Origin: Zygnema cylindricum | Taxonomy: Eukaryota > Streptophyta > Zygnematophyceae > Zygnematales > Zygnemataceae | DNA: 64,000 nucleotides | Direction: 5' to 3' | Assembly: GCA_037447655.1 (NCBI GenBank) | Contig: JBBHKE010000697.1 | Coordinates: 123,907-187,906, forward strand | Part shown: positions 1 to 64,000 of the stretch, one piece after another | Numbering within the stretch: the first letter of the stretch is position 1 | Layout of the letters: the number at the start of each line of letters is the position of its first letter | The notes under the pieces: generated by a model | Database searches by the model: none | What the model was told of the DNA's origin: nothing | Seen by the model: the letters and a program-made list of their open reading frames with translations, nothing else | Program-made: the position numbers and the translations under genes

Positions 1-440
1 CTCTCCCTGTTAGTGTACTCTATTAAGCTTGGCTCCAAAGACTTTTTTTTATTCCTTTTTTCTTTATCTCCCTCTCTCGCTCTCCGTCTCTCACCATATT
101 CATTTCTTCTTTTGTTTTCACTTTGATTTGTGTTTCTCTTTTTTCTTTTTTCTTTCCTTTTTCTTTTTCCCTTTTTTTTTTAGATACCTCAGTTCGAATT
201 ATCTCTATTATCTCTCTCTCTCTCCAATCTCTCCCTCTCTCTCCCTCTCTCCCTCTCTCTCTCTCTCCACCATATTTACTTCTTCCTTTGTTTTCACTTT
301 GTTTTGTGTTTATCTTTTTTCTTTCCCTTTTCCCTTTTTTCTTTCCTGTTTTTTTTTCATTTCTTTTTTCCTTATTTTTTTTCAGAAACCTCGGTTCGAA
401 TTATCTCATGTGATTGTCCCTCTCTCTCCATCTCTCCCTT

Positions 441-471
<31 letters not shown>

Positions 472-537
472 ACCATATTCATTTCTTCCTTTTTTTTCAC
501 TTTGTTGTTCTTTTTCTTTTTCTTTTTTTCTTTTCAG

Positions 538-899
538 AAACCTGGGTTCAAATTATCTCACAGGAGATGTCAGTTTAACATTTCCGTCGACTTTAACCGA
601 TTTATCTCTCGAAGACAATTATTTTAACGGAGCCAACAAATTAAAAGCCGTTTCCGTTTCTTGTCCCTCGTTAAAAAAAAATTGCATGTTTGGTGATAAT
701 TTCCCCAATTCGTCCCAAAATTGCGGAAATTATCAACGAGAATGTTATAATTGTCAACAATTTTGTAATTTTATGCAAATTGGCGGGCCTTGTGGAGGAA
801 AGGGGACTTGTGTTTTTAATGGAGGAAGTTATCAATGCCAATGTTTAAAGAATTATCAAATTATTAACGAAACGGCTCCGTCTTCTTTTACATGTGTCT
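538..899 (+). CDS. Exon A: LRR end plus EGF-like module
   Basis: The acceptor ttttcag ends at 537 and the donor gtaagt begins at 900. The exon starts in phase 2, which is the usual intron phase between plant LRR units. The first residues NLGSNYLTG and then [10 protein letters not shown] match the plant LRR pattern. They are followed by a Cys-rich stretch and an EGF-like core (GPCGGKGTC ... [10 protein letters not shown]) that ends at TFTCV. More LRR units and the signal peptide probably lie upstream of the window. Several donor-like gtaagt copies follow in the intron (1011, 1231, 1330, 1378), so the exact end could vary. Confidence 0.75.
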
Positions 900-1037
900 G
901 TAAGTTTTTATTTTTCTCTCGCTTTGTCTCCCTCTCTCCTCTCTACTCTGTCTGTCTCTTTTTCTCTCTGTATCTCTCTCTCCTCTCTCCGTTTCCTTTT
1001 ACATGTGTTGGTAAGTTTTATTTATTTTTCTCTCCAT

Positions 1038-1082
<45 letters not shown>

Positions 1083-4000
1083 TCATGTTGTTTTCTTATC
1101 ATTTTTTTTTTTTCAAATAGCATAAATTATTTTTTATTTGCATAATTGGTTCTATAGATAAATTTGTTACATGATTATCCTTGTTATAAATTTGTGAACG
1201 GAACCGTGCCCTTTTCTTTTACATGTGTTAGTAAGTTTTTTTTTTTTTCTCTCTCTCTCTCTATCTCCCCCTGTACATGTGTTAGTTTCAATTTTTTTTC
1301 TCTCTCTCTGTCTCCTTCTGTACGTGTTAGTAAGTTTTTTTTCTCTCTCTCTCTCTATCTCCCTCTGTACATGTGAAGTAAGTTTCAATTTTTTCTCTCT
1401 GTCTCCCTCTGTACATGTGTAAGATTTTTTTTTCTCTCTCTCTCTCTCACTGCATGTATTGTTAAGTTTTTTATTCCTCTCTCTGTCTCCCTCTGTGCAT
1501 ATGTTAGTAAAGTTTTTATTTTTCTCTCTCTTTCTCTGACCCATGTAGCCCTCTCATTTTTTTTTATTTTTTTTCCGGCAGTTTCGGCGTACCTTTCCTA
1601 TTTCCAAATTTTTCAAAATACAAGTCACAACTTAAAACCAATTCAAATGAACAAAGGATCGAAATTGAAAAAAAAAGAAGCAGAAGAATGCGCAAAACAT
1701 TGTTTAACCGCAAATTTTAATTGTACCGTTTTTATTTATAATCCGAAAAAAAGTAACGGAACTTGTTATTACGGAAATAGGTTAGGAACAACGAGACGGA
1801 GTATAGGAGATACTACTTATTACATACCTCTCCCTCCTCCCTCTCCCCCTCTCCCTCCCCCTCTAAGGCCGCCTCCTCCGCCTCCTCTCCCACCCGCCGT
1901 TCAATGGCCTCCCTCTCTGCCTCCTCTCCCTCCACCCCTTCTACCCGGTAAATGTTTTTTTTTGTTTTTTTATATATATATATATATATTTTGTAGTTTC
2001 CACTTTTTCTTTTTTTATGGATCAAAAGTTTCTTTTTTTCTTTAATACTTCATTTTTTTTTTTTAAGTTTTTTTTACCTTAGTTTTTTTGCAATATGTTC
2101 AAATTTCTTTAATTTTTTTCAGTTTTTTTCATCTGCAACCACAATCCTTTTGACTTTTTTTTTTTTTTTTTTGTGTATTTTTGTCTTTTTGTTGTCGTTG
2201 TTGTCCTCTTTTGTCTTTTTTTGGCAAACATAAGATATTAGGGGACCTCCCCCTCCCTCTCCTCCTCCTCCTTCCCCTCCCCTATCTCCTCCCCCCCCGC
2301 TTCCGCCGCCTCCTCCATGTAAACTTTTTTTTTCATTTTTTTCCTTTGCCCTCAATTTTTCTTTTACCATAATTAGTGTGGATTTTAAAACCTAAAATGA
2401 AATGTTTTGACTCGATCCCTAACTTATGTGTACCATGTCCGTTTTTATTCGAAACGGACCATGTAAAAAAACAAAAATAGTTATAAAATTATACAAACAT
2501 CTATATACTTGTTTATATATATTTATATGTAGTATATATGTATATATACATATGTACAAATCTATTTTATGTATCTGTATGTATTTATGCAGATTTACAC
2601 GCTATATATATGTGTTAAAAGCATACATAACCATATATCATACATGCATACATATATAATAGTGTTGTGTATCGGGTAAAAATGTATCGTAATAAATTCG
2701 ATATTCAATATATCGAATATCGAACGGTCAGAACGCTCGATATATCGCTCCGGGACCAACAAAAATTATCGCGATATATTTGGTGGGGGGTAGGAGTCCG
2801 TACAGCGTTAGTATGTTAAATCGTATGGTAAATCGTACGGAATATCCCCCCCCCTCCCTCCCCCCCAATTTGGGGGCGCCAGAAAAGGGGGTTGAGGGGC
2901 TTTTGTTTTTTTTTTTTGGCCTAACGTCACGTCGATATATCGCGGTAAAAATATATCGTATATCAGCTGATATATCTACAAAATATCGCGATATTGAGCT
3001 TCTCCATATATCGAAGCGGTAAATCGATTATCAGGTACCCAAAATTAGGTACATGTCAAATATCGGCAAGGAGCCTTCGATAAACAACACTAATATATAT
3101 ATACATACATATGTATATATACATATCATACATATACACATACTAGAAAACCCTAAAAAAATCCTTAGAAGCCCTAAACGAAGCCTTAAAAGTAACCCCA
3201 AAATACCCTATTAAATTCTCAAAAACTCTAAAAAACCCTAAAAAACTGGAAACCCAAAAAATCCTTTAAAAACCTCAAAAGGTTTGTGAAAAATTTCATA
3301 CAAATTATTAAATAATTTGTAATTCTTCAGTTTTTTTGTGATATGAGGGCAGAATATTAGGTTAAACTTGAAATAAATAAATAAATAAGTAATTAGTCAC
3401 ATAAATAAATAAAGTTAAATCAATAAAATAAAAAATTTGAAAAAAGGGTTGGGGTTGGGGTTTAATTTATTTGTTTTTTCTTTCTTATCCCTTTTTCCTT
3501 TTCTGACTTTTTTTTTTTTTTTTTTTCAGTGTCACCGTCTTTATTTGATGTCTGCCCGGCGACTCCCAATGCTAGTCTACCAGGTATTTATTGATTTATT
3601 TTATTATATTTATGTGCTTATTATTTGATAGTATTTATTTATTTTATTATGTTTATTTTATTTATTATAATTTTTTTTATTATTATTTTTTTTTCCTTCT
3701 CTTTTCATTTTTTCTCTTTTTTTTTCTCTTTTTTCTTTTTTTTTTGCCCTTTTTTTTCTCTTGTATTTCTTTCTTTCCCCCCTTTATTTTTTCTCTTCGT
3801 TTTATATTCCTCTCTTTTTTAACTTTTTTTTAATACAGTCAGCAAGATTGCTCTTTTTTTCTTTTATCTTTTTTCCCTCCTCTACTCTTCTCCTTTTCTC
3901 TCTCTCTTTCCTCATTTCTTTTTTGTTTCTCTCTTTTCTTTCCTCTTTTCTCTCTCTTTTCTCTTCTCTCTTTTCGTCTCGCTTCCTCTTTTCACTTGTT

Positions 4001-5888
4001 TCTTCTCTTTTGTCTTTTTCTCTCCTTTCTCTTTTTCTCTCTTTCTTTTGATATCAATTTCATTTTTGACATTAAAATTTCCTGATTTCATTTTCCATTT
4101 TTTATCTTTTATTTTTTATTCTAACTCATCCTAGAAATTTCTATCTAATTATATTTTCTCTCTTTTCTTCTATTTTTTCTTCTCTTTTCCCTTTTTTCTC
4201 CCTTCTCTCCCTTTCTTGTAGTTGTCAATAACTTTTCCCTTCCTATCCTCTTTTATTCTCTTTTAAATTTTCCCCGTTTCTATTATCTCTCTTTTCTCCC
4301 TTTCCTTCGTTTTTCTTTTCTTTTCTAAATTATTTTCCCACTCCTTTTCCTCTCTTTTCTCCCTTTTCTCCCTTTCCTTGCAGTTGTTGATAACCTTTTT
4401 TTCTCCCCTTTCCCTCCTTTCTTCTCCTTCAATTTTTTCCCTATTCTATTACCTCTCTTTTCTCCCTTTCCTTCTTTTTTCTTCCCCTTTCTAAATTAAT
4501 TTCCCTCTTCTTTTCCCTCTTCTTTCCCTCTCCCTTTCCTTTTTTTTTCCTTCTCTTTTCTAAATTATTTCCCCTCTTCTAAAAAACTCTTAAAAACCCT
4601 TAAAAACCGTAAAAAACCTTGAAAATCCTAAAACCCTAAAAATCCTGCAAAACTCTAAAAACCCTGAAAACACTAAAACCCTAAAACCCCTTAAAATCCC
4701 TAAAAAACCCGAAACATTCTCCCTTTGCTCCCTTCCTTTCCTCCCTTTTTCTTCCTTTTCTCTCTTTTCTCCCTTTTCCTCCCTTTGCAGTTGTTGATGA
4801 CCTTTCTACGGGATTCAACTGAAAACCCTGAAACCCTAAAATTCCAAAAAAACCCCTAAAAAACCCTAAAAAACTCTACAGACATTCTTCCTTTTCTCCC
4901 TCCCTTTTTCTCCCTTTTCTCCTATTAAACCCTACAAAACCCTAAAAAACGCTTTTCTCCTTTTTTCCTGCAGCTGTCGATAACCTTTTTACGGGATTCG
5001 ATGGTTTTACTGTTTCCAAATCGGCATACTTAAATCCGTACATGCGGTACACGAGTGTGGGGTACGTTCGGGCCAGAAACGGACAACAGACCTGGAAGGG
5101 AGCTGTGAGCTGGGATTGGTCGAAAGGACCTATCCCCGCCGTCCTCCCTCCCGTGAAAGACCAGGGTTCCTGCGGTACGACTTTTTTGAGTTTTATTTTA
5201 TTTTATTTTTTATTTTATTTTTGAGTTTTTTTTTGAGTTTTTTTTTGAGTTTTTTTTGACCTTTCTAAACCTTTTCGGCTTTTTTTTTATTTTATTTTTT
5301 GCCGTTTTTGACCTTTTTTTTATTTTTTGACTTTTTTTTGACTTTTTTTTTGACTTTTTTTGACAGTTTTGACTATTTTGACTGTTTTGATTTTTTTGAC
5401 CTTTTCGACTGAAAGTCAAAAGATGGAGTTTTTTTGTGAATCTTCCTCTTCGATTAACGTCTCAATCGCAGCAATCGAGGCGGTGTTTAAATATATCTCT
5501 TTCTTTTTCTCTCTCTTCTCTCCCTCTTTTTCTCTCCTCTCTGACCCTCCATCTTCCTCTCCCTCTCCCTCTCCCTCTCCCTCTCTCTCCCCCTCTCTCT
5601 CCCTCTCTCTTCCCCCTTCTCTCTCTACAGGAAAATTATAGATAAAAAATGGTGAAATTTCTGTGTTGACTTTTATGAGAGCTGAACGTCTTCTTAATAT
5701 TACTTTTTTATCTTCTTCTTCTCCTTCTCCTCCTCCTCCTCTGTCTCGGTCTTCTCCTTATTGTCCTCCGTCTCCTCCTTATCTCCTTATCCTCCTCTTC
5801 CTCCTTCCTCTTCTTTCTTCCTTCTTTCCTTTTTTTTTTTTTTTTTTTTTTGTGTTTTTTTTTTTTTTTTTTTTTTGTTTTTTTTTGT

Positions 5889-5934
<46 letters not shown>

Positions 5935-6545
5935 TGGGGGGGGGGAAGCTTCTTGTTAAGTTTACTCCTTTCTTTCTTCCTTCCTTTCCTTTTATTTTTT
6001 TTTATTATATACATATTTTTTTGTGAAGCTTCTTGTTGGATTTACGCCTCTATCGCGGCCATCGAGGCGGCCTATAATATTATTCAAAGACCGAAAGATC
6101 CGATAAGTATCTCCGAAGCTTCGGCATTAGATTGTACGGCTAATAATTGCAGTGTTGGAGGATTCCCAAGTACTATTTTGGATTTTGCGGCAAATATTAG
6201 CAACTTCCTCGTCTTGACATCGGATTATGATTCTTCTTTGAGTTGTTCGGAACAGGTAAAAAAAAAGGGTTGGGAAAGATAAAATATGATGTATAAGGAA
6301 GATAAAGGAGAAACTAAAGAAAAAGATAAAATATGATGTAAAAGGAAGATAACGGAGAAACTAAAGAAATGGCATGTATAAGCAATTTTGTCGTCCTCAC
6401 ATCAGAGTACAATCTTACTTTGAAGTTTTCGGAACAAGTAAAAGAAATAGATGTAAATAATAAAAATACCAATACATGTATATGTAGTAGTTATATATAT
6501 ATTTATGAATAATGTATGTAGGTTATCACTCTTTCTCTATCTCTA

Positions 6546-6578
<33 letters not shown>

Positions 6579-6698
6579 ATATTTATAAGTATATGTATGT
6601 GTTTGTGTATATATATATGTTTGTGTATGTATCATAGACATCATCAATCCTAGTCACTTTTATGCAAGACGAAAAAAATATTTTATTTAAATATTAAA

Positions 6699-6729
<31 letters not shown>

Positions 6730-9700
6730 TTTCATTATTTTTATTTATATATTTTACCAATCAAAATCTTTAACAAGCATAGAGATTTTGAAAATGTGAA
6801 ATCTAAGATTAGAATGACATATGTTAACAGATAAGACTGCAAGATCAGGATAAAAGATTTGAACCAAAAACTATAAAAAAAGATTCAAATAAAAGATTAG
6901 AAATGAAAGATTGGAATGACCGATTAGACCGAAGACTAGAATTTAAGTTGGAGTGTAAAATTTGAAATATCGTTTGGTAACTTACGGTACAACAAGTTCC
7001 GTACAATTTAACTATACTTGGTCAAAATACCCGAAAAAACCCTAAAACACCCTGAAAAAACCCTTAACACTACACCGCGAATCATTATTAGTGTCAAAGT
7101 TTAAATAGTGTTGAAGAAATTTTACCGTAATTGATGCTAATTAAGAATTTGAAATTTAAAAAAAAAAAAGTTGTATTCTAATTTCGTCGTTTATTATAAT
7201 TTGGGAACAGCAAAAATGGAATATTCTTCATACGATTATATACATTAATATATGTATTAAATCGTACGCCGTCGCGAATTTAAAATATCCGTACATGCTA
7301 TACTAATTTGCGTGTCAGACTAATCCCATTTTTTTGAGCGCACGTTCCTATGCGTGCGCGTCATATTTAATTCATTTTATGTAAATTTTCACCTGAAAAG
7401 GTACAGTTATGTACGGTCTGACATCGACCGTACACCACACTATCTATATTTTATTGTACTTTCAGGCTTTACTTTATTTTGTACGGTACCTTAATTAACG
7501 TCAAGGAAAAATTAAAATCATGTATCCTATTTGAAAAAAAAAATCAGAATTTTAAGAACCCAAATTAGTGATTTTGACACTAATAAAGATTCGCGGTGTA
7601 GTGTTGGGTATCGAGGACCATTTGCCGATATTCGATATAATATCGAATTTCAGGTACCCGATAATCGATATATCGCTTCAGTATATTGAAACGCTAAATT
7701 CGCGATATATCGCCGATATATCGTATCGCCAATATATCGAGGCTATATATATATATTTTTTATAACTATTCTTGCTACTGCTGCTAGTACTACTGCTGCT
7801 GCCAGTACTAGTGCATCCGGAAGTAGTTCAGTGTCTCCTCTTCACCTCCCATGCTGCCTCCCATCCCTTGGTAATCCATGGAGAAAACTAAAAATGTAAC
7901 CTTCTATAATACTAGTCGCTGGAAATGGATAAGCAGTACACCGTGAATCGTTATTAGCGTTTAGAAATTATTAGTGTCAATAATTAATTAGGGTTATCAA
8001 TACTAGTTTGTGTGTTGCAAATTCTTTTAAAAATGTTAAATTGTAATTTCTCCATAACGCTGATTTAGGTACACCGGATCTGCCGTCATTATATAAACAG
8101 TAAAATAGGTAAAAGTACAAAATCTGACAATCCGTACATCGTCGCGTCCTTTTACTATAATTAATCCATAATTCTAATTTGGGTTTGCTAACGCGTTTGT
8201 CGCAAACTCGGACTCCACGTTTATTCTAAGCGCAGTTCTGTATGCAACCGACATAAGTTAAGTACAATTTCTGTACGATTTTCGGTAACGAAGTACAATA
8301 TTGTACGAACAAATACCTTCCGTACACCACACTATTCATGAAATAAGTACAGTATTACTATTAACGCTAATTTACAAAAACCGTAATTAACCTCAAGGAA
8401 AAATTAGATTTATTAATTGTATTTCAGGTATCAATGTCAAAATTTAGGGGTGCCGATATAGAGTACATAAGGCTAATAACGATTCACGGTGTAATGCCTA
8501 CCAATCTGCCTGCAGATTGGTTGGTATTCCTGCCTGAAAGCCTGAAACGAACAGTGCAATTTTTGTTTTCCAGGTCGTACTTTGACTAAATTAGTGTGAA
8601 CTTTTCGTATGTGAAGTTCTCTACGTACTAAATAATATATGAATTACAGAATTAGTACTTTTTTTGTCGGTTAAATTTTGCGGCGTCTACCTTTAAGTCA
8701 CGGAACGAAAATCACGTCGTACGTGGCGTATGAGACAATTTGTCTTTATCGCTAAAATAACATATTTATAAAATATTAAATTTAAAAAAATACTGTATAT
8801 CGCGATTACTACTCCGCGAATCGTTATTAGTGTCAAAGTTTAAATAGTGTTGAAGAAAATTTACCGTAATTGATGCTAATTAAGAATTTGATTTTTTTTT
8901 TTTAAAAGGTGTATTCTAATTTCGGCATTATGCTAATTTGGGAACAGCAAAAATGAAATATTATCCGTACGATTATATACATTATTATATGTATCCGTAC
9001 AAAATATTAGAAATCGTACGCCGTCGTGAAATTTAAATATCCGTACATGTCCAGACTAGTTTACGTGTCAGTCTAATCCCGTTTTTGAGCGCACGTTCCT
9101 ATGCGTGCCCGATAATTTAATTCATTTTTTGTAACATTTTCACTTGAAAAGGTACATTTATGTACGGTCTGACATCGACCGTACACCACACTATTTATAT
9201 TTCATTGTACTTTCGGTCTTTACGCTATTTTGTACGGTACCTTAATTAACGTCAAGGAAAAATTAAAATCATGTATCCTATTTGAAAAAAAAAATCAAAA
9301 TTTTAAGAACCCAAATTAGTGACTTTGACACTAATAACGATGCTCGGTGTAACTTCCGTACAAGTTAACAATTGTTTGGTTCCCCTGCAGGTAAAAAGTT
9401 CCAAATACAATAAACTTGTACTAACTTCCGTACAATGACAATGAACGTGTACCAACTTCCGTACACCCACAATAGACGTGTACTAACTTCCGTACAAGTT
9501 ATCAATCGGTTGGTCCCACGCAGGTAAGGAGTTCCGTACGGATCAATTCCTTCGAGCAGGTGAACGTGAACGAGTGGCTGGGCCTCTGGCTGGCCGTACA
9601 GCAGCAGCCGGTGGTGGTCAGTGTGGACGCCTCCACCGACAGCTTTCTCAGATATACAGGAGTAAGGAACCGCAGGGACTCTTATCTCTCTGCAAGTCTA

Positions 9701-11192
9701 TCTTTCTCTGCAATTGTGTCTCTCTCTGCAAGTGTCTCTCTCTCTGCGAGTCTCTATCTCTCTGCAAGCCTCTATCTCTCTGCAAGTCTCTCTCTCTCTG
9801 CAGGCTTCTCTCTCTCTGCAAGTCTCTCTCTCTCTGCAAGCCTCTCTCTCTCTGCAAGCCTCTCTCTCTCTGCAGGCCTCTCTCTCGCCGCAAGCATCTC
9901 TCTCTGCAGGCCTCTCTCTCTCTGCAAGCCTCTATCTCTCTGCAAGTCTCTCTCTCTCTGCAGGCTTCTCTCTCTCTGCAAGTCTCTCTCTCTCTGCAAG
10001 CCTCTCTCTCTCTGCAAGCCTCTCTCTCTCTGCAGGCCTCTCTCTCGCCGCAAGCATCTCTCTCTGCAGGCCTCTCTCTCTCTGCAAGCCTCTATCTCTC
10101 TGCAAGTCTCTCTCTCTCTGCAGGCTTCTCTCTCTCTGCAAGTCTCTCTCTCTCTGCAAGCCTCTCTCTCTCTGCAAGCCTCTCTCTCTCTGCAGGCCTC
10201 TCTCTCGCCGCAAGCATCTCTCTCTGCAGGCCTCTCTCTCTCTGCAGGCCTCTCTCTCTCTGCAAGTCTCTCTCTCTCTGCAAGTGCCTCTCTCTCTGCA
10301 AGTGTCTCCTCTCTCTCTCTCTCGCTGCAAGCCTCTCTCTCTGCAGGCCTCTCTCTCTCTTTAAGTGTCTTTCTCTCTGCAAGCCTCTATCTCTCTGCAA
10401 GTCTCTCTCTCTCTCTGTAGGCCTCTCTCTATCTGCAAGTCTCTATCTCTCTGCAGGCTTCTCTCTCTCTGCAAGTGTCTATCTCTCTGCAAGTCTCTAT
10501 CTCTCTGCAAGTGTCTCTCTCTCTCTGCAAGTGTCTCTCTCTCTCTGCAAGCATCGCTCTCGCTGCAAGCATCTCTCTCTGCAGGCCTCTCTCTCTCTCT
10601 CTGCAAGTGTCTATCTCTCTGCAGGCCTCTATCTCTCTGCAAGTCTCTCTCTCTCTCTCTCTGCAAGCTTCTCTCTCTCTGCAAGTCTCTCTCTCTCTGC
10701 AAGTGCCTCTCTTCCTCTGCAAGTGTCTCTCTCTCTCTCTCTGCAAGCCTCTCTCTCTCTCTCTCTGCAAGCCTCTCTCTCTGCAGGCCTCTCTCTCTCT
10801 GCAAGTGTCTATCTCTCTGCAAGCTTCTATCTCTCTGCAAGCCTCTCTCTCTCTATGCAGGCCTGTCTCTCTCTCTGCAAGTCTCTCTCTCGCTGCAGGC
10901 CACTCTCTCTCTCTGCAAGTGTCTATCTCTCTGCAAGCCTCTATCTCGCTGCAAGCCTCTCTCTCTGCAGGCTCTCTCTCTCTCTGCAAGTGTCTATCTC
11001 TCTGCAAGCCTCTATCTCTCTGCAAGTCTCTCTCTCTCTCTGCATGCCTCTCTCTCTCTGCAAGTCTCTCTCTCTCTGCAGGCTTCTCTCTCTCTGCAAG
11101 TGTGTATCTCTCTGCAAGTCTTCATCTCTCTGCAAGCCTCTCTCTCTCTCTGCAAGTCTTTCTCTCTCTGCAAGTCTCTATCTCTCTGCAAG

Positions 11193-11235
<43 letters not shown>

Positions 11236-13292
11236 AAGTGTCTCTCTCCACAAGCCTCTCGATTTTTCTTTCACACTCTCTCGCTCTCTCTCGCTCTCTT
11301 TCTCTTTCTCTCTCTCTCTTTTGTTCTCTCTCTCCCTTGTTTGCTCTCTCGTCCTCTTCCTCCTCTCTCTCCTCTTGCTCCTCTCTCCTCTCTCCTCTCT
11401 CTACTCTCTCCCCTCCTCCCGCTGCTCCTCTCTCCTCTCTCCTCTCTCCACTCCTCCCTTTACTCCTCCCTCTCCTCCCTCTCCTCACTCTCCTCTCTCC
11501 CCTCTCTCCTCTTTCTCCTCTATCTCTCCTTCCTCTCTCTCTTTCTCTCCCCCCCTCTTGCTCTGTCTCTCCCTCTCTCCTCTCCCTCCCTCCCTCTCCC
11601 TCTGTCTCTATCTCGGTTAATGGTAGTCAGTGTTGACGACTCGTCCAACAACTTTTTGAGATACATGGGAGTTAGAAATTGCAACACTCATTTCCTCTTT
11701 CTCTCTCTCTCCCTCTCCCTCTCCTCCCTCCCGCTCTCCTCTCTTCCCCTCCCTCCCTCCCTCCCTCCCTCCTCCCTCTCCCCCCCCCTTCTCTCCCTCC
11801 CTTCCACCTCCCTTCCTCCCTCCCTCCCTCCCTCCCTCTCCCTCTCTCCCTCTCTCTCTCTCTATCTACATATGTTTAAAATTATTAAAATAATAAAATA
11901 AAAATAAATTAATAATTTTAAAATTATAAATATATGTATATATGTAAATATATATACAAACTGTTAAAAAAAGAAAAAAACCTTCTAACGATTGAGATGA
12001 ACAAGGAATTAAAGTTTTTTTTTTTTTTATTTAATTTTTTGCAGGGAATTTACGAAGACGACAACTGTTATGAAAGCGGTTTAAACCACAACGTTTTATT
12101 GGTTGGATACAGTTTAATCGGAACTCCCTATTGGATACTTCGAAACTCGTGGGGAGAAGATTGGGGAGAGAGAGGATATATGAGAATGAAGATTAAGGGA
12201 GGTTACGGTATTTGTGGTATAAATACAATTCCCGGTTATATTCCAATTATCGACTTACCTTCTGGTGAGATTTTCCGTAAAAAATATTAAGGAAGTGGGG
12301 GGAGAGGGAGAAGAAGATATAAAGAAATAGATGTTTTTTTTTTTTGCTCTTTTTTTTTGTTTTCTCGAAAGGAAAATTTGGAAAGTACACCGCGAATCGT
12401 TATTAGCGTTATGAACTCTATATCGGCACCCCAAAATTTTGACATTAATACCTTAAATAGAATAAACTACACTATTTAAGGACGTGGACCATAATCGGCC
12501 ACGTCTCCTGGCACTAAATTAGAATGAATGACGCTAATTTTTTCTTTACACTAATAATTTCTCAACGCTAATAACGATTCGCGGTGTAGCCTTTGAAATA
12601 TTTTGACGTTTTTTGGTTTCATTTTCTATTAGCAATATATATAGATCGGATAGGCCGATATCGGCGACCATCTCTCCCTCCCTCTCTCCATAGAAAAACC
12701 CTAAAATCTCCCGAAAGAAAGCCTAAAATCAAAAACCACATTAAATCCCCTAAAAAATCCCTAGAATCCCCATTTTTTCCCCCTCAGGTTCCTGCAAATC
12801 CCGGGCCGATATTGGCGAACACGAGATCGGGTCTATGAATCCCTGCGGCTCTGGCACCTGTAAGGCCACCACTACAGGACAAACGACTTGTACTTGTTTG
12901 GCGCCCGACTTCGTCAAAGTCAATATTAGCAACAACGCGGAGACTTGCATACCGGGTAAACCTCCGTTTTAAATCCGTTTTTATCCGTTTTAATCCGTTT
13001 TTTTTCGTTTTTTTTCGTTTTTTTTCTTTTGTTTTCTGGTTTTTTGTTTTGTTAACCTGTCTTGTTTAAATTTAATATTTGTATATATATATATATATTT
13101 ATATATATATTTATTTATTTATTTATATATATATATTAATTATAATGATGCGTGTCGAATCGGAATCAGTGATTTCTTGATTTTCTTTTATCGAGGAAGG
13201 TCTTGAATGTTTTTGCACTTTTTTTGAATAAGTCACCGATATAAAGTCTATGATTTTTTTTTTTTACGATCTTTTCTAACTCTATAAATTGC

Positions 13293-13340
<48 letters not shown>

Positions 13341-14928
13341 TGGTCCAAGTATCACTACTTACCTACTTACTCAATTCTTACATTTTTTTTACTCAATTTT
13401 GTTTCTCTTTTTTTTTTTTTTTCTAACTTTAAGCCATTCAAAAGTACGAGGCCTACGAAATAAAAATATATTGTTTTTTACAGCGAATCTGTGTACTTTC
13501 TATTTTAATAATCTTTTGCGAAAAATAATCTCAAGGAAAAGGTAGAAACTCATCAAAATAAAAAATAATAAAAAATGCTAAGCCCAATGTTAAAATTTTA
13601 TTTTTTTCACAGTGAATCTGTGTACTTTCTTTTCGAATAATCCTTGCATTGTCGGAATTAGGACGCTTTTTAACGCCCTAAAAGCCCACGAAAACCCCAA
13701 AAAAACCCAGAAACACCCTCAAAAAACCCAACAAATCCCGAGAAAGCCCCAAAAATAACCTCAAGAAGTAGGTAGTAAACGCGTAAAAAAAAAAACATAA
13801 TAAAATTACTGAACACAATATTAAAATTTTATTTTTTTTACAGCGAATCCGTGTACATTTTACTCGAGTAATCCTTGCGGTGTGGGAACTTGCGTGAATT
13901 CGACTTTAGGATATTATACCTGTTTGTGCCCCTTGGGATATGTTCCTAATACCCCGGATACCTCCGACGACGGGACGATTAGTTGTGTCGCCGGTGAGTT
14001 TTTTATTTCATTTTATTTATTTATTTACTTATTTTGGGTTTTTTTCGGTTTTTTTTGGTTTTTTTTGTGTTGTTTTTGAGTTTTTTTTTAGTTTTTCTGT
14101 TTTAGGGATATTTTTAGGTGTTTCTTTGAGGTTTTTTTGAGGTTTTGCTTTAGTTTTTTTTTTATATTTTTTTTGGGTTCATCTTTTCTCAATTTTTCTC
14201 CCCGTTTGTGCTCATTGGGATTCGTTCTCGGAAACGTAGAAAAATAAGGAGATTTTATTGATTTATTTATTGATTTATTGATTCATTTATTTATTTATTT
14301 ACTTATTTATTTACTTATTTTTCATTTTATTCTTTTTGTTACTGCCCCGATGACTCTCTGACGGAACCATAAAAAGTGATTCCGGACAAGCAAAAAAAAA
14401 TTACTAGTCCCTTTTTTTTGTTTATTTTATAGCTCATATTATCTATAATTATATAAAATGATAATTATGTTATTATTTTTAAACGGGGCTCACAATCTTG
14501 ACTAAATCTAACCTGATTGTATTGTAAACCAAAGCCCTTACAAAACAAAAAAAAAAAACAAAAAATACAAGAAATACAAAAAATGTAAAAAATACAAAAA
14601 CCTCAAAAAATGCGTTCATATAGTTGTTTTTAACATTCTCTGAACTCTTTTTCTATAGGTACAACATTCAATTTGTAACTTGTTATTTGTAATTCAATTC
14701 AAGAAAAATGGCTTCTTAAAAGTTTTCGACGTCTATTATTTGAATGATTACAACATTTTCCTCTTTTTTTGCGTCTACCGTGAGGTCCATCCCTTCGGTG
14801 TGAAAAACAAAATAAATTATTATTGGGCCTATTATTTCACACATTAATACTATGAAAATAATAGAGGTCTTGCTAAGTTGATTAAGTTTGATAACAGTGT
14901 TTCACAAATGTCCAAAAATTTATATATA

Positions 14929-14979
<51 letters not shown>

Positions 14980-16716
14980 GTATATATATATGTAAATTTA
15001 CATACATAATATATTATATATTTATATTTATATTATATATTATAGATTATATAATTTATATATATATATATTATATTATATTATATATTATATATATATT
15101 ATATATATATATATATATAATACATATATATATATAATATGTATTGCACGTACTACCCACAACCCAACAATTTAGCAAACATGGATGCAACCAACATGGG
15201 ACATAGAATACATATTCTTATCACAAAGTTTTTTTCTTATTCCCAATCGTCATACATTGCTCCTTTTCAAAAAAACCCAACGGTAGAAAATAAGTAAAAA
15301 TGGCAATCACGTTGACTGCTCGAGAAGCAACAACTTGAAAACAAAGAGACGAACATTTTCTTTCTTAAACGAAAGAGAAGAGAAGCAACCAGTCACAAAC
15401 AAAGAGATGGAAGGGCTCTTTCTTTTACGAAAGATGCAAAGCTCACGTCACGACAGCAGCGGGCGGCAAGGACGGAGTCACGTTAATTGCTCGCGATTAG
15501 GGTTTTTAGGACACTCACATTGATTGGTGACACCGCAACCAGTCACAAATGTTGAAAAGTCACGGGGAGACAGACGGCAATGTCGCGCTTAATATTATAA
15601 TATATATGCATGTACATATACCCTCTCTCTCCCCCTCTCTCCCTCTCCCTCTCTCTACCTCTCTCCTCTCTCACCCTCTCTTTCTCCCTCTCCTCTCACT
15701 CCCTCTCTCGCTCTCGCTCTTTCTCTCCTCTCTCCCTCTCTCCCCTCTCACACTCGCCCTCTCTCCCTCCTCTACCTCTCTCTCTCTTCTCTCTCTCTTT
15801 TATAAAAAAAAGTAGACTATGTATTTACACGTCACTTAATTGTTTGATGGTTTAGAAATATAACCTTTTTTTTTTACGGAAGACCAAAAGCACAGATTTG
15901 CTTTATTGCTAGGGGGCTATACATGCTTCTTTTTTCGGAAAAGCTTCTTTGACGCGAGTTCAAATCCCATAAATGTCGGTCGCGAAAAGTTTAAACTTTG
16001 AGAAATCGAAATCAATTTTGGACAAATCGAAATCAATTTTTTGACAAATCGGAATCAATTTTTGACAAATCGGAATCATTTTTTGACAAATCAGAATCAA
16101 TTTTTGACAAATTGAACTCAATTATTGACAAATCAAACTCATTTATTGACAAATCGAAATCAATTCTTGATGATTCACAATCAGTTTTTGACAAATCAAA
16201 ATCAATTTTTGACTAATTGGAATCAGTTTTTGACTAATCGGACTCAATTTTTGACAAATCGCAATCAGTTTTTGACAAATGGCAATCAATTTCTGACAAA
16301 TCGGAATCAATTTCTGACAAATCAAAATCCTTTTATAACAACTCGAAATCGATTTTTGGCAAATCAAAATCGATTTTTGGCAAATCGAAATCCATTTTTG
16401 ACAATTCGAAATCATTTTTTGACAAACTGTAATCAATTGTTGAACCTAGTTGAGCCCGAGGAAGTATAACAATGTCGCAGTTTAAATGCATATTTTAATT
16501 TTTTTTTTTTTTTATTTATTTTGATATATTGACCTCGTCGTACAAATTAAACAAGTTTGCAACAAAAGTATAATCCGTTTATTAAATAAGAACTACGCAA
16601 TAAAGTACTAGAAGACTTGTTTGCACTTTGTTTTATGCTTTCCGTACAATTTTTAAGAGTGCGAAGAACTGATTTGCATAACTGCATGCATGGAACTGGG
16701 CGTGAATTTATTCAGT

Positions 16717-16750
<34 letters not shown>

Positions 16751-17056
16751 CCCCTTTCTCTCTCTTCCCTCATCTCTTTCTCCCACCCATCTCTCTCTCC
16801 CCCTTCCTCGGTCATTAACTCCTTTCCCTCTTTTTCTTTGTCACTTCTCTCTTTGTCTTTTCTCCCTTTCTCTCTCCATCCCCTCTCTCTCTCCACCCTT
16901 TCTCGGTTTATTGCTTTTCTCACTCTTTCTTTTTCTCTTCTCCAACTATTCCTGTCTCCCTCCCTCCCTTTGTCCCTCCCTCCCTTCCTCCCACTTTCTC
17001 CTCCTTCCTTTCTCTCTCTCTCTTTCTCTCTCTCTTTTTCTTTATATATATTTATC

Positions 17057-17097
<41 letters not shown>

Positions 17098-20000
17098 CAT
17101 TATTAAATTCCATGATCTGAACTTTCCTCTGGTCTCAACTTCTCTATCTCCTGCGATCTGCTCTTGAATGTTTACGGCCTCACTCGCAGTTTCTCAACCA
17201 AAACAAGGTCTCTCTCTCTCTCTTCCTCTCTCTCTCTCTCTCTTCTTTCTTCCACTCTCTCTTTATTTCCTCTCTCTCTTTTATGCTCTCTTTTCCTTCT
17301 TGTTTTGCTCTCTCTCTCTCTCTCTCTCCAATTTCTCTCTCTTTCTGTGTCTCTCTCTGACACTCTTTTTTCCTTTTTTTCATCCTCTCATTCTTCTTTC
17401 TCTCTCGCTCTCTCTGTCTCTCTTCCTTTTTAATGCTCTCCTTTCTGTTTTTCCTTCCACCCCCCTCCCTCTCTCTACCTCTCTCTCTCTCATTCTCTCT
17501 CTTTTTCCGTTTTTTGTTCTCTCATTCCTTCTTATCTCTCTCTCTCTGGTTCTCTCCTTCCATCTCTACCTCTCCCTCTCTCCCTCGCTTAATTTAGTCT
17601 GTTCTTCCTTCCCTCTCCCTCCTATTGCTCCCGCTCTGTCATCCCTTCCTCCCTCCCTTTCTTGTCCTGCCACTTCCTTGAGAGAGTGAGGGAGAGAGGG
17701 GCGAAGTGAGAGAAAGGAGGGAAAGAGTAGTTTTGGTAGTGGAAGGAAGTGGAGGGAAGTGGAGGGAGAGGTGGAAGAAGAGGGAGTGAAGGGAGGGGGG
17801 AGGACATGAGGGGAGGGCAGGGGAGGGGAGGTAGTGTGGTGAGCGGTAGAGAAACGGAGATGTAGGGGGAGAGGGAGTTGGAGTGGAGGGGAGAGGAGGG
17901 AGACTCTCTAGTTACGAAAATCCACAAGTCACATCGACGGATAAATTTGTTTTGTTTTTTATATTTTTGGTTCCAATCCTAAAAACCACTTTAACTTAAA
18001 AACATAGATACTTAAATAAAATATGTTTGTTTTTTTTAGGGAATCAATTGTTCCGCTAATTTACCGGCGGGAAAAGATGTTAATGTGACAAACAACAAAA
18101 ATTGTTCTCTTGTTTACGCCGTCCAAAAGGTGAAATTCCATTTTTGTACTTTTTGATCCTTTTTATATTATTTTCTGCGATGTATTTGAGCTTATTCATG
18201 TTAGTATTATTATTTCATTTTTTTACGACTTTTTATGGTGTCGCGTTTCGAAAGGTAACTCTACATGGCCCAAATAATGATCTTTATTTTACTTAAAATG
18301 TAAGAAATACTTCTTAAAAAATGATACTGAGAAAGTATATTAATAAATATATCAGATTACTAAATTGCCCATCGTTACTAGAATTGATAACTCTAATTCA
18401 AGTTCATGTTTTTTCAACCCAAAAAATCACAAATTAGTGTTAATAACACTATTTACTTACCTAGTCCATAAACGAGCGACAAGGTAAAGCATAATTTAGT
18501 GTAGTTAATACTAACTCTCTTTAACTTTAGTATTTTACTAACTCTAATACATAATTTACATTTTCTAATGCATAATTTACTCTTAGTTAATATCAACTTG
18601 CTTAAACGTGAACAATTTACCAGCTCTAATACATCATTTGGTGGTGTAGTTAATTATGATAGAGCGTTAACACAGTAAATTCACTAACTCCAACACTATT
18701 AAATGAGTAACAAACTCCAAGGCTCAATTTTTAATTATATTAAAGTGTTAACCTAATAAAATATCAACTCTAACATTAACAAAATATTATTTAACACCAA
18801 GGCTTAATTTTTAATTCTAATGAATTGTTAACGCTAGTAATTCACTAACTCTAGTCTCAAGCTCGTGCGGTTTTTTGTTTGTTTGTTCGTTTGCTAGAAT
18901 GTTTAATTATTTATTTATTTATTTTTCACAGGGGGACACCTGTGCCAAAATAATCGCACTATTTAAACTTACCACCAATTTGTCGGGAATCGGTTCCCCA
19001 AACCCTAATCTCAACTGCACTACCTCCCCTCTCCCTCAGTACAAACAAGTGAGACCTAAAACCTTCAAAAACCTTAAAAAGAACCTCAAAAAAATCTTAA
19101 AAGTCTTAAAAATAAAAAAAACGCAAAAAGTCATTTGTTAAACTAAATCGGAAAGCCTATAATAATCTTGAAAAAACCTTAAAAAACCATAAAAAAAAAT
19201 ACTAGTAAGGACCCTTAAACCCTTCAAAAACCTTAGTAAAACCCTCAAAAGCTTATTAATCCCAACTACAGGCTTCCCTTCTCCTCGATACTTGCAACTC
19301 ACAACACCTTAAAAACCCTAAACCCTAAAAAAACTTGAAGCCTATAAACCCGTGAAACGCTATGGAAAGAGGGAGTTAGAGGAGAGGGAGGAGGAGAAAG
19401 GGAAGAGAGAGAGAGGAATAGACGAAAAGGGAGAGACAGGGAGAGAAAGGAGGAGAGAGGGGAAGAGCGAGCGGAAATGAAAGAGAGTGAGAGAGAGAAA
19501 AAAAGAGGGGCAAGAGAGGAAAAAAAGAAAAAGAAGGAAAGGAAAAGAAGGAGAGGAAGAGGGAGGGGAGAGAGGAAAAGAAAGGGAGAGAGAGAAATAA
19601 GAGAGAGAGGGGGAGTGACTAATGGATCAATAAACAAAGATAAATAATGCACAACAAGTAGCAGCAAAAGTAAAACACAAACAAAAAAGAGCACTTCATG
19701 CAAGCCTACATATTTCACGGAGAAATTTCTTACATAATAATTTTCCGGCTCTCTCTAGACCTCTATAAAACACTCCAAACACCACATACCAAAAACTTAC
19801 ATTTTGCACACGAAATGTGCGCGCCAATCGCACAACGTCAACAAACGAAACACAAAAGTACTACAAGTACAAATCACACTATATTGACCGACTTTTGACC
19901 GAATCATGTCAAGACCACAAACTGATACATAACCACTATGGAAAGCCAAACAAAACCAAACTAAACGGCCATCTCATGAAAACTGTAAGTCGCGCGTTTT

Positions 20001-23000
20001 GCCGATTCCATAATTGAACTTAATAATCCCTCTCTCAATGTATCCCCCGATATATCGGTCGGAGACCAACAAATTCCATATCGGCAATAACCAGTGTTGT
20101 TCAAGTCGTGCGATTTTTTCAATTTTTTCGATTGAAACGTATAATTCGTGACTGTTGAAAAAATCACAAAAAAACGCGCTGTACTTTCTGTCCGGTAAAC
20201 TGAACGGACAATTTACGGGAAAAGTACAGTATTTCCCGTAAAATGCACGTTTTTTTACGGAAATGTACGAAATTCGAGGAAAATATATTTCGCAATTATT
20301 GGTATTGAACTGAACAGAAATATGACGGAACCTGTACGTCATTTCATCGAAAATGTACGAACATTTTTGAAAAGAGACGTTGAAATGTCACATTATTTCC
20401 GTGCGGTAAGTTTGAAAACTGTACGAGCGTTTTCTTCATTTTTTTTTGAAAAGAAGCCGCCATGGAATGTCTGAGAGACAGAGAGAGAGACAGAGAGAGA
20501 AGGCAGAGAGAAGGCGGCCATGGCTGTCTATCAGATAGTATCAGACAGATGGACTTTGACAAAAATTTGAGATTGTCGACTTTTGAACTTGGGTCTACGA
20601 CATTCTGATGTAACCTGTCATCGCATTCTCCGCTACCAGTTGATGAAGGGATTCCGGTACGCAAGTAGAGTGTGATACGTATTTATGTATTCATAATTGT
20701 TTAGAGCTCATTTAACGGAAAACTTACGAACTGCGCTATATGTATTTTTTTTTTTGTTTTATATATGTACAATTCATTAACGATTTTTAACGATTTGTTC
20801 AAAACGTTCAATGCGTTCGTTACGTGTAATTCGCCGCGATTGAATCGTTCGCACTAAACGCTTCGAACAACTATGGCGATAACTTTAAAAATATAGTATG
20901 CATACAATAGTACTTTATAACATACTGTATTATAATATTGACTTTAAATAGCGTGGCATGCCACCTATAAGAATCTGTTCCGTATCTGTTAAATTACATT
21001 GTAAATTTGTAGAATCAAACTTTTACGAAAACCAGACGAACAAATTTGTCAGCCTGCCACCATTTACTGCCACCATCTTCTGAAAAAAATAAAATAACTG
21101 TCAAAAGGACATTCTGGAAGGGTATGGGAGCGTGGAACCCAAGTAAAACCCCCGTGAATTAGAAATAATCAAGGAAATATCGCGATTTCTTACCGAAATA
21201 GGGGGGAAGGGGGTCCGCGGCGCGTCCGAGGAATAACACCTACAGTTGAGTGTATTGGCCGTACATTTATCCATACAGTTACCGCGGATAGTTATCGATA
21301 TCGGTGTTATCGCCAATACCGATGTCGATATATCGTACCAATATATCGATTATGGGCAACCCGAAAAAAGGCCTATATCGGTTATCGGCAAACCCTAACC
21401 GATACGCAACACTAAAAATTAGTTAACACCTATTTTGCAATATTGTATCGACGACAATTTTATATCTCCGCTATAAAAACATTAAACTAATGCCAAAAAT
21501 ATTGTGTACGTAACCTAAATGTGTAACCTTAAAATGAAAGCGTAAATATGTCTTCAACTCCTCAATTTTCGCGAATCTGTCCGAAATCATTAAAATGTCC
21601 TCTATATACACAAGAGATATGATTCGATCTTCTCCTTCGCCTTTTGCACAAACGTTAGAATTCGAAAATCGTACGTGCAAATCCAAATTCCGTCAAAACT
21701 TTATATAATCGTAAGTACCGCGTTCGTGGCAGCCGTTTAAGTCCGTACAAGGACTTTTGCAGGCTCCATACTTTTCCTTCCTTTGAAATCGCCTTTTCCG
21801 GCACCTTCATAAAAACTTCTTTCTCTAAATCTCCATTTAAAAATGCAGTTTCCACGTCCATCTGGTGCATGTGTTTGGTGCCGACAATAATCATCCTTAA
21901 TGAATCGAATTTGACTACCGGTGCGTATGTTTCCGTGTAGTCAATTCCTTCCCTTTGTTGAAATCACGTGCACGGTAACCGAGCCTTATACTTCACAATT
22001 TCTCTCGATGCACCAGTTTTTGTCTTAAATACTCACTTAGCGTCAATAACCTTTCTCTCTTTCGATAGGCTTACCTCGTTAAATGTACAATCATTGATTA
22101 TTGTTCGAAGCTCCTTCTCCTTTAGTGGTCCTTCCCCTTCCCTTTTTGAGATTGGACAGAAATCGTTGCACGACGCCCCCAAATTTGAATTTGGAGGGCT
22201 GGTTTGCGGCCATACCATGTATGGTGTTTTTCTCGTAAAATCGAAGTGAGCCGCCGATTTCAAATATAATTGGCGGGTTAGAATAACATCACCTCAAAGA
22301 TTGATAATTCGATTGGATCCGTGGATCATAAAGGGCACCATTTCTTAGTGTGATTTTTCCTCTCGGCGATGCCATTGGATTCCGGTGAATAGAATCCGGA
22401 TGTCGAATTCCCCATTTCTTACAATATGCATCAAAAATAATAAATTTGCCTCCATTATCCGATCAAATAGATTTCAATTTCCTTTCACATTGTCGCTCAG
22501 CCATTACATGCCATTCTTGAAATGGTTCAAAAGCATCGGGTTTATTTTTTAGCAACATTATCCATGTAAATCAAGAGAAATCATCGACGACCACCATAAT
22601 ATATTTATTTGCGCCGATCGTTTTCTGCTCGATGTTGCCAGATAAATTGATGTGTACCAATTCGCGTGATGGATCGGATCCTTCACCGGATAAGGCTTTC
22701 AAATTTGCCCCTTATTACACCCCTCACATCCATTAATTTTCTCACCCGTTGCCAAACACAATCCTCTTGCACTCCCATCTTTTATCATATGGCGAAAGTT
22801 GCCCTCGGATGTATGGCACATTCGATGGTGCCAATGGGTAAGATCACCTTTTAATTTTGAAATTTGACTTAAGAATGCTGTAGGGGATCAAAAAGTTGAG
22901 TGTGCATAGATTCTATAACTCTCTTTCTCCAATAATTACGCTGACCAATCGTACAATTTGAATCAAAAAATCTCGAAAGGCATGAACGTTGTTGCTCTCT

Positions 23001-26000
23001 AGATGTGTGGTACACTTAAAAGATTTACAGATCTGATGGGTATGTAAAAGACTTTGAACAATTTGGTTTGCGTGATTTTTTTCGTATCCGTTACAATTCC
23101 AAAGAGAGTTCTAACCGGGTTGTGCCAAGCGATTGCGACTGTAATGCGCTTCGCTACGCTAAGTTGTTGTATGTTATCAAATAAAGTCGCGCTAGTATAC
23201 ACGTGGTGCGAAGCACACGTGTCAGTAATTCACTCTTTTTCAAGTTTCGTGACGCTTGCTAACGACGAAAGAAGTGAAATCCGTACACAAGTATTATCCC
23301 TTATTTTGTTAGCCTTTCTTGAATTGATTCTCCAACGTGGTACAACCTTCGTGTGCAAATTTACAGGTGAGAAAGTAATCGTGGACCGATGCTGTACACG
23401 ATTGCATCATTCCGGCGATGGCGGAAAGGTTTTCCTGTTCCCAAAGTCTTTTTACCCTCCGATCCAAGATCAATATCTTCTCCTCTCCATTGACCACCTT
23501 CCAAAGATGGCGATGAATCAATTGACCTATGATGTACTTTTTCCACACTTGATAATTCGTCCCGTTGATGAGTCTGATCATTTCAAGCATTTGTGGACCG
23601 GTCGCCATCTTCACTCCACTCATCAAGATTGGAATTGTCATCAATCGGAAGTTTCCCCTTCCGAATTCGCTCCTTCCTCCCCTCCTCGTCGTCTACTCCT
23701 CCCTCCGGATCGCCATCGCTTGGATACGGATTTGGATCTCCTAGTCGGAGGTTTCCCCATGCGGTTTCCCTTGAAAATTCGTTGATCGACGTAGCGGCAA
23801 AAACCACCAGGGAGTTATTGAAGACGGTCTTTCACTATGTCCTTCTTCTTTTGTTTCCCCTCTTTTTGTCCAAACGGATCGGGTGGAAGAGACGCCTCAA
23901 AAGCCGATCCTCTAAAAGTAAAGGGCGCATCACTAGGTTCCGGATCCGGTGAAGTCTTGGACAGATCCGGCGGATCCGGATCTAGAGGAGGAAGAGAAGA
24001 GATGGTGTCCAAGTTGGTTTCTACTTCTTTCCCCCCCATGGCCGCCAAGTTGGCCACTTTCACTACACAAATGGAGTTCACAAGGCTCCTTTACCACTTG
24101 ATGGATCAATAAACAACGATTTCTAACAAGCGGAAGCAAAAGTAAATCACACAAGAGAGAGAGAGAGAGAAAGATGGAGAGAGAGAGAGAGCATTCCACG
24201 AAAGCCAATATATTCCACGGAGAAATTTTCTTACAAAATACCTTATCAGCTCTCTCTACGCCTCTATAAAACACTCCAAACGCTACATATCAAACTGTAC
24301 GTTCTACACGCGAAATGCGCACGCCAATCACACGACGTCAACAAACGAAACACAAAAGTACTACAAGTACAAATCACACTATATTGACCGACGTTTGACT
24401 GAATTGTCACAAGACCGCAAATTGATACATAACGGTCCACTTATACAAACGGTCCACTTATACACACTGTCCACTTATACAAACAGTCCACTTATACAAA
24501 CAGTCCACTTATAAAAACGCTAATTCGCTCGTCGGTCGATTGCACAATTGAACCTAATAGAGACAAGGGGAGGGGAGATAGGGGGAAGGGAGAGAGAGGA
24601 AGGAGATAGGGGGAGAGAGAGGAAGGAGATAAGTTTTACAGCTTCACAAACGGTAAGAATAGAGCAAGAGAGAAAATTCCGCTAACTCTCTTTCTCCCTC
24701 TGTCCCTCTCCCCTGTCTCCCTTTCTCTCTCCCTCTGTCTCTCTCCCCTGTCTCCCTTTCTCTCTCCCTCTCTCTCTCTCCCTCTTTCCCTCTCGCTCTC
24801 TCCCTCTCCCTCTCTCCCTCTCCCCCCCTCTCTCTCTCCCTCTCTCTTTCCCCCTCCCTCCCTCCCTCTCTTACTTGTATGAAGGTTTGCATAAGAAATG
24901 GCCCTGTCCTCGACTTATCTCCCTGCACCTTGTTTTACGAGATGCAAAGCAATGACACGTGTCAAACTGTGATTGATAAAAATAAAAAAATTAACGGGAA
25001 CGCCACTTTATTTTATCTTTATAATCCCGGAATTTATTGCGATCGAATTTCGACCGCGTTCGACTCCGTCAAATTCGCAAAAGAGGTAAAAAATATAAAA
25101 AAATGTTGAAGTATTTATTTTTAAGTATATAGAAAATAACACGGCAACTCTCGGACTTTTCTCCTTCGTTTCCCCTACTTTCTCCACCTTCTTCCCTTAG
25201 TTGTGTACCTTTTCTGTGCCTTTTCCATACTTTTTCTGTTCCTTTTCTGTACCTTTTCCTTACCATTTCTGTGCTTTTTCCGTAACCTCCTACGTACGTT
25301 TTCTTTAACTTTTCTATTCATTTTCCTTACCATTTCTATACCTTTTCTTTAACATTCCTGTACCTTTTCCATACCTTTGCCCTACCATTTCTGTACCTTT
25401 TCCGTACCTTTTCCACACCGTTTTCTTACATTCTCCGCACCTTTTCTATACCTTCCCGTAATTTTTCCCGTTTTTTTTGGTAAACCCTAAAGACCCTTAA
25501 AACCCTAAGAAATCCTAGAAAACCCTACCATTTCCGTACCTTTCCCTTACCTTTTCTGTACCTTTTCCTCAAGCAATTTCTGATTGTGTGCACCATATTG
25601 TGAATGATAAGCTTCCTATGCCTGCATTATAAATTCTCTAAACAGAAGAAACACACTTAAATACTCTAAATCCTGTTTGAATCTTAAGACTCCCCAGGAA
25701 TTGCGGACGATTCCATATGCATCGGTTCGCTTCGCGGTACAATCTGGAATGAACAAATCGCCGTATCGGATAATCGCCCAAAATCGCACAAAAAACCAAT
25801 ACTCTTTTCCGTTTTTTTTTTTTTTTTTTTGTTCGGTAGGTTTGTATTGCGAGGAATGACCTCGAGGCGAAAGTGTGCACCAAACCGACGATTAGGTGCA
25901 AAATAACTCAAAAAACGACGTGTGGGAAAGTATCCTTACTTTTTTCTACTTCGAAGATCAAATTTCCGGCGGCCAATGGCTTCCCTTGCAGGCCGTCCGT

Positions 26001-26055
26001 GATCGCGGTCACCGACAAAATATGTGTACCCACCAAGCCATCTTGGTGTAAATGA
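538..26055 (+). CDS. Modular papain-family protease gene with LRR, EGF, PAN and LysM modules (whole gene, 5' end outside window)
   Basis: This is a multi-exon gene assembled by eye from exons at 538-899, 1582-1947, 2235-2318, 3530-3583, 4974-5174, 6029-6255, 9524-9661, 12045-12264, 12788-12955, 13844-13993, (17190-17207?), 18040-18129, 18932-19048, 24885-25085 and 25840-26055. Each has GT/AG borders, and codon phases fit across all junctions except the one before 18040. The visible product is about 860 residues: LRR, EGF-like, PAN/apple, Pro-rich hinge, C1A protease, two EGF-like, then LysM modules. By family knowledge, C1A enzymes cut proteins and LysM modules bind N-acetylglucosamine polymers, so a secreted or cell-surface protease acting at a glycan matrix is a reasonable inference. 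No signal peptide is visible because the start lies upstream. No I29 inhibitory prodomain is seen where it is usually found. The domain calls are strong; the exact set of exons is less certain. A pseudogene is possible but unlikely given intact catalytic residues and frames. Confidence 0.8.
1000..1545 (+). repeat. Degenerate tandem array of exon-end plus donor site (intron A-B)
   Basis: A unit of roughly 45-65 bp made of a CT tract, then TACATGTGTTAGTAAGTTTT, repeats about eight times with decay. gtaagt donors recur at 1011, 1231, 1330 and 1378. The copy at about 1176-1236 also retains upstream coding similarity to the end of exon A ([12 protein letters not shown] against [12 protein letters not shown]). 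Confidence 0.7.
1582..1947 (+). CDS. Exon B: PAN/apple-like module and start of proline-rich hinge
   Basis: The acceptor ccggcag ends at 1581 and the donor gtaaat begins at 1948. The phase joins exon A cleanly. The translation has an N-terminal aromatic stretch and then [19 protein letters not shown] and GTCYYGN. This Cys spacing (CaxxC..., FxC.xFxY, C-YYG) is typical of PAN/apple domains, which mediate protein or carbohydrate contacts. The last 40 residues are Pro/Leu-rich ([15 protein letters not shown]) and start a hinge that continues in the next exon. There is no good alternative reading in another frame. Confidence 0.75.
2235..2318 (+). CDS. Exon C: proline-rich hinge
   Basis: Acceptor choice is set by phase: using AG at 2233-2234 gives an in-frame hinge ([18 protein letters not shown]...), while the nearer AG at 2240-2241 would shift it to a Leu-rich frame. 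The donor gtaaac begins at 2319. Composition is nearly all Pro and Ser, as in extensin-like linkers. This is a tether between the PAN module and the protease. Confidence 0.6.
2319..3529. other. Intron C-D: TIR element, AT microsatellites and CCCTAAA-like runs
   Basis: The intron holds (TA)n-rich DNA at 2500-2660, a palindrome-rich terminal-inverted-repeat element at 2660-3092, and degenerate AAACCCTAAA runs at 3140-3290. No other coding signal is seen. Confidence 0.6.
2660..3092. mobile_element. TIR element rich in GATATATCG palindromes
   Basis: The ends read TAGTGTTGTGTATCG and CGATAAACAACACTA, inverted repeats of about 13-15 bp. The interior has many nested palindromes (CGATATATCG, TCGCGATAT, AGCTGATATATC). 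Related, mostly partial copies occur at about 7599-7750, 21288-21413 and 53345-53507. It has no coding capacity and is likely a non-autonomous DNA element. Confidence 0.55.
3530..3583 (+). CDS. Exon D: short linker exon before the protease
   Basis: The acceptor has a long T tract and cag ending at 3529; the donor gtattt begins at 3584. The 54-nt exon reads [17 protein letters not shown] in the phase left by exon C and hands one base to exon E. It holds one Cys and one potential N-glycosylation site (NAS). No domain is recognised. Confidence 0.6.
3584..4973 (+). repeat. Intron D-E: CT tracts, CCCTAAA runs and three extra exon-E starts
   Basis: Acceptor-plus-exon-start copies occur at 4222 (ttgtag + TTGTCAATAACTTTT), 4384 (ttgcag + TTGTTGATAACCTTTTT) and 4791 (tttgcag + TTGTTGATGACCTTTC). 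They are degenerate copies of the real start at 4974 (CTGTCGATAACCTTTTTACG). Between them lie CT tracts and degenerate AAACCCTAAA runs at 4578-4720, 4822-4890 and 4926-4950. Confidence 0.75.
4974..5174 (+). CDS. Exon E: N-terminal part of papain (C1A) domain
   Basis: The acceptor cctgcag ends at 4973 and the donor gtacga begins at 5175. The exon encodes a short lead, then [20 protein letters not shown] and SCG. This matches the papain mature N terminus (VDWR...PVKNQGSCG) and contains the oxyanion-hole Gln at 5162-5164. The canonical inhibitory prodomain of about 60 residues that normally precedes this point is absent. Three degenerate copies of this exon's 5' edge lie upstream in the intron (4222, 4384, 4791). 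Confidence 0.85.
5175..6028. repeat. Intron E-F: TTTTGAC tracts, poly-T and decayed catalytic-exon copies
   Basis: TTTTTTTGAC/GAGTTTT repeats fill 5190-5410, a near-pure T tract covers about 5830-5932 and is followed by a run of ten or so G. A copy of exon F's start lies at 5432-5505 and a third short copy at about 5947-5969. Confidence 0.7.
6029..6255 (+). CDS. Exon F: catalytic-Cys exon of the papain domain
   Basis: Using AG at 6027-6028 the junction with exon E reads [17 protein letters not shown], a textbook C1A active-site block with nucleophile Cys at 6034-6036. Further on [16 protein letters not shown] and [10 protein letters not shown] match the papain blocks LSEQ-LVDC, GCNGG and the DYPY region. 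The donor gtaaaa begins at 6256, phase 0. Degenerate copies of the exon's 5' edge lie at 5432 and about 5947, and of its 3' edge at about 6373-6441. Confidence 0.85.
7071..7600. mobile_element. MITE family A, copy 1
   Basis: Terminal inverted repeats begin TACACCGCGAATCATTATTA and close with the inverse ...GATTCGCGGTGTA; about 29 bp pair well. Flanking TA fits a TA target duplication. It is about 530 bp without coding capacity. Copies at 8810-9351 and 42844-43383 share the interior. Confidence 0.75.
7937..8493. mobile_element. MITE family B
   Basis: The ends are TACACCGTGAATCGTTATTA and its inverse TAATAACGATTCACGGTGTA. The TIRs resemble family A but the interior differs. It is about 557 bp. 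A related 3' part ends at 48576, and a short member (203 bp) lies at 12386-12588. Confidence 0.75.
8810..9351. mobile_element. MITE family A, copy 2
   Basis: It starts TACTCCGCGAATCGTTATTA and ends ACTAATAACGATGCTCGGTGTA (a few TIR mismatches). The interior is nearly collinear with 7071-7600. About 542 bp, flanked by TA. Confidence 0.75.
9351..9523 (+). repeat. acttccgtac minisatellite carrying a duplicated acceptor of exon G
   Basis: A copy of about 50 bp ending ttcccctgcag + GTAAAAAGTTCC (9354-9402) matches the true junction tggtcccacgcag + GTAAGGAGTTCC (about 9489-9535). Between them three units of about 31 bp repeat gtactaacttccgtaca. Confidence 0.7.
9524..9661 (+). CDS. Exon G: central papain-domain exon
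   Basis: The acceptor cacgcag ends at 9523; the donor gtaagg begins at 9662; phase is 0 to 0. The translation runs [33 protein letters not shown] and SFLRYTG. This aligns with the papain block V...NE..L..AVA.QPVSVAIDA...FQFY.G. Its GC content is clearly higher than that of neighbouring exons. An edge copy upstream (around 9376-9402) and another downstream (about 11621-11690) are degenerate. The joined sequence across the intron reads [12 protein letters not shown], as expected for the family. Confidence 0.85.
9662..12044 (+). repeat. Intron G-H: large CT(n)GCAAG/GCAGG minisatellite
   Basis: From about 9680 to 11250 the intron is an array of CTCTCTCTCTGCAAG or ...GCAGG units of about 18-20 bp. 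A 160-bp higher-order unit is repeated three times almost perfectly; the marker tctcgccgcaagcatc recurs at about 9883, 10043 and 10203. It is followed by plain CT-rich DNA to 11615, a decayed copy of the end of exon G (11621-11690) and more CT and AT-rich DNA. Long open frames here are low-complexity and are not called as genes. Confidence 0.85.
12045..12264 (+). CDS. Exon H: catalytic His and Asn exon of the papain domain
   Basis: The acceptor tttttgcag ends at 12044; the donor gtgaga begins at 12265. The exon reads [20 protein letters not shown] then [20 protein letters not shown] and GGYGICGIN. His (12087-12089) and Asn (12144-12146) complete the C1A catalytic set with the Cys of exon F. 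NSWG..WGE.GY and the late GICGIN Cys are hallmark blocks. The exon closes the protease and ends with one base of a split codon. Confidence 0.9.
12386..12588. mobile_element. Short MITE with TACACCGCGAATCG ends (intron H-I)
   Basis: It starts TACACCGCGAATCGTTATTA and ends with the exact inverse; pairing extends about 25 bp inward (AGCGTT/AACGCT). At 203 bp it is a shortened relative of the longer MITEs. Confidence 0.75.
12788..12955 (+). CDS. Exon I: EGF-like module 1 after the protease
   Basis: The acceptor ccctcag ends at 12787; the donor gtaaac begins at 12956. In the phase supplied by exon H it reads a short Cys-bearing link, then [20 protein letters not shown] and a closing Cys (AETCIPG). 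This is the C-x4-C-xn-C-x-C pattern of EGF-like folds. It is more GC-rich than exon H. Confidence 0.75.
12956..13843 (+). repeat. Intron I-J: triplicated acceptor and start of exon J
   Basis: TTTTTACAG + CGAATCTGTGTACTTTC appears at 13482-13510, CACAG + TGAATCTGTGTACTTTC at about 13609-13630, and the true exon start at 13844. The units are about 120-230 bp and share the preceding stretch (ctcaagga...ttaaaattttattttttt). There is also a (TA)n tract near 13081-13140, a (CT)n tract near 13297-13333 and CCCTAAA-like DNA at 13670-13760. Confidence 0.75.
13844..13993 (+). CDS. Exon J: EGF-like module 2
   Basis: The acceptor ttttacag ends at 13843; the donor gtgagt begins at 13994. It reads [16 protein letters not shown], then [13 protein letters not shown] and a closing SCVAG, a second EGF-like module closely like exon I. 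It ends in phase 1, whereas exon K starts in phase 0, so one or more exons between them are missing or damaged. The intron upstream has two acceptor-bearing copies of this exon's start (13494 and about 13614). Downstream, decayed copies of its 3' half lie at about 14199-14241 and 14345-14390. Confidence 0.75.
16000..16440 (+). repeat. 21-bp minisatellite (AAATCGGAATCAATTTTTGAC)
   Basis: About 20 copies of a 21-bp unit with variations (first 20 bases AAATCGGAATCAATTTTTGA). Because 21 is a multiple of three, frames stay open and translate to heptads such as NRNQFLT. There is no start context and no splice border, so it is not called as coding. Confidence 0.8.
17140..17207 (+). pseudogene. Possible first LysM exon with a frame break
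   Basis: Two adjacent pieces look like parts of one LysM repeat but sit in different frames. One reads [14 protein letters not shown] (ending about 17187), the other FLNQNK (17190-17207, ending at a gt donor). The next exon starts GINCS. Together they resemble the LysM pattern D-C-xx-I...YGLT..FL..N-GINC. Either the exon carries a one-base indel, or only the 18-nt FLNQNK microexon is used, or the similarity is chance in CT-rich DNA. The exon giving the start of this LysM was not found. Confidence 0.3.
18040..18129 (+). CDS. Exon K: end of LysM 1 and start of LysM 2
   Basis: The acceptor tttttttag ends at 18039; the donor gtgaaa begins at 18130; both borders are phase 0. It reads [16 protein letters not shown], the usual end of a LysM (NPGINCS..L..G..V.V), then a Cys and LVYAVQK, which starts the next LysM (Y.VQ.GDTC) and is completed by exon L. 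Confidence 0.75.
18130..18931. other. Intron K-L: degenerate AT-rich repeats
   Basis: Repeated phrases such as ctaactctaatacataattta and ccaaggct(c/t)aatttttaatt recur between 18520 and 18850. No coding signal was found. Confidence 0.5.
18932..19048 (+). CDS. Exon L: LysM 2
   Basis: The acceptor tttcacag ends at 18931; the donor gtgaga begins at 19049. Joined to exon K it reads [19 protein letters not shown] and later [16 protein letters not shown], a full LysM module with the GDTC motif and the closing N-P-x-L-N-C. It is 39 codons, phase 0 to 0. The following intron of 5.8 kb is the largest in the gene and holds the copia element. Confidence 0.8.
19623..20026 (-). repeat. Copia 3' LTR (left)
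   Basis: Collinear with 24102-24560. The shared block from acacgaaatg to cacactatattgaccgac is nearly identical. The exact ends are not certain. Confidence 0.7.
20458..20665 (-). mobile_element. Possible tRNA-derived SINE, copy 1
   Basis: A GA-rich tract, gccatggctgtc and, further on, ttgaacttggg resemble the copies at 40662 and 46312. In the minus orientation this is a B-box-like head followed by a CT tail. Weak similarity; ends unknown. Confidence 0.3.
21471..21894 (-). pseudogene. Copia reverse transcriptase fragment
   Basis: Two overlapping minus-strand frames give [20 protein letters not shown] and [13 protein letters not shown], then [12 protein letters not shown]. These are the copia RT blocks MDVKTAFLNG, LKKALYGLKQ and YVDDI. 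The catalytic YVDD reads YIED here. A frame change separates the two parts and the RT end with RNase H is missing. Confidence 0.8.
22033..22960 (-). pseudogene. Copia integrase remnant
   Basis: Minus-strand frames with several stops read a GAG-pre-integrase block ([25 protein letters not shown]) and then core-like pieces around a DNGGKF-type motif (near 22455). Toward the left comes [17 protein letters not shown]. The order fits copia, where integrase precedes RT. No intact frame is left. Confidence 0.65.
22999..23202 (-). pseudogene. Copia protease-region fragment
   Basis: The minus-strand frame ends [17 protein letters not shown], like the copia block (LxDVLYVP...NLLSV) after the aspartic protease core. 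The DSG active site itself was not recognised. Confidence 0.5.
23309..24081 (-). pseudogene. Copia gag remnant
   Basis: The minus strand reads an acidic Pro/Asp-rich leader (from 24081) and, after frame changes, [20 protein letters not shown] and [16 protein letters not shown]. This is the copia gag pattern L.G.NY..W...M...L. The parts are split over at least three frames. Confidence 0.7.
24102..24560 (-). repeat. Copia 5' LTR (right) with 17-bp minisatellite
   Basis: Collinear with the left LTR, plus five copies of a 17-bp unit (CGGTCCACTTATACAAA) at 24433-24517 and a (GA)n stretch that the left LTR lacks. Confidence 0.7.
24885..25085 (+). CDS. Exon M: LysM 3
   Basis: Acceptor tatgaag ends at 24884 after a long CT tract; the donor gtaaaa begins at 25086. 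The exon reads [32 protein letters not shown] and [10 protein letters not shown]. Joined to exon L this gives PQYKQ-VCIRNG, the standard linker between LysM repeats. SNDTC replaces the common GDTC. Phase 0 to 0, 67 codons. Confidence 0.8.
25086..25839. other. Intron M-N: cctttTCYGTACC repeat
   Basis: From 25195 to 25570 a short unit (ccttttctgtacctttt) recurs many times with decay, interrupted by CCCTAAA-like DNA at 25480-25535. No other signal. Confidence 0.6.
25840..26055 (+). CDS. Exon N: last LysM-like module and stop codon
   Basis: The acceptor gttcggtag ends at 25839. The exon continues in phase 0 ([11 protein letters not shown]) with Cys spacing like the LysM modules (VCTKP...[13 protein letters not shown], then [13 protein letters not shown]) and stops with TGA at 26053-26055. 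The LysM core is more divergent than in exons L and M. No transmembrane segment or GPI-type tail follows, so the product would be secreted rather than anchored. Confidence 0.75.
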   Translation, partial: VCIARNDLEAKVCTKPTIRCKITQKTTCGKVSLLFSTSKIKFPAANGFPCRPSVIAVTDKICVPTKPSWCK

Positions 26056-26157
26056 AAATATATATAATATATTTTTTATATATTGTCTTTTTATATATTA
26101 TATATTTATACATTAGGTGTTTTTATATTTTTATATGTATTCATATATAATTATATA

Positions 26158-26195
<38 letters not shown>

Positions 26196-27846
26196 GATAA
26201 AAAAATAAATTTAAATAAATAAGTATAAAAATAAATAACTGAAAGAAATTATTATTTAAGGTTTAAACAAACAACAAATAATAAATAATGTATCGGTGGA
26301 AAAGGGGTTCTTCACCATTATGAAACGATCATAAATTATTTGTTCACTTTGAAAAAAAACGGTAGGCACAAAAATATGTTTACTCAAATAAATAATATGG
26401 TGTAAAAAACCATAAAAACAAATCACATATATGGTAAATTCCATCAATATAAAATCAAAGATATTTACCAATTATAAACTATTATATATTATTCGTGACC
26501 GCGAAAAATAATGCGACCCGATTTTTTCTACACGTCATTTCTACGTAAAGAATTTTAATTAAAAATTTCTATATGAAGTTTCTACATGAGAATTATTGAA
26601 TGAAAAAAATTATAAAGGAATTGAGTCTCGTAGAAAAATAAAGAAAAAATAAAAAAAATTGTGTCGGTGTAAAATTGCGTCGATAAAAAATGTTGCCATT
26701 AAAACATTGTTGTGTCGATAACAACAATTTTGTCGATAAAAAAAAAAAAAAAAACGCATCCAATGTATAATTGTGGACATAAAAATTCCATCGAAATTAC
26801 GGTCTAATATTTAGTGGTGTCTACTGAAGCAATAATAACAATAGTAATAATAATTAGAATAAAAAAATAATCATATAATAGTAGTAACAATTATAACAAG
26901 TATTTGCAACCTTTTAAATTTTTTTTGCGAAAAAAACTATTTTTAATTTTATTTTTTGTTTTGAATTTTATTTTTTTGGGTTTTTTTCTTTACATTTTTG
27001 TATCTTTTAGCGATTTGACTCTACTGTTGTTTTTCACATTTGGACTTTGACACTTTTTTTTATAATGGCTACTTTTTTTAATTACAGTTATTGTTGAGTT
27101 ATTTCTTGAATAAATTTTAATAAACTTTGTGAATAAAAAATGTTGTTCGGTTCAACAAGATATATACAAATACTGAAAGAAATACGAAAAAGAACAAACA
27201 ATCAAAAGTCCTTATGGTTCCAAATTTTAAATTGAAACAAAAGAAATGGAACAATGTTTTTCCTTTTTTTGTTTTTTTGTCTTCTTGACATTTTTTTTGC
27301 TAGTTTTTTGCTAATCTAAACTGTTTTTTTGTCGTGTGTCTTTGAGTGCATCTTGTTTACATTTGTAGTTGTATGAAAAGAGGTAGGAAAGAAGGGGGGG
27401 GGGAGAAGGAGAGGGATAGAAACGAATGGGCATAGAAGAGTGGATGAGAGGTAGAGAGAGACGACTCGACGAGGAGAGGGAGTGTCGTGCATGAGAGAGA
27501 AGCAAGGAAATCATGTATCATAACCAGCAACGTCATGCTCCAGACATATATACAAACAAAAATGAATGAGAAAGGAAAAATATATATACAAGATACAAAA
27601 GAATAAAGGTGAAGATGACCAAATGAATAAAAAAAGAGAATACTCCCCTGGCGTGAAGTGACCCCAATAATTCCCCCCCCCAGCTCTTTAGCCTGCAGAA
27701 GAGCTGGTCAAAACTGCTAAAAGCTCACGACAGCCATGGCAAAACCAATGGCCAGCTGGCACAGTTGTCAATGGAGGAACTAAAGACTCCATGTGGAACC
27801 CTTGGTTACAATAGTCGCACAAGAGCATGGAAGTCTCGCCGTCTGC
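26056..27846. other. AT-rich gene-free stretch after the protease gene
   Basis: It holds (TA)n-like DNA, a run of about 33 A (26161-26193), a short degenerate gtcgataaaaaa repeat (26660-26760) and AT-rich DNA. Around 27668-27678 a C run (G run on the minus strand) lies just past the integrase end of the gypsy element and could be its polypurine tract. No gene seen. Confidence 0.5.
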
Positions 27847-28458
27847 TCACATGTAAATGGTACATTCCGTCGCCTCCGTGATCGGCATTCTCATCGGATC
27901 CATATCCTGTGACAAATCCAGTAAGTAACAAGGTGCACAGTTCTTCAAATGCTCTCGAATTACCCTTGTATCCCCACCCTGCAAACCCAACATCCCATTA
28001 GCATCCATTTCCACCACACGAAGAATGTGTGGAGAAACATCCGTGTCCAAAGTGTCGAAAGATTGTCGTCGAAGGTACACGTAATCTCCGACTTGGTAAG
28101 ATTTCCGTTGAGGCTTGTAATTGCCACTTCGCGTGGTGGCAAAGCGCAAAGTATCCCAATGTTGGGCAATCTGCAAATTATCAAAAGCCATGGGCATCTC
28201 ACGAGCAAAATGCAAAGCACGGCGAGTTAGTTCTTCCAAGAATATGGTGTTAGACATTAGAGGCAAAGGTAAACTTGCTGCCTTCTGAATATTCCGACTA
28301 AGCAAGGTTGCTCGACCGAAGAGAATATAATACATGTTGAAATAAGCCAAGCTAGCCTGTAGCCCATGGTGATATAACCCAAGGATTCGTCTCAGACGGA
28401 GATATGTTTCTCCAAACAATGCTTTCGAAGAGCTCGCTTGAAAATTTGGACAGCTCAT
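27847..28458 (-). pseudogene. Gypsy integrase C-terminal part
   Basis: The 203-residue frame continues the integrase, with a tail block YQVGDYVYLRRQSFDTLD, SPHILRVVEMDANGMLGLQG and IREHLKNCAPC, similar to integrase C-terminal beta domains. No chromodomain is seen, unlike the element at 37.8-42.5 kb. Confidence 0.7.
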
Positions 28459-29014
28459 TCCGCCAAGCCATCGGCTTGTGGGTGATCACGACTCGTCTGA
28501 CGATGATCAATTAAAGCTTCATTCAACATCGCTTGAAATTCCCCGCGGAACTCCGTACCCTGGTCCGTGAGAACCTCCGCAAGAGATCCATATTGCATGA
28601 GAACGTGCACTTTAAAAGCAGCGGTGGTCAATTTTGGGGTCTTGTGGGGAAGAGCGACCACCTCTACCCACTTGCTAAAATTTTCAATCATTATCATGAT
28701 GTATTGTTTCCCCTTTCGAGATAAGGGAAACGGTCCGGCAAGATCCACAAACCAGCAATAAAACAATCCTTTGATAGGCAATGGTTGTAGAGACGCTGCC
28801 GATTAGAGAAAGAGGTGCGTAGTCAGTCGCATTTAGCGCATTTGTGGAGAATGGCCGCCACATCCGCTTGCATTTCGGACCACCAATAGCGTGCTTCTAT
28901 AAGGCTCAAAGTACGCTTAGTCCCATAATGGCCAAGCTCGGTATGCATCTGCTCAATCAAGGACAAGCGCTCGGTTGGCCGAGGGACATGCCGATGATTG
29001 CTGTCCGCTAGCAA
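28455..29014 (-). pseudogene. Gypsy integrase zinc-binding and core domains
   Basis: The minus strand shows the HHCC region (HTELGHYGTKRTLSLIEARY, then ILHKCAKC at about 28830). After a frame change the core runs YCWFVDLAGPFPLSRKGKQY, VLTDQGTEFRGEF and DHPQADGLAE. The D-D-E residues are all present. It would insert element cDNA into the host genome. Confidence 0.85.
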
Positions 29015-29035
29015 TCGAACTAAAGATCCGCCGAG

Positions 29036-30690
29036 TCACAGATAAATTTTGGCTCGCTTCTTTACTCGGTCTTCCTTCTCGGCGGTAGTACCGGGCCGAA
29101 AGGTTTGAGAGGAGAGGAAGAGGATTAATGGGCCGTCGCGCCATGGATTTGTGGCCGGCCTAGGGTGAGGAATAGACGAGAGACAGTAAGTGATATAGGA
29201 ACCGGCCGACATGGCCGGTACCTCGTCCTCGTCGAAATCTTGCCGGACACCGTTATCGGTGGTTCGAGGTAGTGGGTTCCGAGAAATCCCGTCGGCGTTT
29301 AAGCTTAACAAACCGGGCCGATGGATGATCTCAACGTCGTACTCTTGTAAAATTAAAGCCCATCGGGCTAGCTTCCTTGAAAGCTTATCATAGGTCATCA
29401 ACCAATGAAGGGGTAACCAATGAAGGGATCTGGCGTATGCCACTACGTATTCCTCTCCATTCAACTCTCTTTGCGTTAAAATAGCCGCAATGCCTGGCTT
29501 CCCCAAATCGGTTTGTAGGCAAAAGGGAAGCTTGTGGTTAGGAGGTCGGAGAATGAGAGCGCTGGAAAGGGCGGTTTTCAGTTTTTGAAATGCTTCTACT
29601 TGGGCGGGTCCCCAAACAAAAGGCACTTCTATTTTGACAAGGTCCTTCAGGGGAGAATCAATCGTACTAAAATTCAGTACAAACCGACGGTAATAATTGG
29701 CTAGTCCGAGAAAAGCCCTCAGACTAGTGAGATCCGTGGGGGGAGGCAGTTTGGTGATCGCCTCTACCTTAGTTTCTAAGGGAGTGATGCCCTCAGCCGA
29801 AATAAAATGGTCGAGATAGGGCACTCCCTCTGGACCGAAAGTACACTTAGTTGGGTGACACTTCAGCCCGACTTTATTTAACTCGGTGATAACCCACTCA
29901 ATATGGCGGGCGTGCTCCTCAACCGTGGCGAAAGCGATTATCAAGTCATTGATGTAGCATCGGGCAAATTTATATCCACCCAGCACCGAATCCATGACTT
30001 TTTGAAACACGGCGAGTGCGTTCTTAAGACCGAAAGGCATGACTGCCCATTCCCACTGACCATCACTGCCCCAAAATGCAGTTTTATGCCGATCTCTTTC
30101 CTCAATTTCAATCAAGTTAAACCCTTGACGCAAGTCAAGAATGCTAAAGAACTTTGCACTCCCTACATGGTCAAATATTTCCTCCGCCAAAGGCATAGGG
30201 TGGCGGTCTTGAACGGTCCAGGCATTAAGCTCTCGGTAGTCCCCACACATTCTTCGCTCAGTAAAATTTCCGTCGGAATCTTTCTTTCTAGGCATGACTG
30301 TGGGGGAGGCAAAGGTGGAATCCGACTAATAGATTAGACCGGCTTCTTCCAATTTTGCGCATCTTTTGTCCACCATCTCCCATTCCATTTTAGAGAGAAG
30401 GTGTTTCGGTTTAAAGATAGGTCAATCGTCTTCAAGTTCGATTGACATTTTGTAAGTAGAATGACGTCCAAGGTTATTCATGGAGAAAGAAAACTCATCT
30501 ATATGACGGGTGACTGGGTCACTTAATAGTGCCTGTTCCGCTTTTGTGAGACTGGAACCGAACTTCCACTTGGGCGTCTCGGGACTCTTGATAGTGAAAG
30601 CCTCCATGGCCTGAGCCAATGCAATTTGCTCATCCACGATGAGTGAGTGGCCTAACTTGTATTTTACCCGAGTTTGCTGCAAGCAGTTCC
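29036..30690 (-). pseudogene. Gypsy reverse transcriptase and RNase H
   Basis: The long frame 30295-29036 has ERRMCGDYRELNAWTV, SILDLRQGFNLIEI, KTAFWGSDGQWEWAVMPFGL and FARCYINDLIIA, then the thumb (LRAFLGLANYYRRFV) and RNase H (FCLQTDLGKPGIAAIL ... ILQEYDVEIIHRPG). The RT catalytic box is YIND instead of YxDD. In RNase H about 35 residues, including the region with the catalytic Glu, are missing at a 15-bp direct repeat (about 29399-29428). An upstream N-terminal part is in another frame (30682-30422). The enzyme is dead. Confidence 0.88.
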
Positions 30691-31009
30691 CCCAATGGTG
30701 CCAGCTACGCGTCGGAAATGCAGCTGTCTAGTGCGATGCCGGAACAAGAAACGATGAAATTGTGGATTGAACGGCTGTATAGGCCGGGATTTCCCAAAAC
30801 ATATGACTGTGGTTGAGGAAATCATAGATGGAGATGTCCTTAACCGCCGGTGTGAGAGAAGGGAAGAGAAAAAACTGAAATGGATTTCCCTTGAGACTAG
30901 GAGAGGTGTGAGAGGGAACAAGACGTGAAGGAGCAACGGTATTTCCCCCCCAAGCTGGTTGCACGGGGTGATTCTGTGCGTAGCGACCAGCTGCAAGGCC
31001 GAGACCTAA

Positions 31010-31990
31010 GACAAATGATAAAGATTGAGGATCCATTACTCTACCCAACAAAGTGCAACGCTGTCTATCCGTAAGGCCGGGGGCCGCAGTAGTGCGTGGA
31101 ATAAAATGCATGAGATGCTCCCGTTTTGTGGCTGTAGGCTCCTCTAACTCACCAGTGACATTATTCCGGAGCATGCCTGGACCGTAATGAGAGTATGCAT
31201 GGGAATTAGGGTAAGACACTAAAGTAGGAAGGGCCTTGAGGGGCTAGCCAAGTACACTAATGTTGTAATTCGGAGGGTAGTCAGTTTGGACACATGATTG
31301 GACTTGGTGGAAGGGAAGCAAAGCGGTCGCAATGTCTATAGTGGGAGGTCGTACCAACAAATTAGCCTCACGAAGACGACCAACATAAATTAGGTTCGTC
31401 CATTTGGAGCGAACCCGATGTGCCAAGAACCCATGCCTAGCGGCATCAATAATTAGTGGGGGTCCGATAAGGTGTTTTATGCGTTTATAGTCAGCCAGAA
31501 CAATTGGCCGAGGATCATTATAAGCGGCGACGTTCTCTAAAATGTATCCGACAGGCTTGGCGATGGTTTGAAGAAAATGAAGGACCCTCAAAAGCTCAAA
31601 AAACAATTTGGTACGGGGATCTGCCAAACCAAGACCTTTGCCGGCCCGAGACATTCCTTGACACTCCCACCCTCCAAAAACAAGGACTGTCAGTTCAACA
31701 TCCCAGAGATGATGATTACTAAGGATGCGGATGTCTTGTGGAAGAGCAGTGTGCATGTGTAGAAAGGTTGACTTTGGAAACAAGTGTGGATACTGTCAAT
31801 GCAGGAGATTACAGTGGTGCAATTGTGCTTTTCTAGCTAATGCATCAAATTCTACCGCATAGTAGTGACGGATGGGGAGACCATTACTTAAACATGACAA
31901 TTGTGAAGTTTCGATCCCAGCGAATAGGTCTAGAATAACTACCCCGTCCGTATGAGGACTCAGCTGTAGGGCCTTCCAACTGATTAAAAG
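31010..31990 (-). pseudogene. Cytosine-5 DNA methyltransferase domain inside the gypsy pol
   Basis: The minus-strand translation shows the methyltransferase motifs in canonical order. Motif I is VVILDLFAGIETSQ (about 31940-31905). Motif II is YYAVEFDALAR. Motif IV is VFGGWECQGMSRAGKG (about 31680-31645), with the catalytic Cys present but Pro replaced by Glu. Motif VI is GYILENV (about 31550-31529). Motif VIII is AHRVRSKWTNL (about 31425-31391). A recognition-domain block is ALPTLVSYPNSHAYS (about 31235-31190), and a motif IX-like block is EPTATKREHLMHF followed by RCTLLG. Two in-frame stops (near 31801 and 31243) break the frame. Unlike plant DRM enzymes the motif order is not rearranged, so it is closer to DNMT3 or DNMT1-type layouts. 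The likely role is cytosine methylation of element or host DNA. Confidence 0.88.
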
Positions 31991-32146
31991 GAAACCCGAA
32001 GGATTGGTTGCAAACGTCGGTATAGGAAGGATTGTCGTTAATGGATAAGATAATGTGGACTTATAAATATTGTCAAAGGAGAGAGAATTAATTAAAAAAC
32101 CCTGTTCCGCAAAGAGCTCGGGTAAGGGAGACCTATCCGGTAAAAT

Positions 32147-32635
32147 TTATTCAATCAAAAGAGAGTGGAAAATTTCCTCCCCAACGGAGTTCCCCAAAAA
32201 TGCGGGAAGAGCCGTAGCCAAGTGAGCCATAGTGGGCAAAGGTCGGCGGGCTGAAATGACAGGGAGGCAGATTTTGCGCTCCGGAAAGTGTGTCGGTCGG
32301 TAAGAAAATGTTTGGTCGTGCATGTCCACACCACCACCAATTCGGAATATAACGTCTTGACCCACCAAACACTCATAGTCGTCACATTTAGTGACTAATG
32401 CTCTAACAGCAATTTCAACGGACTCATTTTTGGTTCCTGTCTCAAACCGAAAGATGAGCGGGTCCTTTGTGATTTCGAGGACCAACTCCGTGGTCCCAGC
32501 CGAAGTAAGAAGGCGGGTAGTGGTCGCGTGAAACTTGTCTGATGTCAGACCAAGCTTGAGCGCAAATCCATATCCGAGGATCACGGGTTTGGCCCCGGTG
32601 TCCATGAGAGGAAGAGTGGGGTGAACACCGTTCAC
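32147..32635 (-). pseudogene. Gypsy aspartic protease
   Basis: The minus-strand frame reads PLMDTGAKPVILGYGFALKL, a retropepsin active site (D-T-G-A) followed by the usual hydrophobic strand. Later CDDYECLVGQDVIFRIGG corresponds to the LGxD/flap-end block. The catalytic triad looks intact. It would cleave the gag-pol polyprotein. Confidence 0.8.
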
Positions 32636-32684
32636 TGAGAATGATCCCCGTGAGTTATCAAGGAAACTGATATGGGGATCGAGA

Positions 32685-33092
32685 TTACGACGCTCTTCCG
32701 TAGTAACGGGTTGAATCGCTGAGAGACAGTGTCCCTGAGAGATTGCGGTGTAACTGTAGAGCCCTCAAAATGGCTCCCGCTGCGACCTCATCAACGAGGG
32801 GAAGGGCTTTCAATACATCCTCCAACATTGGTAAAAGAATACTTAATCGCTCCTTTACCCGATGAGCCTCATGAATAGTGCCATCCAATATGGTGAGTGC
32901 CTCTGCCGCGATGGTATGAGTTATGTCCGGTAGGAAAGGCAGAGGCTCTTTTGCAAATGAGAGTGGGACACAAGAATTTTGTAATTTTGCCCACTCGGTT
33001 ATGGTCTGCTGAGCCCTTTTCAAATGTGGCCACCCGTTGTTGGACTGTGGAATCCCGCAGGGTTCGCCCGGCCAACGACGGCATGTGGACAA
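32685..33092 (-). pseudogene. Gag-pol linker of the gypsy element
   Basis: An open minus-strand frame of 135 residues between the zinc knuckles and the protease. It is mostly helical-looking (HRVKERLSILLPMLEDVLKA) and shows no recognised domain. Position makes it part of the element polyprotein. Confidence 0.5.
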
Positions 33093-33122
33093 CGGTCCTG
33101 GCCATCCCTGTAAACAGGGGTT

Positions 33123-34641
33123 TCATTTCCGCCATGAAGCTGCAAATTGCTCTTTCACAATGGCCGCCATTGTGGCTTGAAGCTCAGCCTTCTCTCTCTC
33201 TCTACGAGAGATCTTAAGGGGAGCTTCCTCTCTCTCGGTCTCCTTTGGCAAAGTGGTTGGTTTCGCAGAACGGGCCGGAATTCCACTATTCTTTATTTGA
33301 TTTCGATAGGTGAAATTAGGGTCCTTGATGTGGCACCGATGGACAAAATGTCCCTTTTGGTGGCAATGAGTGCACGTGGCCGCCTTGTCGGGACACATGC
33401 GGGCATCGTGCCCAATTTTTCCACATTGGAAACACATTCGGTTTCCAGGACTAACAGGTAGAGTTCCCATGGCTGGCGTCTTCAGGGGCCTATTAGAAAG
33501 CCATGGGTTTTTAGGTGGAGAAGAGACGGATTAACCGGTTCTCTGTGAGGAGGTTTGAAATGCTCATGGGCGTCCCACCACGATGTATGCATCTCATACT
33601 CTACCGCGTATTGAGCTGCTTGCTCAATGGTGAATTTTAGTCTATACATCTTACTGGGGTGGTTTTGGATAAACCTCTTTGACGGACCTGGAAACTCTCC
33701 CACAAATTTTTGGACAGCCTCCGAATCGGATATGAGGTCTGGTAATGCCTCCCGCAGAGTTTCCATTCGAGCTCGCAAAGCAGGGGCAGTTTCCCCTGGC
33801 CTACGCTTGAAGTTTATCAACTCTTTAATCTGATCCGGATTTTGCATCCGGTACTACTCTTGGAGGATGTCAAACATGACGGAGAGAGGGTCACGTAAAG
33901 GAATGGTTCCCCCCGCTCTAGCTGGGACCGTCGCTCGGGCAGCCAGTGCATATTGACGAGGAACCTCGGAGAGAGCTGGATACAACTCATCCCCATTAGC
34001 ATCTAATACCGTTGGTCTCCCAGCCTGAAATGGGATATCCACTTGGCCGAGGACTTTTGGTAACCCGCAAAGGGGGCCACGTACTTTGTCATCGCAAGAA
34101 CATCCTCGTACTTGCGAGTGTAGAGAGTGAGGGCTGTACCACGGAGGTATCGATCGAGAAGGGAAAAAGCAACACGGAGGTCAAACCTATCGTGATATCT
34201 AAATGCCAAATCCCTCATTTCCGTATCGTATAACATACAGAAATGCGATAAGGACATGGTGTCATTTAATCCGGAAAAGCAGAAGTACATCTTACCCATG
34301 GATCCCTCTGAAGAGGAAGCCATGTCGTAAGGAGGCGGATGTGCCGGTTGTGACAAAGCTGGGCTGGTAGGGAACCTACGAGTGTGTGGAGTTGGAAAGG
34401 TTTCCTCAGGGAAGTCTTCTTCGGTCCCCTCTAGGTATGACCTAGATGAAACTGAGGATAATGAGGACGTGGATGTCAGACCAGATCGTACTGACAGCGA
34501 TCTTTGATCCGCAATCGGATCGTACGTGGTCAAGGATTCCGGAAAATCCGAATGATCTAACTCTTGAGAATGGTAAAATGTACCGCCTCGGGTGGAACCG
34601 GATTGGTAAAGAAGGTTATCCCAATCCGTGAGCATAAACAA
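33123..34641 (-). pseudogene. Gypsy gag with two zinc knuckles
   Basis: The first frame (34641-34003) has an acidic Ser/Pro-rich leader and a capsid-like helical part. It continues after a frame change at 33847-33482 (IKELINFKRRPGETAPALRA and EFPGPSKRFIQNHPSKMYRL, a Retrotrans_gag-like region). The third piece (33470-33123) carries two CCHC knuckles, CFQCGKIGHDARMC and CTHCHQKGHFVHRC, both intact. The protein would package element RNA. Confidence 0.8.
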
Positions 34642-35479
34642 AGGGAGAACCCTTGACTACGATAATAAAATGTTTCGCACGACCTAACCGAGATGCAACA
34701 CGTGTCAAACCAATCCACTCGTCTAGTCAACACACTCGGTCACTATCAAGACCCGATGGTCGTATGTAGCAAGAAGTCGGTTTACCAAAACCTTTACCCT
34801 GCAAACAGTTGGCAAGGCCAAAGGGCCACATCTATAAAAACTAGAAAATTGCTATCCAAGAACCCTTGGTTGCAGATCTACAGCAACACAGCCGGGAAAA
34901 GGTCTACACAGTGCCACCCACGGCAAGATCTAGCTAGAAATCCCACTCCAGATAGTCACACAAAAATCGAAGGCCACTTAGGGCCAGATAGCATGCAGGG
35001 AAAGCAAGAAAATGCAAATGCTCAATGAGAAAGGTTCACGATGGAACCCCTCCACGCCGATCCCGCACACTAGTGTCCACACTAAATCGGAACGCTCCTA
35101 CACCCGCAAGGCATCGACGGCTACTTACAAACACCTTTAGTGCTCTGGTGAGCACTAAGGGTGAACCAAACTTGTTCGAAGCAAGTCGGGTTTTGCAGAG
35201 CTTCTTGGGGAAAATCCGCTCCACGAAATTTGCTCCAAGTGTTCTTCGAAATAACCCTCCGCGAGACCGGTTCCGTACCGTGAAGATGTACGTCGTGGAA
35301 GGTTACGGGATCAATGGAAGGAAAGGAAGAAAGTGTTCGGTTGAAGAAAAATAACCAATAAGACACACAAATGCGATAGATAGGGAAAGTGTGTTAGAAT
35401 AAAGTCGGAGGCCGCTCAAACTCTAGATATACAGCCAAACTTGTGACCAGAATAATCCAAAGCCAACAGCCAACACTAA

Positions 35480-35700
35480 TTCCACTTGGAAAACCCTAAT
35501 TCCATTTGGAAAACCCTAATTCCAAAGCCAAATCCTAATTCTAGACGGCCAAGACTCCAAATCTGCAGCCAAAGAATAAAAGGATACCGACCTAAGGACT
35601 GGAATCAAAAGGAATAAACCCTAAATATGTTGCAATCCTAATTTTGCAGCCAAAACCCTAATTCTGCCTCCGAACCCTAATTCTGCAGATTAACCCTAAA
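35480..35700 (+). repeat. Degenerate AACCCTAATTCTGCAG repeat
   Basis: About ten copies of a unit like ccctaattctgcagccaaa, spaced 18-30 bp, with telomere-like CCCTAA cores. Confidence 0.6.
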
Positions 35701-37501
35701 TTTGATACAAAATTTAGGTTTAACACAAAAGCCAAGAAGTATAGTGGCAACAGAATAAGAGACAAAGATTGAAAGAAAGAAATAGCGGAAAACAAAAACA
35801 AAATGTTTTTTTTTTTCATATGAAATAAAATTTATATTTTTAATAGATTTTTTATTTTTATTAGCTTTTGGACAAGAATACTCAGCCACAAGGTAGCCAC
35901 TAGGCTCTTGGGTCTTCAACGTATTCTTTACAAGAGTTATCTCATACGAAAGCAACGAAGCAAAATGAATAATTCCAACCAAAAACAAGGAAAACTCCAA
36001 AAATGGCCAAAATTCACCTTTCCATTCCCAACCGAAAATACAAACAACACAAAAACAAACACCCAAACCGTTCAGCTGTCCGTGGGAAGGGCAGCCGGAT
36101 CCGGATGCTTCTCCACAGGAACTCCAATCCACCACTTCCCAAAAATGACACAACTTGGAGGGAAACCTTCCGGACTTAGCTTTAAGCCGCGTGGATTAAA
36201 TGCGTGGGCAGAATTACAAGGGAGAATGTACGTAAACTATCTAGCCTCTACAGCTAGCTAGCAAAAGGAAAGAAGAAACTTGAGCAATCGGTGAGAGAGA
36301 AGAGAAAAATCTTGTCCAAAAGCTAGAAATTCTAAGTCAGAAAATAGACTAAGTATTAGCTACGCTACGCCTACGCAAACCCTAACCTAAGTCTAGGCTA
36401 GTTCTCATGAACGAACTACTTAAGGTGTTTGGCCAATAGGCGGCCAACATCGTCTGCCTTACGCCCAACAAAATCCACCGTCCGAGGGTAAAAACCCTCC
36501 CTATCTACATGTATGCGTGAACCTACGTGGGTTCACGACTTTAAGGAATAAAAGTACATTGAAGCACCACCAATGCTCCCGGAAATCACGCTTCGTCGCC
36601 AAACGATACTTGGCGTCTATACTCCAAAATCGCGTTCGTACGCACAAAACGAAACATACCGCACAAAACACTCTTGGAAATCGCGACGCGTCGCCCAAAC
36701 GATATTTGCGAAAGTACCATCGAGATCGTGTACCTACGAAATGAAACGAAACAAACAGTATGCACAAAATTAGTATGTATTCAATAAGACGCGTACGCGA
36801 ATCATGTACACGTCACAAAAAGTGAACCAACATGACTCTGCACGTGCGAACAAAACTTATATATGCATGCCGAAATATCGCGCGTGTGTACATGATATCG
36901 TGCGCGCGCGTCGGATAACTCCCGTGCGTGCACAATATCGTGCATGCGTGCGAAATATCGCGCATGCGTGCTACCGATACCATGCGGCATGACAGGAGGG
37001 AGAAAGAGGGAGAAGGAGAGGAAGACGAGAGGAGGACAAAAGCCTAAGTGAAACAGATTTTGACGATAATGGATATGTACTTTTTTGAAAGGTCTTGACA
37101 CATATATATTATGTATATAGTTTTGACCATCAAATATACTATCATTGTCAAGCGGGTGTTTTTCTTTTTTTGACGGTGTTACGTTTTGGTCGCATAAACA
37201 AACCGACGTTTGTTATAGCTTTGCATTCAAATAAATTTATATTATTTATTTGCATTTATTTATGCTATAGCTTTCCCATTCATTATTGTGTAATTCTTGT
37301 GGGCCCTTGATCGTAGGTTGGTGCCCAAATTTTATACAAAAAAAATAGAAATAATAAATAAATAAAAAATATATATATAAATATATATATGTATAATAAA
37401 TTTTAATTTTATGCACACGCTCTTTGGCGGATAAAAAGGATGTTGTGGACCGAAGATCAACAAATTTGGACTTAAAGTCTTAGAATTTGTTTGTGATCAA
37501 T

Positions 37502-37552
37502 TTGCGGTCATAGATGGAAGTCTTTGAATAGAACTTCCATCTATGACCGCAA
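37502..37552. repeat. Perfect 20-bp inverted repeat (hairpin)
   Basis: TTGCGGTCATAGATGGAAGT and its exact reverse complement are separated by 11 bases. It lies in AT-rich DNA 0.2 kb before a gypsy gag. Confidence 0.9.
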
Positions 37553-37770
37553 CTTTCTATTTAAATTATATTATTATAATATATATGATACTTTATTTCT
37601 TGGAATATTTATAACTCTTTAGAGTCAACTCCTCTCCCTTTAGTACTAACAAGGAAATCTTTTGTCATCTTTTGCCTGTATCTCCAATTGAAGAGTTGAG
37701 ATCGAAGATATTATTTACCATATCATATAATATTATTATACTATTATATATATATACATAAAGATACTAT

Positions 37771-38330
37771 TTGTTCAGGTTTTCTGAATCTCCTCAAGAA
37801 TTGGAGGCACTTAAGCTTCGTAACGCACATTTGGAGAGTGTAGTTTCACAATTCCAAAATCAAGCCCAGTCATCCGCGAGTGGCTCCAACTCGAAGCCGA
37901 AGAGGAAGGCATCCGATGAGTGGGATCCTTACAAGAAGGTGGACCTTGAGACGTGGCTCTTCACGGTGGAGTTCTACTACCTCCAATTTCCCGTGCTGGA
38001 GGACAACGAGCAAATACTGTATATGGGAGGAATCCTGCGTAGGGCGTCCGCGGCGTGGTGGCGCTACATGGTGCAAAAAAACAATGACGAATAATTGGGA
38101 GGCGTTAAAAAAAGAGCTCATTTAAGCGTGGGAACTGGTGAATACAGTCAAAACGGCCTAAGACAAGGTCAGAAACCTCAAACAAAGATCATTGGTGTCA
38201 AAGTATTCGCAAAAGTTTTTGGATCTTCAAAAGCAAACACCCGGTGTGTGAAGAGGATGTCAATCGATATGTGAAGAGACTCCAGTACTCCGTCCGGCAA
38301 AACGTGGAGCAATGGCATGTGTATGATAAG
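37771..38330 (+). pseudogene. Chromovirus-type gag remnant
   Basis: It reads a coiled-coil-like leader (LEALKLRNAHLESVVSQFQN), then DPYKKVDLETWLFTVEFYYL and RRASAAWWRYMVQ, the Retrotrans_gag signature. After stops it continues RDKVRNLKQRSLVSKYSQKF in other frames. At least three frame disruptions. Confidence 0.75.
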
Positions 38331-38832
38331 GGAGACACCTCTTACGGATATCATTCAATTTGCAGGGAAAGCCGACTCCATCGACTTTAGTATTAGGAAA
38401 ACTGGGCCAAATAAATTAAAAAGCACGATGGTAAACCATCTGAGTCCGGGGTACAAAAGGGATGGCATGGCCAAAACCGAAAAACTACCAGCAGGGTAAT
38501 AAACAAAAACAGGAACACAAAAACAAAAAGAAAACAACAACAAGGAAAATAAAAGCACGACTTCTCCAATCAATCCTTTGTGAAACGTAATGATTCCCCA
38601 ACTCCCATGGAACTTGGTGCTGTGGGGGAGGAGGACGAGGAACTCGGGGCTCTTTTGAAGCTCGGGAGCGTTCGTAAACTTCACAAGCCAAGAAGTTGAG
38701 AAAAGTATCAAGGTTACTTTGCAACTATTGACAGAGTATACAAGGTTACTTTGCAACTATTGACGGAGTATACAGTTCTTTTAATGTGAACACTTGTACT
38801 CCGACGCTTGAGCTTGGTATCAGAGACTACAA

Positions 38833-39530
38833 GTGGACTACAAGTGGAGTGATTGTCTTCATGTTCTCGCACTTGATGGGCATGACGTCGTCCTCGGCAA
38901 ACCGTGGCTCCAAAAGTGGAATCCGTCGATTAATTGGAGGAAAAATGAACTTATGTTGGAGCAAGGAGGCATAAAGCATGTTTTTCGGAAGGAATCAATT
39001 TGTAAACCCACGAGGGAGGGACGCTTGCTCTCGGTTTTGCAATCGAAGCGGGCCATGCGTAAAGGGGAACAAATCCATATGGCGCCTTTTACGACCATGG
39101 ATCCAACAAAGACAAAGGCCGTGGAGAATTGCCTATCCCGGAAACGTGTTGGAGTAAAGGAATTTTCTCGGATTATGCTCTTTTATCGACGTTTCGTGGA
39201 GGGGTTTGCACGTATGACGGCACCACTTACAAACCTCTTAAAGTAAGAGAGGTCGCATGACTGGGGAGAAGCACTAAAGGAGGCATTTAACAATTTAAAG
39301 GAACGATTGGCTACCGCTTCTGTGTTACTTGTTCCCAACTCCGAGAAATAGTGGATGTTCGTCACAGATAATAGTGACAAGGCCATTGGGGTGTTCTTCA
39401 ATACAAAGGGCGAAAACTTGAACCGGTGGCATATGAGTTTCGGAAAATGAAACCGCAAGAGTTGAACTATGAAATCCACGAGAAAGAGAGGCACGCGATC
39501 TTCCACGCTTTTCAAGTGTGGCAATGTTAA
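38833..39530 (+). pseudogene. Gypsy protease end joined to RT thumb and RNase H fragments
   Basis: ALDGHDVVLGKPWLQKWNPS is the protease-to-RT block of gypsy elements. It runs directly into RIMLFYRRFVEGFARMTAPL, the RT thumb, so the RT palm with its YxDD box is deleted. RNase H pieces follow (EALKEAFNNLKERLATASVL, then LNYEIHEKERHAIFHAFQVW in another frame). Confidence 0.75.
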
Positions 39531-39990
39531 GTGTAAAGAAAGGAGGACGAGGTGATCAAACATCATCACTTAGCCCTCAAGTATATTGAAACGCAACCAA
39601 GACTAACATGGCAGCAAGCGCGGTGGTTCGAATTTATGCAAACGCTCAGTCCGAGTTAGAAGTGACTAGAGTGTTTTCGTAGTCAATGGAACACTACCAG
39701 ATGCTACAAAATCACCTATAATACTTCAGAAAAAGGCCTCTTAGAGTACCTTCACAAATGGTTTACTTAGACCTTGTAGCACTTTAATACTATCAGTCAC
39801 TTATGACTGAAAACATTAATCACTTAGAGCACATACTTAGCTTATCAGACTTACAAAATTTCACAGTAAAAATTCAAACAAGCACTTAACACCAAACACA
39901 CAAAGGTGGCCAAAAAAGTCATTTTCTTAACTTAGTGAACTTGTACAAGTTAAGTTCCCAAAAATGCCTAAGTCTTATTTTTTACATATA

Positions 39991-40121
39991 GACCTATAAC
40001 TAACAAATAACTAATCAAAAGACTTTGCAGTACAGGGTCGTAGTGTCTATTGAAAAGGATAATTTATATCGTACTTCTCTCTCCTAGAATTCTAAGGAAC
40101 TTTTGATATATTAGACGCTAG

Positions 40122-40158
<37 letters not shown>

Positions 40159-40441
40159 ATAACTAACAAACGAACCAATCAAAAGACTTTGCAGTACAAG
40201 GTCATAGTGTCTATTGAAAAGGATAATTTATATCTTACTTCTCTCTCCTAGAATTCTAAGGAACTTTTGATACATCAAACGCTAGGAGACACAGAGAGAG
40301 AGAGAGACCTATAACTAACAAACGGACCAATCAAAAGACTTTGCAGTACAGGGTCATAGTGTCTATTGAAAAGGATAATTTATATCTTACTTCTCTCTCC
40401 TAGAATTCTAAGGAACTTTTGATACATCAGACGCTAGGAGA

Positions 40442-40490
<49 letters not shown>

Positions 40491-40617
40491 ATAACTAACT
40501 AACGAACCAATCAAAAGACTTTGAAGTACAGGGTCGTAGTGTCTATTGAAAAGGATAATTTATATCTTACTTCTCTCTCCTATAATTCTAAGGAACTTTT
40601 GATACATCAGACGTTAG

Positions 40618-40661
<44 letters not shown>

Positions 40662-40668
40662 AAGAGAG
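39991..40668 (+). repeat. Four tandem repeats of about 150-185 bp ending in (GA)n
   Basis: Units begin gacctataactaacaaa at 39991, 40154, 40306 and 40486. Each ends in a (GA)n tract of differing length. The unit bodies are nearly identical (ggataatttatatcttacttc). Confidence 0.85.
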
Positions 40669-40870
40669 AGTCATGGCTGCCTCTAAAGGTAGCTTTGAAG
40701 ATATACTAAGGCAGAGGGAGAGAGACACAATAAGCCTTTAAAAAAAAGGGTGGACTAGCCAGGATTTGATCTTGGCCCTACAGAGTCCCCTACTATTGTG
40801 CCTAGTCGTCGCCCGTATCCATTTGTTGTAGAAGATGCCGATACACACATGGGGTGTTATTCGATAATAA
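40662..40870 (-). mobile_element. Possible tRNA-derived SINE, copy 2
   Basis: It contains tcatggctgcct, a GA tract and ccaggatttgatcttggccct; the latter is the reverse complement of a B-box-like GATCAAATCC. Confidence 0.35.
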
Positions 40871-41427
40871 ACATGATAACACCTGAAGTGTCCCTTTAAC
40901 GGAATTAGTCATACAATTGCACATGGAGACGGAGAAACTTAAAAAAGGCACGGAACATTAGGCGCTCCGTATGATTGAACGGACGCCGACTAAGGAAATT
41001 TGTGATTGGACGGTCCGCGTGAACGCTGGCAGCCCGGAATGGTTCTTTTGGCGGCTTACGCCAAATGAGCCACAAATTGACATGTGCCATCACCTTAGTG
41101 GACACCAAAGGAGAAGGAGACAAACCTATGGCGTCGGTTATAGAAGGTACAATGTTCTTATTTTGGGCGTGACAAAACGATGGCATGAGTGATGGTTTCA
41201 TATTATTAGCCAAAGATGATGGAGGAGATCGTTGAATATGTCTGAGTATGCGACGTGTAACATGAATAAATTGACAATTTCACTCATAGACTCTCACAGT
41301 GTTTACGACACCTTCGAAGCCTTAAGAGGCAATATCCATGGAATTCCAACAGTGTTTACGACACCTTCGAAGCCTTAAGAGGATATATCCATGGAATTCA
41401 TTGTGGCAGTACGGAAGTCTCCGTAAA

Positions 41428-42390
41428 GTTTAGACTCCATTTTTGTGGTCGTGGATTACCTCAGTAAAATGATCCATTTTCAACTCGCAAAGACCACGAC
41501 GAAGACCATGGAAATGGCTAACTTGAAATGGCTAACGTGTTCTTTAACAAAGTCTTCCGTTACCATGGTCTACGAAAGAAAATCGTGACCAACGGTGATC
41601 ATAAGTTGTGAGTCGTTTTGGGACTCAAATCTTTAAGCTTTGTGGCACGGAATTGACAATATTGAAGGCCTATCACGCGCAAACGAGCGGCTAAACGGAG
41701 ATAATTCACCATACTTTGGTAGATAAGCTGCGAGCTTATGTAATAATGCATCGATGAGATTGGGTGAAACATCTCACGGCCGTCGAGGTGGCCTACAATA
41801 GCGCGGTGCACTCTTCCACCAACAAAACTACATTTGATCTCAATGGGCGACAACCACTCCTACGAAAAAATCTCGTCTTATCGGCTATAGACACCACGGC
41901 GGCGATGGGATTTTCTCGCCTAATTACGAAAAGACCTCAACGAAGCCAAAGAGGGGTTGGAGCGCGTCAAGCATCAGTAGGAGCTTTACGTTAATATGCT
42001 GCGGCGTGAAGGGAAATTTCGTGTGGGAAATAGAGTGGCCATAAACATGGCCAATCTCACACTGCTTAGGACAATGAGACGAAAATCATCAACGAAATTC
42101 AATCGCCCGATTAAAATAACGGCATATATTAGACTTCTCACTTATTGCGTTGATGTTCCAAAAGGGTGGCGCATCATGATGTTTTGCATATCTCATAACT
42201 TTCGAGATCTCGATGAGGTGTACCTGCACCGGTCTTTGGCACAGAAGACGATTATGAAGAACAATCCATCCTCAAACATCGGGTGCTTTAACAGCGGAAT
42301 CGACAAAGTGACGCAACACTTGGTGCGATGGAAAGGCTATGGCCCGGAGGCAAAGGTCGCAAATGGTCAACCGGAACCGTGACCGGCCGT
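41428..42390 (+). pseudogene. Chromovirus integrase and chromodomain remnant
   Basis: Pieces in changing frames read FVVVDYLSKMIHFQLAKT (integrase core), then WVKHLTAVEVAYNSAVHSST, then FRVGNRVAINMANLTLL and a VDVPKGWRI block, and finally TQHLVRWKGYGPEAKVANGQ, which is the chromodomain core (YLVKWKGY). Chromodomains target chromoviruses to marked chromatin. Confidence 0.75.
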
Positions 42391-42843
42391 TTACCGAACG
42401 TCGGCATCGGATCCGGAACGGATTGGGTTGCCAAATTTGTGGGGCCGGCTAGATTCGGGCAGTTGATTCACAGAGAAAAAATAAAAAATCGGTTACAGTC
42501 AGGTAAGCAAAAAACAGAAAAAAATGAAAATTTTGTACAGTCTATACAATTCAACATTATTGTACTTTCTACTCTTGTTATCGTGGAAGGTATACGGCAG
42601 ATGTACCACTTATTTTTTGCTTATTGAAGTACGAGCGGGTACGGGTAGTCGCAAGAAATTGAGTTTCAATTAACGGTTAACAATTTTGGTGTGTGACATA
42701 ACCCGGTCGGGCGTCATGTGCTCAGATTTTGAAAAAAAAAATCGGTCGGTTTGGGTTATGTAATATTTTGACTTTTGCGATTCTGCCCGGAGGACTACTC
42801 ATGGGTGGACTAAATAGAATTATACGCCGACAAGCTTCTTCGC

Positions 42844-43383
42844 TACACCGCAAATCATTATTGGTACGAAAGTTCAAATAGTGTTGAAAAAAATTTACCG
42901 TAATTGATGCAAATAAAAAAATTGTTTTTTTTTTTTAAATGGTGTATTCTAATTTCGGCATTATGCTAATTTGGGAACAACAAAAATGGAATATTCGCCT
43001 TATCATTATATACATTAATATATGTATCCGTACAAATACTAAAAATCGTACGCCATCGTGAAATTTAAATATCTGTACATGTCAGGTTAATTTACGTGTC
43101 AGAATAATCCTTTTATTTTAACACAGGTTCCTATGCATGCGCGTTTGATTTAATTCATTTTTTGTAAAATTTTCGCTTGAAAAGGTACATTTATTTACAG
43201 TTTGACATAAACCCTACACCACATTATTTATATCTTATTTACTTTCGTTCTTTACACTATTTTGTACACTACCTTAATTAACGTCAGGGAAAAATTAAAA
43301 TCATGTATCCTATTCATGGAAAAAAATCAAAATTTTAATAACCCAAATTGGTGACTTTGACACTAATAACGATTCTCGGTGTA
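42844..43383. mobile_element. MITE family A, copy 3
   Basis: Starts TACACCGCAAATCATTATTG and ends ACTAATAACGATTCTCGGTGTA, about 540 bp, interior collinear with 7071-7600. Lies just past the chromovirus remnant. Confidence 0.75.
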
Positions 43384-43774
43384 CTATCAACAAAAGGGTC
43401 TTGGAGGCGTGGCCGCCTCCATTTCCGTGAGGAAGTAAACAACCTCACCTACGTAGATGATCCAATGGAGGCGCCAAAAGGGTGACGGTGAGCAGAGGTC
43501 GCAAAAGTCAAAATTTTACATAACCCAAACCGACCGTTTTTTTTTTCAAAATCTGAGTAACCGATTCCCGACCGGGTTATGTCACGCTCCTTGATTGTTA
43601 TCCGTTAACCGACCACTGTTTACGAAAATAAAAGTTAATCGAAACTCGATTTCTCGCGACAAACCGTGCCCGCCCGTAACCGAAAAAGTACAAAATTAAC
43701 TAATGTACAACGTATGAATAAGCCAATAATTATGATTTGTCACTTTCCCTAAGATTTGCGAAATGAATAGTGTT

Positions 43775-45359
43775 TACTTCACCGCCAATCGCTATTAGCA
43801 TAGTGTACGCTAATTCCGTCCCGTTTTTTTTTTTTTATTCTCCAATAACAAAGCTTATTCTATTTTTTTTCTGTACGCCATTTAGGGTTATTTTCCAAGT
43901 ACCATACAAAACGAAAGTACGCCATCTTTTAAATAGTGTGGTGTTAGGTGAGAATCATGTTGTTTTGGAAACCTTGAGTTCTCTCTATATCTTAGTGCTA
44001 TGCTGCCATACTGCGCTAAGTCTGACATCGCAGCTAGAAACCTTGAGCACTCTACACTGGTTGCTGTGCTGCTATGCTGCTCTGATCTGACATGGCAGCT
44101 GCGATGCTCTAATATCACAGCTGTGCTGACAGATCATAGCAGTCATAGCAGTCGTAGCAGTCGTAGCAGCGTCATAGCAGCTATAGCAGTCTGCGCAAGA
44201 AAGGTGTTCTGAATATGAGTCAGTTTGTGTGAAGATAAATTGACGAGGACATGATTTAGTGAGTATGTAAACTCGAAAGGGAGTACACAGATTTGGTGCA
44301 CTCCAGGCACACGTGTCGGTACGTGAGAAAGTCAAGTTTGGTTGTTCAAGAAGAAAAGGTAAAGTTACATTTGAGGACCAAAGTTACAAGTGGAGGATCA
44401 TCTTCGGTGATGAAAGAATACGTGGAAAGCGGACGGAGTCCGCCGTCATTTTTGGAAGAGAAGTATTTAGTGTACCGTCATTTCAGCGGACGAACTTTAA
44501 CCGCGTACTATTTCATTTCTAGCTACTGTCTGATTGGTGGAAATAGTTATGTGCATTCGATGGTGGGATTTTGTTAATGAAGAGTAGTGTACCAATTGAC
44601 CACGCTAGTTGTAGTACGGTGTGATCAACCGTAGGCTCACTTGTATATATAGGACTTAGATTACTTTAGGAAAAGTAGGATTGTTGTGTAGGAAAAAACT
44701 GCGAAGCAGTTTTTGGGTGTGTTTGAATTATAAGATCATTGTGATCTTTAGGCAGAACTTTGTAAAATTCCGCATGTGGTTTCTTTGGTGTATAATTTAT
44801 ATTGTGGCATATTTGCAGACCTAGGGTGTGTTTGGTTTGTTTGGGGCTTCATTGTGAAGTTGGTTGTTTGTGGGATTTCGTGAGAGTTTCCTCTTTGTAC
44901 AATTGATTATCATGGCAACTGCCGGTGCTTCTTCATCTTCTTCAGTGGCACCAGTTGCCTCAAAACAACAAATCATACCGTGCAAAAATGTACCGTTTTA
45001 AGTGAAAAATTACAATTCATTAAATGTAGTAGCCGCGTACGCAGGAGAATGTGCGGTCTAATAAGGGGATGAAATCGGGTTGTCAAATATCACATTCGCA
45101 TATATTTGTCCAACAACCACGTTTTGACTGTGTGAACGTAGGATTTGTGTACGATTTGTCGGATTTTGTACAAATACCTATATTAGTGTAAGCATGTTTG
45201 CGACCGACATTTACTTTTTTCAAAGACCCTAAATATAATTACTAAACAATTAGAATGCATGTTTTTTTTCAAAATTTTCATATTCTTAAATAGCGTAAAC
45301 CACGATAATTATTCATATACGCTAAAGAAACCTTTATGTTAATAGAGATTGGCGGCGTA
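43775..45359. mobile_element. MITE family C, split by a solo LTR
   Basis: The left end reads ttcaccgccaatcgctattagca and the right end tgttaatagagattggcggcgta, near-inverse repeats. Removing the LTR insertion (43958-44970 plus one target copy) leaves about 570 bp, the size of the other MITEs here. Confidence 0.55.
43958..44970 (+). mobile_element. Solo Ty1/copia LTR with 5-bp target duplication
   Basis: It starts TGTTGTTTTGG and ends AACAACA, flanked on both sides by AATCA (43953-43957 and 44971-44975). It is collinear with the LTR at 61595-62408 over most of its length, but carries an extra AGC-rich segment (about 44000-44190). The internal part of the element was lost by LTR recombination. 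Confidence 0.85.
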
Positions 45360-46311
45360 CCGTGTCAAATTGGCGACGCTTTGTCGCGTTCCTTAAGTTC
45401 TGCAAAATGAATAGTGTTACTACCGTATCAGATTTGTGACGCTAATCATGATGTCACATACTTCCACGATACTAAAGAGTACAAAGTACAAGAGTGTTGG
45501 ATAATATGAACAAGTAGAAAATTTTCATTCTTTTTGGTTTTTTGGTGAACAAAATGTAACCGACCATTTTTTTTTACTTGTGAATTAACCGACCGCAACC
45601 GTCCGGCCCTCAAAATTTGGCAACCGAATCCGTTCCAGATTAAGCGCGGGCGGTCTGTTAATTTTGCGTATATGTATATGTAAATGTGTACGTATATGCA
45701 TATGTGTGTGTGAACAAAGATTTATATGTGTGTATTATCGTACGTGTATGCATGTGCGTATAAGTATTTGTATACGCGTGCGTATAGGTATGTGTATAAG
45801 TATGTATATGTATTTGTATAGGTATGTCTTTAAATGTGTGTAGATGTGTGTGTATTTTTGTGTGTATAATAGGTGCATATGTGGGTGTATGCACAAGTGT
45901 ATACGTATGTGTATATTTATGAGTATATATGTGTATATATAATCTATAAATTTTTCTATTTGTATTTGTGTTAAGTTTATGTATGGAGAAGAATATATCA
46001 ATATATAGATATATGTATATATATAAGATATGCGCGTATATGTACATCTATTTTCGTATACGTGTTGCATGATGGTAAACCATGTGAGGAAAAGGACGAA
46101 AAAAAAAATTATAACGAAAAATGAAGTCAAAAGAAAGAGAAGGAAAACATGTAAAAAGATGCACATGTTGAAATGTATGTATTTTCTAGGTTTGAGTAAA
46201 GGAAAATTAACAAAAGGAAGTCAAAAAAGGCAGCCTGCCTCTCACTCCACTCTTTAAACCCCCACACTTGTTGTTGTCACTGAAGGTTGGAGAGACAGGT
46301 TGGAGAGACAG

Positions 46312-46485
46312 CTAGAGCCATGGCTGCCTATGCTGCCTAGAGAGAGAGACAGGCTATAGTTTTGGTAGGTTTAACAAAAACTGTCTTAACGAATCCAGGA
46401 TTTGATCTTGGTACCTGCTGTCCGTCAAGATTTTGATAGCCGGTAGCTTTATCCTCTAGGGAAGGACCTGTGCTATAATGTATAT
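46312..46485 (-). mobile_element. Possible tRNA-derived SINE, copy 3
   Basis: It contains gagccatggctgcct, a GA tract and ccaggatttgatcttggtacc, matching copy 2 over two separate blocks. Confidence 0.35.
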
Positions 46486-48259
46486 ATTACGATAATTAAA
46501 TAAACATAAACAGTTAGACTAATTCATTTAACGAGATAGTAAGACATAGATACAGTTTGTATTGTACGGACTACTAATTATCTCAAAACGGATATCGCGC
46601 ATTTGTTTCAAATGTGAAACAAATATCGAGCAATTATTTAGACGGCCAATTTCAAATGTCGGTCTTAATCGAACGGTCGTGGTGCAAGTCGGGATTCCAA
46701 AGTGGGCGACTTGGCGTTTTCGGGCACCACCACTCCGAATGACACGTGGTAGGATCCGGGAGGATTGCAAGATGTTCGGAACGCAAGATGATAATTCCAA
46801 ATGTGACAAGTGTCACATTATGGCGATGTTGTACATTGACCGTACAGAAAGTGCGACACTGCTTGTACTTTCTCGTACGGTACAGTCTTACGATTGGACC
46901 GTACCTCAGTACTAGGGAGCTTAGAGAGGAGTTTTAGGACTTAGAATAATTTTTCTAGGTAGTCGCTGTTGTTCTTCAACCACCGTTGCAAGCGGAGAAC
47001 CAGCAGTAGTAGTGGAAGTAGACATAAAAAACAGCAGAAATTATCAAAGTACCTACTCAACAGCCAACTTAGAACTGACACAAAATATGACTCAAAAAGC
47101 CAATATGCTTCAAATTTGCCACAATGATACACATTACAGTAAACTGAAATTTCCCAAAATTGCAACTCAAATGACCGACTAAACCATAAGATATTTTATT
47201 TGGAACTTTCCCAAAAACTCCCCTTAGAAAATCATATTCCCAAAACTGGATACTACAAAATTGGCTAAGTCCTAAGTTATATACTCACAGTGTGTATCTA
47301 CTGATCTACACTAATTCGGGTAACCGTTACTAGGGTTATTATACTGACTAACGACAAAGCATCCTACCCATACGTTATTGTACCTCAAAAACCTAATTAC
47401 TATTTTCTAGAACCTGATTAATGAAACACTATTTTTTTATCACACTAAACTACAAACTAATGTTATTCAGATACTTACAGACATTGAACCGTACACAAAA
47501 CGTTCTAGCCATACACAAAACGTTTGAAATGCTTAGTCAGCCGTGACCGCTAAAGTCCAGCCGAATATGGTCATGTAGTACGAAGCACCTAAGTGCTTCG
47601 TCATTTGTGGTCCCACGCGAATCACGCTTGTGGTCCCTCGTGAATGGCGCTTGTGGTCCCAGGTGAATCGCGTCTTTTTGAACAAATTTGATCGACGATG
47701 GTACCGGCGAGCAGTACCATATGTTTTCGGAATACTCGGGACAGATCCCGTTCGTCCGATCATGTGAATGGCATCGTCAACTTTTTGACACGTAAGGCTG
47801 ATTCTGGGCGCTACTCCGAAAAACTTGCATACGTTATTTCGCCGACACCTGTCCCTGCAAAAGTACAATACACTCTACTATACCTTTTGCTACTGTAACA
47901 CTAATTAAGGTAAATATTACAGTAGACTATTAGGAAAAATATCCTAAGTTATTTTTACCCCTATTTACTGAAATAAATATTTATAAATTACAACAAGGGT
48001 TAAACTTAACTCCAATACCCGTTTTTTTCTTTTAAAGGTCTGGGATTACCGTTGTGTTTTCTAATGACCTTGTAATAGTGTAAATATTTACTCTATTAAT
48101 CTCGCATGATCTCAAATAGAGTTAAAACGAGATCGTATTAGACTTAACTTTTTGCGAATATCAACATGTCTAAGCATACAACACTATGCTTACATAACAT
48201 ACACAGTTTTTAGTATATGCACATGTTATCCGTTCACATTGTCACACACAAAAACGAAC

Positions 48260-48576
48260 ATATGATTGTATGTGAACGCCTATTTTGCAAACTCGACTCC
48301 ACGATATTCCTAAGTGCAACTCTATATGCGACCGACATAAGTTCACTACAATTTGCATACGATTTTCGGTAACGAAGTACACCGTTGTAAAAATAAACTC
48401 CTTCCATAGACCACACTATTCATGAATTAAGTACGGTAATACCATTGACGCTAATTTTCAAGAACCGTAATTAACGTCACGGAAGAATTAGATCCATTCA
48501 CGTATTTTGGGTATCAATGTCAAAATTTTGGGGTACTGATATAAAGAACATAAGGCTAATAACGATTCATGGTGTA
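48260..48576. mobile_element. MITE family B, 3' part
   Basis: Collinear with about 8190-8493 (gactccacg, gcgaccgacataagtt, gattttcggtaacgaagtac) and ends ataacgattcatggtgta. The left terminal repeat was not found. Confidence 0.65.
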
Positions 48577-50247
48577 CCATTTAGAAGGAAACACGTGTGC
48601 GAGAGCTTGTTTACAACAAAATCCGATGGCAACTCGTCTTGAAAACAACTGCTAGTAAATGTATTCGTACATCTGCTAAAAACCCTCAGATTGGAAACCG
48701 CGCCTTAATTTAAGTTTCAGCGGGTCGGCGTTACGGTACAGTATAGTACTGTACTGTACTACTTGTACTGAACCTGTAGTGGAGTGTAATACAAAGAGGA
48801 AAAAAGTATGTATTTACTAATTACCTTATGGGTTCCCTTAATCGAATGTTGCAAGTATTACAAGTACAAAACATAACACGGTTCGAAATGTCCAAACGAA
48901 GGACCAACAAAAAACCAATTCTAAGGGTGCGCCTCCATGTACTTGTAACTTAACGAAAAAACTTTGTTTTTTAGCGCAGATCCGGCGGACCCGATTTTAG
49001 GTGTCCCTATATGTACTAAACAAAGTTATCACTTAAGGGCGTGACGATTCTATATGTCGACAATGCCCGTGGCAACTGTTGACAGTGTATAATCGGTGTT
49101 GACGCACCAAATTGTAAAAAATTGCTTTGAACGTCACATAAACTTGCGTGACATTTTTAGACATTCAGTCTTCCAACACAACGCCATGGAGAATGTTTAT
49201 GCCTGAAGAAGTGCCAATTCTACTACCTTTCGTGGACAGTTGCCTCTTTAGCAAATTCCACGCGCTTTGAAGCAAAAAAGTGCTTGAATACCTTTGGTAG
49301 TGGTCGAAAAACAACAATCATTGTTTTCTCCAACTTCCCACCGGTCAACGTTGAGCCGTTTTGTGAAAGGATGAGGAATAGTGAATTTTGAAGGAGTGTT
49401 GAAGTTTAAAGGAGAGAATGTGAGGCGGCGTGAGAGAGCCGGCGTGCGCGACTTGTTGGGGCGCCCTCAGAGATTTCTCTCCATATTTCGTGAAATGGCA
49501 TCGTAATTTTCAGACCCGTGGAAGGGAAAAGTTTTAAAATGAAACGCGACAAATCAAAAAAATTTGTGTACTTTGATGGACGGAAACGGAGATATATAAC
49601 AAATAGTGTACCTTTTATCGTCGCTTGAATTCGTTTGAAATATTTGTGAAATTCTATGGGCTCCATTGCCCACAAAATTCGTAGATCCAAAAGAAGCTAA
49701 TCTAGATAGCGTTAGGCGGTGCCACGTGGCGCCACGTTATTTGATACAAGAGAAGATGGGTGGAGGAACCATGGCTCCCGATTTGACAGGTGTCACCTTG
49801 TAGACCATGTCGTACAATATCTGTACAATAAGTACATCGCCCATTGTACCTTCTTGTACTATAAAGTGTTCCTATTGGACTAGGGTTTAGTAATAGGTAG
49901 TCGTGAGTAGGCAGACCAAGACTTAGTGATATATAGGTTCCTCTCTCTAAGAGAGCTTGTAACTATAAAGGTCATCTTTGACCAGCCATAACTTAATGCT
50001 CGGGTGAGCAAATCCAGTGAATATTTTTGCTGCGCACTCAAGGGAGTCCAAGCTACACAGGGATGTAGTCGTTCAAAGTCTTTGCGTGCCATGGTGGCAC
50101 TTATTCAGTGGGAAAGTCAAAGTGTGGAATATTGTCCAAAACACATATTCAAGCTTTGCATTCTGTGGTGGAACTGAGCACACAGAAGGTCTTCTCTTCA
50201 CAGGGGTGAAGGTTTATTAGGGTTCAAATTGTCAAAGGATCATTCAT

Positions 50248-51190
50248 TTGGGTTTATATCAACTTGGGGTCGGCACTATCTTGATTATCTTCTTTTGGAT
50301 CTGCGAGTTTGTGGGCAATGGAGCGTATAGAATTTCAGCATTGATGATCATTGAGAGAGGTGCGATTGTTTTAAAACCTTTCATTGTTGCCCTACGTGTG
50401 TTGGAAGGGGAAAGTTATGTAGCGTTGAGTTGGGTGCCGGTAATTGTCCACTCACTACTTAAAGGACTAAAAAAAGTAGTGGATGACACATCAAATGGAG
50501 GATGTGATGATATGGCAATTTATGCAATTGCGAAGACGATGATAACCGATTTTGAGGGTCAATTTGGAACGTGTGAGTTAAAAACTCTCCCGATGACGAT
50601 GTTTATTGCTTTTGCACTAGATCCTAGGACGAAAAACCTAGGATTTTTAACACCTTTAGAGATAGATAAGGTATGGCAAGAAATTGTCAACATGATGTTA
50701 GGAAAGTTTGACATGGATGCCGAATTAATTGGACATTCGAAGGGTGGTAATGATGGGTTGATGATGGAGATTGGAAACAATTCAAATGAGAAAGGTGTGA
50801 ATGAAGTTGAAGATGATGATGAGGATGACATTTTCATACCATTACAAAAAGAGCATCCCATTTCTTCGGTTATCGAAACCGTTCAAAATTTTTGGCCTCG
50901 AAACTCACGCGAGATGAGTTTAAGGAGCATTTGCTCCAAGAAATTCAAATTTACAAAGGAAAAAGTGTTTTAGAACACTCACAACACGAACGGGCAAACC
51001 CATTGAAGTGGTGGGCCAAAAACAAAAAGTTGTTTCCAACATTCAGCTTTTTGGCTCGAATCATTTTAGCTATACAGGCCACTTCGGCTCCTCCCGAGCG
51101 AATTTTTTTCATGGCGGTCAAATAAGCTCGATTAAGCGAAACCAGTTGACTCCGGAATCGGTTGAAATACTTGTTTTCTTGAAATGATCA
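50248..51190 (+). pseudogene. hAT-family transposase, C-terminal part
   Basis: The plus-strand frame 50248-50973 includes LKPFIVALRVLEGESYVALS, IVHSLLKGL, and FAFALDPRTK-like IAFALDPRTKNLGFLTP. After a frameshift near 50890 the second frame has PLKWWAKNKKLFPTFSFLAR and ILAIQATSAPPERIFFMA, the hAT dimerisation domain (WW...P.L..LA...L.I.A.SA.SER.FS). The N-terminal zinc finger and catalytic parts are missing. An acidic Asp/Glu linker sits between the two blocks. Terminal repeats were not located. Confidence 0.8.
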
Positions 51191-51814
51191 TGGCAAGCAA
51201 CAGAATCGCTCATTAATATTCATGATGACAAAGGAAAGGAGATTGAAAAAGAGGGAGATATTAACGACAACGATAACAATAAGGTTGTTTCCAAGAAACA
51301 TCAGAACGAAACGGGAAAAGAAATTGGAGATTGGTGGAATAATTTACCCAACAAAAAATGATTATGCAAAATTATGTTTTTTTTAGAAGATTTGTATGGT
51401 GCACGGTTATGAGAGTTTGAATTTCAGTTTATTACTTTTAGAAACATTGTGTAATTTACATTTGGATTTCAAATATTGGAAACTTGGGAAAGTATAAAAT
51501 TTGGGATTTTGGGATTATAAAATAACCATATGTTTGAATGTGAGAGATGTCAAACTAAACAAATGTTTTAGACATGTCGAATTTTGAAATATTTGCGAGT
51601 TTGAATATTTTTCATTTAGGGAATTAGATTTGAAATTTGGGAAAATAAATAATTAACATTAATGTGAAAATATGGGTTACTTGTGGCCACATATTGATTT
51701 ATATTATATATTTGGAATTGGTTTTCGAATTATATTGCATTTTTTGAATGGTAAAAAAATTGGATTTTTAATTTTATTGATGTTATAATTAGAAGTGTAA
51801 TATCACAAATTTGG

Positions 51815-52610
51815 AATAGTAGGTAATACTACCAAGTAGCACTAGTACTAGCAGCTGCAGCTAGTACTAGCAGTTATACTAGTAGCTATTAATGCTAGTA
51901 CTAGTGCTGCAGGTGGTAGTACTAGCTGCAGCTACTAGTACTAGTGCTGCAGCTGCTAGCACTAGTGCTGCAGTTGGTAGTACTAGCAGCTGGTAATACT
52001 AGCAGCTGTTGCTAGTACTAGTGTTGCAGGTGGTAGTACTAGCTGCAAGTGATAGCACTAGTGCTGCAGCTCGTAGAATAGTAGCACTAGCAGCAGCTGC
52101 TAGCACTAGTGCTGCAGTTGATAGTAATAGTTGCAGCTGCTAGCACTAGTGCTGCAGCTTGTAGTACTAGCAGCAGCTGCTAATACTAGTGCTGCAGCTC
52201 GTAGTTGCTAGCACTAGTGCTGCAGCTGGTAACACTAGCTGCAGGTGCTACCACTACTGCTGCAGCTCGTAGTACTAGTAGCTGCTAGCACTACTGTTGC
52301 AGCTTGTAGTACTAGCTGCAGCTGCTAGCACTAATGCTGCAGCTCGTAGTACTAGCAGCTGCTGCAACTACTAGTGCTGCAGCTCGTAGTACTAGCTGTT
52401 GTCTTTTTGGAAAGCTTTTAGTCTCAGAGCAACGCAGCTGCTTTACAGTCAAAGCAGCGCAACTGCTGTACAGACAGAGCAGCGCAGCTGCTATACAACA
52501 GAGCAGCTGCTATACAGCAGAGCAGCGCAGCAGCAGAGCAGCTGCTATACAGCAGAGCAGCGCAGCAACAGAGCAGCGCAGCAGCGAAGCTTCAACACAG
52601 ACAGGACAAG
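51815..52610. repeat. AGC/CTAG minisatellite
   Basis: Degenerate units such as gctgctagcactagtgctgcagct and ggtagtactagcagct repeat to about 52400, followed by a cagcagagcagc-type array to 52610. Further patches lie at 53090-53330 and 7770-7815. Palindromic 6-mers (ctgcag, actagt, gctagc, agtact) make up most of it. Confidence 0.8.
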
Positions 52611-53770
52611 GCAACCATGATTATGTTTGATATGGTCCGTACGGACAACGCAACGTCTAATATTCTTAATGTGATTCTGTACAGGATAGAGCAACTGCGA
52701 TAGATACGATTCTAGTTAGCTTAGTGATAGCTTAGTGGTAGCTTAGTGATACCTCAATGGTAGCTTGACAGATTAGTGGTAGCTTGGTGGTTTGATGTAC
52801 CTCTCAAGTACAATGGTGTTGCCAGTTCAACACAAGTATAAGACTTAGGACTCATAGCATATTATGTATCCAGACTTCCAAGTAGTAAAACTGCAAACAG
52901 TTTTTGGGAAACTTCTGAGTATTATATCTTGAGTGTTGTCGGGTCAATTGTGCTATAACTTTGGGAGTTATCAGTGTTTATGCTACTCTATATTCTGATA
53001 GAGTTTTGTGAGGTTTGGATGCTTGTATAAGAATTGGTGAGCACTTAAGAACATCTGTTTGGAAGGATTCTTGATAGCTTCTGACTGCTCCTCCACCTGC
53101 ACTGGTGGTTGTAGAACAACACTAGCAGCTACTAGCACTTGTGGTGCAGCTGGTAGTACTAGCTACAACAAGTAGTACTAGCTGTAGCTGCTAGCACTAG
53201 TGCAGCAACTGCTAGTACTAGAAGCAGATGCTAATACTAGTGTTGCAGCTGGTAGTAGCTACAACACTAGTACTAGCACCTGCCGCCAGTACTACTAGCT
53301 ACAGAAGCAGTAGTACTGGCAGCAGACTACAAAAAAAATAAAACTCGAAATTCATTCGATATATCGCGATATATTATATCAGCGATAGATCAGCTAAATA
53401 TCGCGATATTTCGATAATCGATATATTGAGGCGATATATCGATTATCGGGTACCTAAAATTCGGTACATATCGAACATCGGCAAGTGGTTCTCGATACCC
53501 AACACTATTTGTAGGACACTTAGTCATTTTTGGACTGAGGAACTTTTCTGTACCAAATCTGTTTTTGGTCATTTTTGTTAATTTCATCTGAGAATTGCTC
53601 ACACATCTATCAGCCGAACTATCTGATATTTTGCATGTGTGTTCCTCATTGTATTAAAAATATTAATGCAAATTTGCAGACCTAGTGTGTGTCTATTTTA
53701 ACTGGGGCTTCATTGTAAAGTTGGTCAAATTTATCAAAGTTCTGGCAAACTGTTTTTTTGCAAATTTGAG
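52611..53770. other. Copia LTR debris and a GATATATCG element
   Basis: Parts of 52790-53000 (aactgcaaacagtttttggg) and 53650-53740 (gacctagtgtgtgtctattt, ggggcttcattgtaaagttgg) match the LTRs at 43958 and 61595. A GATATATCG-rich piece ending CGATACCCAACACTA lies at 53345-53507. Confidence 0.5.
53345..53507. mobile_element. Partial GATATATCG-type TIR element
   Basis: Dense palindromes (cgatatatcgcgatata) ending in ctcgatacccaacacta, the inverse of the TAGTGTTGGGTATCG terminus seen at 7599. Confidence 0.5.
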
Positions 53771-54680
53771 TGAGTGATGTGATCGGTCAGCTTGGTATTT
53801 ATATATGAAAATTGCTGGGAATACTAAGTGGCCTAGAAAATACCTATTAATGTAGTTTAAAATGTTTTTTTTTATTCTGTAGAATTCTGAGTGGATTCAA
53901 AGTAGGTTGTTTTTGGGGTAGTTTGTGGTGCTTCCGAGGGTAAATCCATGGCTAAAATGGCTATGAACAACAACGTTGACCTTGTGAACCTCAAATTGGA
54001 CAAACTCTGATGTAAAAGGAACTTGAGTCCGAATGAGACAGGTTGTTTTTTCAGTACTGTCTCCTAAGAAAACCCCAAAAAATTCAAAAAAAGAAAACCT
54101 TCTATTGGAGAATCTTTGTTTTATGTGTGGTGTGACTCTATTGCCATCTTGGTTTTGGATATGTCTTTTGTGGAAATCATATTTTGGGCGGGTAGTTGGC
54201 ACTATCCTGCCTTTGGGTGATTTTTGACTGTTTTGTGTTTGAAACCGAGAAGAGTCCGGTCGGTCCGGAGTTGCGGACACTCAGGAGTGAAGGAGGATCT
54301 TACATGTTTTCCGTACCGTCGGGAAAGGCTACGTCTTTCTCGTTGTCATCGTTGATTGCGGGGGTATGTGAGCTTGCTTCGCCATTCTATTTATTCTATC
54401 TTTTATTCTCTTTTTTGGGGCAAGGTTATATTGTTAAATGTGAAACGACCAACTCTATTTCTTTCTATATTTTTACGTGGAAGTTCATTTGTGGTTTTGT
54501 TTGTAGTCCTTTCAGGTTTCGGTGTGGTTTTGCCGGAGCAGGTTGCTCGATCGCTTTGATCAAAACAATGGGTTTTGAGGGGGCATTTGTTAATACTTCT
54601 AATGGTAGAGCACAGTATTGAAAAAGCAACCTGTCTCCTCGGATTAGAGGGGATAGGAGCTTTGTCTTCGAAATATCTCT

Positions 54681-57600
54681 TTGTGGAAGGGAGTTAGGAT
54701 TTCCATTTTTATTTTTTCCTTCCATCTTTCTCGATGCCATCACCCAATGGGGGGAGGGGAGGCTACGAATAGGGGAATCGCAGGCACCATGTCCGAGGAG
54801 AAAGGTAGTCCTAAGGGTTTCGTAGAGGGGGGGGGTTCTCACAGGCCCGAGAAATCGGTCCAAGGAGCCTCCATGTTTGATTCTCCACCCAAAAAATCAG
54901 CTGAGGAAATCATTCCTCCTCCTCCACCCGTCCTCACACCTGAGCAATTCCCCTCGTTGGCCGAGGCCGCTCGGGCCCAAGCTGAGGAGAGGAAAAAAGT
55001 GTCTCCCACTTTTCGATAAAAGAGGTTGGCCCATAGGTAGTCGGTCCCTATCCACTTGCCAGAGGTTGGATTACATACTAGATACAAGATTCTTAGGGTT
55101 GAAATTCTGATTAACTCTGTGGTGTTGGCAGACCCTCGTCGTCCTGGTCGGAAGGAAATCATTGCTCTTCACGATCTCTATGAGTTGAAGTGGTAAAGAA
55201 GGAGTCGGTTGAAAGAGTGGCTTTGACAGATCGAGCTCGAGTGGTTCGACCGATCGGAGGGGTGGTGGAAATTTTGAGCAGTTCCTCCAAGAGTATCTCT
55301 TCACAGTCGGTAAAGAACCGACCTCGGAGGGCTCCAGCTCACTGCCCTCCGCAATCTTTCTCCCATGACACCTTTACCAGCAGCAAGCTCAAGGGACGCA
55401 CCACTTCTCGGTCTCGTCCAGAAGAAAGAACTAGCTGAACGAATCTCAAGATCCTTCGAAAGGGAAGAGGTTCAACCATCATGATAGCAATGGGAGATTT
55501 GCTCCTATCCCCAAGGAGGAAATATCTCCACCTCCTTTGTCAGCCGCCACCAGGGGACATTTTCCAGAAGCACGGCCAGTTCGCCCGTCCCAGTTCGCCG
55601 GTCCGGAGGGCTCTGGCGATCTAAACCAACACATGAAGATGTCCAGGTTACAGCCATGGAGACACCCTCTCCCAAATCCCCACCATTTTGCCCTTCCGAG
55701 GGGCTACGACGATTTGAACCTACAGATCCAAAGGCGCCATGTGTAGATCTGGGAGATCGAACGGTGGTATTGCGCAGCGCTCAAGAATTTATTACCAAGC
55801 TGAAATTTAAAGATAGGGCTACGACAGGGGATGGATCTGTCAGAATAGATTGGGAGGCTTTAGAGGAGGAAAGAAACAAAGTATGGGAACAGGAATTACA
55901 TTTAATACGCTATGCTCGGCTTAGGTCCAGAGGGCTTCTTAGGGGACAGGTTTCCACCTCGCCTATAGTAAATCTTTATTTCGGAGAGCCGACTCGGGGA
56001 ATGGTTATTTCACGCGATACTCAGCCTAAAGTGATTCTATCAAGAACGCGACATGAACCACCTCTTTAGCGGGAAGGGAGGGTATCTGAGGACCTAATGG
56101 AAAGGGTTTGGGTGCAAATCGACCTCTGAATTTGCCGCTGTATCTCGGGAGCTTCCATTTTTTGTATCTGTTGAGATCTTTTCGGCCTTGGAAGCTTTGT
56201 TGGAATTACGACCGGACAAAAGGGTCCACATTCCTTGGAGACATGCCACTCCTCCTTCGTCACCTATTAAACAATCTCGTGATCCTCCCCCTTCTCCTCC
56301 TCCACCTCCTTTCCCTCTGTCCTTCGACGTCCAACCGACCCCAAAGACAATCCCGCAGGCCCCATCTGGTTGGTGACCGGACCCCCAATTATCTTCGCCC
56401 AGCCTGGAACCACCATACTTACCTTTTCTCCACCACACTGGCGTTTTCCTTCCTCCTGCTCCGAGCCACCACCTTCAGCTTAACGTGGGCGTACGTCTTG
56501 AGGAAATACATCGTATCTTAGGCAGGGGCCTTCTCTTTCTCTTTGTCTTCGTCCTCTCGGGGTACTCCGCCAAATAGACCTGATCTGCAACTTTCGCAAG
56601 ACAAGACAAGTCCTCGGACGCGGAAACCCTTCGCACCCAGGTGAACAAGAACAATACCTGTTGGGGATACAAACCCTCCAATCATATTTTCTGGAGCGGG
56701 CACTTATTTTGTGGGGGTGGATTAACAGCTTCTAAGGTCGCTCCTTATATTAGAGAAGTTGGTGGTACCGCCTCTGGGGTGAAGACCTAAGAGTCATCTC
56801 CCCGATTCAGTTTGTCAGTCCTACCCGGCCACATTCTCCCCAAATCACCTACCTTGGAGAGGAGGAGAAAAAGATGGGGGATAACCGGATATTTACATGG
56901 GACAATTTTGGGATAGACTTTTCTGATTTCGAACTGTTGTGGAAATCCTTCACTCCGTCTTAAATCAACAAATACTTGGGAGGAGTCATTCTCGATGGTT
57001 TCCAAACCACTTTATTTCCCATGATGGTCAATTACATTTTTGGGGGCGCTTTGGGAGATTAAAAGGAGAGGCAGCACGCCCTGATGCCCCCAAGTATCAA
57101 GGTCTTAGATCCGGTTCTAGATGTGGATGCGGTGTAAGCTAAGGCCGATCTAGGTGTGACTGCGGCCGCCTTTGTAACTATAGTCTTCATGAACGATAAG
57201 AAATTACAGGGACAAGTGCTCGCCTACGTGAATCTACAACAGGCGACCCAAGCCCCTAGACTGCCACCTGGATGGATGCTAACCTTACACCATGCTCCAC
57301 TCTTTTGGACGCGTGGAGACTTCTCTACACAGAGAAAAATGACTCTGCTATCAAGGATTTCACGGACTTCAAGTGCTTGAAGAATTAAACACCACAAACT
57401 CTCCTCAACTGTCTTTCTAGCTTATGCCAGAAGACCAAACTCTCGACGATCGATCATCCGGCCATTGGGATAAAATATTACATCGCGGTTTACAATTCTT
57501 TCGAACCCACAAGGCAGGCCGCTCTAGATAATTAGATTGCAAATAAGGCAATCCACGATATTAATCCCCGTTTGAAGAACATTTTGATAACTGCCATAAA

Positions 57601-59000
57601 ATTGTACCAACACTTCGTCCACAGTGAAGGAAAGGAGAAAGCATTCATTGACAAGACCCGCGGAAATTTTGCAAGATTTGTTGGGGAATTGTTATTGGAC
57701 GAGGAAGAAAAGATTGAGCTTTAAGCTTTGCGGAAACTTATATGAAAACAGGTAGCTGATAGCGAGTCAGAACTCGAAATAGGGGCAAATGACAAAGTTT
57801 TTCTCTACAACTGTCTCAATTCCTAGAAGCAGGACATGGGTGAAAACGCTGCCCCAAAAAATTCAAATCGGAGCTTGCAATCAAACAGAATGAATTTGAA
57901 AAAAAACGTGCTAAGCGTACTCGCAAGCAGCAGGAATGGAAACAAGGGAGGGGGGGAAAAAAGAACCCTAGTGAACAAGGAAACTTACCAACTAACTCTT
58001 CGGGCCAAAACTGCAAAAATGTCTCAATCACAGCTGAGGCAAATTAAGCTTCCAAAATTTGATAATGCCCAGGTGTCTAATGAGTTGAGGGGAAAATACA
58101 CCACTGAAGGTTCCAAATGTGCAGCCTGCGGCTTCATTGAGCATCAAGAGGAACATTGTTTCTGTAGAAATGGATTCTCGAAAGAGATGATGCAGTTTGC
58201 CTTGTTCATCGGTGAAGTTGAAACCGCAGTATATCCTCTTCCACTTCAACTCCTTTATGCGCGGGAGCGTTGTGTCCTGTCTATACAAAAGAAAGTGGAA
58301 CGCGCACTAGTTATTCGGCCAAAGCTAACACCGAAACGAATCATCCAACAACAGAGTCAGCAATTGAATGCAATGGCAGCAGAATTGGAGTCCTCCACTT
58401 ATAATCTTCCTCCGGGCTGCTCCTCTCACTGAGCACATATACTCTAGAAATAGAAAAATGATTTGTTACAAAAGCTTCCGGAGCTTGAACTTCAAAACAA
58501 AGCGGGTGAGAATGATGATGACCTAATTGGCTGGGATTTGGAACCCCCAAATGCCCACGATGCACGTGTTTTTTTGTCCGGAGCCTTGAATGTAGGGGTG
58601 GGAGATAGCTGCCAACAACTTCGCAATTCCGCCTCGGAGCAGAAAAAAAGACGGGTAAAAAATGGTCTATAAGGACCACAACCGGAAGGTCACTGGATCT
58701 TTATCCTTCACTCCCCGGGTAGTTACCATGAACAACGACATCGACCTCGGGATAGAGCCAACTCACCCAATCTCTCTTCCGACTAAACCAAAACTGCCTC
58801 CTGGTTTCGAAGACTATAAGACAGAAAAACAACAGCGGGAGAAAGAAAAACTGGAGAGAGAGAGAGATAGAATAACCAAGGCTGGTTTGAAAAATACATG
58901 GCCGAACGCCCAAACAAGAACACTCTTAAGACTCCTACCGCACTGGATTCAGGCTCCTAAAGTGAGGAGATAGTAGGAAAGCAACAAGAAATACAAGAAA
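54681..59000 (+). pseudogene. Gag region of the second methyltransferase gypsy
   Basis: Broken frames include a Pro-rich acidic leader (54681-55019), a basic segment (55190-55440), a capsid-like part near 57330-57720 (KAIHDINPRLKNILITAIKL, FARFVGELLLDEEEKIEL) and a zinc knuckle CAACGFIEHQEEHC (58118-58160). A basic helical stretch rich in Glu/Lys/Arg (58662-58973) follows. Only the zinc knuckle identifies it as gag; the rest is assigned by position. Confidence 0.6.
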
Positions 59001-59059
59001 AACCCTATTCCCCAATTTCATCACCTAAAGCTCAACCTCCCTCTTCCAAGCTGGCTGTC

Positions 59060-59640
59060 ATGTTAGTAAGGCACCTCATGCCCTACGCACTTACCCACGT
59101 AAAAAATCTAACCTCTTCCCACAATATGCTCCAAGAAATCCCCTTTCAAGCACTAGGAGATGAAATACACTCGGGAAGAGAGATGGTCGACACGACAAGT
59201 CAATCAAGAGCCATTTTTTTGTCTGCAGAGCGGAAAACCCCTATGATAGATAGGGATTACAAAGCATTATTAGTGACTCTCATCCTGAACGGGACCGGAA
59301 TTTTAAGCTTAACGGATACGAATAGTATCAAGACGTTGTGGTTGACACCGAGGCGCTCCGGAACCTCATCACCACTTCGGCTTTATAGCAGATGCCAAAG
59401 GAACTCCGGCCAAAAATCTGCCCAAGCAACATTTACCTCAGTACGGTCACCAATGGGAGTGAACCAGTCGATGTGATCATCCACGCCATTGAAATTGAAT
59501 TTTTCAATGACGCGGGTCAACGGATCCAGATTGAGCTCCCATTTTTGGTGGTAGAAGATACAGAATTTGAAATTCTTTTGGGAATGGCCACATGGACCCG
59601 GTTGAATATGGAGTTAAGTGTGTGGAAGTAGGAATGTACC
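59060..59640 (+). pseudogene. Aspartic protease of the second methyltransferase gypsy
   Basis: One frame reads LVTLILNGTGILSLTDTNSI, with D-T-N-S in place of D-T-G-S. After a frame change VIIHAIEIEFFNDAG and LPFLVVEDTEFEILLGM match the later retropepsin strands and the ILLG block. Confidence 0.65.
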
Positions 59641-60105
59641 GTTCGAGACCCCCAAAATCCTGAAGGAACGTAAGTGCTGGTTCATTTGGATTTATGGAAC
59701 CGGGGGAAAACAATATCCATGTGTCTGGATGTAACCCTATATATGCGACCTCCTCTTTGGGGGAACTTTTCCCCTGCTCAACAGATATAGCGGAAGAGAT
59801 GTAGCAATTCTCCATTTCCAATCGGTGGGAAGAGGAATATCAGGACAGATTATTACAAATGGCTATACTTTGGCGGGGAGTGGATAAGACTTTTTCATCT
59901 ATTTTACAAAAGAAGTCGATTTCAAACCTTTGGTCAAGGTCTTCGGAGATTCTATCTAAAGGGGAGCAATTGAACTGACAAGTGGTGTCTTTGACAATCC
60001 CCAATTCAGGACTTTGAATTTTATCTCTGTTTTCGAGAATCAGTTTTGATTTAGAAGTGGTTTTAAAGGCATGATTTGGAAGCGGTTTTAAAGGCATGAT
60101 ACTGA

Positions 60106-60960
60106 GTGGAATCCTATTCAGCTGTGGAGATTTCACCCGAGGCCCGAGCAATAAGCGAGCATCGTCTGCATCTGCTCCACCAACTATATCCTCAACAACT
60201 TTGCATGCCCGCCATTTCAAAAGCTCATCAAAGTCTTCCCCATAATGTGGAGAACATAATGACATCTCATCTAGCCAGTCTGGAAGTGTGCATCTGGTAG
60301 TGGCAGGATGGCCTTGTGAAGGATACTCCCTAGCTGGACAAAGAAAAGGGCATAGTGACAGCTGGAGTAGAACATTTTTTCAGATGATTCAAGTCATCTC
60401 ATAGATACAACAGCTCCAAGACACACCAGTGGGGAACGTTTTTAAGAATGTCCACCCAGGGGAGGATCAACGAAAACAGGTTGTTGACAGCTGGAATCAA
60501 GTCACCCAGATTTTAGGAGTTCCATTTGTTTTCGATGCAGCGCAAATGGGATCCCGAGCACATAGAGTTAGGGCTTATTGGACCAATATGATTCTGCTCC
60601 TCGTCCCCTGCAATTTTTAAAGCGGCAGCTCTTAGAACCTTGGAACTTTGTGCAGGAAATCTTAGGGAAAGGGCGGACGTCAACACCCGTAACGAAAACA
60701 GACAACTCTTTTTTTTTTCGGTGCAACAAGCCAATATTTCCACGCCGAGCACTTCCCACCTTGGTTTCCTTTCCTTCTAGCCACGCATATCGGAAAGGAG
60801 CAGCGGGTATGGTCTTTGATAGCATAACGGGTATTTGGACGGCAACGACAATCGCAGAAATATAATAGTCAATGGGATTCCTTCTGGACACAACGGCCGC
60901 ACCAGGTATTTCAGACCTCTAGAGTACAGCTTATTCGAGCAAAGTATGAATCAAAATGCA
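60106..60960 (+). pseudogene. Cytosine-5 DNA methyltransferase domain in the second gypsy
   Basis: In plus-strand frames: motif II ESYSAVEISPEARAISEHRL (60106-60170); motif IV LVVAGWPCEGYSLAGQRKG (60294-60350), with the catalytic Cys in P-C-E instead of P-C-Q; motif VI region VFKNVHPGEDQ (Glu of ENV replaced by Lys); motif VIII RAHRVRAYWTNM (about 60558-60592). After a frame change come a recognition-domain block ALPTLVSFPSSHAYR (60748-60792) and a motif IX-like MGFLLDTTAAPGISDL (60872-60919). Motif I was not recognised. At least two frameshifts and several stops. The shared (A)LPTLVS(Y/F)PxSHAY and TTAAPG blocks link it to the minus-strand copy. Confidence 0.82.
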
Positions 60961-61266
60961 TTCACATGGGTAATCAAGCATGCTCTTTCTTTTTCTAGTC
61001 TCCAGTGTCCAAATTCTCGGGCTATTTACCATCAAGCTCATCAATTAATGGCAATGCAAGCAACTTTTCAGCTTGAGGGGGGGAGAAAAATGAGAAAATT
61101 TATCATTCCCTACCGAGGTTTCCCTAATATGGGGAGGCGGTACATGAAGGAAAACTTAGCAGTTGTCAGACTAGTGTTTCTGGAGATGGAGGGGTAAAAG
61201 TAGACCACGTAGGATTGGAATTGACCTCACCTGGGGGTAGACCAACGAGCCTAGGTGTATTGAGCC

Positions 61267-61594
61267 ATGGAAATGGATTGGACCTTAGATGAACAGTTGG
61301 ACCCTCACCAGAAGGCCGAGCTATCTAAACTATTGGTAAGTAACAAGCAGGTGTTCTCTCGGTCAAAAATAGATGTCAACATCTACAAAAGAACCCCTTT
61401 TCCAATTGATTTGATCGATGAGACAGTAACTATTTAGCAAAAGCAGTTTCCTCTCAGCTTTACGGAAAATGAGTTCATCTGGGCTAAATTTTAAACCTAG
61501 GTGGACGTCGAATTGGTTCAGGAGAGTATCGCACTCCATGTGTTTGCTTCCTCGACTGTTTTCCCTCCCAAGAAGGACTCATCCGGGAAAAAAA
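61267..61594 (+). pseudogene. Reverse transcriptase N-terminal remnant, cut by copia insertion
   Basis: The frame reads LDEQLDPHQKAELSKLLVSN, KQVFSRSKIDVNIYKRTPFP and, after stops, FASSTVFPPKKDSSGKK, the start of a gypsy RT (F...L..F.I...S...PV..V.KKDGS). The sequence changes to a copia LTR at 61595 within this conserved block. Confidence 0.75.
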
Positions 61595-62408
61595 TGTTGT
61601 TTTGGGAACCTTTAGTACTCTTTGTATCACGTCTGTGAGAAAAATATTATGAACTTAGTCGTTTTTGTGTGCAGGCTTATTTGTCGTAGAAAATTTTTAG
61701 TGTGGTATGTAAGTCGAAGGGAGTACACGGGTTGAGTACACTCCAGGCACACGTGTCGGTCAGTGGGGAAGTCAAGATTGTGATTTCGGGATGATGAAAA
61801 GTACAGTTTCATTTGGGGACCGAGTTTACAAGTTGGGGTTCATCTTTGGTGATGAAAGAATGTGCAGACGGTAGACGGAGTCCGCCGTCGTTTTTGGAAG
61901 AGGAATTTTGATTGTGTCGTCATTTCAGCGGGCGAACTTTGACCGCGTACTATTTTATTTTAACGACTGTTAATTTTAGGTTGTTGTTCATATTTGTGTA
62001 CGGTTGACGGCGCGGTTTTGTTTTGATAAATTATATTTTACCAGTCGACCAACGCTGTAGACCAACTGTAGGCTCACTTGTTTATATAGGACTTAGAATA
62101 TTTTGGAGTTAGGAATTCCTTGTATGCAAAAAACTGCGAAGCAATTTTATTTTGGGTGTCTTTAAATTAGAAGATTATTGTGATCTTTGAGTAGAACCTT
62201 CTGAAATTGTGCATGTGGTTCCTTTGTTGTATATTATGCATTGTGGCAAATTTAGAGACCTAGAAGTTTCTTGTTTGCTTGGGGCTTTATTGTGAAGTTG
62301 GTCTTTTGTGGGTTTTCTATGAGAGTTTCCTTTTTGTGTATTGATTATTATGGCAACTGCCGGTGCTTCTTGTTCTTCTTCCAGGGCACTTGTTGCCTCA
62401 GGATAACA
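61595..62408 (+). repeat. Copia 5' LTR
   Basis: Starts TGTTGTTTTGGGAACC and ends GGATAACA. It matches the solo LTR at 43958-44970, whose ends are fixed by a target duplication. Preceded by a run of A that could be the target duplication. Confidence 0.8.
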
Positions 62409-63260
62409 GGTCATGGGCCCACCCTCACAGATTCTGGTGTTTAATGGGCAAAAATATTTGTATTGGGCGGATTTAACTAAGTCTTACCTTAAGCAAGTGA
62501 AATTTTACAATGTTATTTCCGATGTTCTTCTGAATACGAATCCGGATTTTGAAAAGAAAAATGAAAATGCTTTGCATGTTATGAAATTACTCTTGTTGGA
62601 AGCTCTGAACATGACATATATCGATATCTCTACGGTATGTGAAATATAGAAGGCTTTAAAGGAATCTTATGTGCTAGTTAGTGAGCACAATGAGGTTATA
62701 ACTGCTAGAAAAATTTGGGATTATAAGTATATTGGAGGGGATATAAACTCATATTGCATGGATTGAAACTTTTATTGTCTGACAATGCTTGTTGGGGGGG
62801 GGATTTCTCTCCTTATCATCAAGCAATGATTTTAATAGAGGCTCTTCGATATGCTGCACAGTTAAAGAGGCTAGAGATGAGTAAATGGAACATAGTTGTA
62901 GCTCAAGCTTATATTTTAAAAGAATAGGTCACTCAGATAGCCTTGAATGGTGGACAGTAAGCCGTAGCCGACAATGCTCAGACATATAGGCCAGCTGGAT
63001 TCTCGGGAAATATGAATTTTACCCCTAATCCGAATTATAGGCAATATGATAGGTGTGTCTATTGCTTTGCTCAAGGTCATGTTTCCGATAGTGTCCGGCT
63101 TTTATAAAAGCGTGTGAAACAGGAATTTATCGTGCGGGATGGATGGTGCAGTCGGAAGATTCACCATCAAAAGTATCGGCATCAAAACTGTTGGTTAAAA
63201 ATGCGGCGTTCTTTGCAACCGATGAGATGCCACAAGACAAACCGGTGTAAGAAAAGGACG
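62350..63260 (+). pseudogene. Copia gag
   Basis: A frame beginning in the LTR (ATG at 62350, MATAGASCSSSRALVASG) has a stop at the LTR end and then continues in the same frame as MGPPSQILVFNGQKYLYWAD and KSYLKQVKFYNVISDVLL. Later frames give DRCVYCFAQGHVSDSVRL, a zinc knuckle whose last Cys is lost (C-x2-C-x4-H-x4-V). Several stops. Confidence 0.7.
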
Positions 63261-63262
63261 AC

Positions 63263-63514
63263 GTGGTCAGATTTCTGCAATCGGATGACGATGAGTTCTT
63301 TACTCTCACAAAGGATCTCATGGAGGGACCTCAAGAAAACATGTGGATTATGGACTTCGGATGCTCTTCCCACATGTGCGGCAACCGGGCTTACTTCAAA
63401 GCCCTCACTCCGATTCCCACTCGTCGCATTTATTATGCAGATGACAGCAATGCTGAGGCTAAAGCAAGGAAGTTGGATAGCTTGTGGCAGCAATGGTCGT
63501 CAAAAGAACTTTGA
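63263..63514 (+). pseudogene. Copia protease fragment
   Basis: NMWIMDFGCSSHMCGNRAYF is the copia protease block (W.lDSGAS.Hm). The catalytic D-S-G reads D-F-G, which would be inactive. It follows a short acidic segment and runs into IYYADDSNAEAKA. Confidence 0.75.
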
Positions 63515-63689
63515 TGTTTCTATATTCCAAAATTTAAGAAAATTTTGTTTTCACTTCGTCTTTAATGAAGGGTTTGAAATCTACAAAGAATGGGGAAAAG
63601 GTAGTAAGAAAGATAAGAGAGTAAATTTAGAAGAACCGTCAAACTTGCACACCGGATAGACTCGCTAATGAAATTGACCAGATTCTCCA

Positions 63690-64000
63690 ATGTCCTTCCG
63701 AAAAATGTTTTGTGGCATAAGAGGCTCGGTCATGATCATCATGCGAGACTTGATAAAATGGTAAAACAAAATATGATAGATGATGTTAATTTAGGCCAAA
63801 AAAGCTCTCATGTATGTGATAGGTGTGCTCTGGGAAAGCTAAATAAGTTACCCCTACCTCATGCCGCGGATAACTGGGCTACGCATTTGCTACAAATCAT
63901 TCATTCAGATATGTGGGGGCCGTCAAAAGTCCCTTCCCTCAGTGGCAACCGGTTTCTGGTCACTTTTACCGATGATTTTTTTGGATACAGTAAGGTTTAC
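63690..64000 (+). CDS. Copia GAG-pre-integrase and integrase start (partial)
   Basis: An open frame reads VLWHKRLGHDHHARLDKMV, then CDRCALGKLNKLPLPHAA (zinc-binding), then IIHSDMWGPSKVPSLSGNRF and FTDDFFGYSKVY, where the first two Asp of the integrase core region lie (HSD.WGP, TDDF). The frame is open to the window end. Its start is not visible, since it is part of a polyprotein. Confidence 0.8.

Follow-up and report, generated by a model that had tools for sequence, protein, structure and literature searches.

Several retrotransposons are known to carry their own cytosine DNA methyltransferase. Those described by de Mendoza et al. in 2018 include DNMT3-bearing gypsy elements from the alga Klebsormidium and DIRS and LINE elements from Symbiodinium (PMC5890265); the first-pass annotation of this DNA had cited that work for charophytes and dinoflagellates. 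The same text proposes self-methylation for related elements. It reports that SymbioDIRS enzymes methylated CG sites when tested in yeast and that the KnitGypsy enzyme gave no activity there, the latter a result that the authors call inconclusive (PMC5890265). A 2025 survey mentions that some DNMT3 members belong to LTR and DIRS elements and cites the 2018 paper (PMC12344493).

We analyzed a 64-kb stretch of Zygnema DNA, referred to here as the window. Using stop-to-stop frames and Pfam, we traced a Ty3/gypsy relic over positions 34656-27688 of the minus strand. Its domains run in the order zinc knuckles, DTGA protease, C5 methyltransferase, reverse transcriptase (RT), RNase H, integrase zinc domain, integrase core, and PHD finger, as follows.

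33126..34656, minus strand: remains of gag, spread over several frames and including two CCHC zinc knuckles at 33126-33530
32147..32764, minus strand: aspartic protease (DTGA); Asp_protease_2 at 7e-4 and 20.7 bits, sub-threshold against a cut-off of 24.3
30728..32146, minus strand: DNMT3-like C5 cytosine methyltransferase domain (PF00145), with internal stops at 31796 and 31244
30326..30727, minus strand: linker from methyltransferase to RT, frame unchanged, with a counterpart in copy 2
29036..30325, minus strand: RT and RNase H (RVT_1 8.9e-22, RT_RNaseH_2 7.2e-14); YIND replaces YxDD
28805..29035, minus strand: integrase H2C2 zinc-binding domain (3.3e-15, one TGA taken as X)
28455..28802, minus strand: integrase core (rve 7.7e-11)
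27847..28485, minus strand: integrase C-terminal region, placed by position alone; Pfam match not significant
27691..27867, minus strand: PHD finger (PF00628, 2.9e-8), in frame behind the integrase C terminus
27671..27684, minus strand: polypurine-tract-like run of nine G, seen by eye directly past the last stop

The order protease-RT-RNase H-integrase with a Ty3-type RT is that of Ty3/gypsy elements, and the Ty3 RT is the nearest solved RT to that of the element (3.5e-55). At the gag end, the zf-CCHC match was sub-threshold (0.0029, 18 bits; cut-off, 20.8), two C-x2-C-x4-H-x4-C motifs are legible directly, and the N-terminal gag pieces gave zero Pfam matches. From protease to RNase H (29036-32764), the shared frame holds 7 stops in 1,243 codons, the terminal one included, compared to 53 to 82 in the other five frames. 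This low stop count in one shared frame implies that the methyltransferase is part of Pol and not an insertion in another frame. We consider the region very probably to be a dead Ty3/gypsy copy with a DNMT3-like methyltransferase between protease and RT.

The first-pass annotation had described a gypsy element encoding its own methyltransferase in one minus-strand reading. The C5 domain does lie in the frame of protease and RT, and that frame is the same throughout. However, six stops that the annotation left unmentioned (32147, 31796, 31244, 30728, 30422, and 30326) interrupt it between protease and RT, and “encodes” overstates what is a pseudogene. Its methyltransferase span of 32100-30900 was too short, as the domain covers about 32146-30728. 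The six in-frame stops imply that this copy yields no working enzyme. Elsewhere in the copy, gag and integrase are split among several frames, RT has YIND in place of YxDD, and substitutions have removed two of the eight zinc ligands of the PHD finger.

The quoted motifs were all found on the minus strand, in the quoted order and in one frame, with DTGA upstream of them and the gypsy RT downstream. LDLFAGIETSQ and AVEFD are within piece 32146-31799; GGWECQGMS, ENV, and HRVRSKWTNL are within piece 31795-31247; and TDRQRCTLLGR, a motif IX/X-like block, is within piece 31243-30731. The HMM search that the annotation had suggested matched the C5 methylase family, with PF00145 at 2e-8 for the entire domain (stops as X) and at 1.3e-7 for piece 31795-31247 alone (31.8 bits versus a gathering score of 22). 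This family score and the order I, IV, VI, VIII are those of a C5 methyltransferase. The domain also matched PHROG 116 (3.6e-13) and phage methylases (best 3e-13), with 540 of 50,697 phage records matching at E up to 1. In a single-sequence search, motif I lined up with DNMT3A at the correct place, with a score of its own that was not significant, and a profile of 107 relatives picked it up (7.9e-5) while reporting no score for the C-terminal methyltransferase piece. The IX-like block is an assignment made by eye: pairwise it did not exceed shuffles, since 90 of 400 reached the DNMT3A score and 128 of 400 reached that of the best of the 107 relatives, and in the fold model this region is aligned to DNMT3A. 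No introns are apparent within the domain. We rejected a DRM identity, in line with the annotation, which had called capture from a host DRM gene unlikely, because the motifs run I-II-IV-VI-VIII in one frame and are not permuted (VI-X before I-IV).

Catalytic motif IV (31650-31670, minus strand) reads Trp-Glu-Cys, keeping the Cys with Pro changed to Glu; in copy 2 it reads Trp-Pro-Cys. Motif IV was recognized in 148 of 169 viral, bacterial, and archaeal relatives, whose viral loci were partly picked via a motif IV pattern that did permit W and E, and all 148 have Pro-Cys (145 Ser-Pro-Cys and 3 Phe-Pro-Cys). A looser pattern, applied to the remaining 21, showed Pro-Cys in 3; it showed no motif IV in the other 18, which include short or broken reads. 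The Glu may reflect either decay or a trait of the lineage.

DNMT3 was the nearest class by profile, Foldseek, and VIA-align, an assignment in which profile and fold model lean on phage sequences and the single-sequence margin over M.HaeIII is small. Fold modeling without an alignment was discarded (pLDDT 30). A PDB search returned DNMT3A at 7e-5. In a comparison set picked by likeness to the window sequence, the methyltransferase was up to 35% identical to viral or bacterial enzymes and 29% identical to human DNMT3A (rank 121 of 153 rows), and human DNMT3A is itself 40 to 41% like some of those prokaryotic or viral enzymes. The alignment-based scans took the best 80 of at least 454 viral methylases and, from bacteria or archaea, the best 80 of 82. 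For a tree, 155 of the 169 passed a length and motif filter, exact duplicates were then removed, and 152 relatives were run with human DNMT3A as the sole DNMT3; long branches dominate, and no credible sister of the methyltransferase emerged. The 169 relative loci, with flanks of up to 3 kb, contained no match to the RT, integrase core, or PHD finger of the element at E 1e-3. Single-sequence searches gave no confirmed relatives of the methyltransferase or RT in IMG/VR and no relatives of the element in GTDB, and they found none in IMG/VR for a C-terminal block that is common to both copies.

Two features found in this analysis were absent from the first-pass annotation, namely, the PHD finger and a second copy. 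A PHD finger is a histone-reading module. Positions 27691-27846 alone match PF00628 at 2.9e-8 (34 bits versus 24), and the finger shares its frame with the integrase C-terminal region. A TGA at 27847-27849 splits the first ligand pair from the rest. Six of the eight C4HC3 zinc ligands are left (one Cys is now Tyr and one Ser), which implies a PHD-derived relic and not a working finger. The best solved relatives were PHF12, the KDM5-type demethylase Lid, KAT6A/B, DPF3, and PHF21A, several of which bind H3 that lacks methylation at K4. The finger was seen in copy 1 only. Algal gypsy entries of sequence databases may also contain PHD fingers. The literature searched, which covers few subscription journals and so does not prove absence, gave no PHD-bearing gypsy element among the matches listed. 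A cited title names CR1-like non-LTR elements that have a PHD, and Jockey ORF1 appears among the 20 of 528 matches listed. The sole close case that we found for a PHD after a gypsy-like integrase was Ginger1, in the available part of its description (PMC2836005).

The second copy was found by comparing a profile built from 107 of the 169 relatives, all full length (window left out), with the 867 stop-to-stop frames of at least 40 residues. Below E 0.5, the profile matched only two places in the 64-kb window, copy 1 (pieces at 4.3e-16 and 7.9e-5) and copy 2 (60246-60617, plus strand; 1.1e-9 and 0.0012).

60106..60916, plus strand: copy 2, diverged methyltransferase relic with broken frames; motif IV AGWPCEGYS
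61237..61587, plus strand: copy 2, N-terminal part of RT (score 75, reached by 0 of 300 shuffles; highest 48)

PF00145 matched 60246-60401 alone at 2.5e-7. By tblastn, copy 1 matched copy 2 in three stretches over 60106-60916 (29, 38, and 46% identity; best E, 3.7e-22); blastn between the copies gave only a 21-base chance match elsewhere. The RT of copy 2 starts about 320 bases past its methyltransferase and matches the RT linker of copy 1. Beyond 61237-61587 no further RT was found in copy 2, and its protease, gag, and the rest of RT were not above shuffles; thus, the element type of copy 2 is assigned from the RT start. Both copies have Trp in the catalytic motif (GGWEC and AGWPC), at a position that is Ser or Phe in the 148 of 169 relatives with a recognized motif, and both have the block ALPTLVS-P-SHAY.

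The alignment of the two methyltransferases spans 221 codons, with 37.6% identity. By codon position, identity is 49, 64, and 34% at positions 1, 2, and 3, compared to 26, 26, and 25% in shuffled pairs (highest of 1,000: 35, 38, and 34%), and fourfold sites within identical residues have the same base in 14 of 51. Silent sites are randomized and the protein is not, which implies that selection maintained the enzyme through much of the period after the two lineages split. Each copy decayed after this long phase of selection. Two copies give neither a rate nor a date, and dN/dS is unmeasurable with silent sites saturated. The sequences suggest that the element lineage is long-lived and that the methyltransferase was retained for a long time.

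No paired LTRs were found near the element by ungapped repeats, blastn, or local alignment with block shuffles. One candidate, the 3' side against 36001-38000, had a direct score of 44, above 40 shuffles (maximum, 38), but was rejected because it covers 45 bases and its position is not LTR-like. In the first 210 bases past the open reading frame, repeat scores of 34, 24, and 22 were within the range of 100 shuffles. A primer binding site (PBS) for initiator tRNA was not found at up to 3 mismatches. The nine-G run after the last stop resembles a polypurine tract (PPT), and an adjoining LTR was not found. From the set of LTR, PBS, and PPT, only this run is visible, by eye, and either decay or truncation could account for the absence of the others. 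CpG observed/expected ratios were 0.82 for the element, 0.75 for the methyltransferase, and 0.82 and 1.25 for the flanks; CpG is not clearly depleted, so there is no trace of heavy methylation.

The window contains many retroelements. Another gypsy RT-RNase H relic lies at 39148-39447 (plus strand; 29% identity to the RT of the element, 9.9e-10), and chromodomain-like text, LVRWKGYGPE, was seen by eye at 41981-42379 with no Pfam match. One copia relic (63344-63838, plus strand) matches Pol_BBD and gag_pre-integrs; another (23312-23692, minus strand) has a weak copia gag match under the cut-off (0.0036). Short arrays flank the element on both sides (25482-25527, 35472-35524, and 35637-35699); their units are like AAACCCTAA or AACCCTAA and look like degenerate telomere repeats of the plant type, which might suit the green lineage. 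Host gene exons on the plus strand at 1377-2042 and 11922-12287, amid long CT-rich low-complexity stretches, match a PAN domain (2.9e-4, just under the cut-off) and a papain-like C1 peptidase (6.9e-19), respectively. Together with the many retroelements, these exons mark the DNA as eukaryotic.

How the methyltransferase came to lie in Pol can be read in several ways. A host gene or pseudogene trapped by chance between unrelated element pieces, with no role in the life of the element, might be considered because only one locus is complete, that locus is broken, and LTRs were not found. Yet the domain shares its frame with the protease and RT on either side, and its apparent lack of introns argues against a trapped host gene. 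A fragment in one locus only, the alternative named in the first-pass annotation, is ruled out by a diverged copy 28 kb away with the same methyltransferase-RT order. The RT neighbor and private features of copy 2 (motif IV Trp and ALPTLVS-P-SHAY) largely refute chance capture, which we regard as highly improbable. It is more conceivable, though still improbable, that similar methyltransferases entered two related gypsy lineages through separate captures and that the constraint acted in host genes; the codon test does not distinguish whether selection acted within elements or, ahead of two captures, within host genes. An identity of just 38% and the unrecognizable protease and gag of copy 2 would fit two captures. 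However, both methyltransferases are directly upstream of the RT linker, and the features that they share are absent from the 148 relatives with a recognized motif IV. This shared place and these private features favor selection within elements.

The donor is a separate matter. The enzyme could come from a phage-like or other viral methylase rather than a host DNMT3, with the element otherwise working as proposed below. Viral and bacterial enzymes are nearer than human DNMT3A in identity, as is the best phage match in E value (3e-13 versus 7e-5 in PDB, from databases that differ in size). Human DNMT3A is the only DNMT3 in this comparison and itself resembles some of the same enzymes; the set was selected by likeness to the window, the tree has long branches without a credible sister, and the accessible text on Klebsormidium attributes that case to Dnmt3 (PMC5890265). 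We consider a viral donor unlikely. As for the PHD finger, read-through into a host exon could have fused it to copy 1 by chance, and its presence in one copy with two of eight ligands gone is compatible with this. It is nevertheless in frame with the integrase C terminus, is followed by its own stop and then a polypurine-tract-like run, and occupies the position of chromodomains in chromoviruses, making such a fusion rather improbable.

Taken together, we put at roughly 0.7 the probability that the whole is best explained by a long-lived gypsy lineage in whose Pol a DNMT3-like methyltransferase was flanked by protease and RT, with the integrase of this copy ending in a PHD finger. Because transposons are normally silenced by cytosine methylation, long retention of a methyltransferase by an element is a paradox. 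Two relics in a 64-kb window, with silent sites random and the protein constrained, suggest that the element benefits from the enzyme. In an active element, the protease would free the methyltransferase in the particle or preintegration complex, and the freed enzyme would methylate new cDNA or the insertion site. By analogy with the presumed role of the chromodomain in chromoviruses, the PHD finger may tether the integrase to chromatin of a given histone H3 state. The probable gain would be entry into silent, methylated chromatin, where insertions would do little harm and would not be handled as foreign DNA. We hold this mechanism as a whole, methylation of cDNA or insertion site plus chromatin choice by the PHD finger, only tentatively, with the odds somewhat against it. 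That the lineage combined a chromatin reader (the PHD finger on the integrase) with a methylation writer (the DNMT3-like enzyme beside RT) has a little less than an even chance. Animal DNMT3 pairs reader and writer as an ADD plus a catalytic domain. If the combination is real, the element mirrors this pairing in two parts of Pol, and reader and writer would let it pick silent chromatin and mark new copies. The PHD finger offers a testable idea of how the enzyme might benefit the element, which would choose chromatin when it integrates and also methylate its new copy.

Chromoviruses are chromodomain Ty3/gypsy elements with a histone-reading module at the integrase C terminus. The Zygnema element differs from them in having a PHD finger in place of the chromodomain and a methyltransferase in Pol. 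Ginger1 transposons, in the part of their description available, resemble it in having a gypsy-like integrase followed by a PHD finger in one family, Ginger1-9_HM; unlike it, they are cut-and-paste DNA transposons without RT or methyltransferase, and their PHD is accompanied by a Ulp1 protease domain (PMC2836005). SymbioDIRS-Dnmt3 and SymbioLINE-Dnmt of Symbiodinium are likewise retrotransposons with a methyltransferase, of DNMT3 class in SymbioDIRS, but are DIRS (tyrosine recombinase) and LINE elements and not gypsy with a DDE integrase, according to the accessible text (PMC5890265). Also among the closest systems is KnitGypsy-Dnmt3 of Klebsormidium nitens, described there as a gypsy element with an intronless DNMT3-type methyltransferase of non-DRM order in the Pol frame, under purifying selection (PMC5890265). 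The Zygnema element has a DNMT3-type methyltransferase within a Pol frame now broken by stops, and its two copies and their codon positions indicate the same mode of selection. The likeness refers to the published description. The repeats of KnitGypsy are described as DIRS-like, whereas no repeats were found for the Zygnema element, and “PHD” has 0 occurrences in the main text as available (PMC5890265). The literature listings searched gave no other descriptions of copy 2 or of the KnitGypsy name. The kind has thus been known since 2018; new here are the PHD finger in the same element, a diverged pair of relics with signs of long constraint, and a distinct motif IV.
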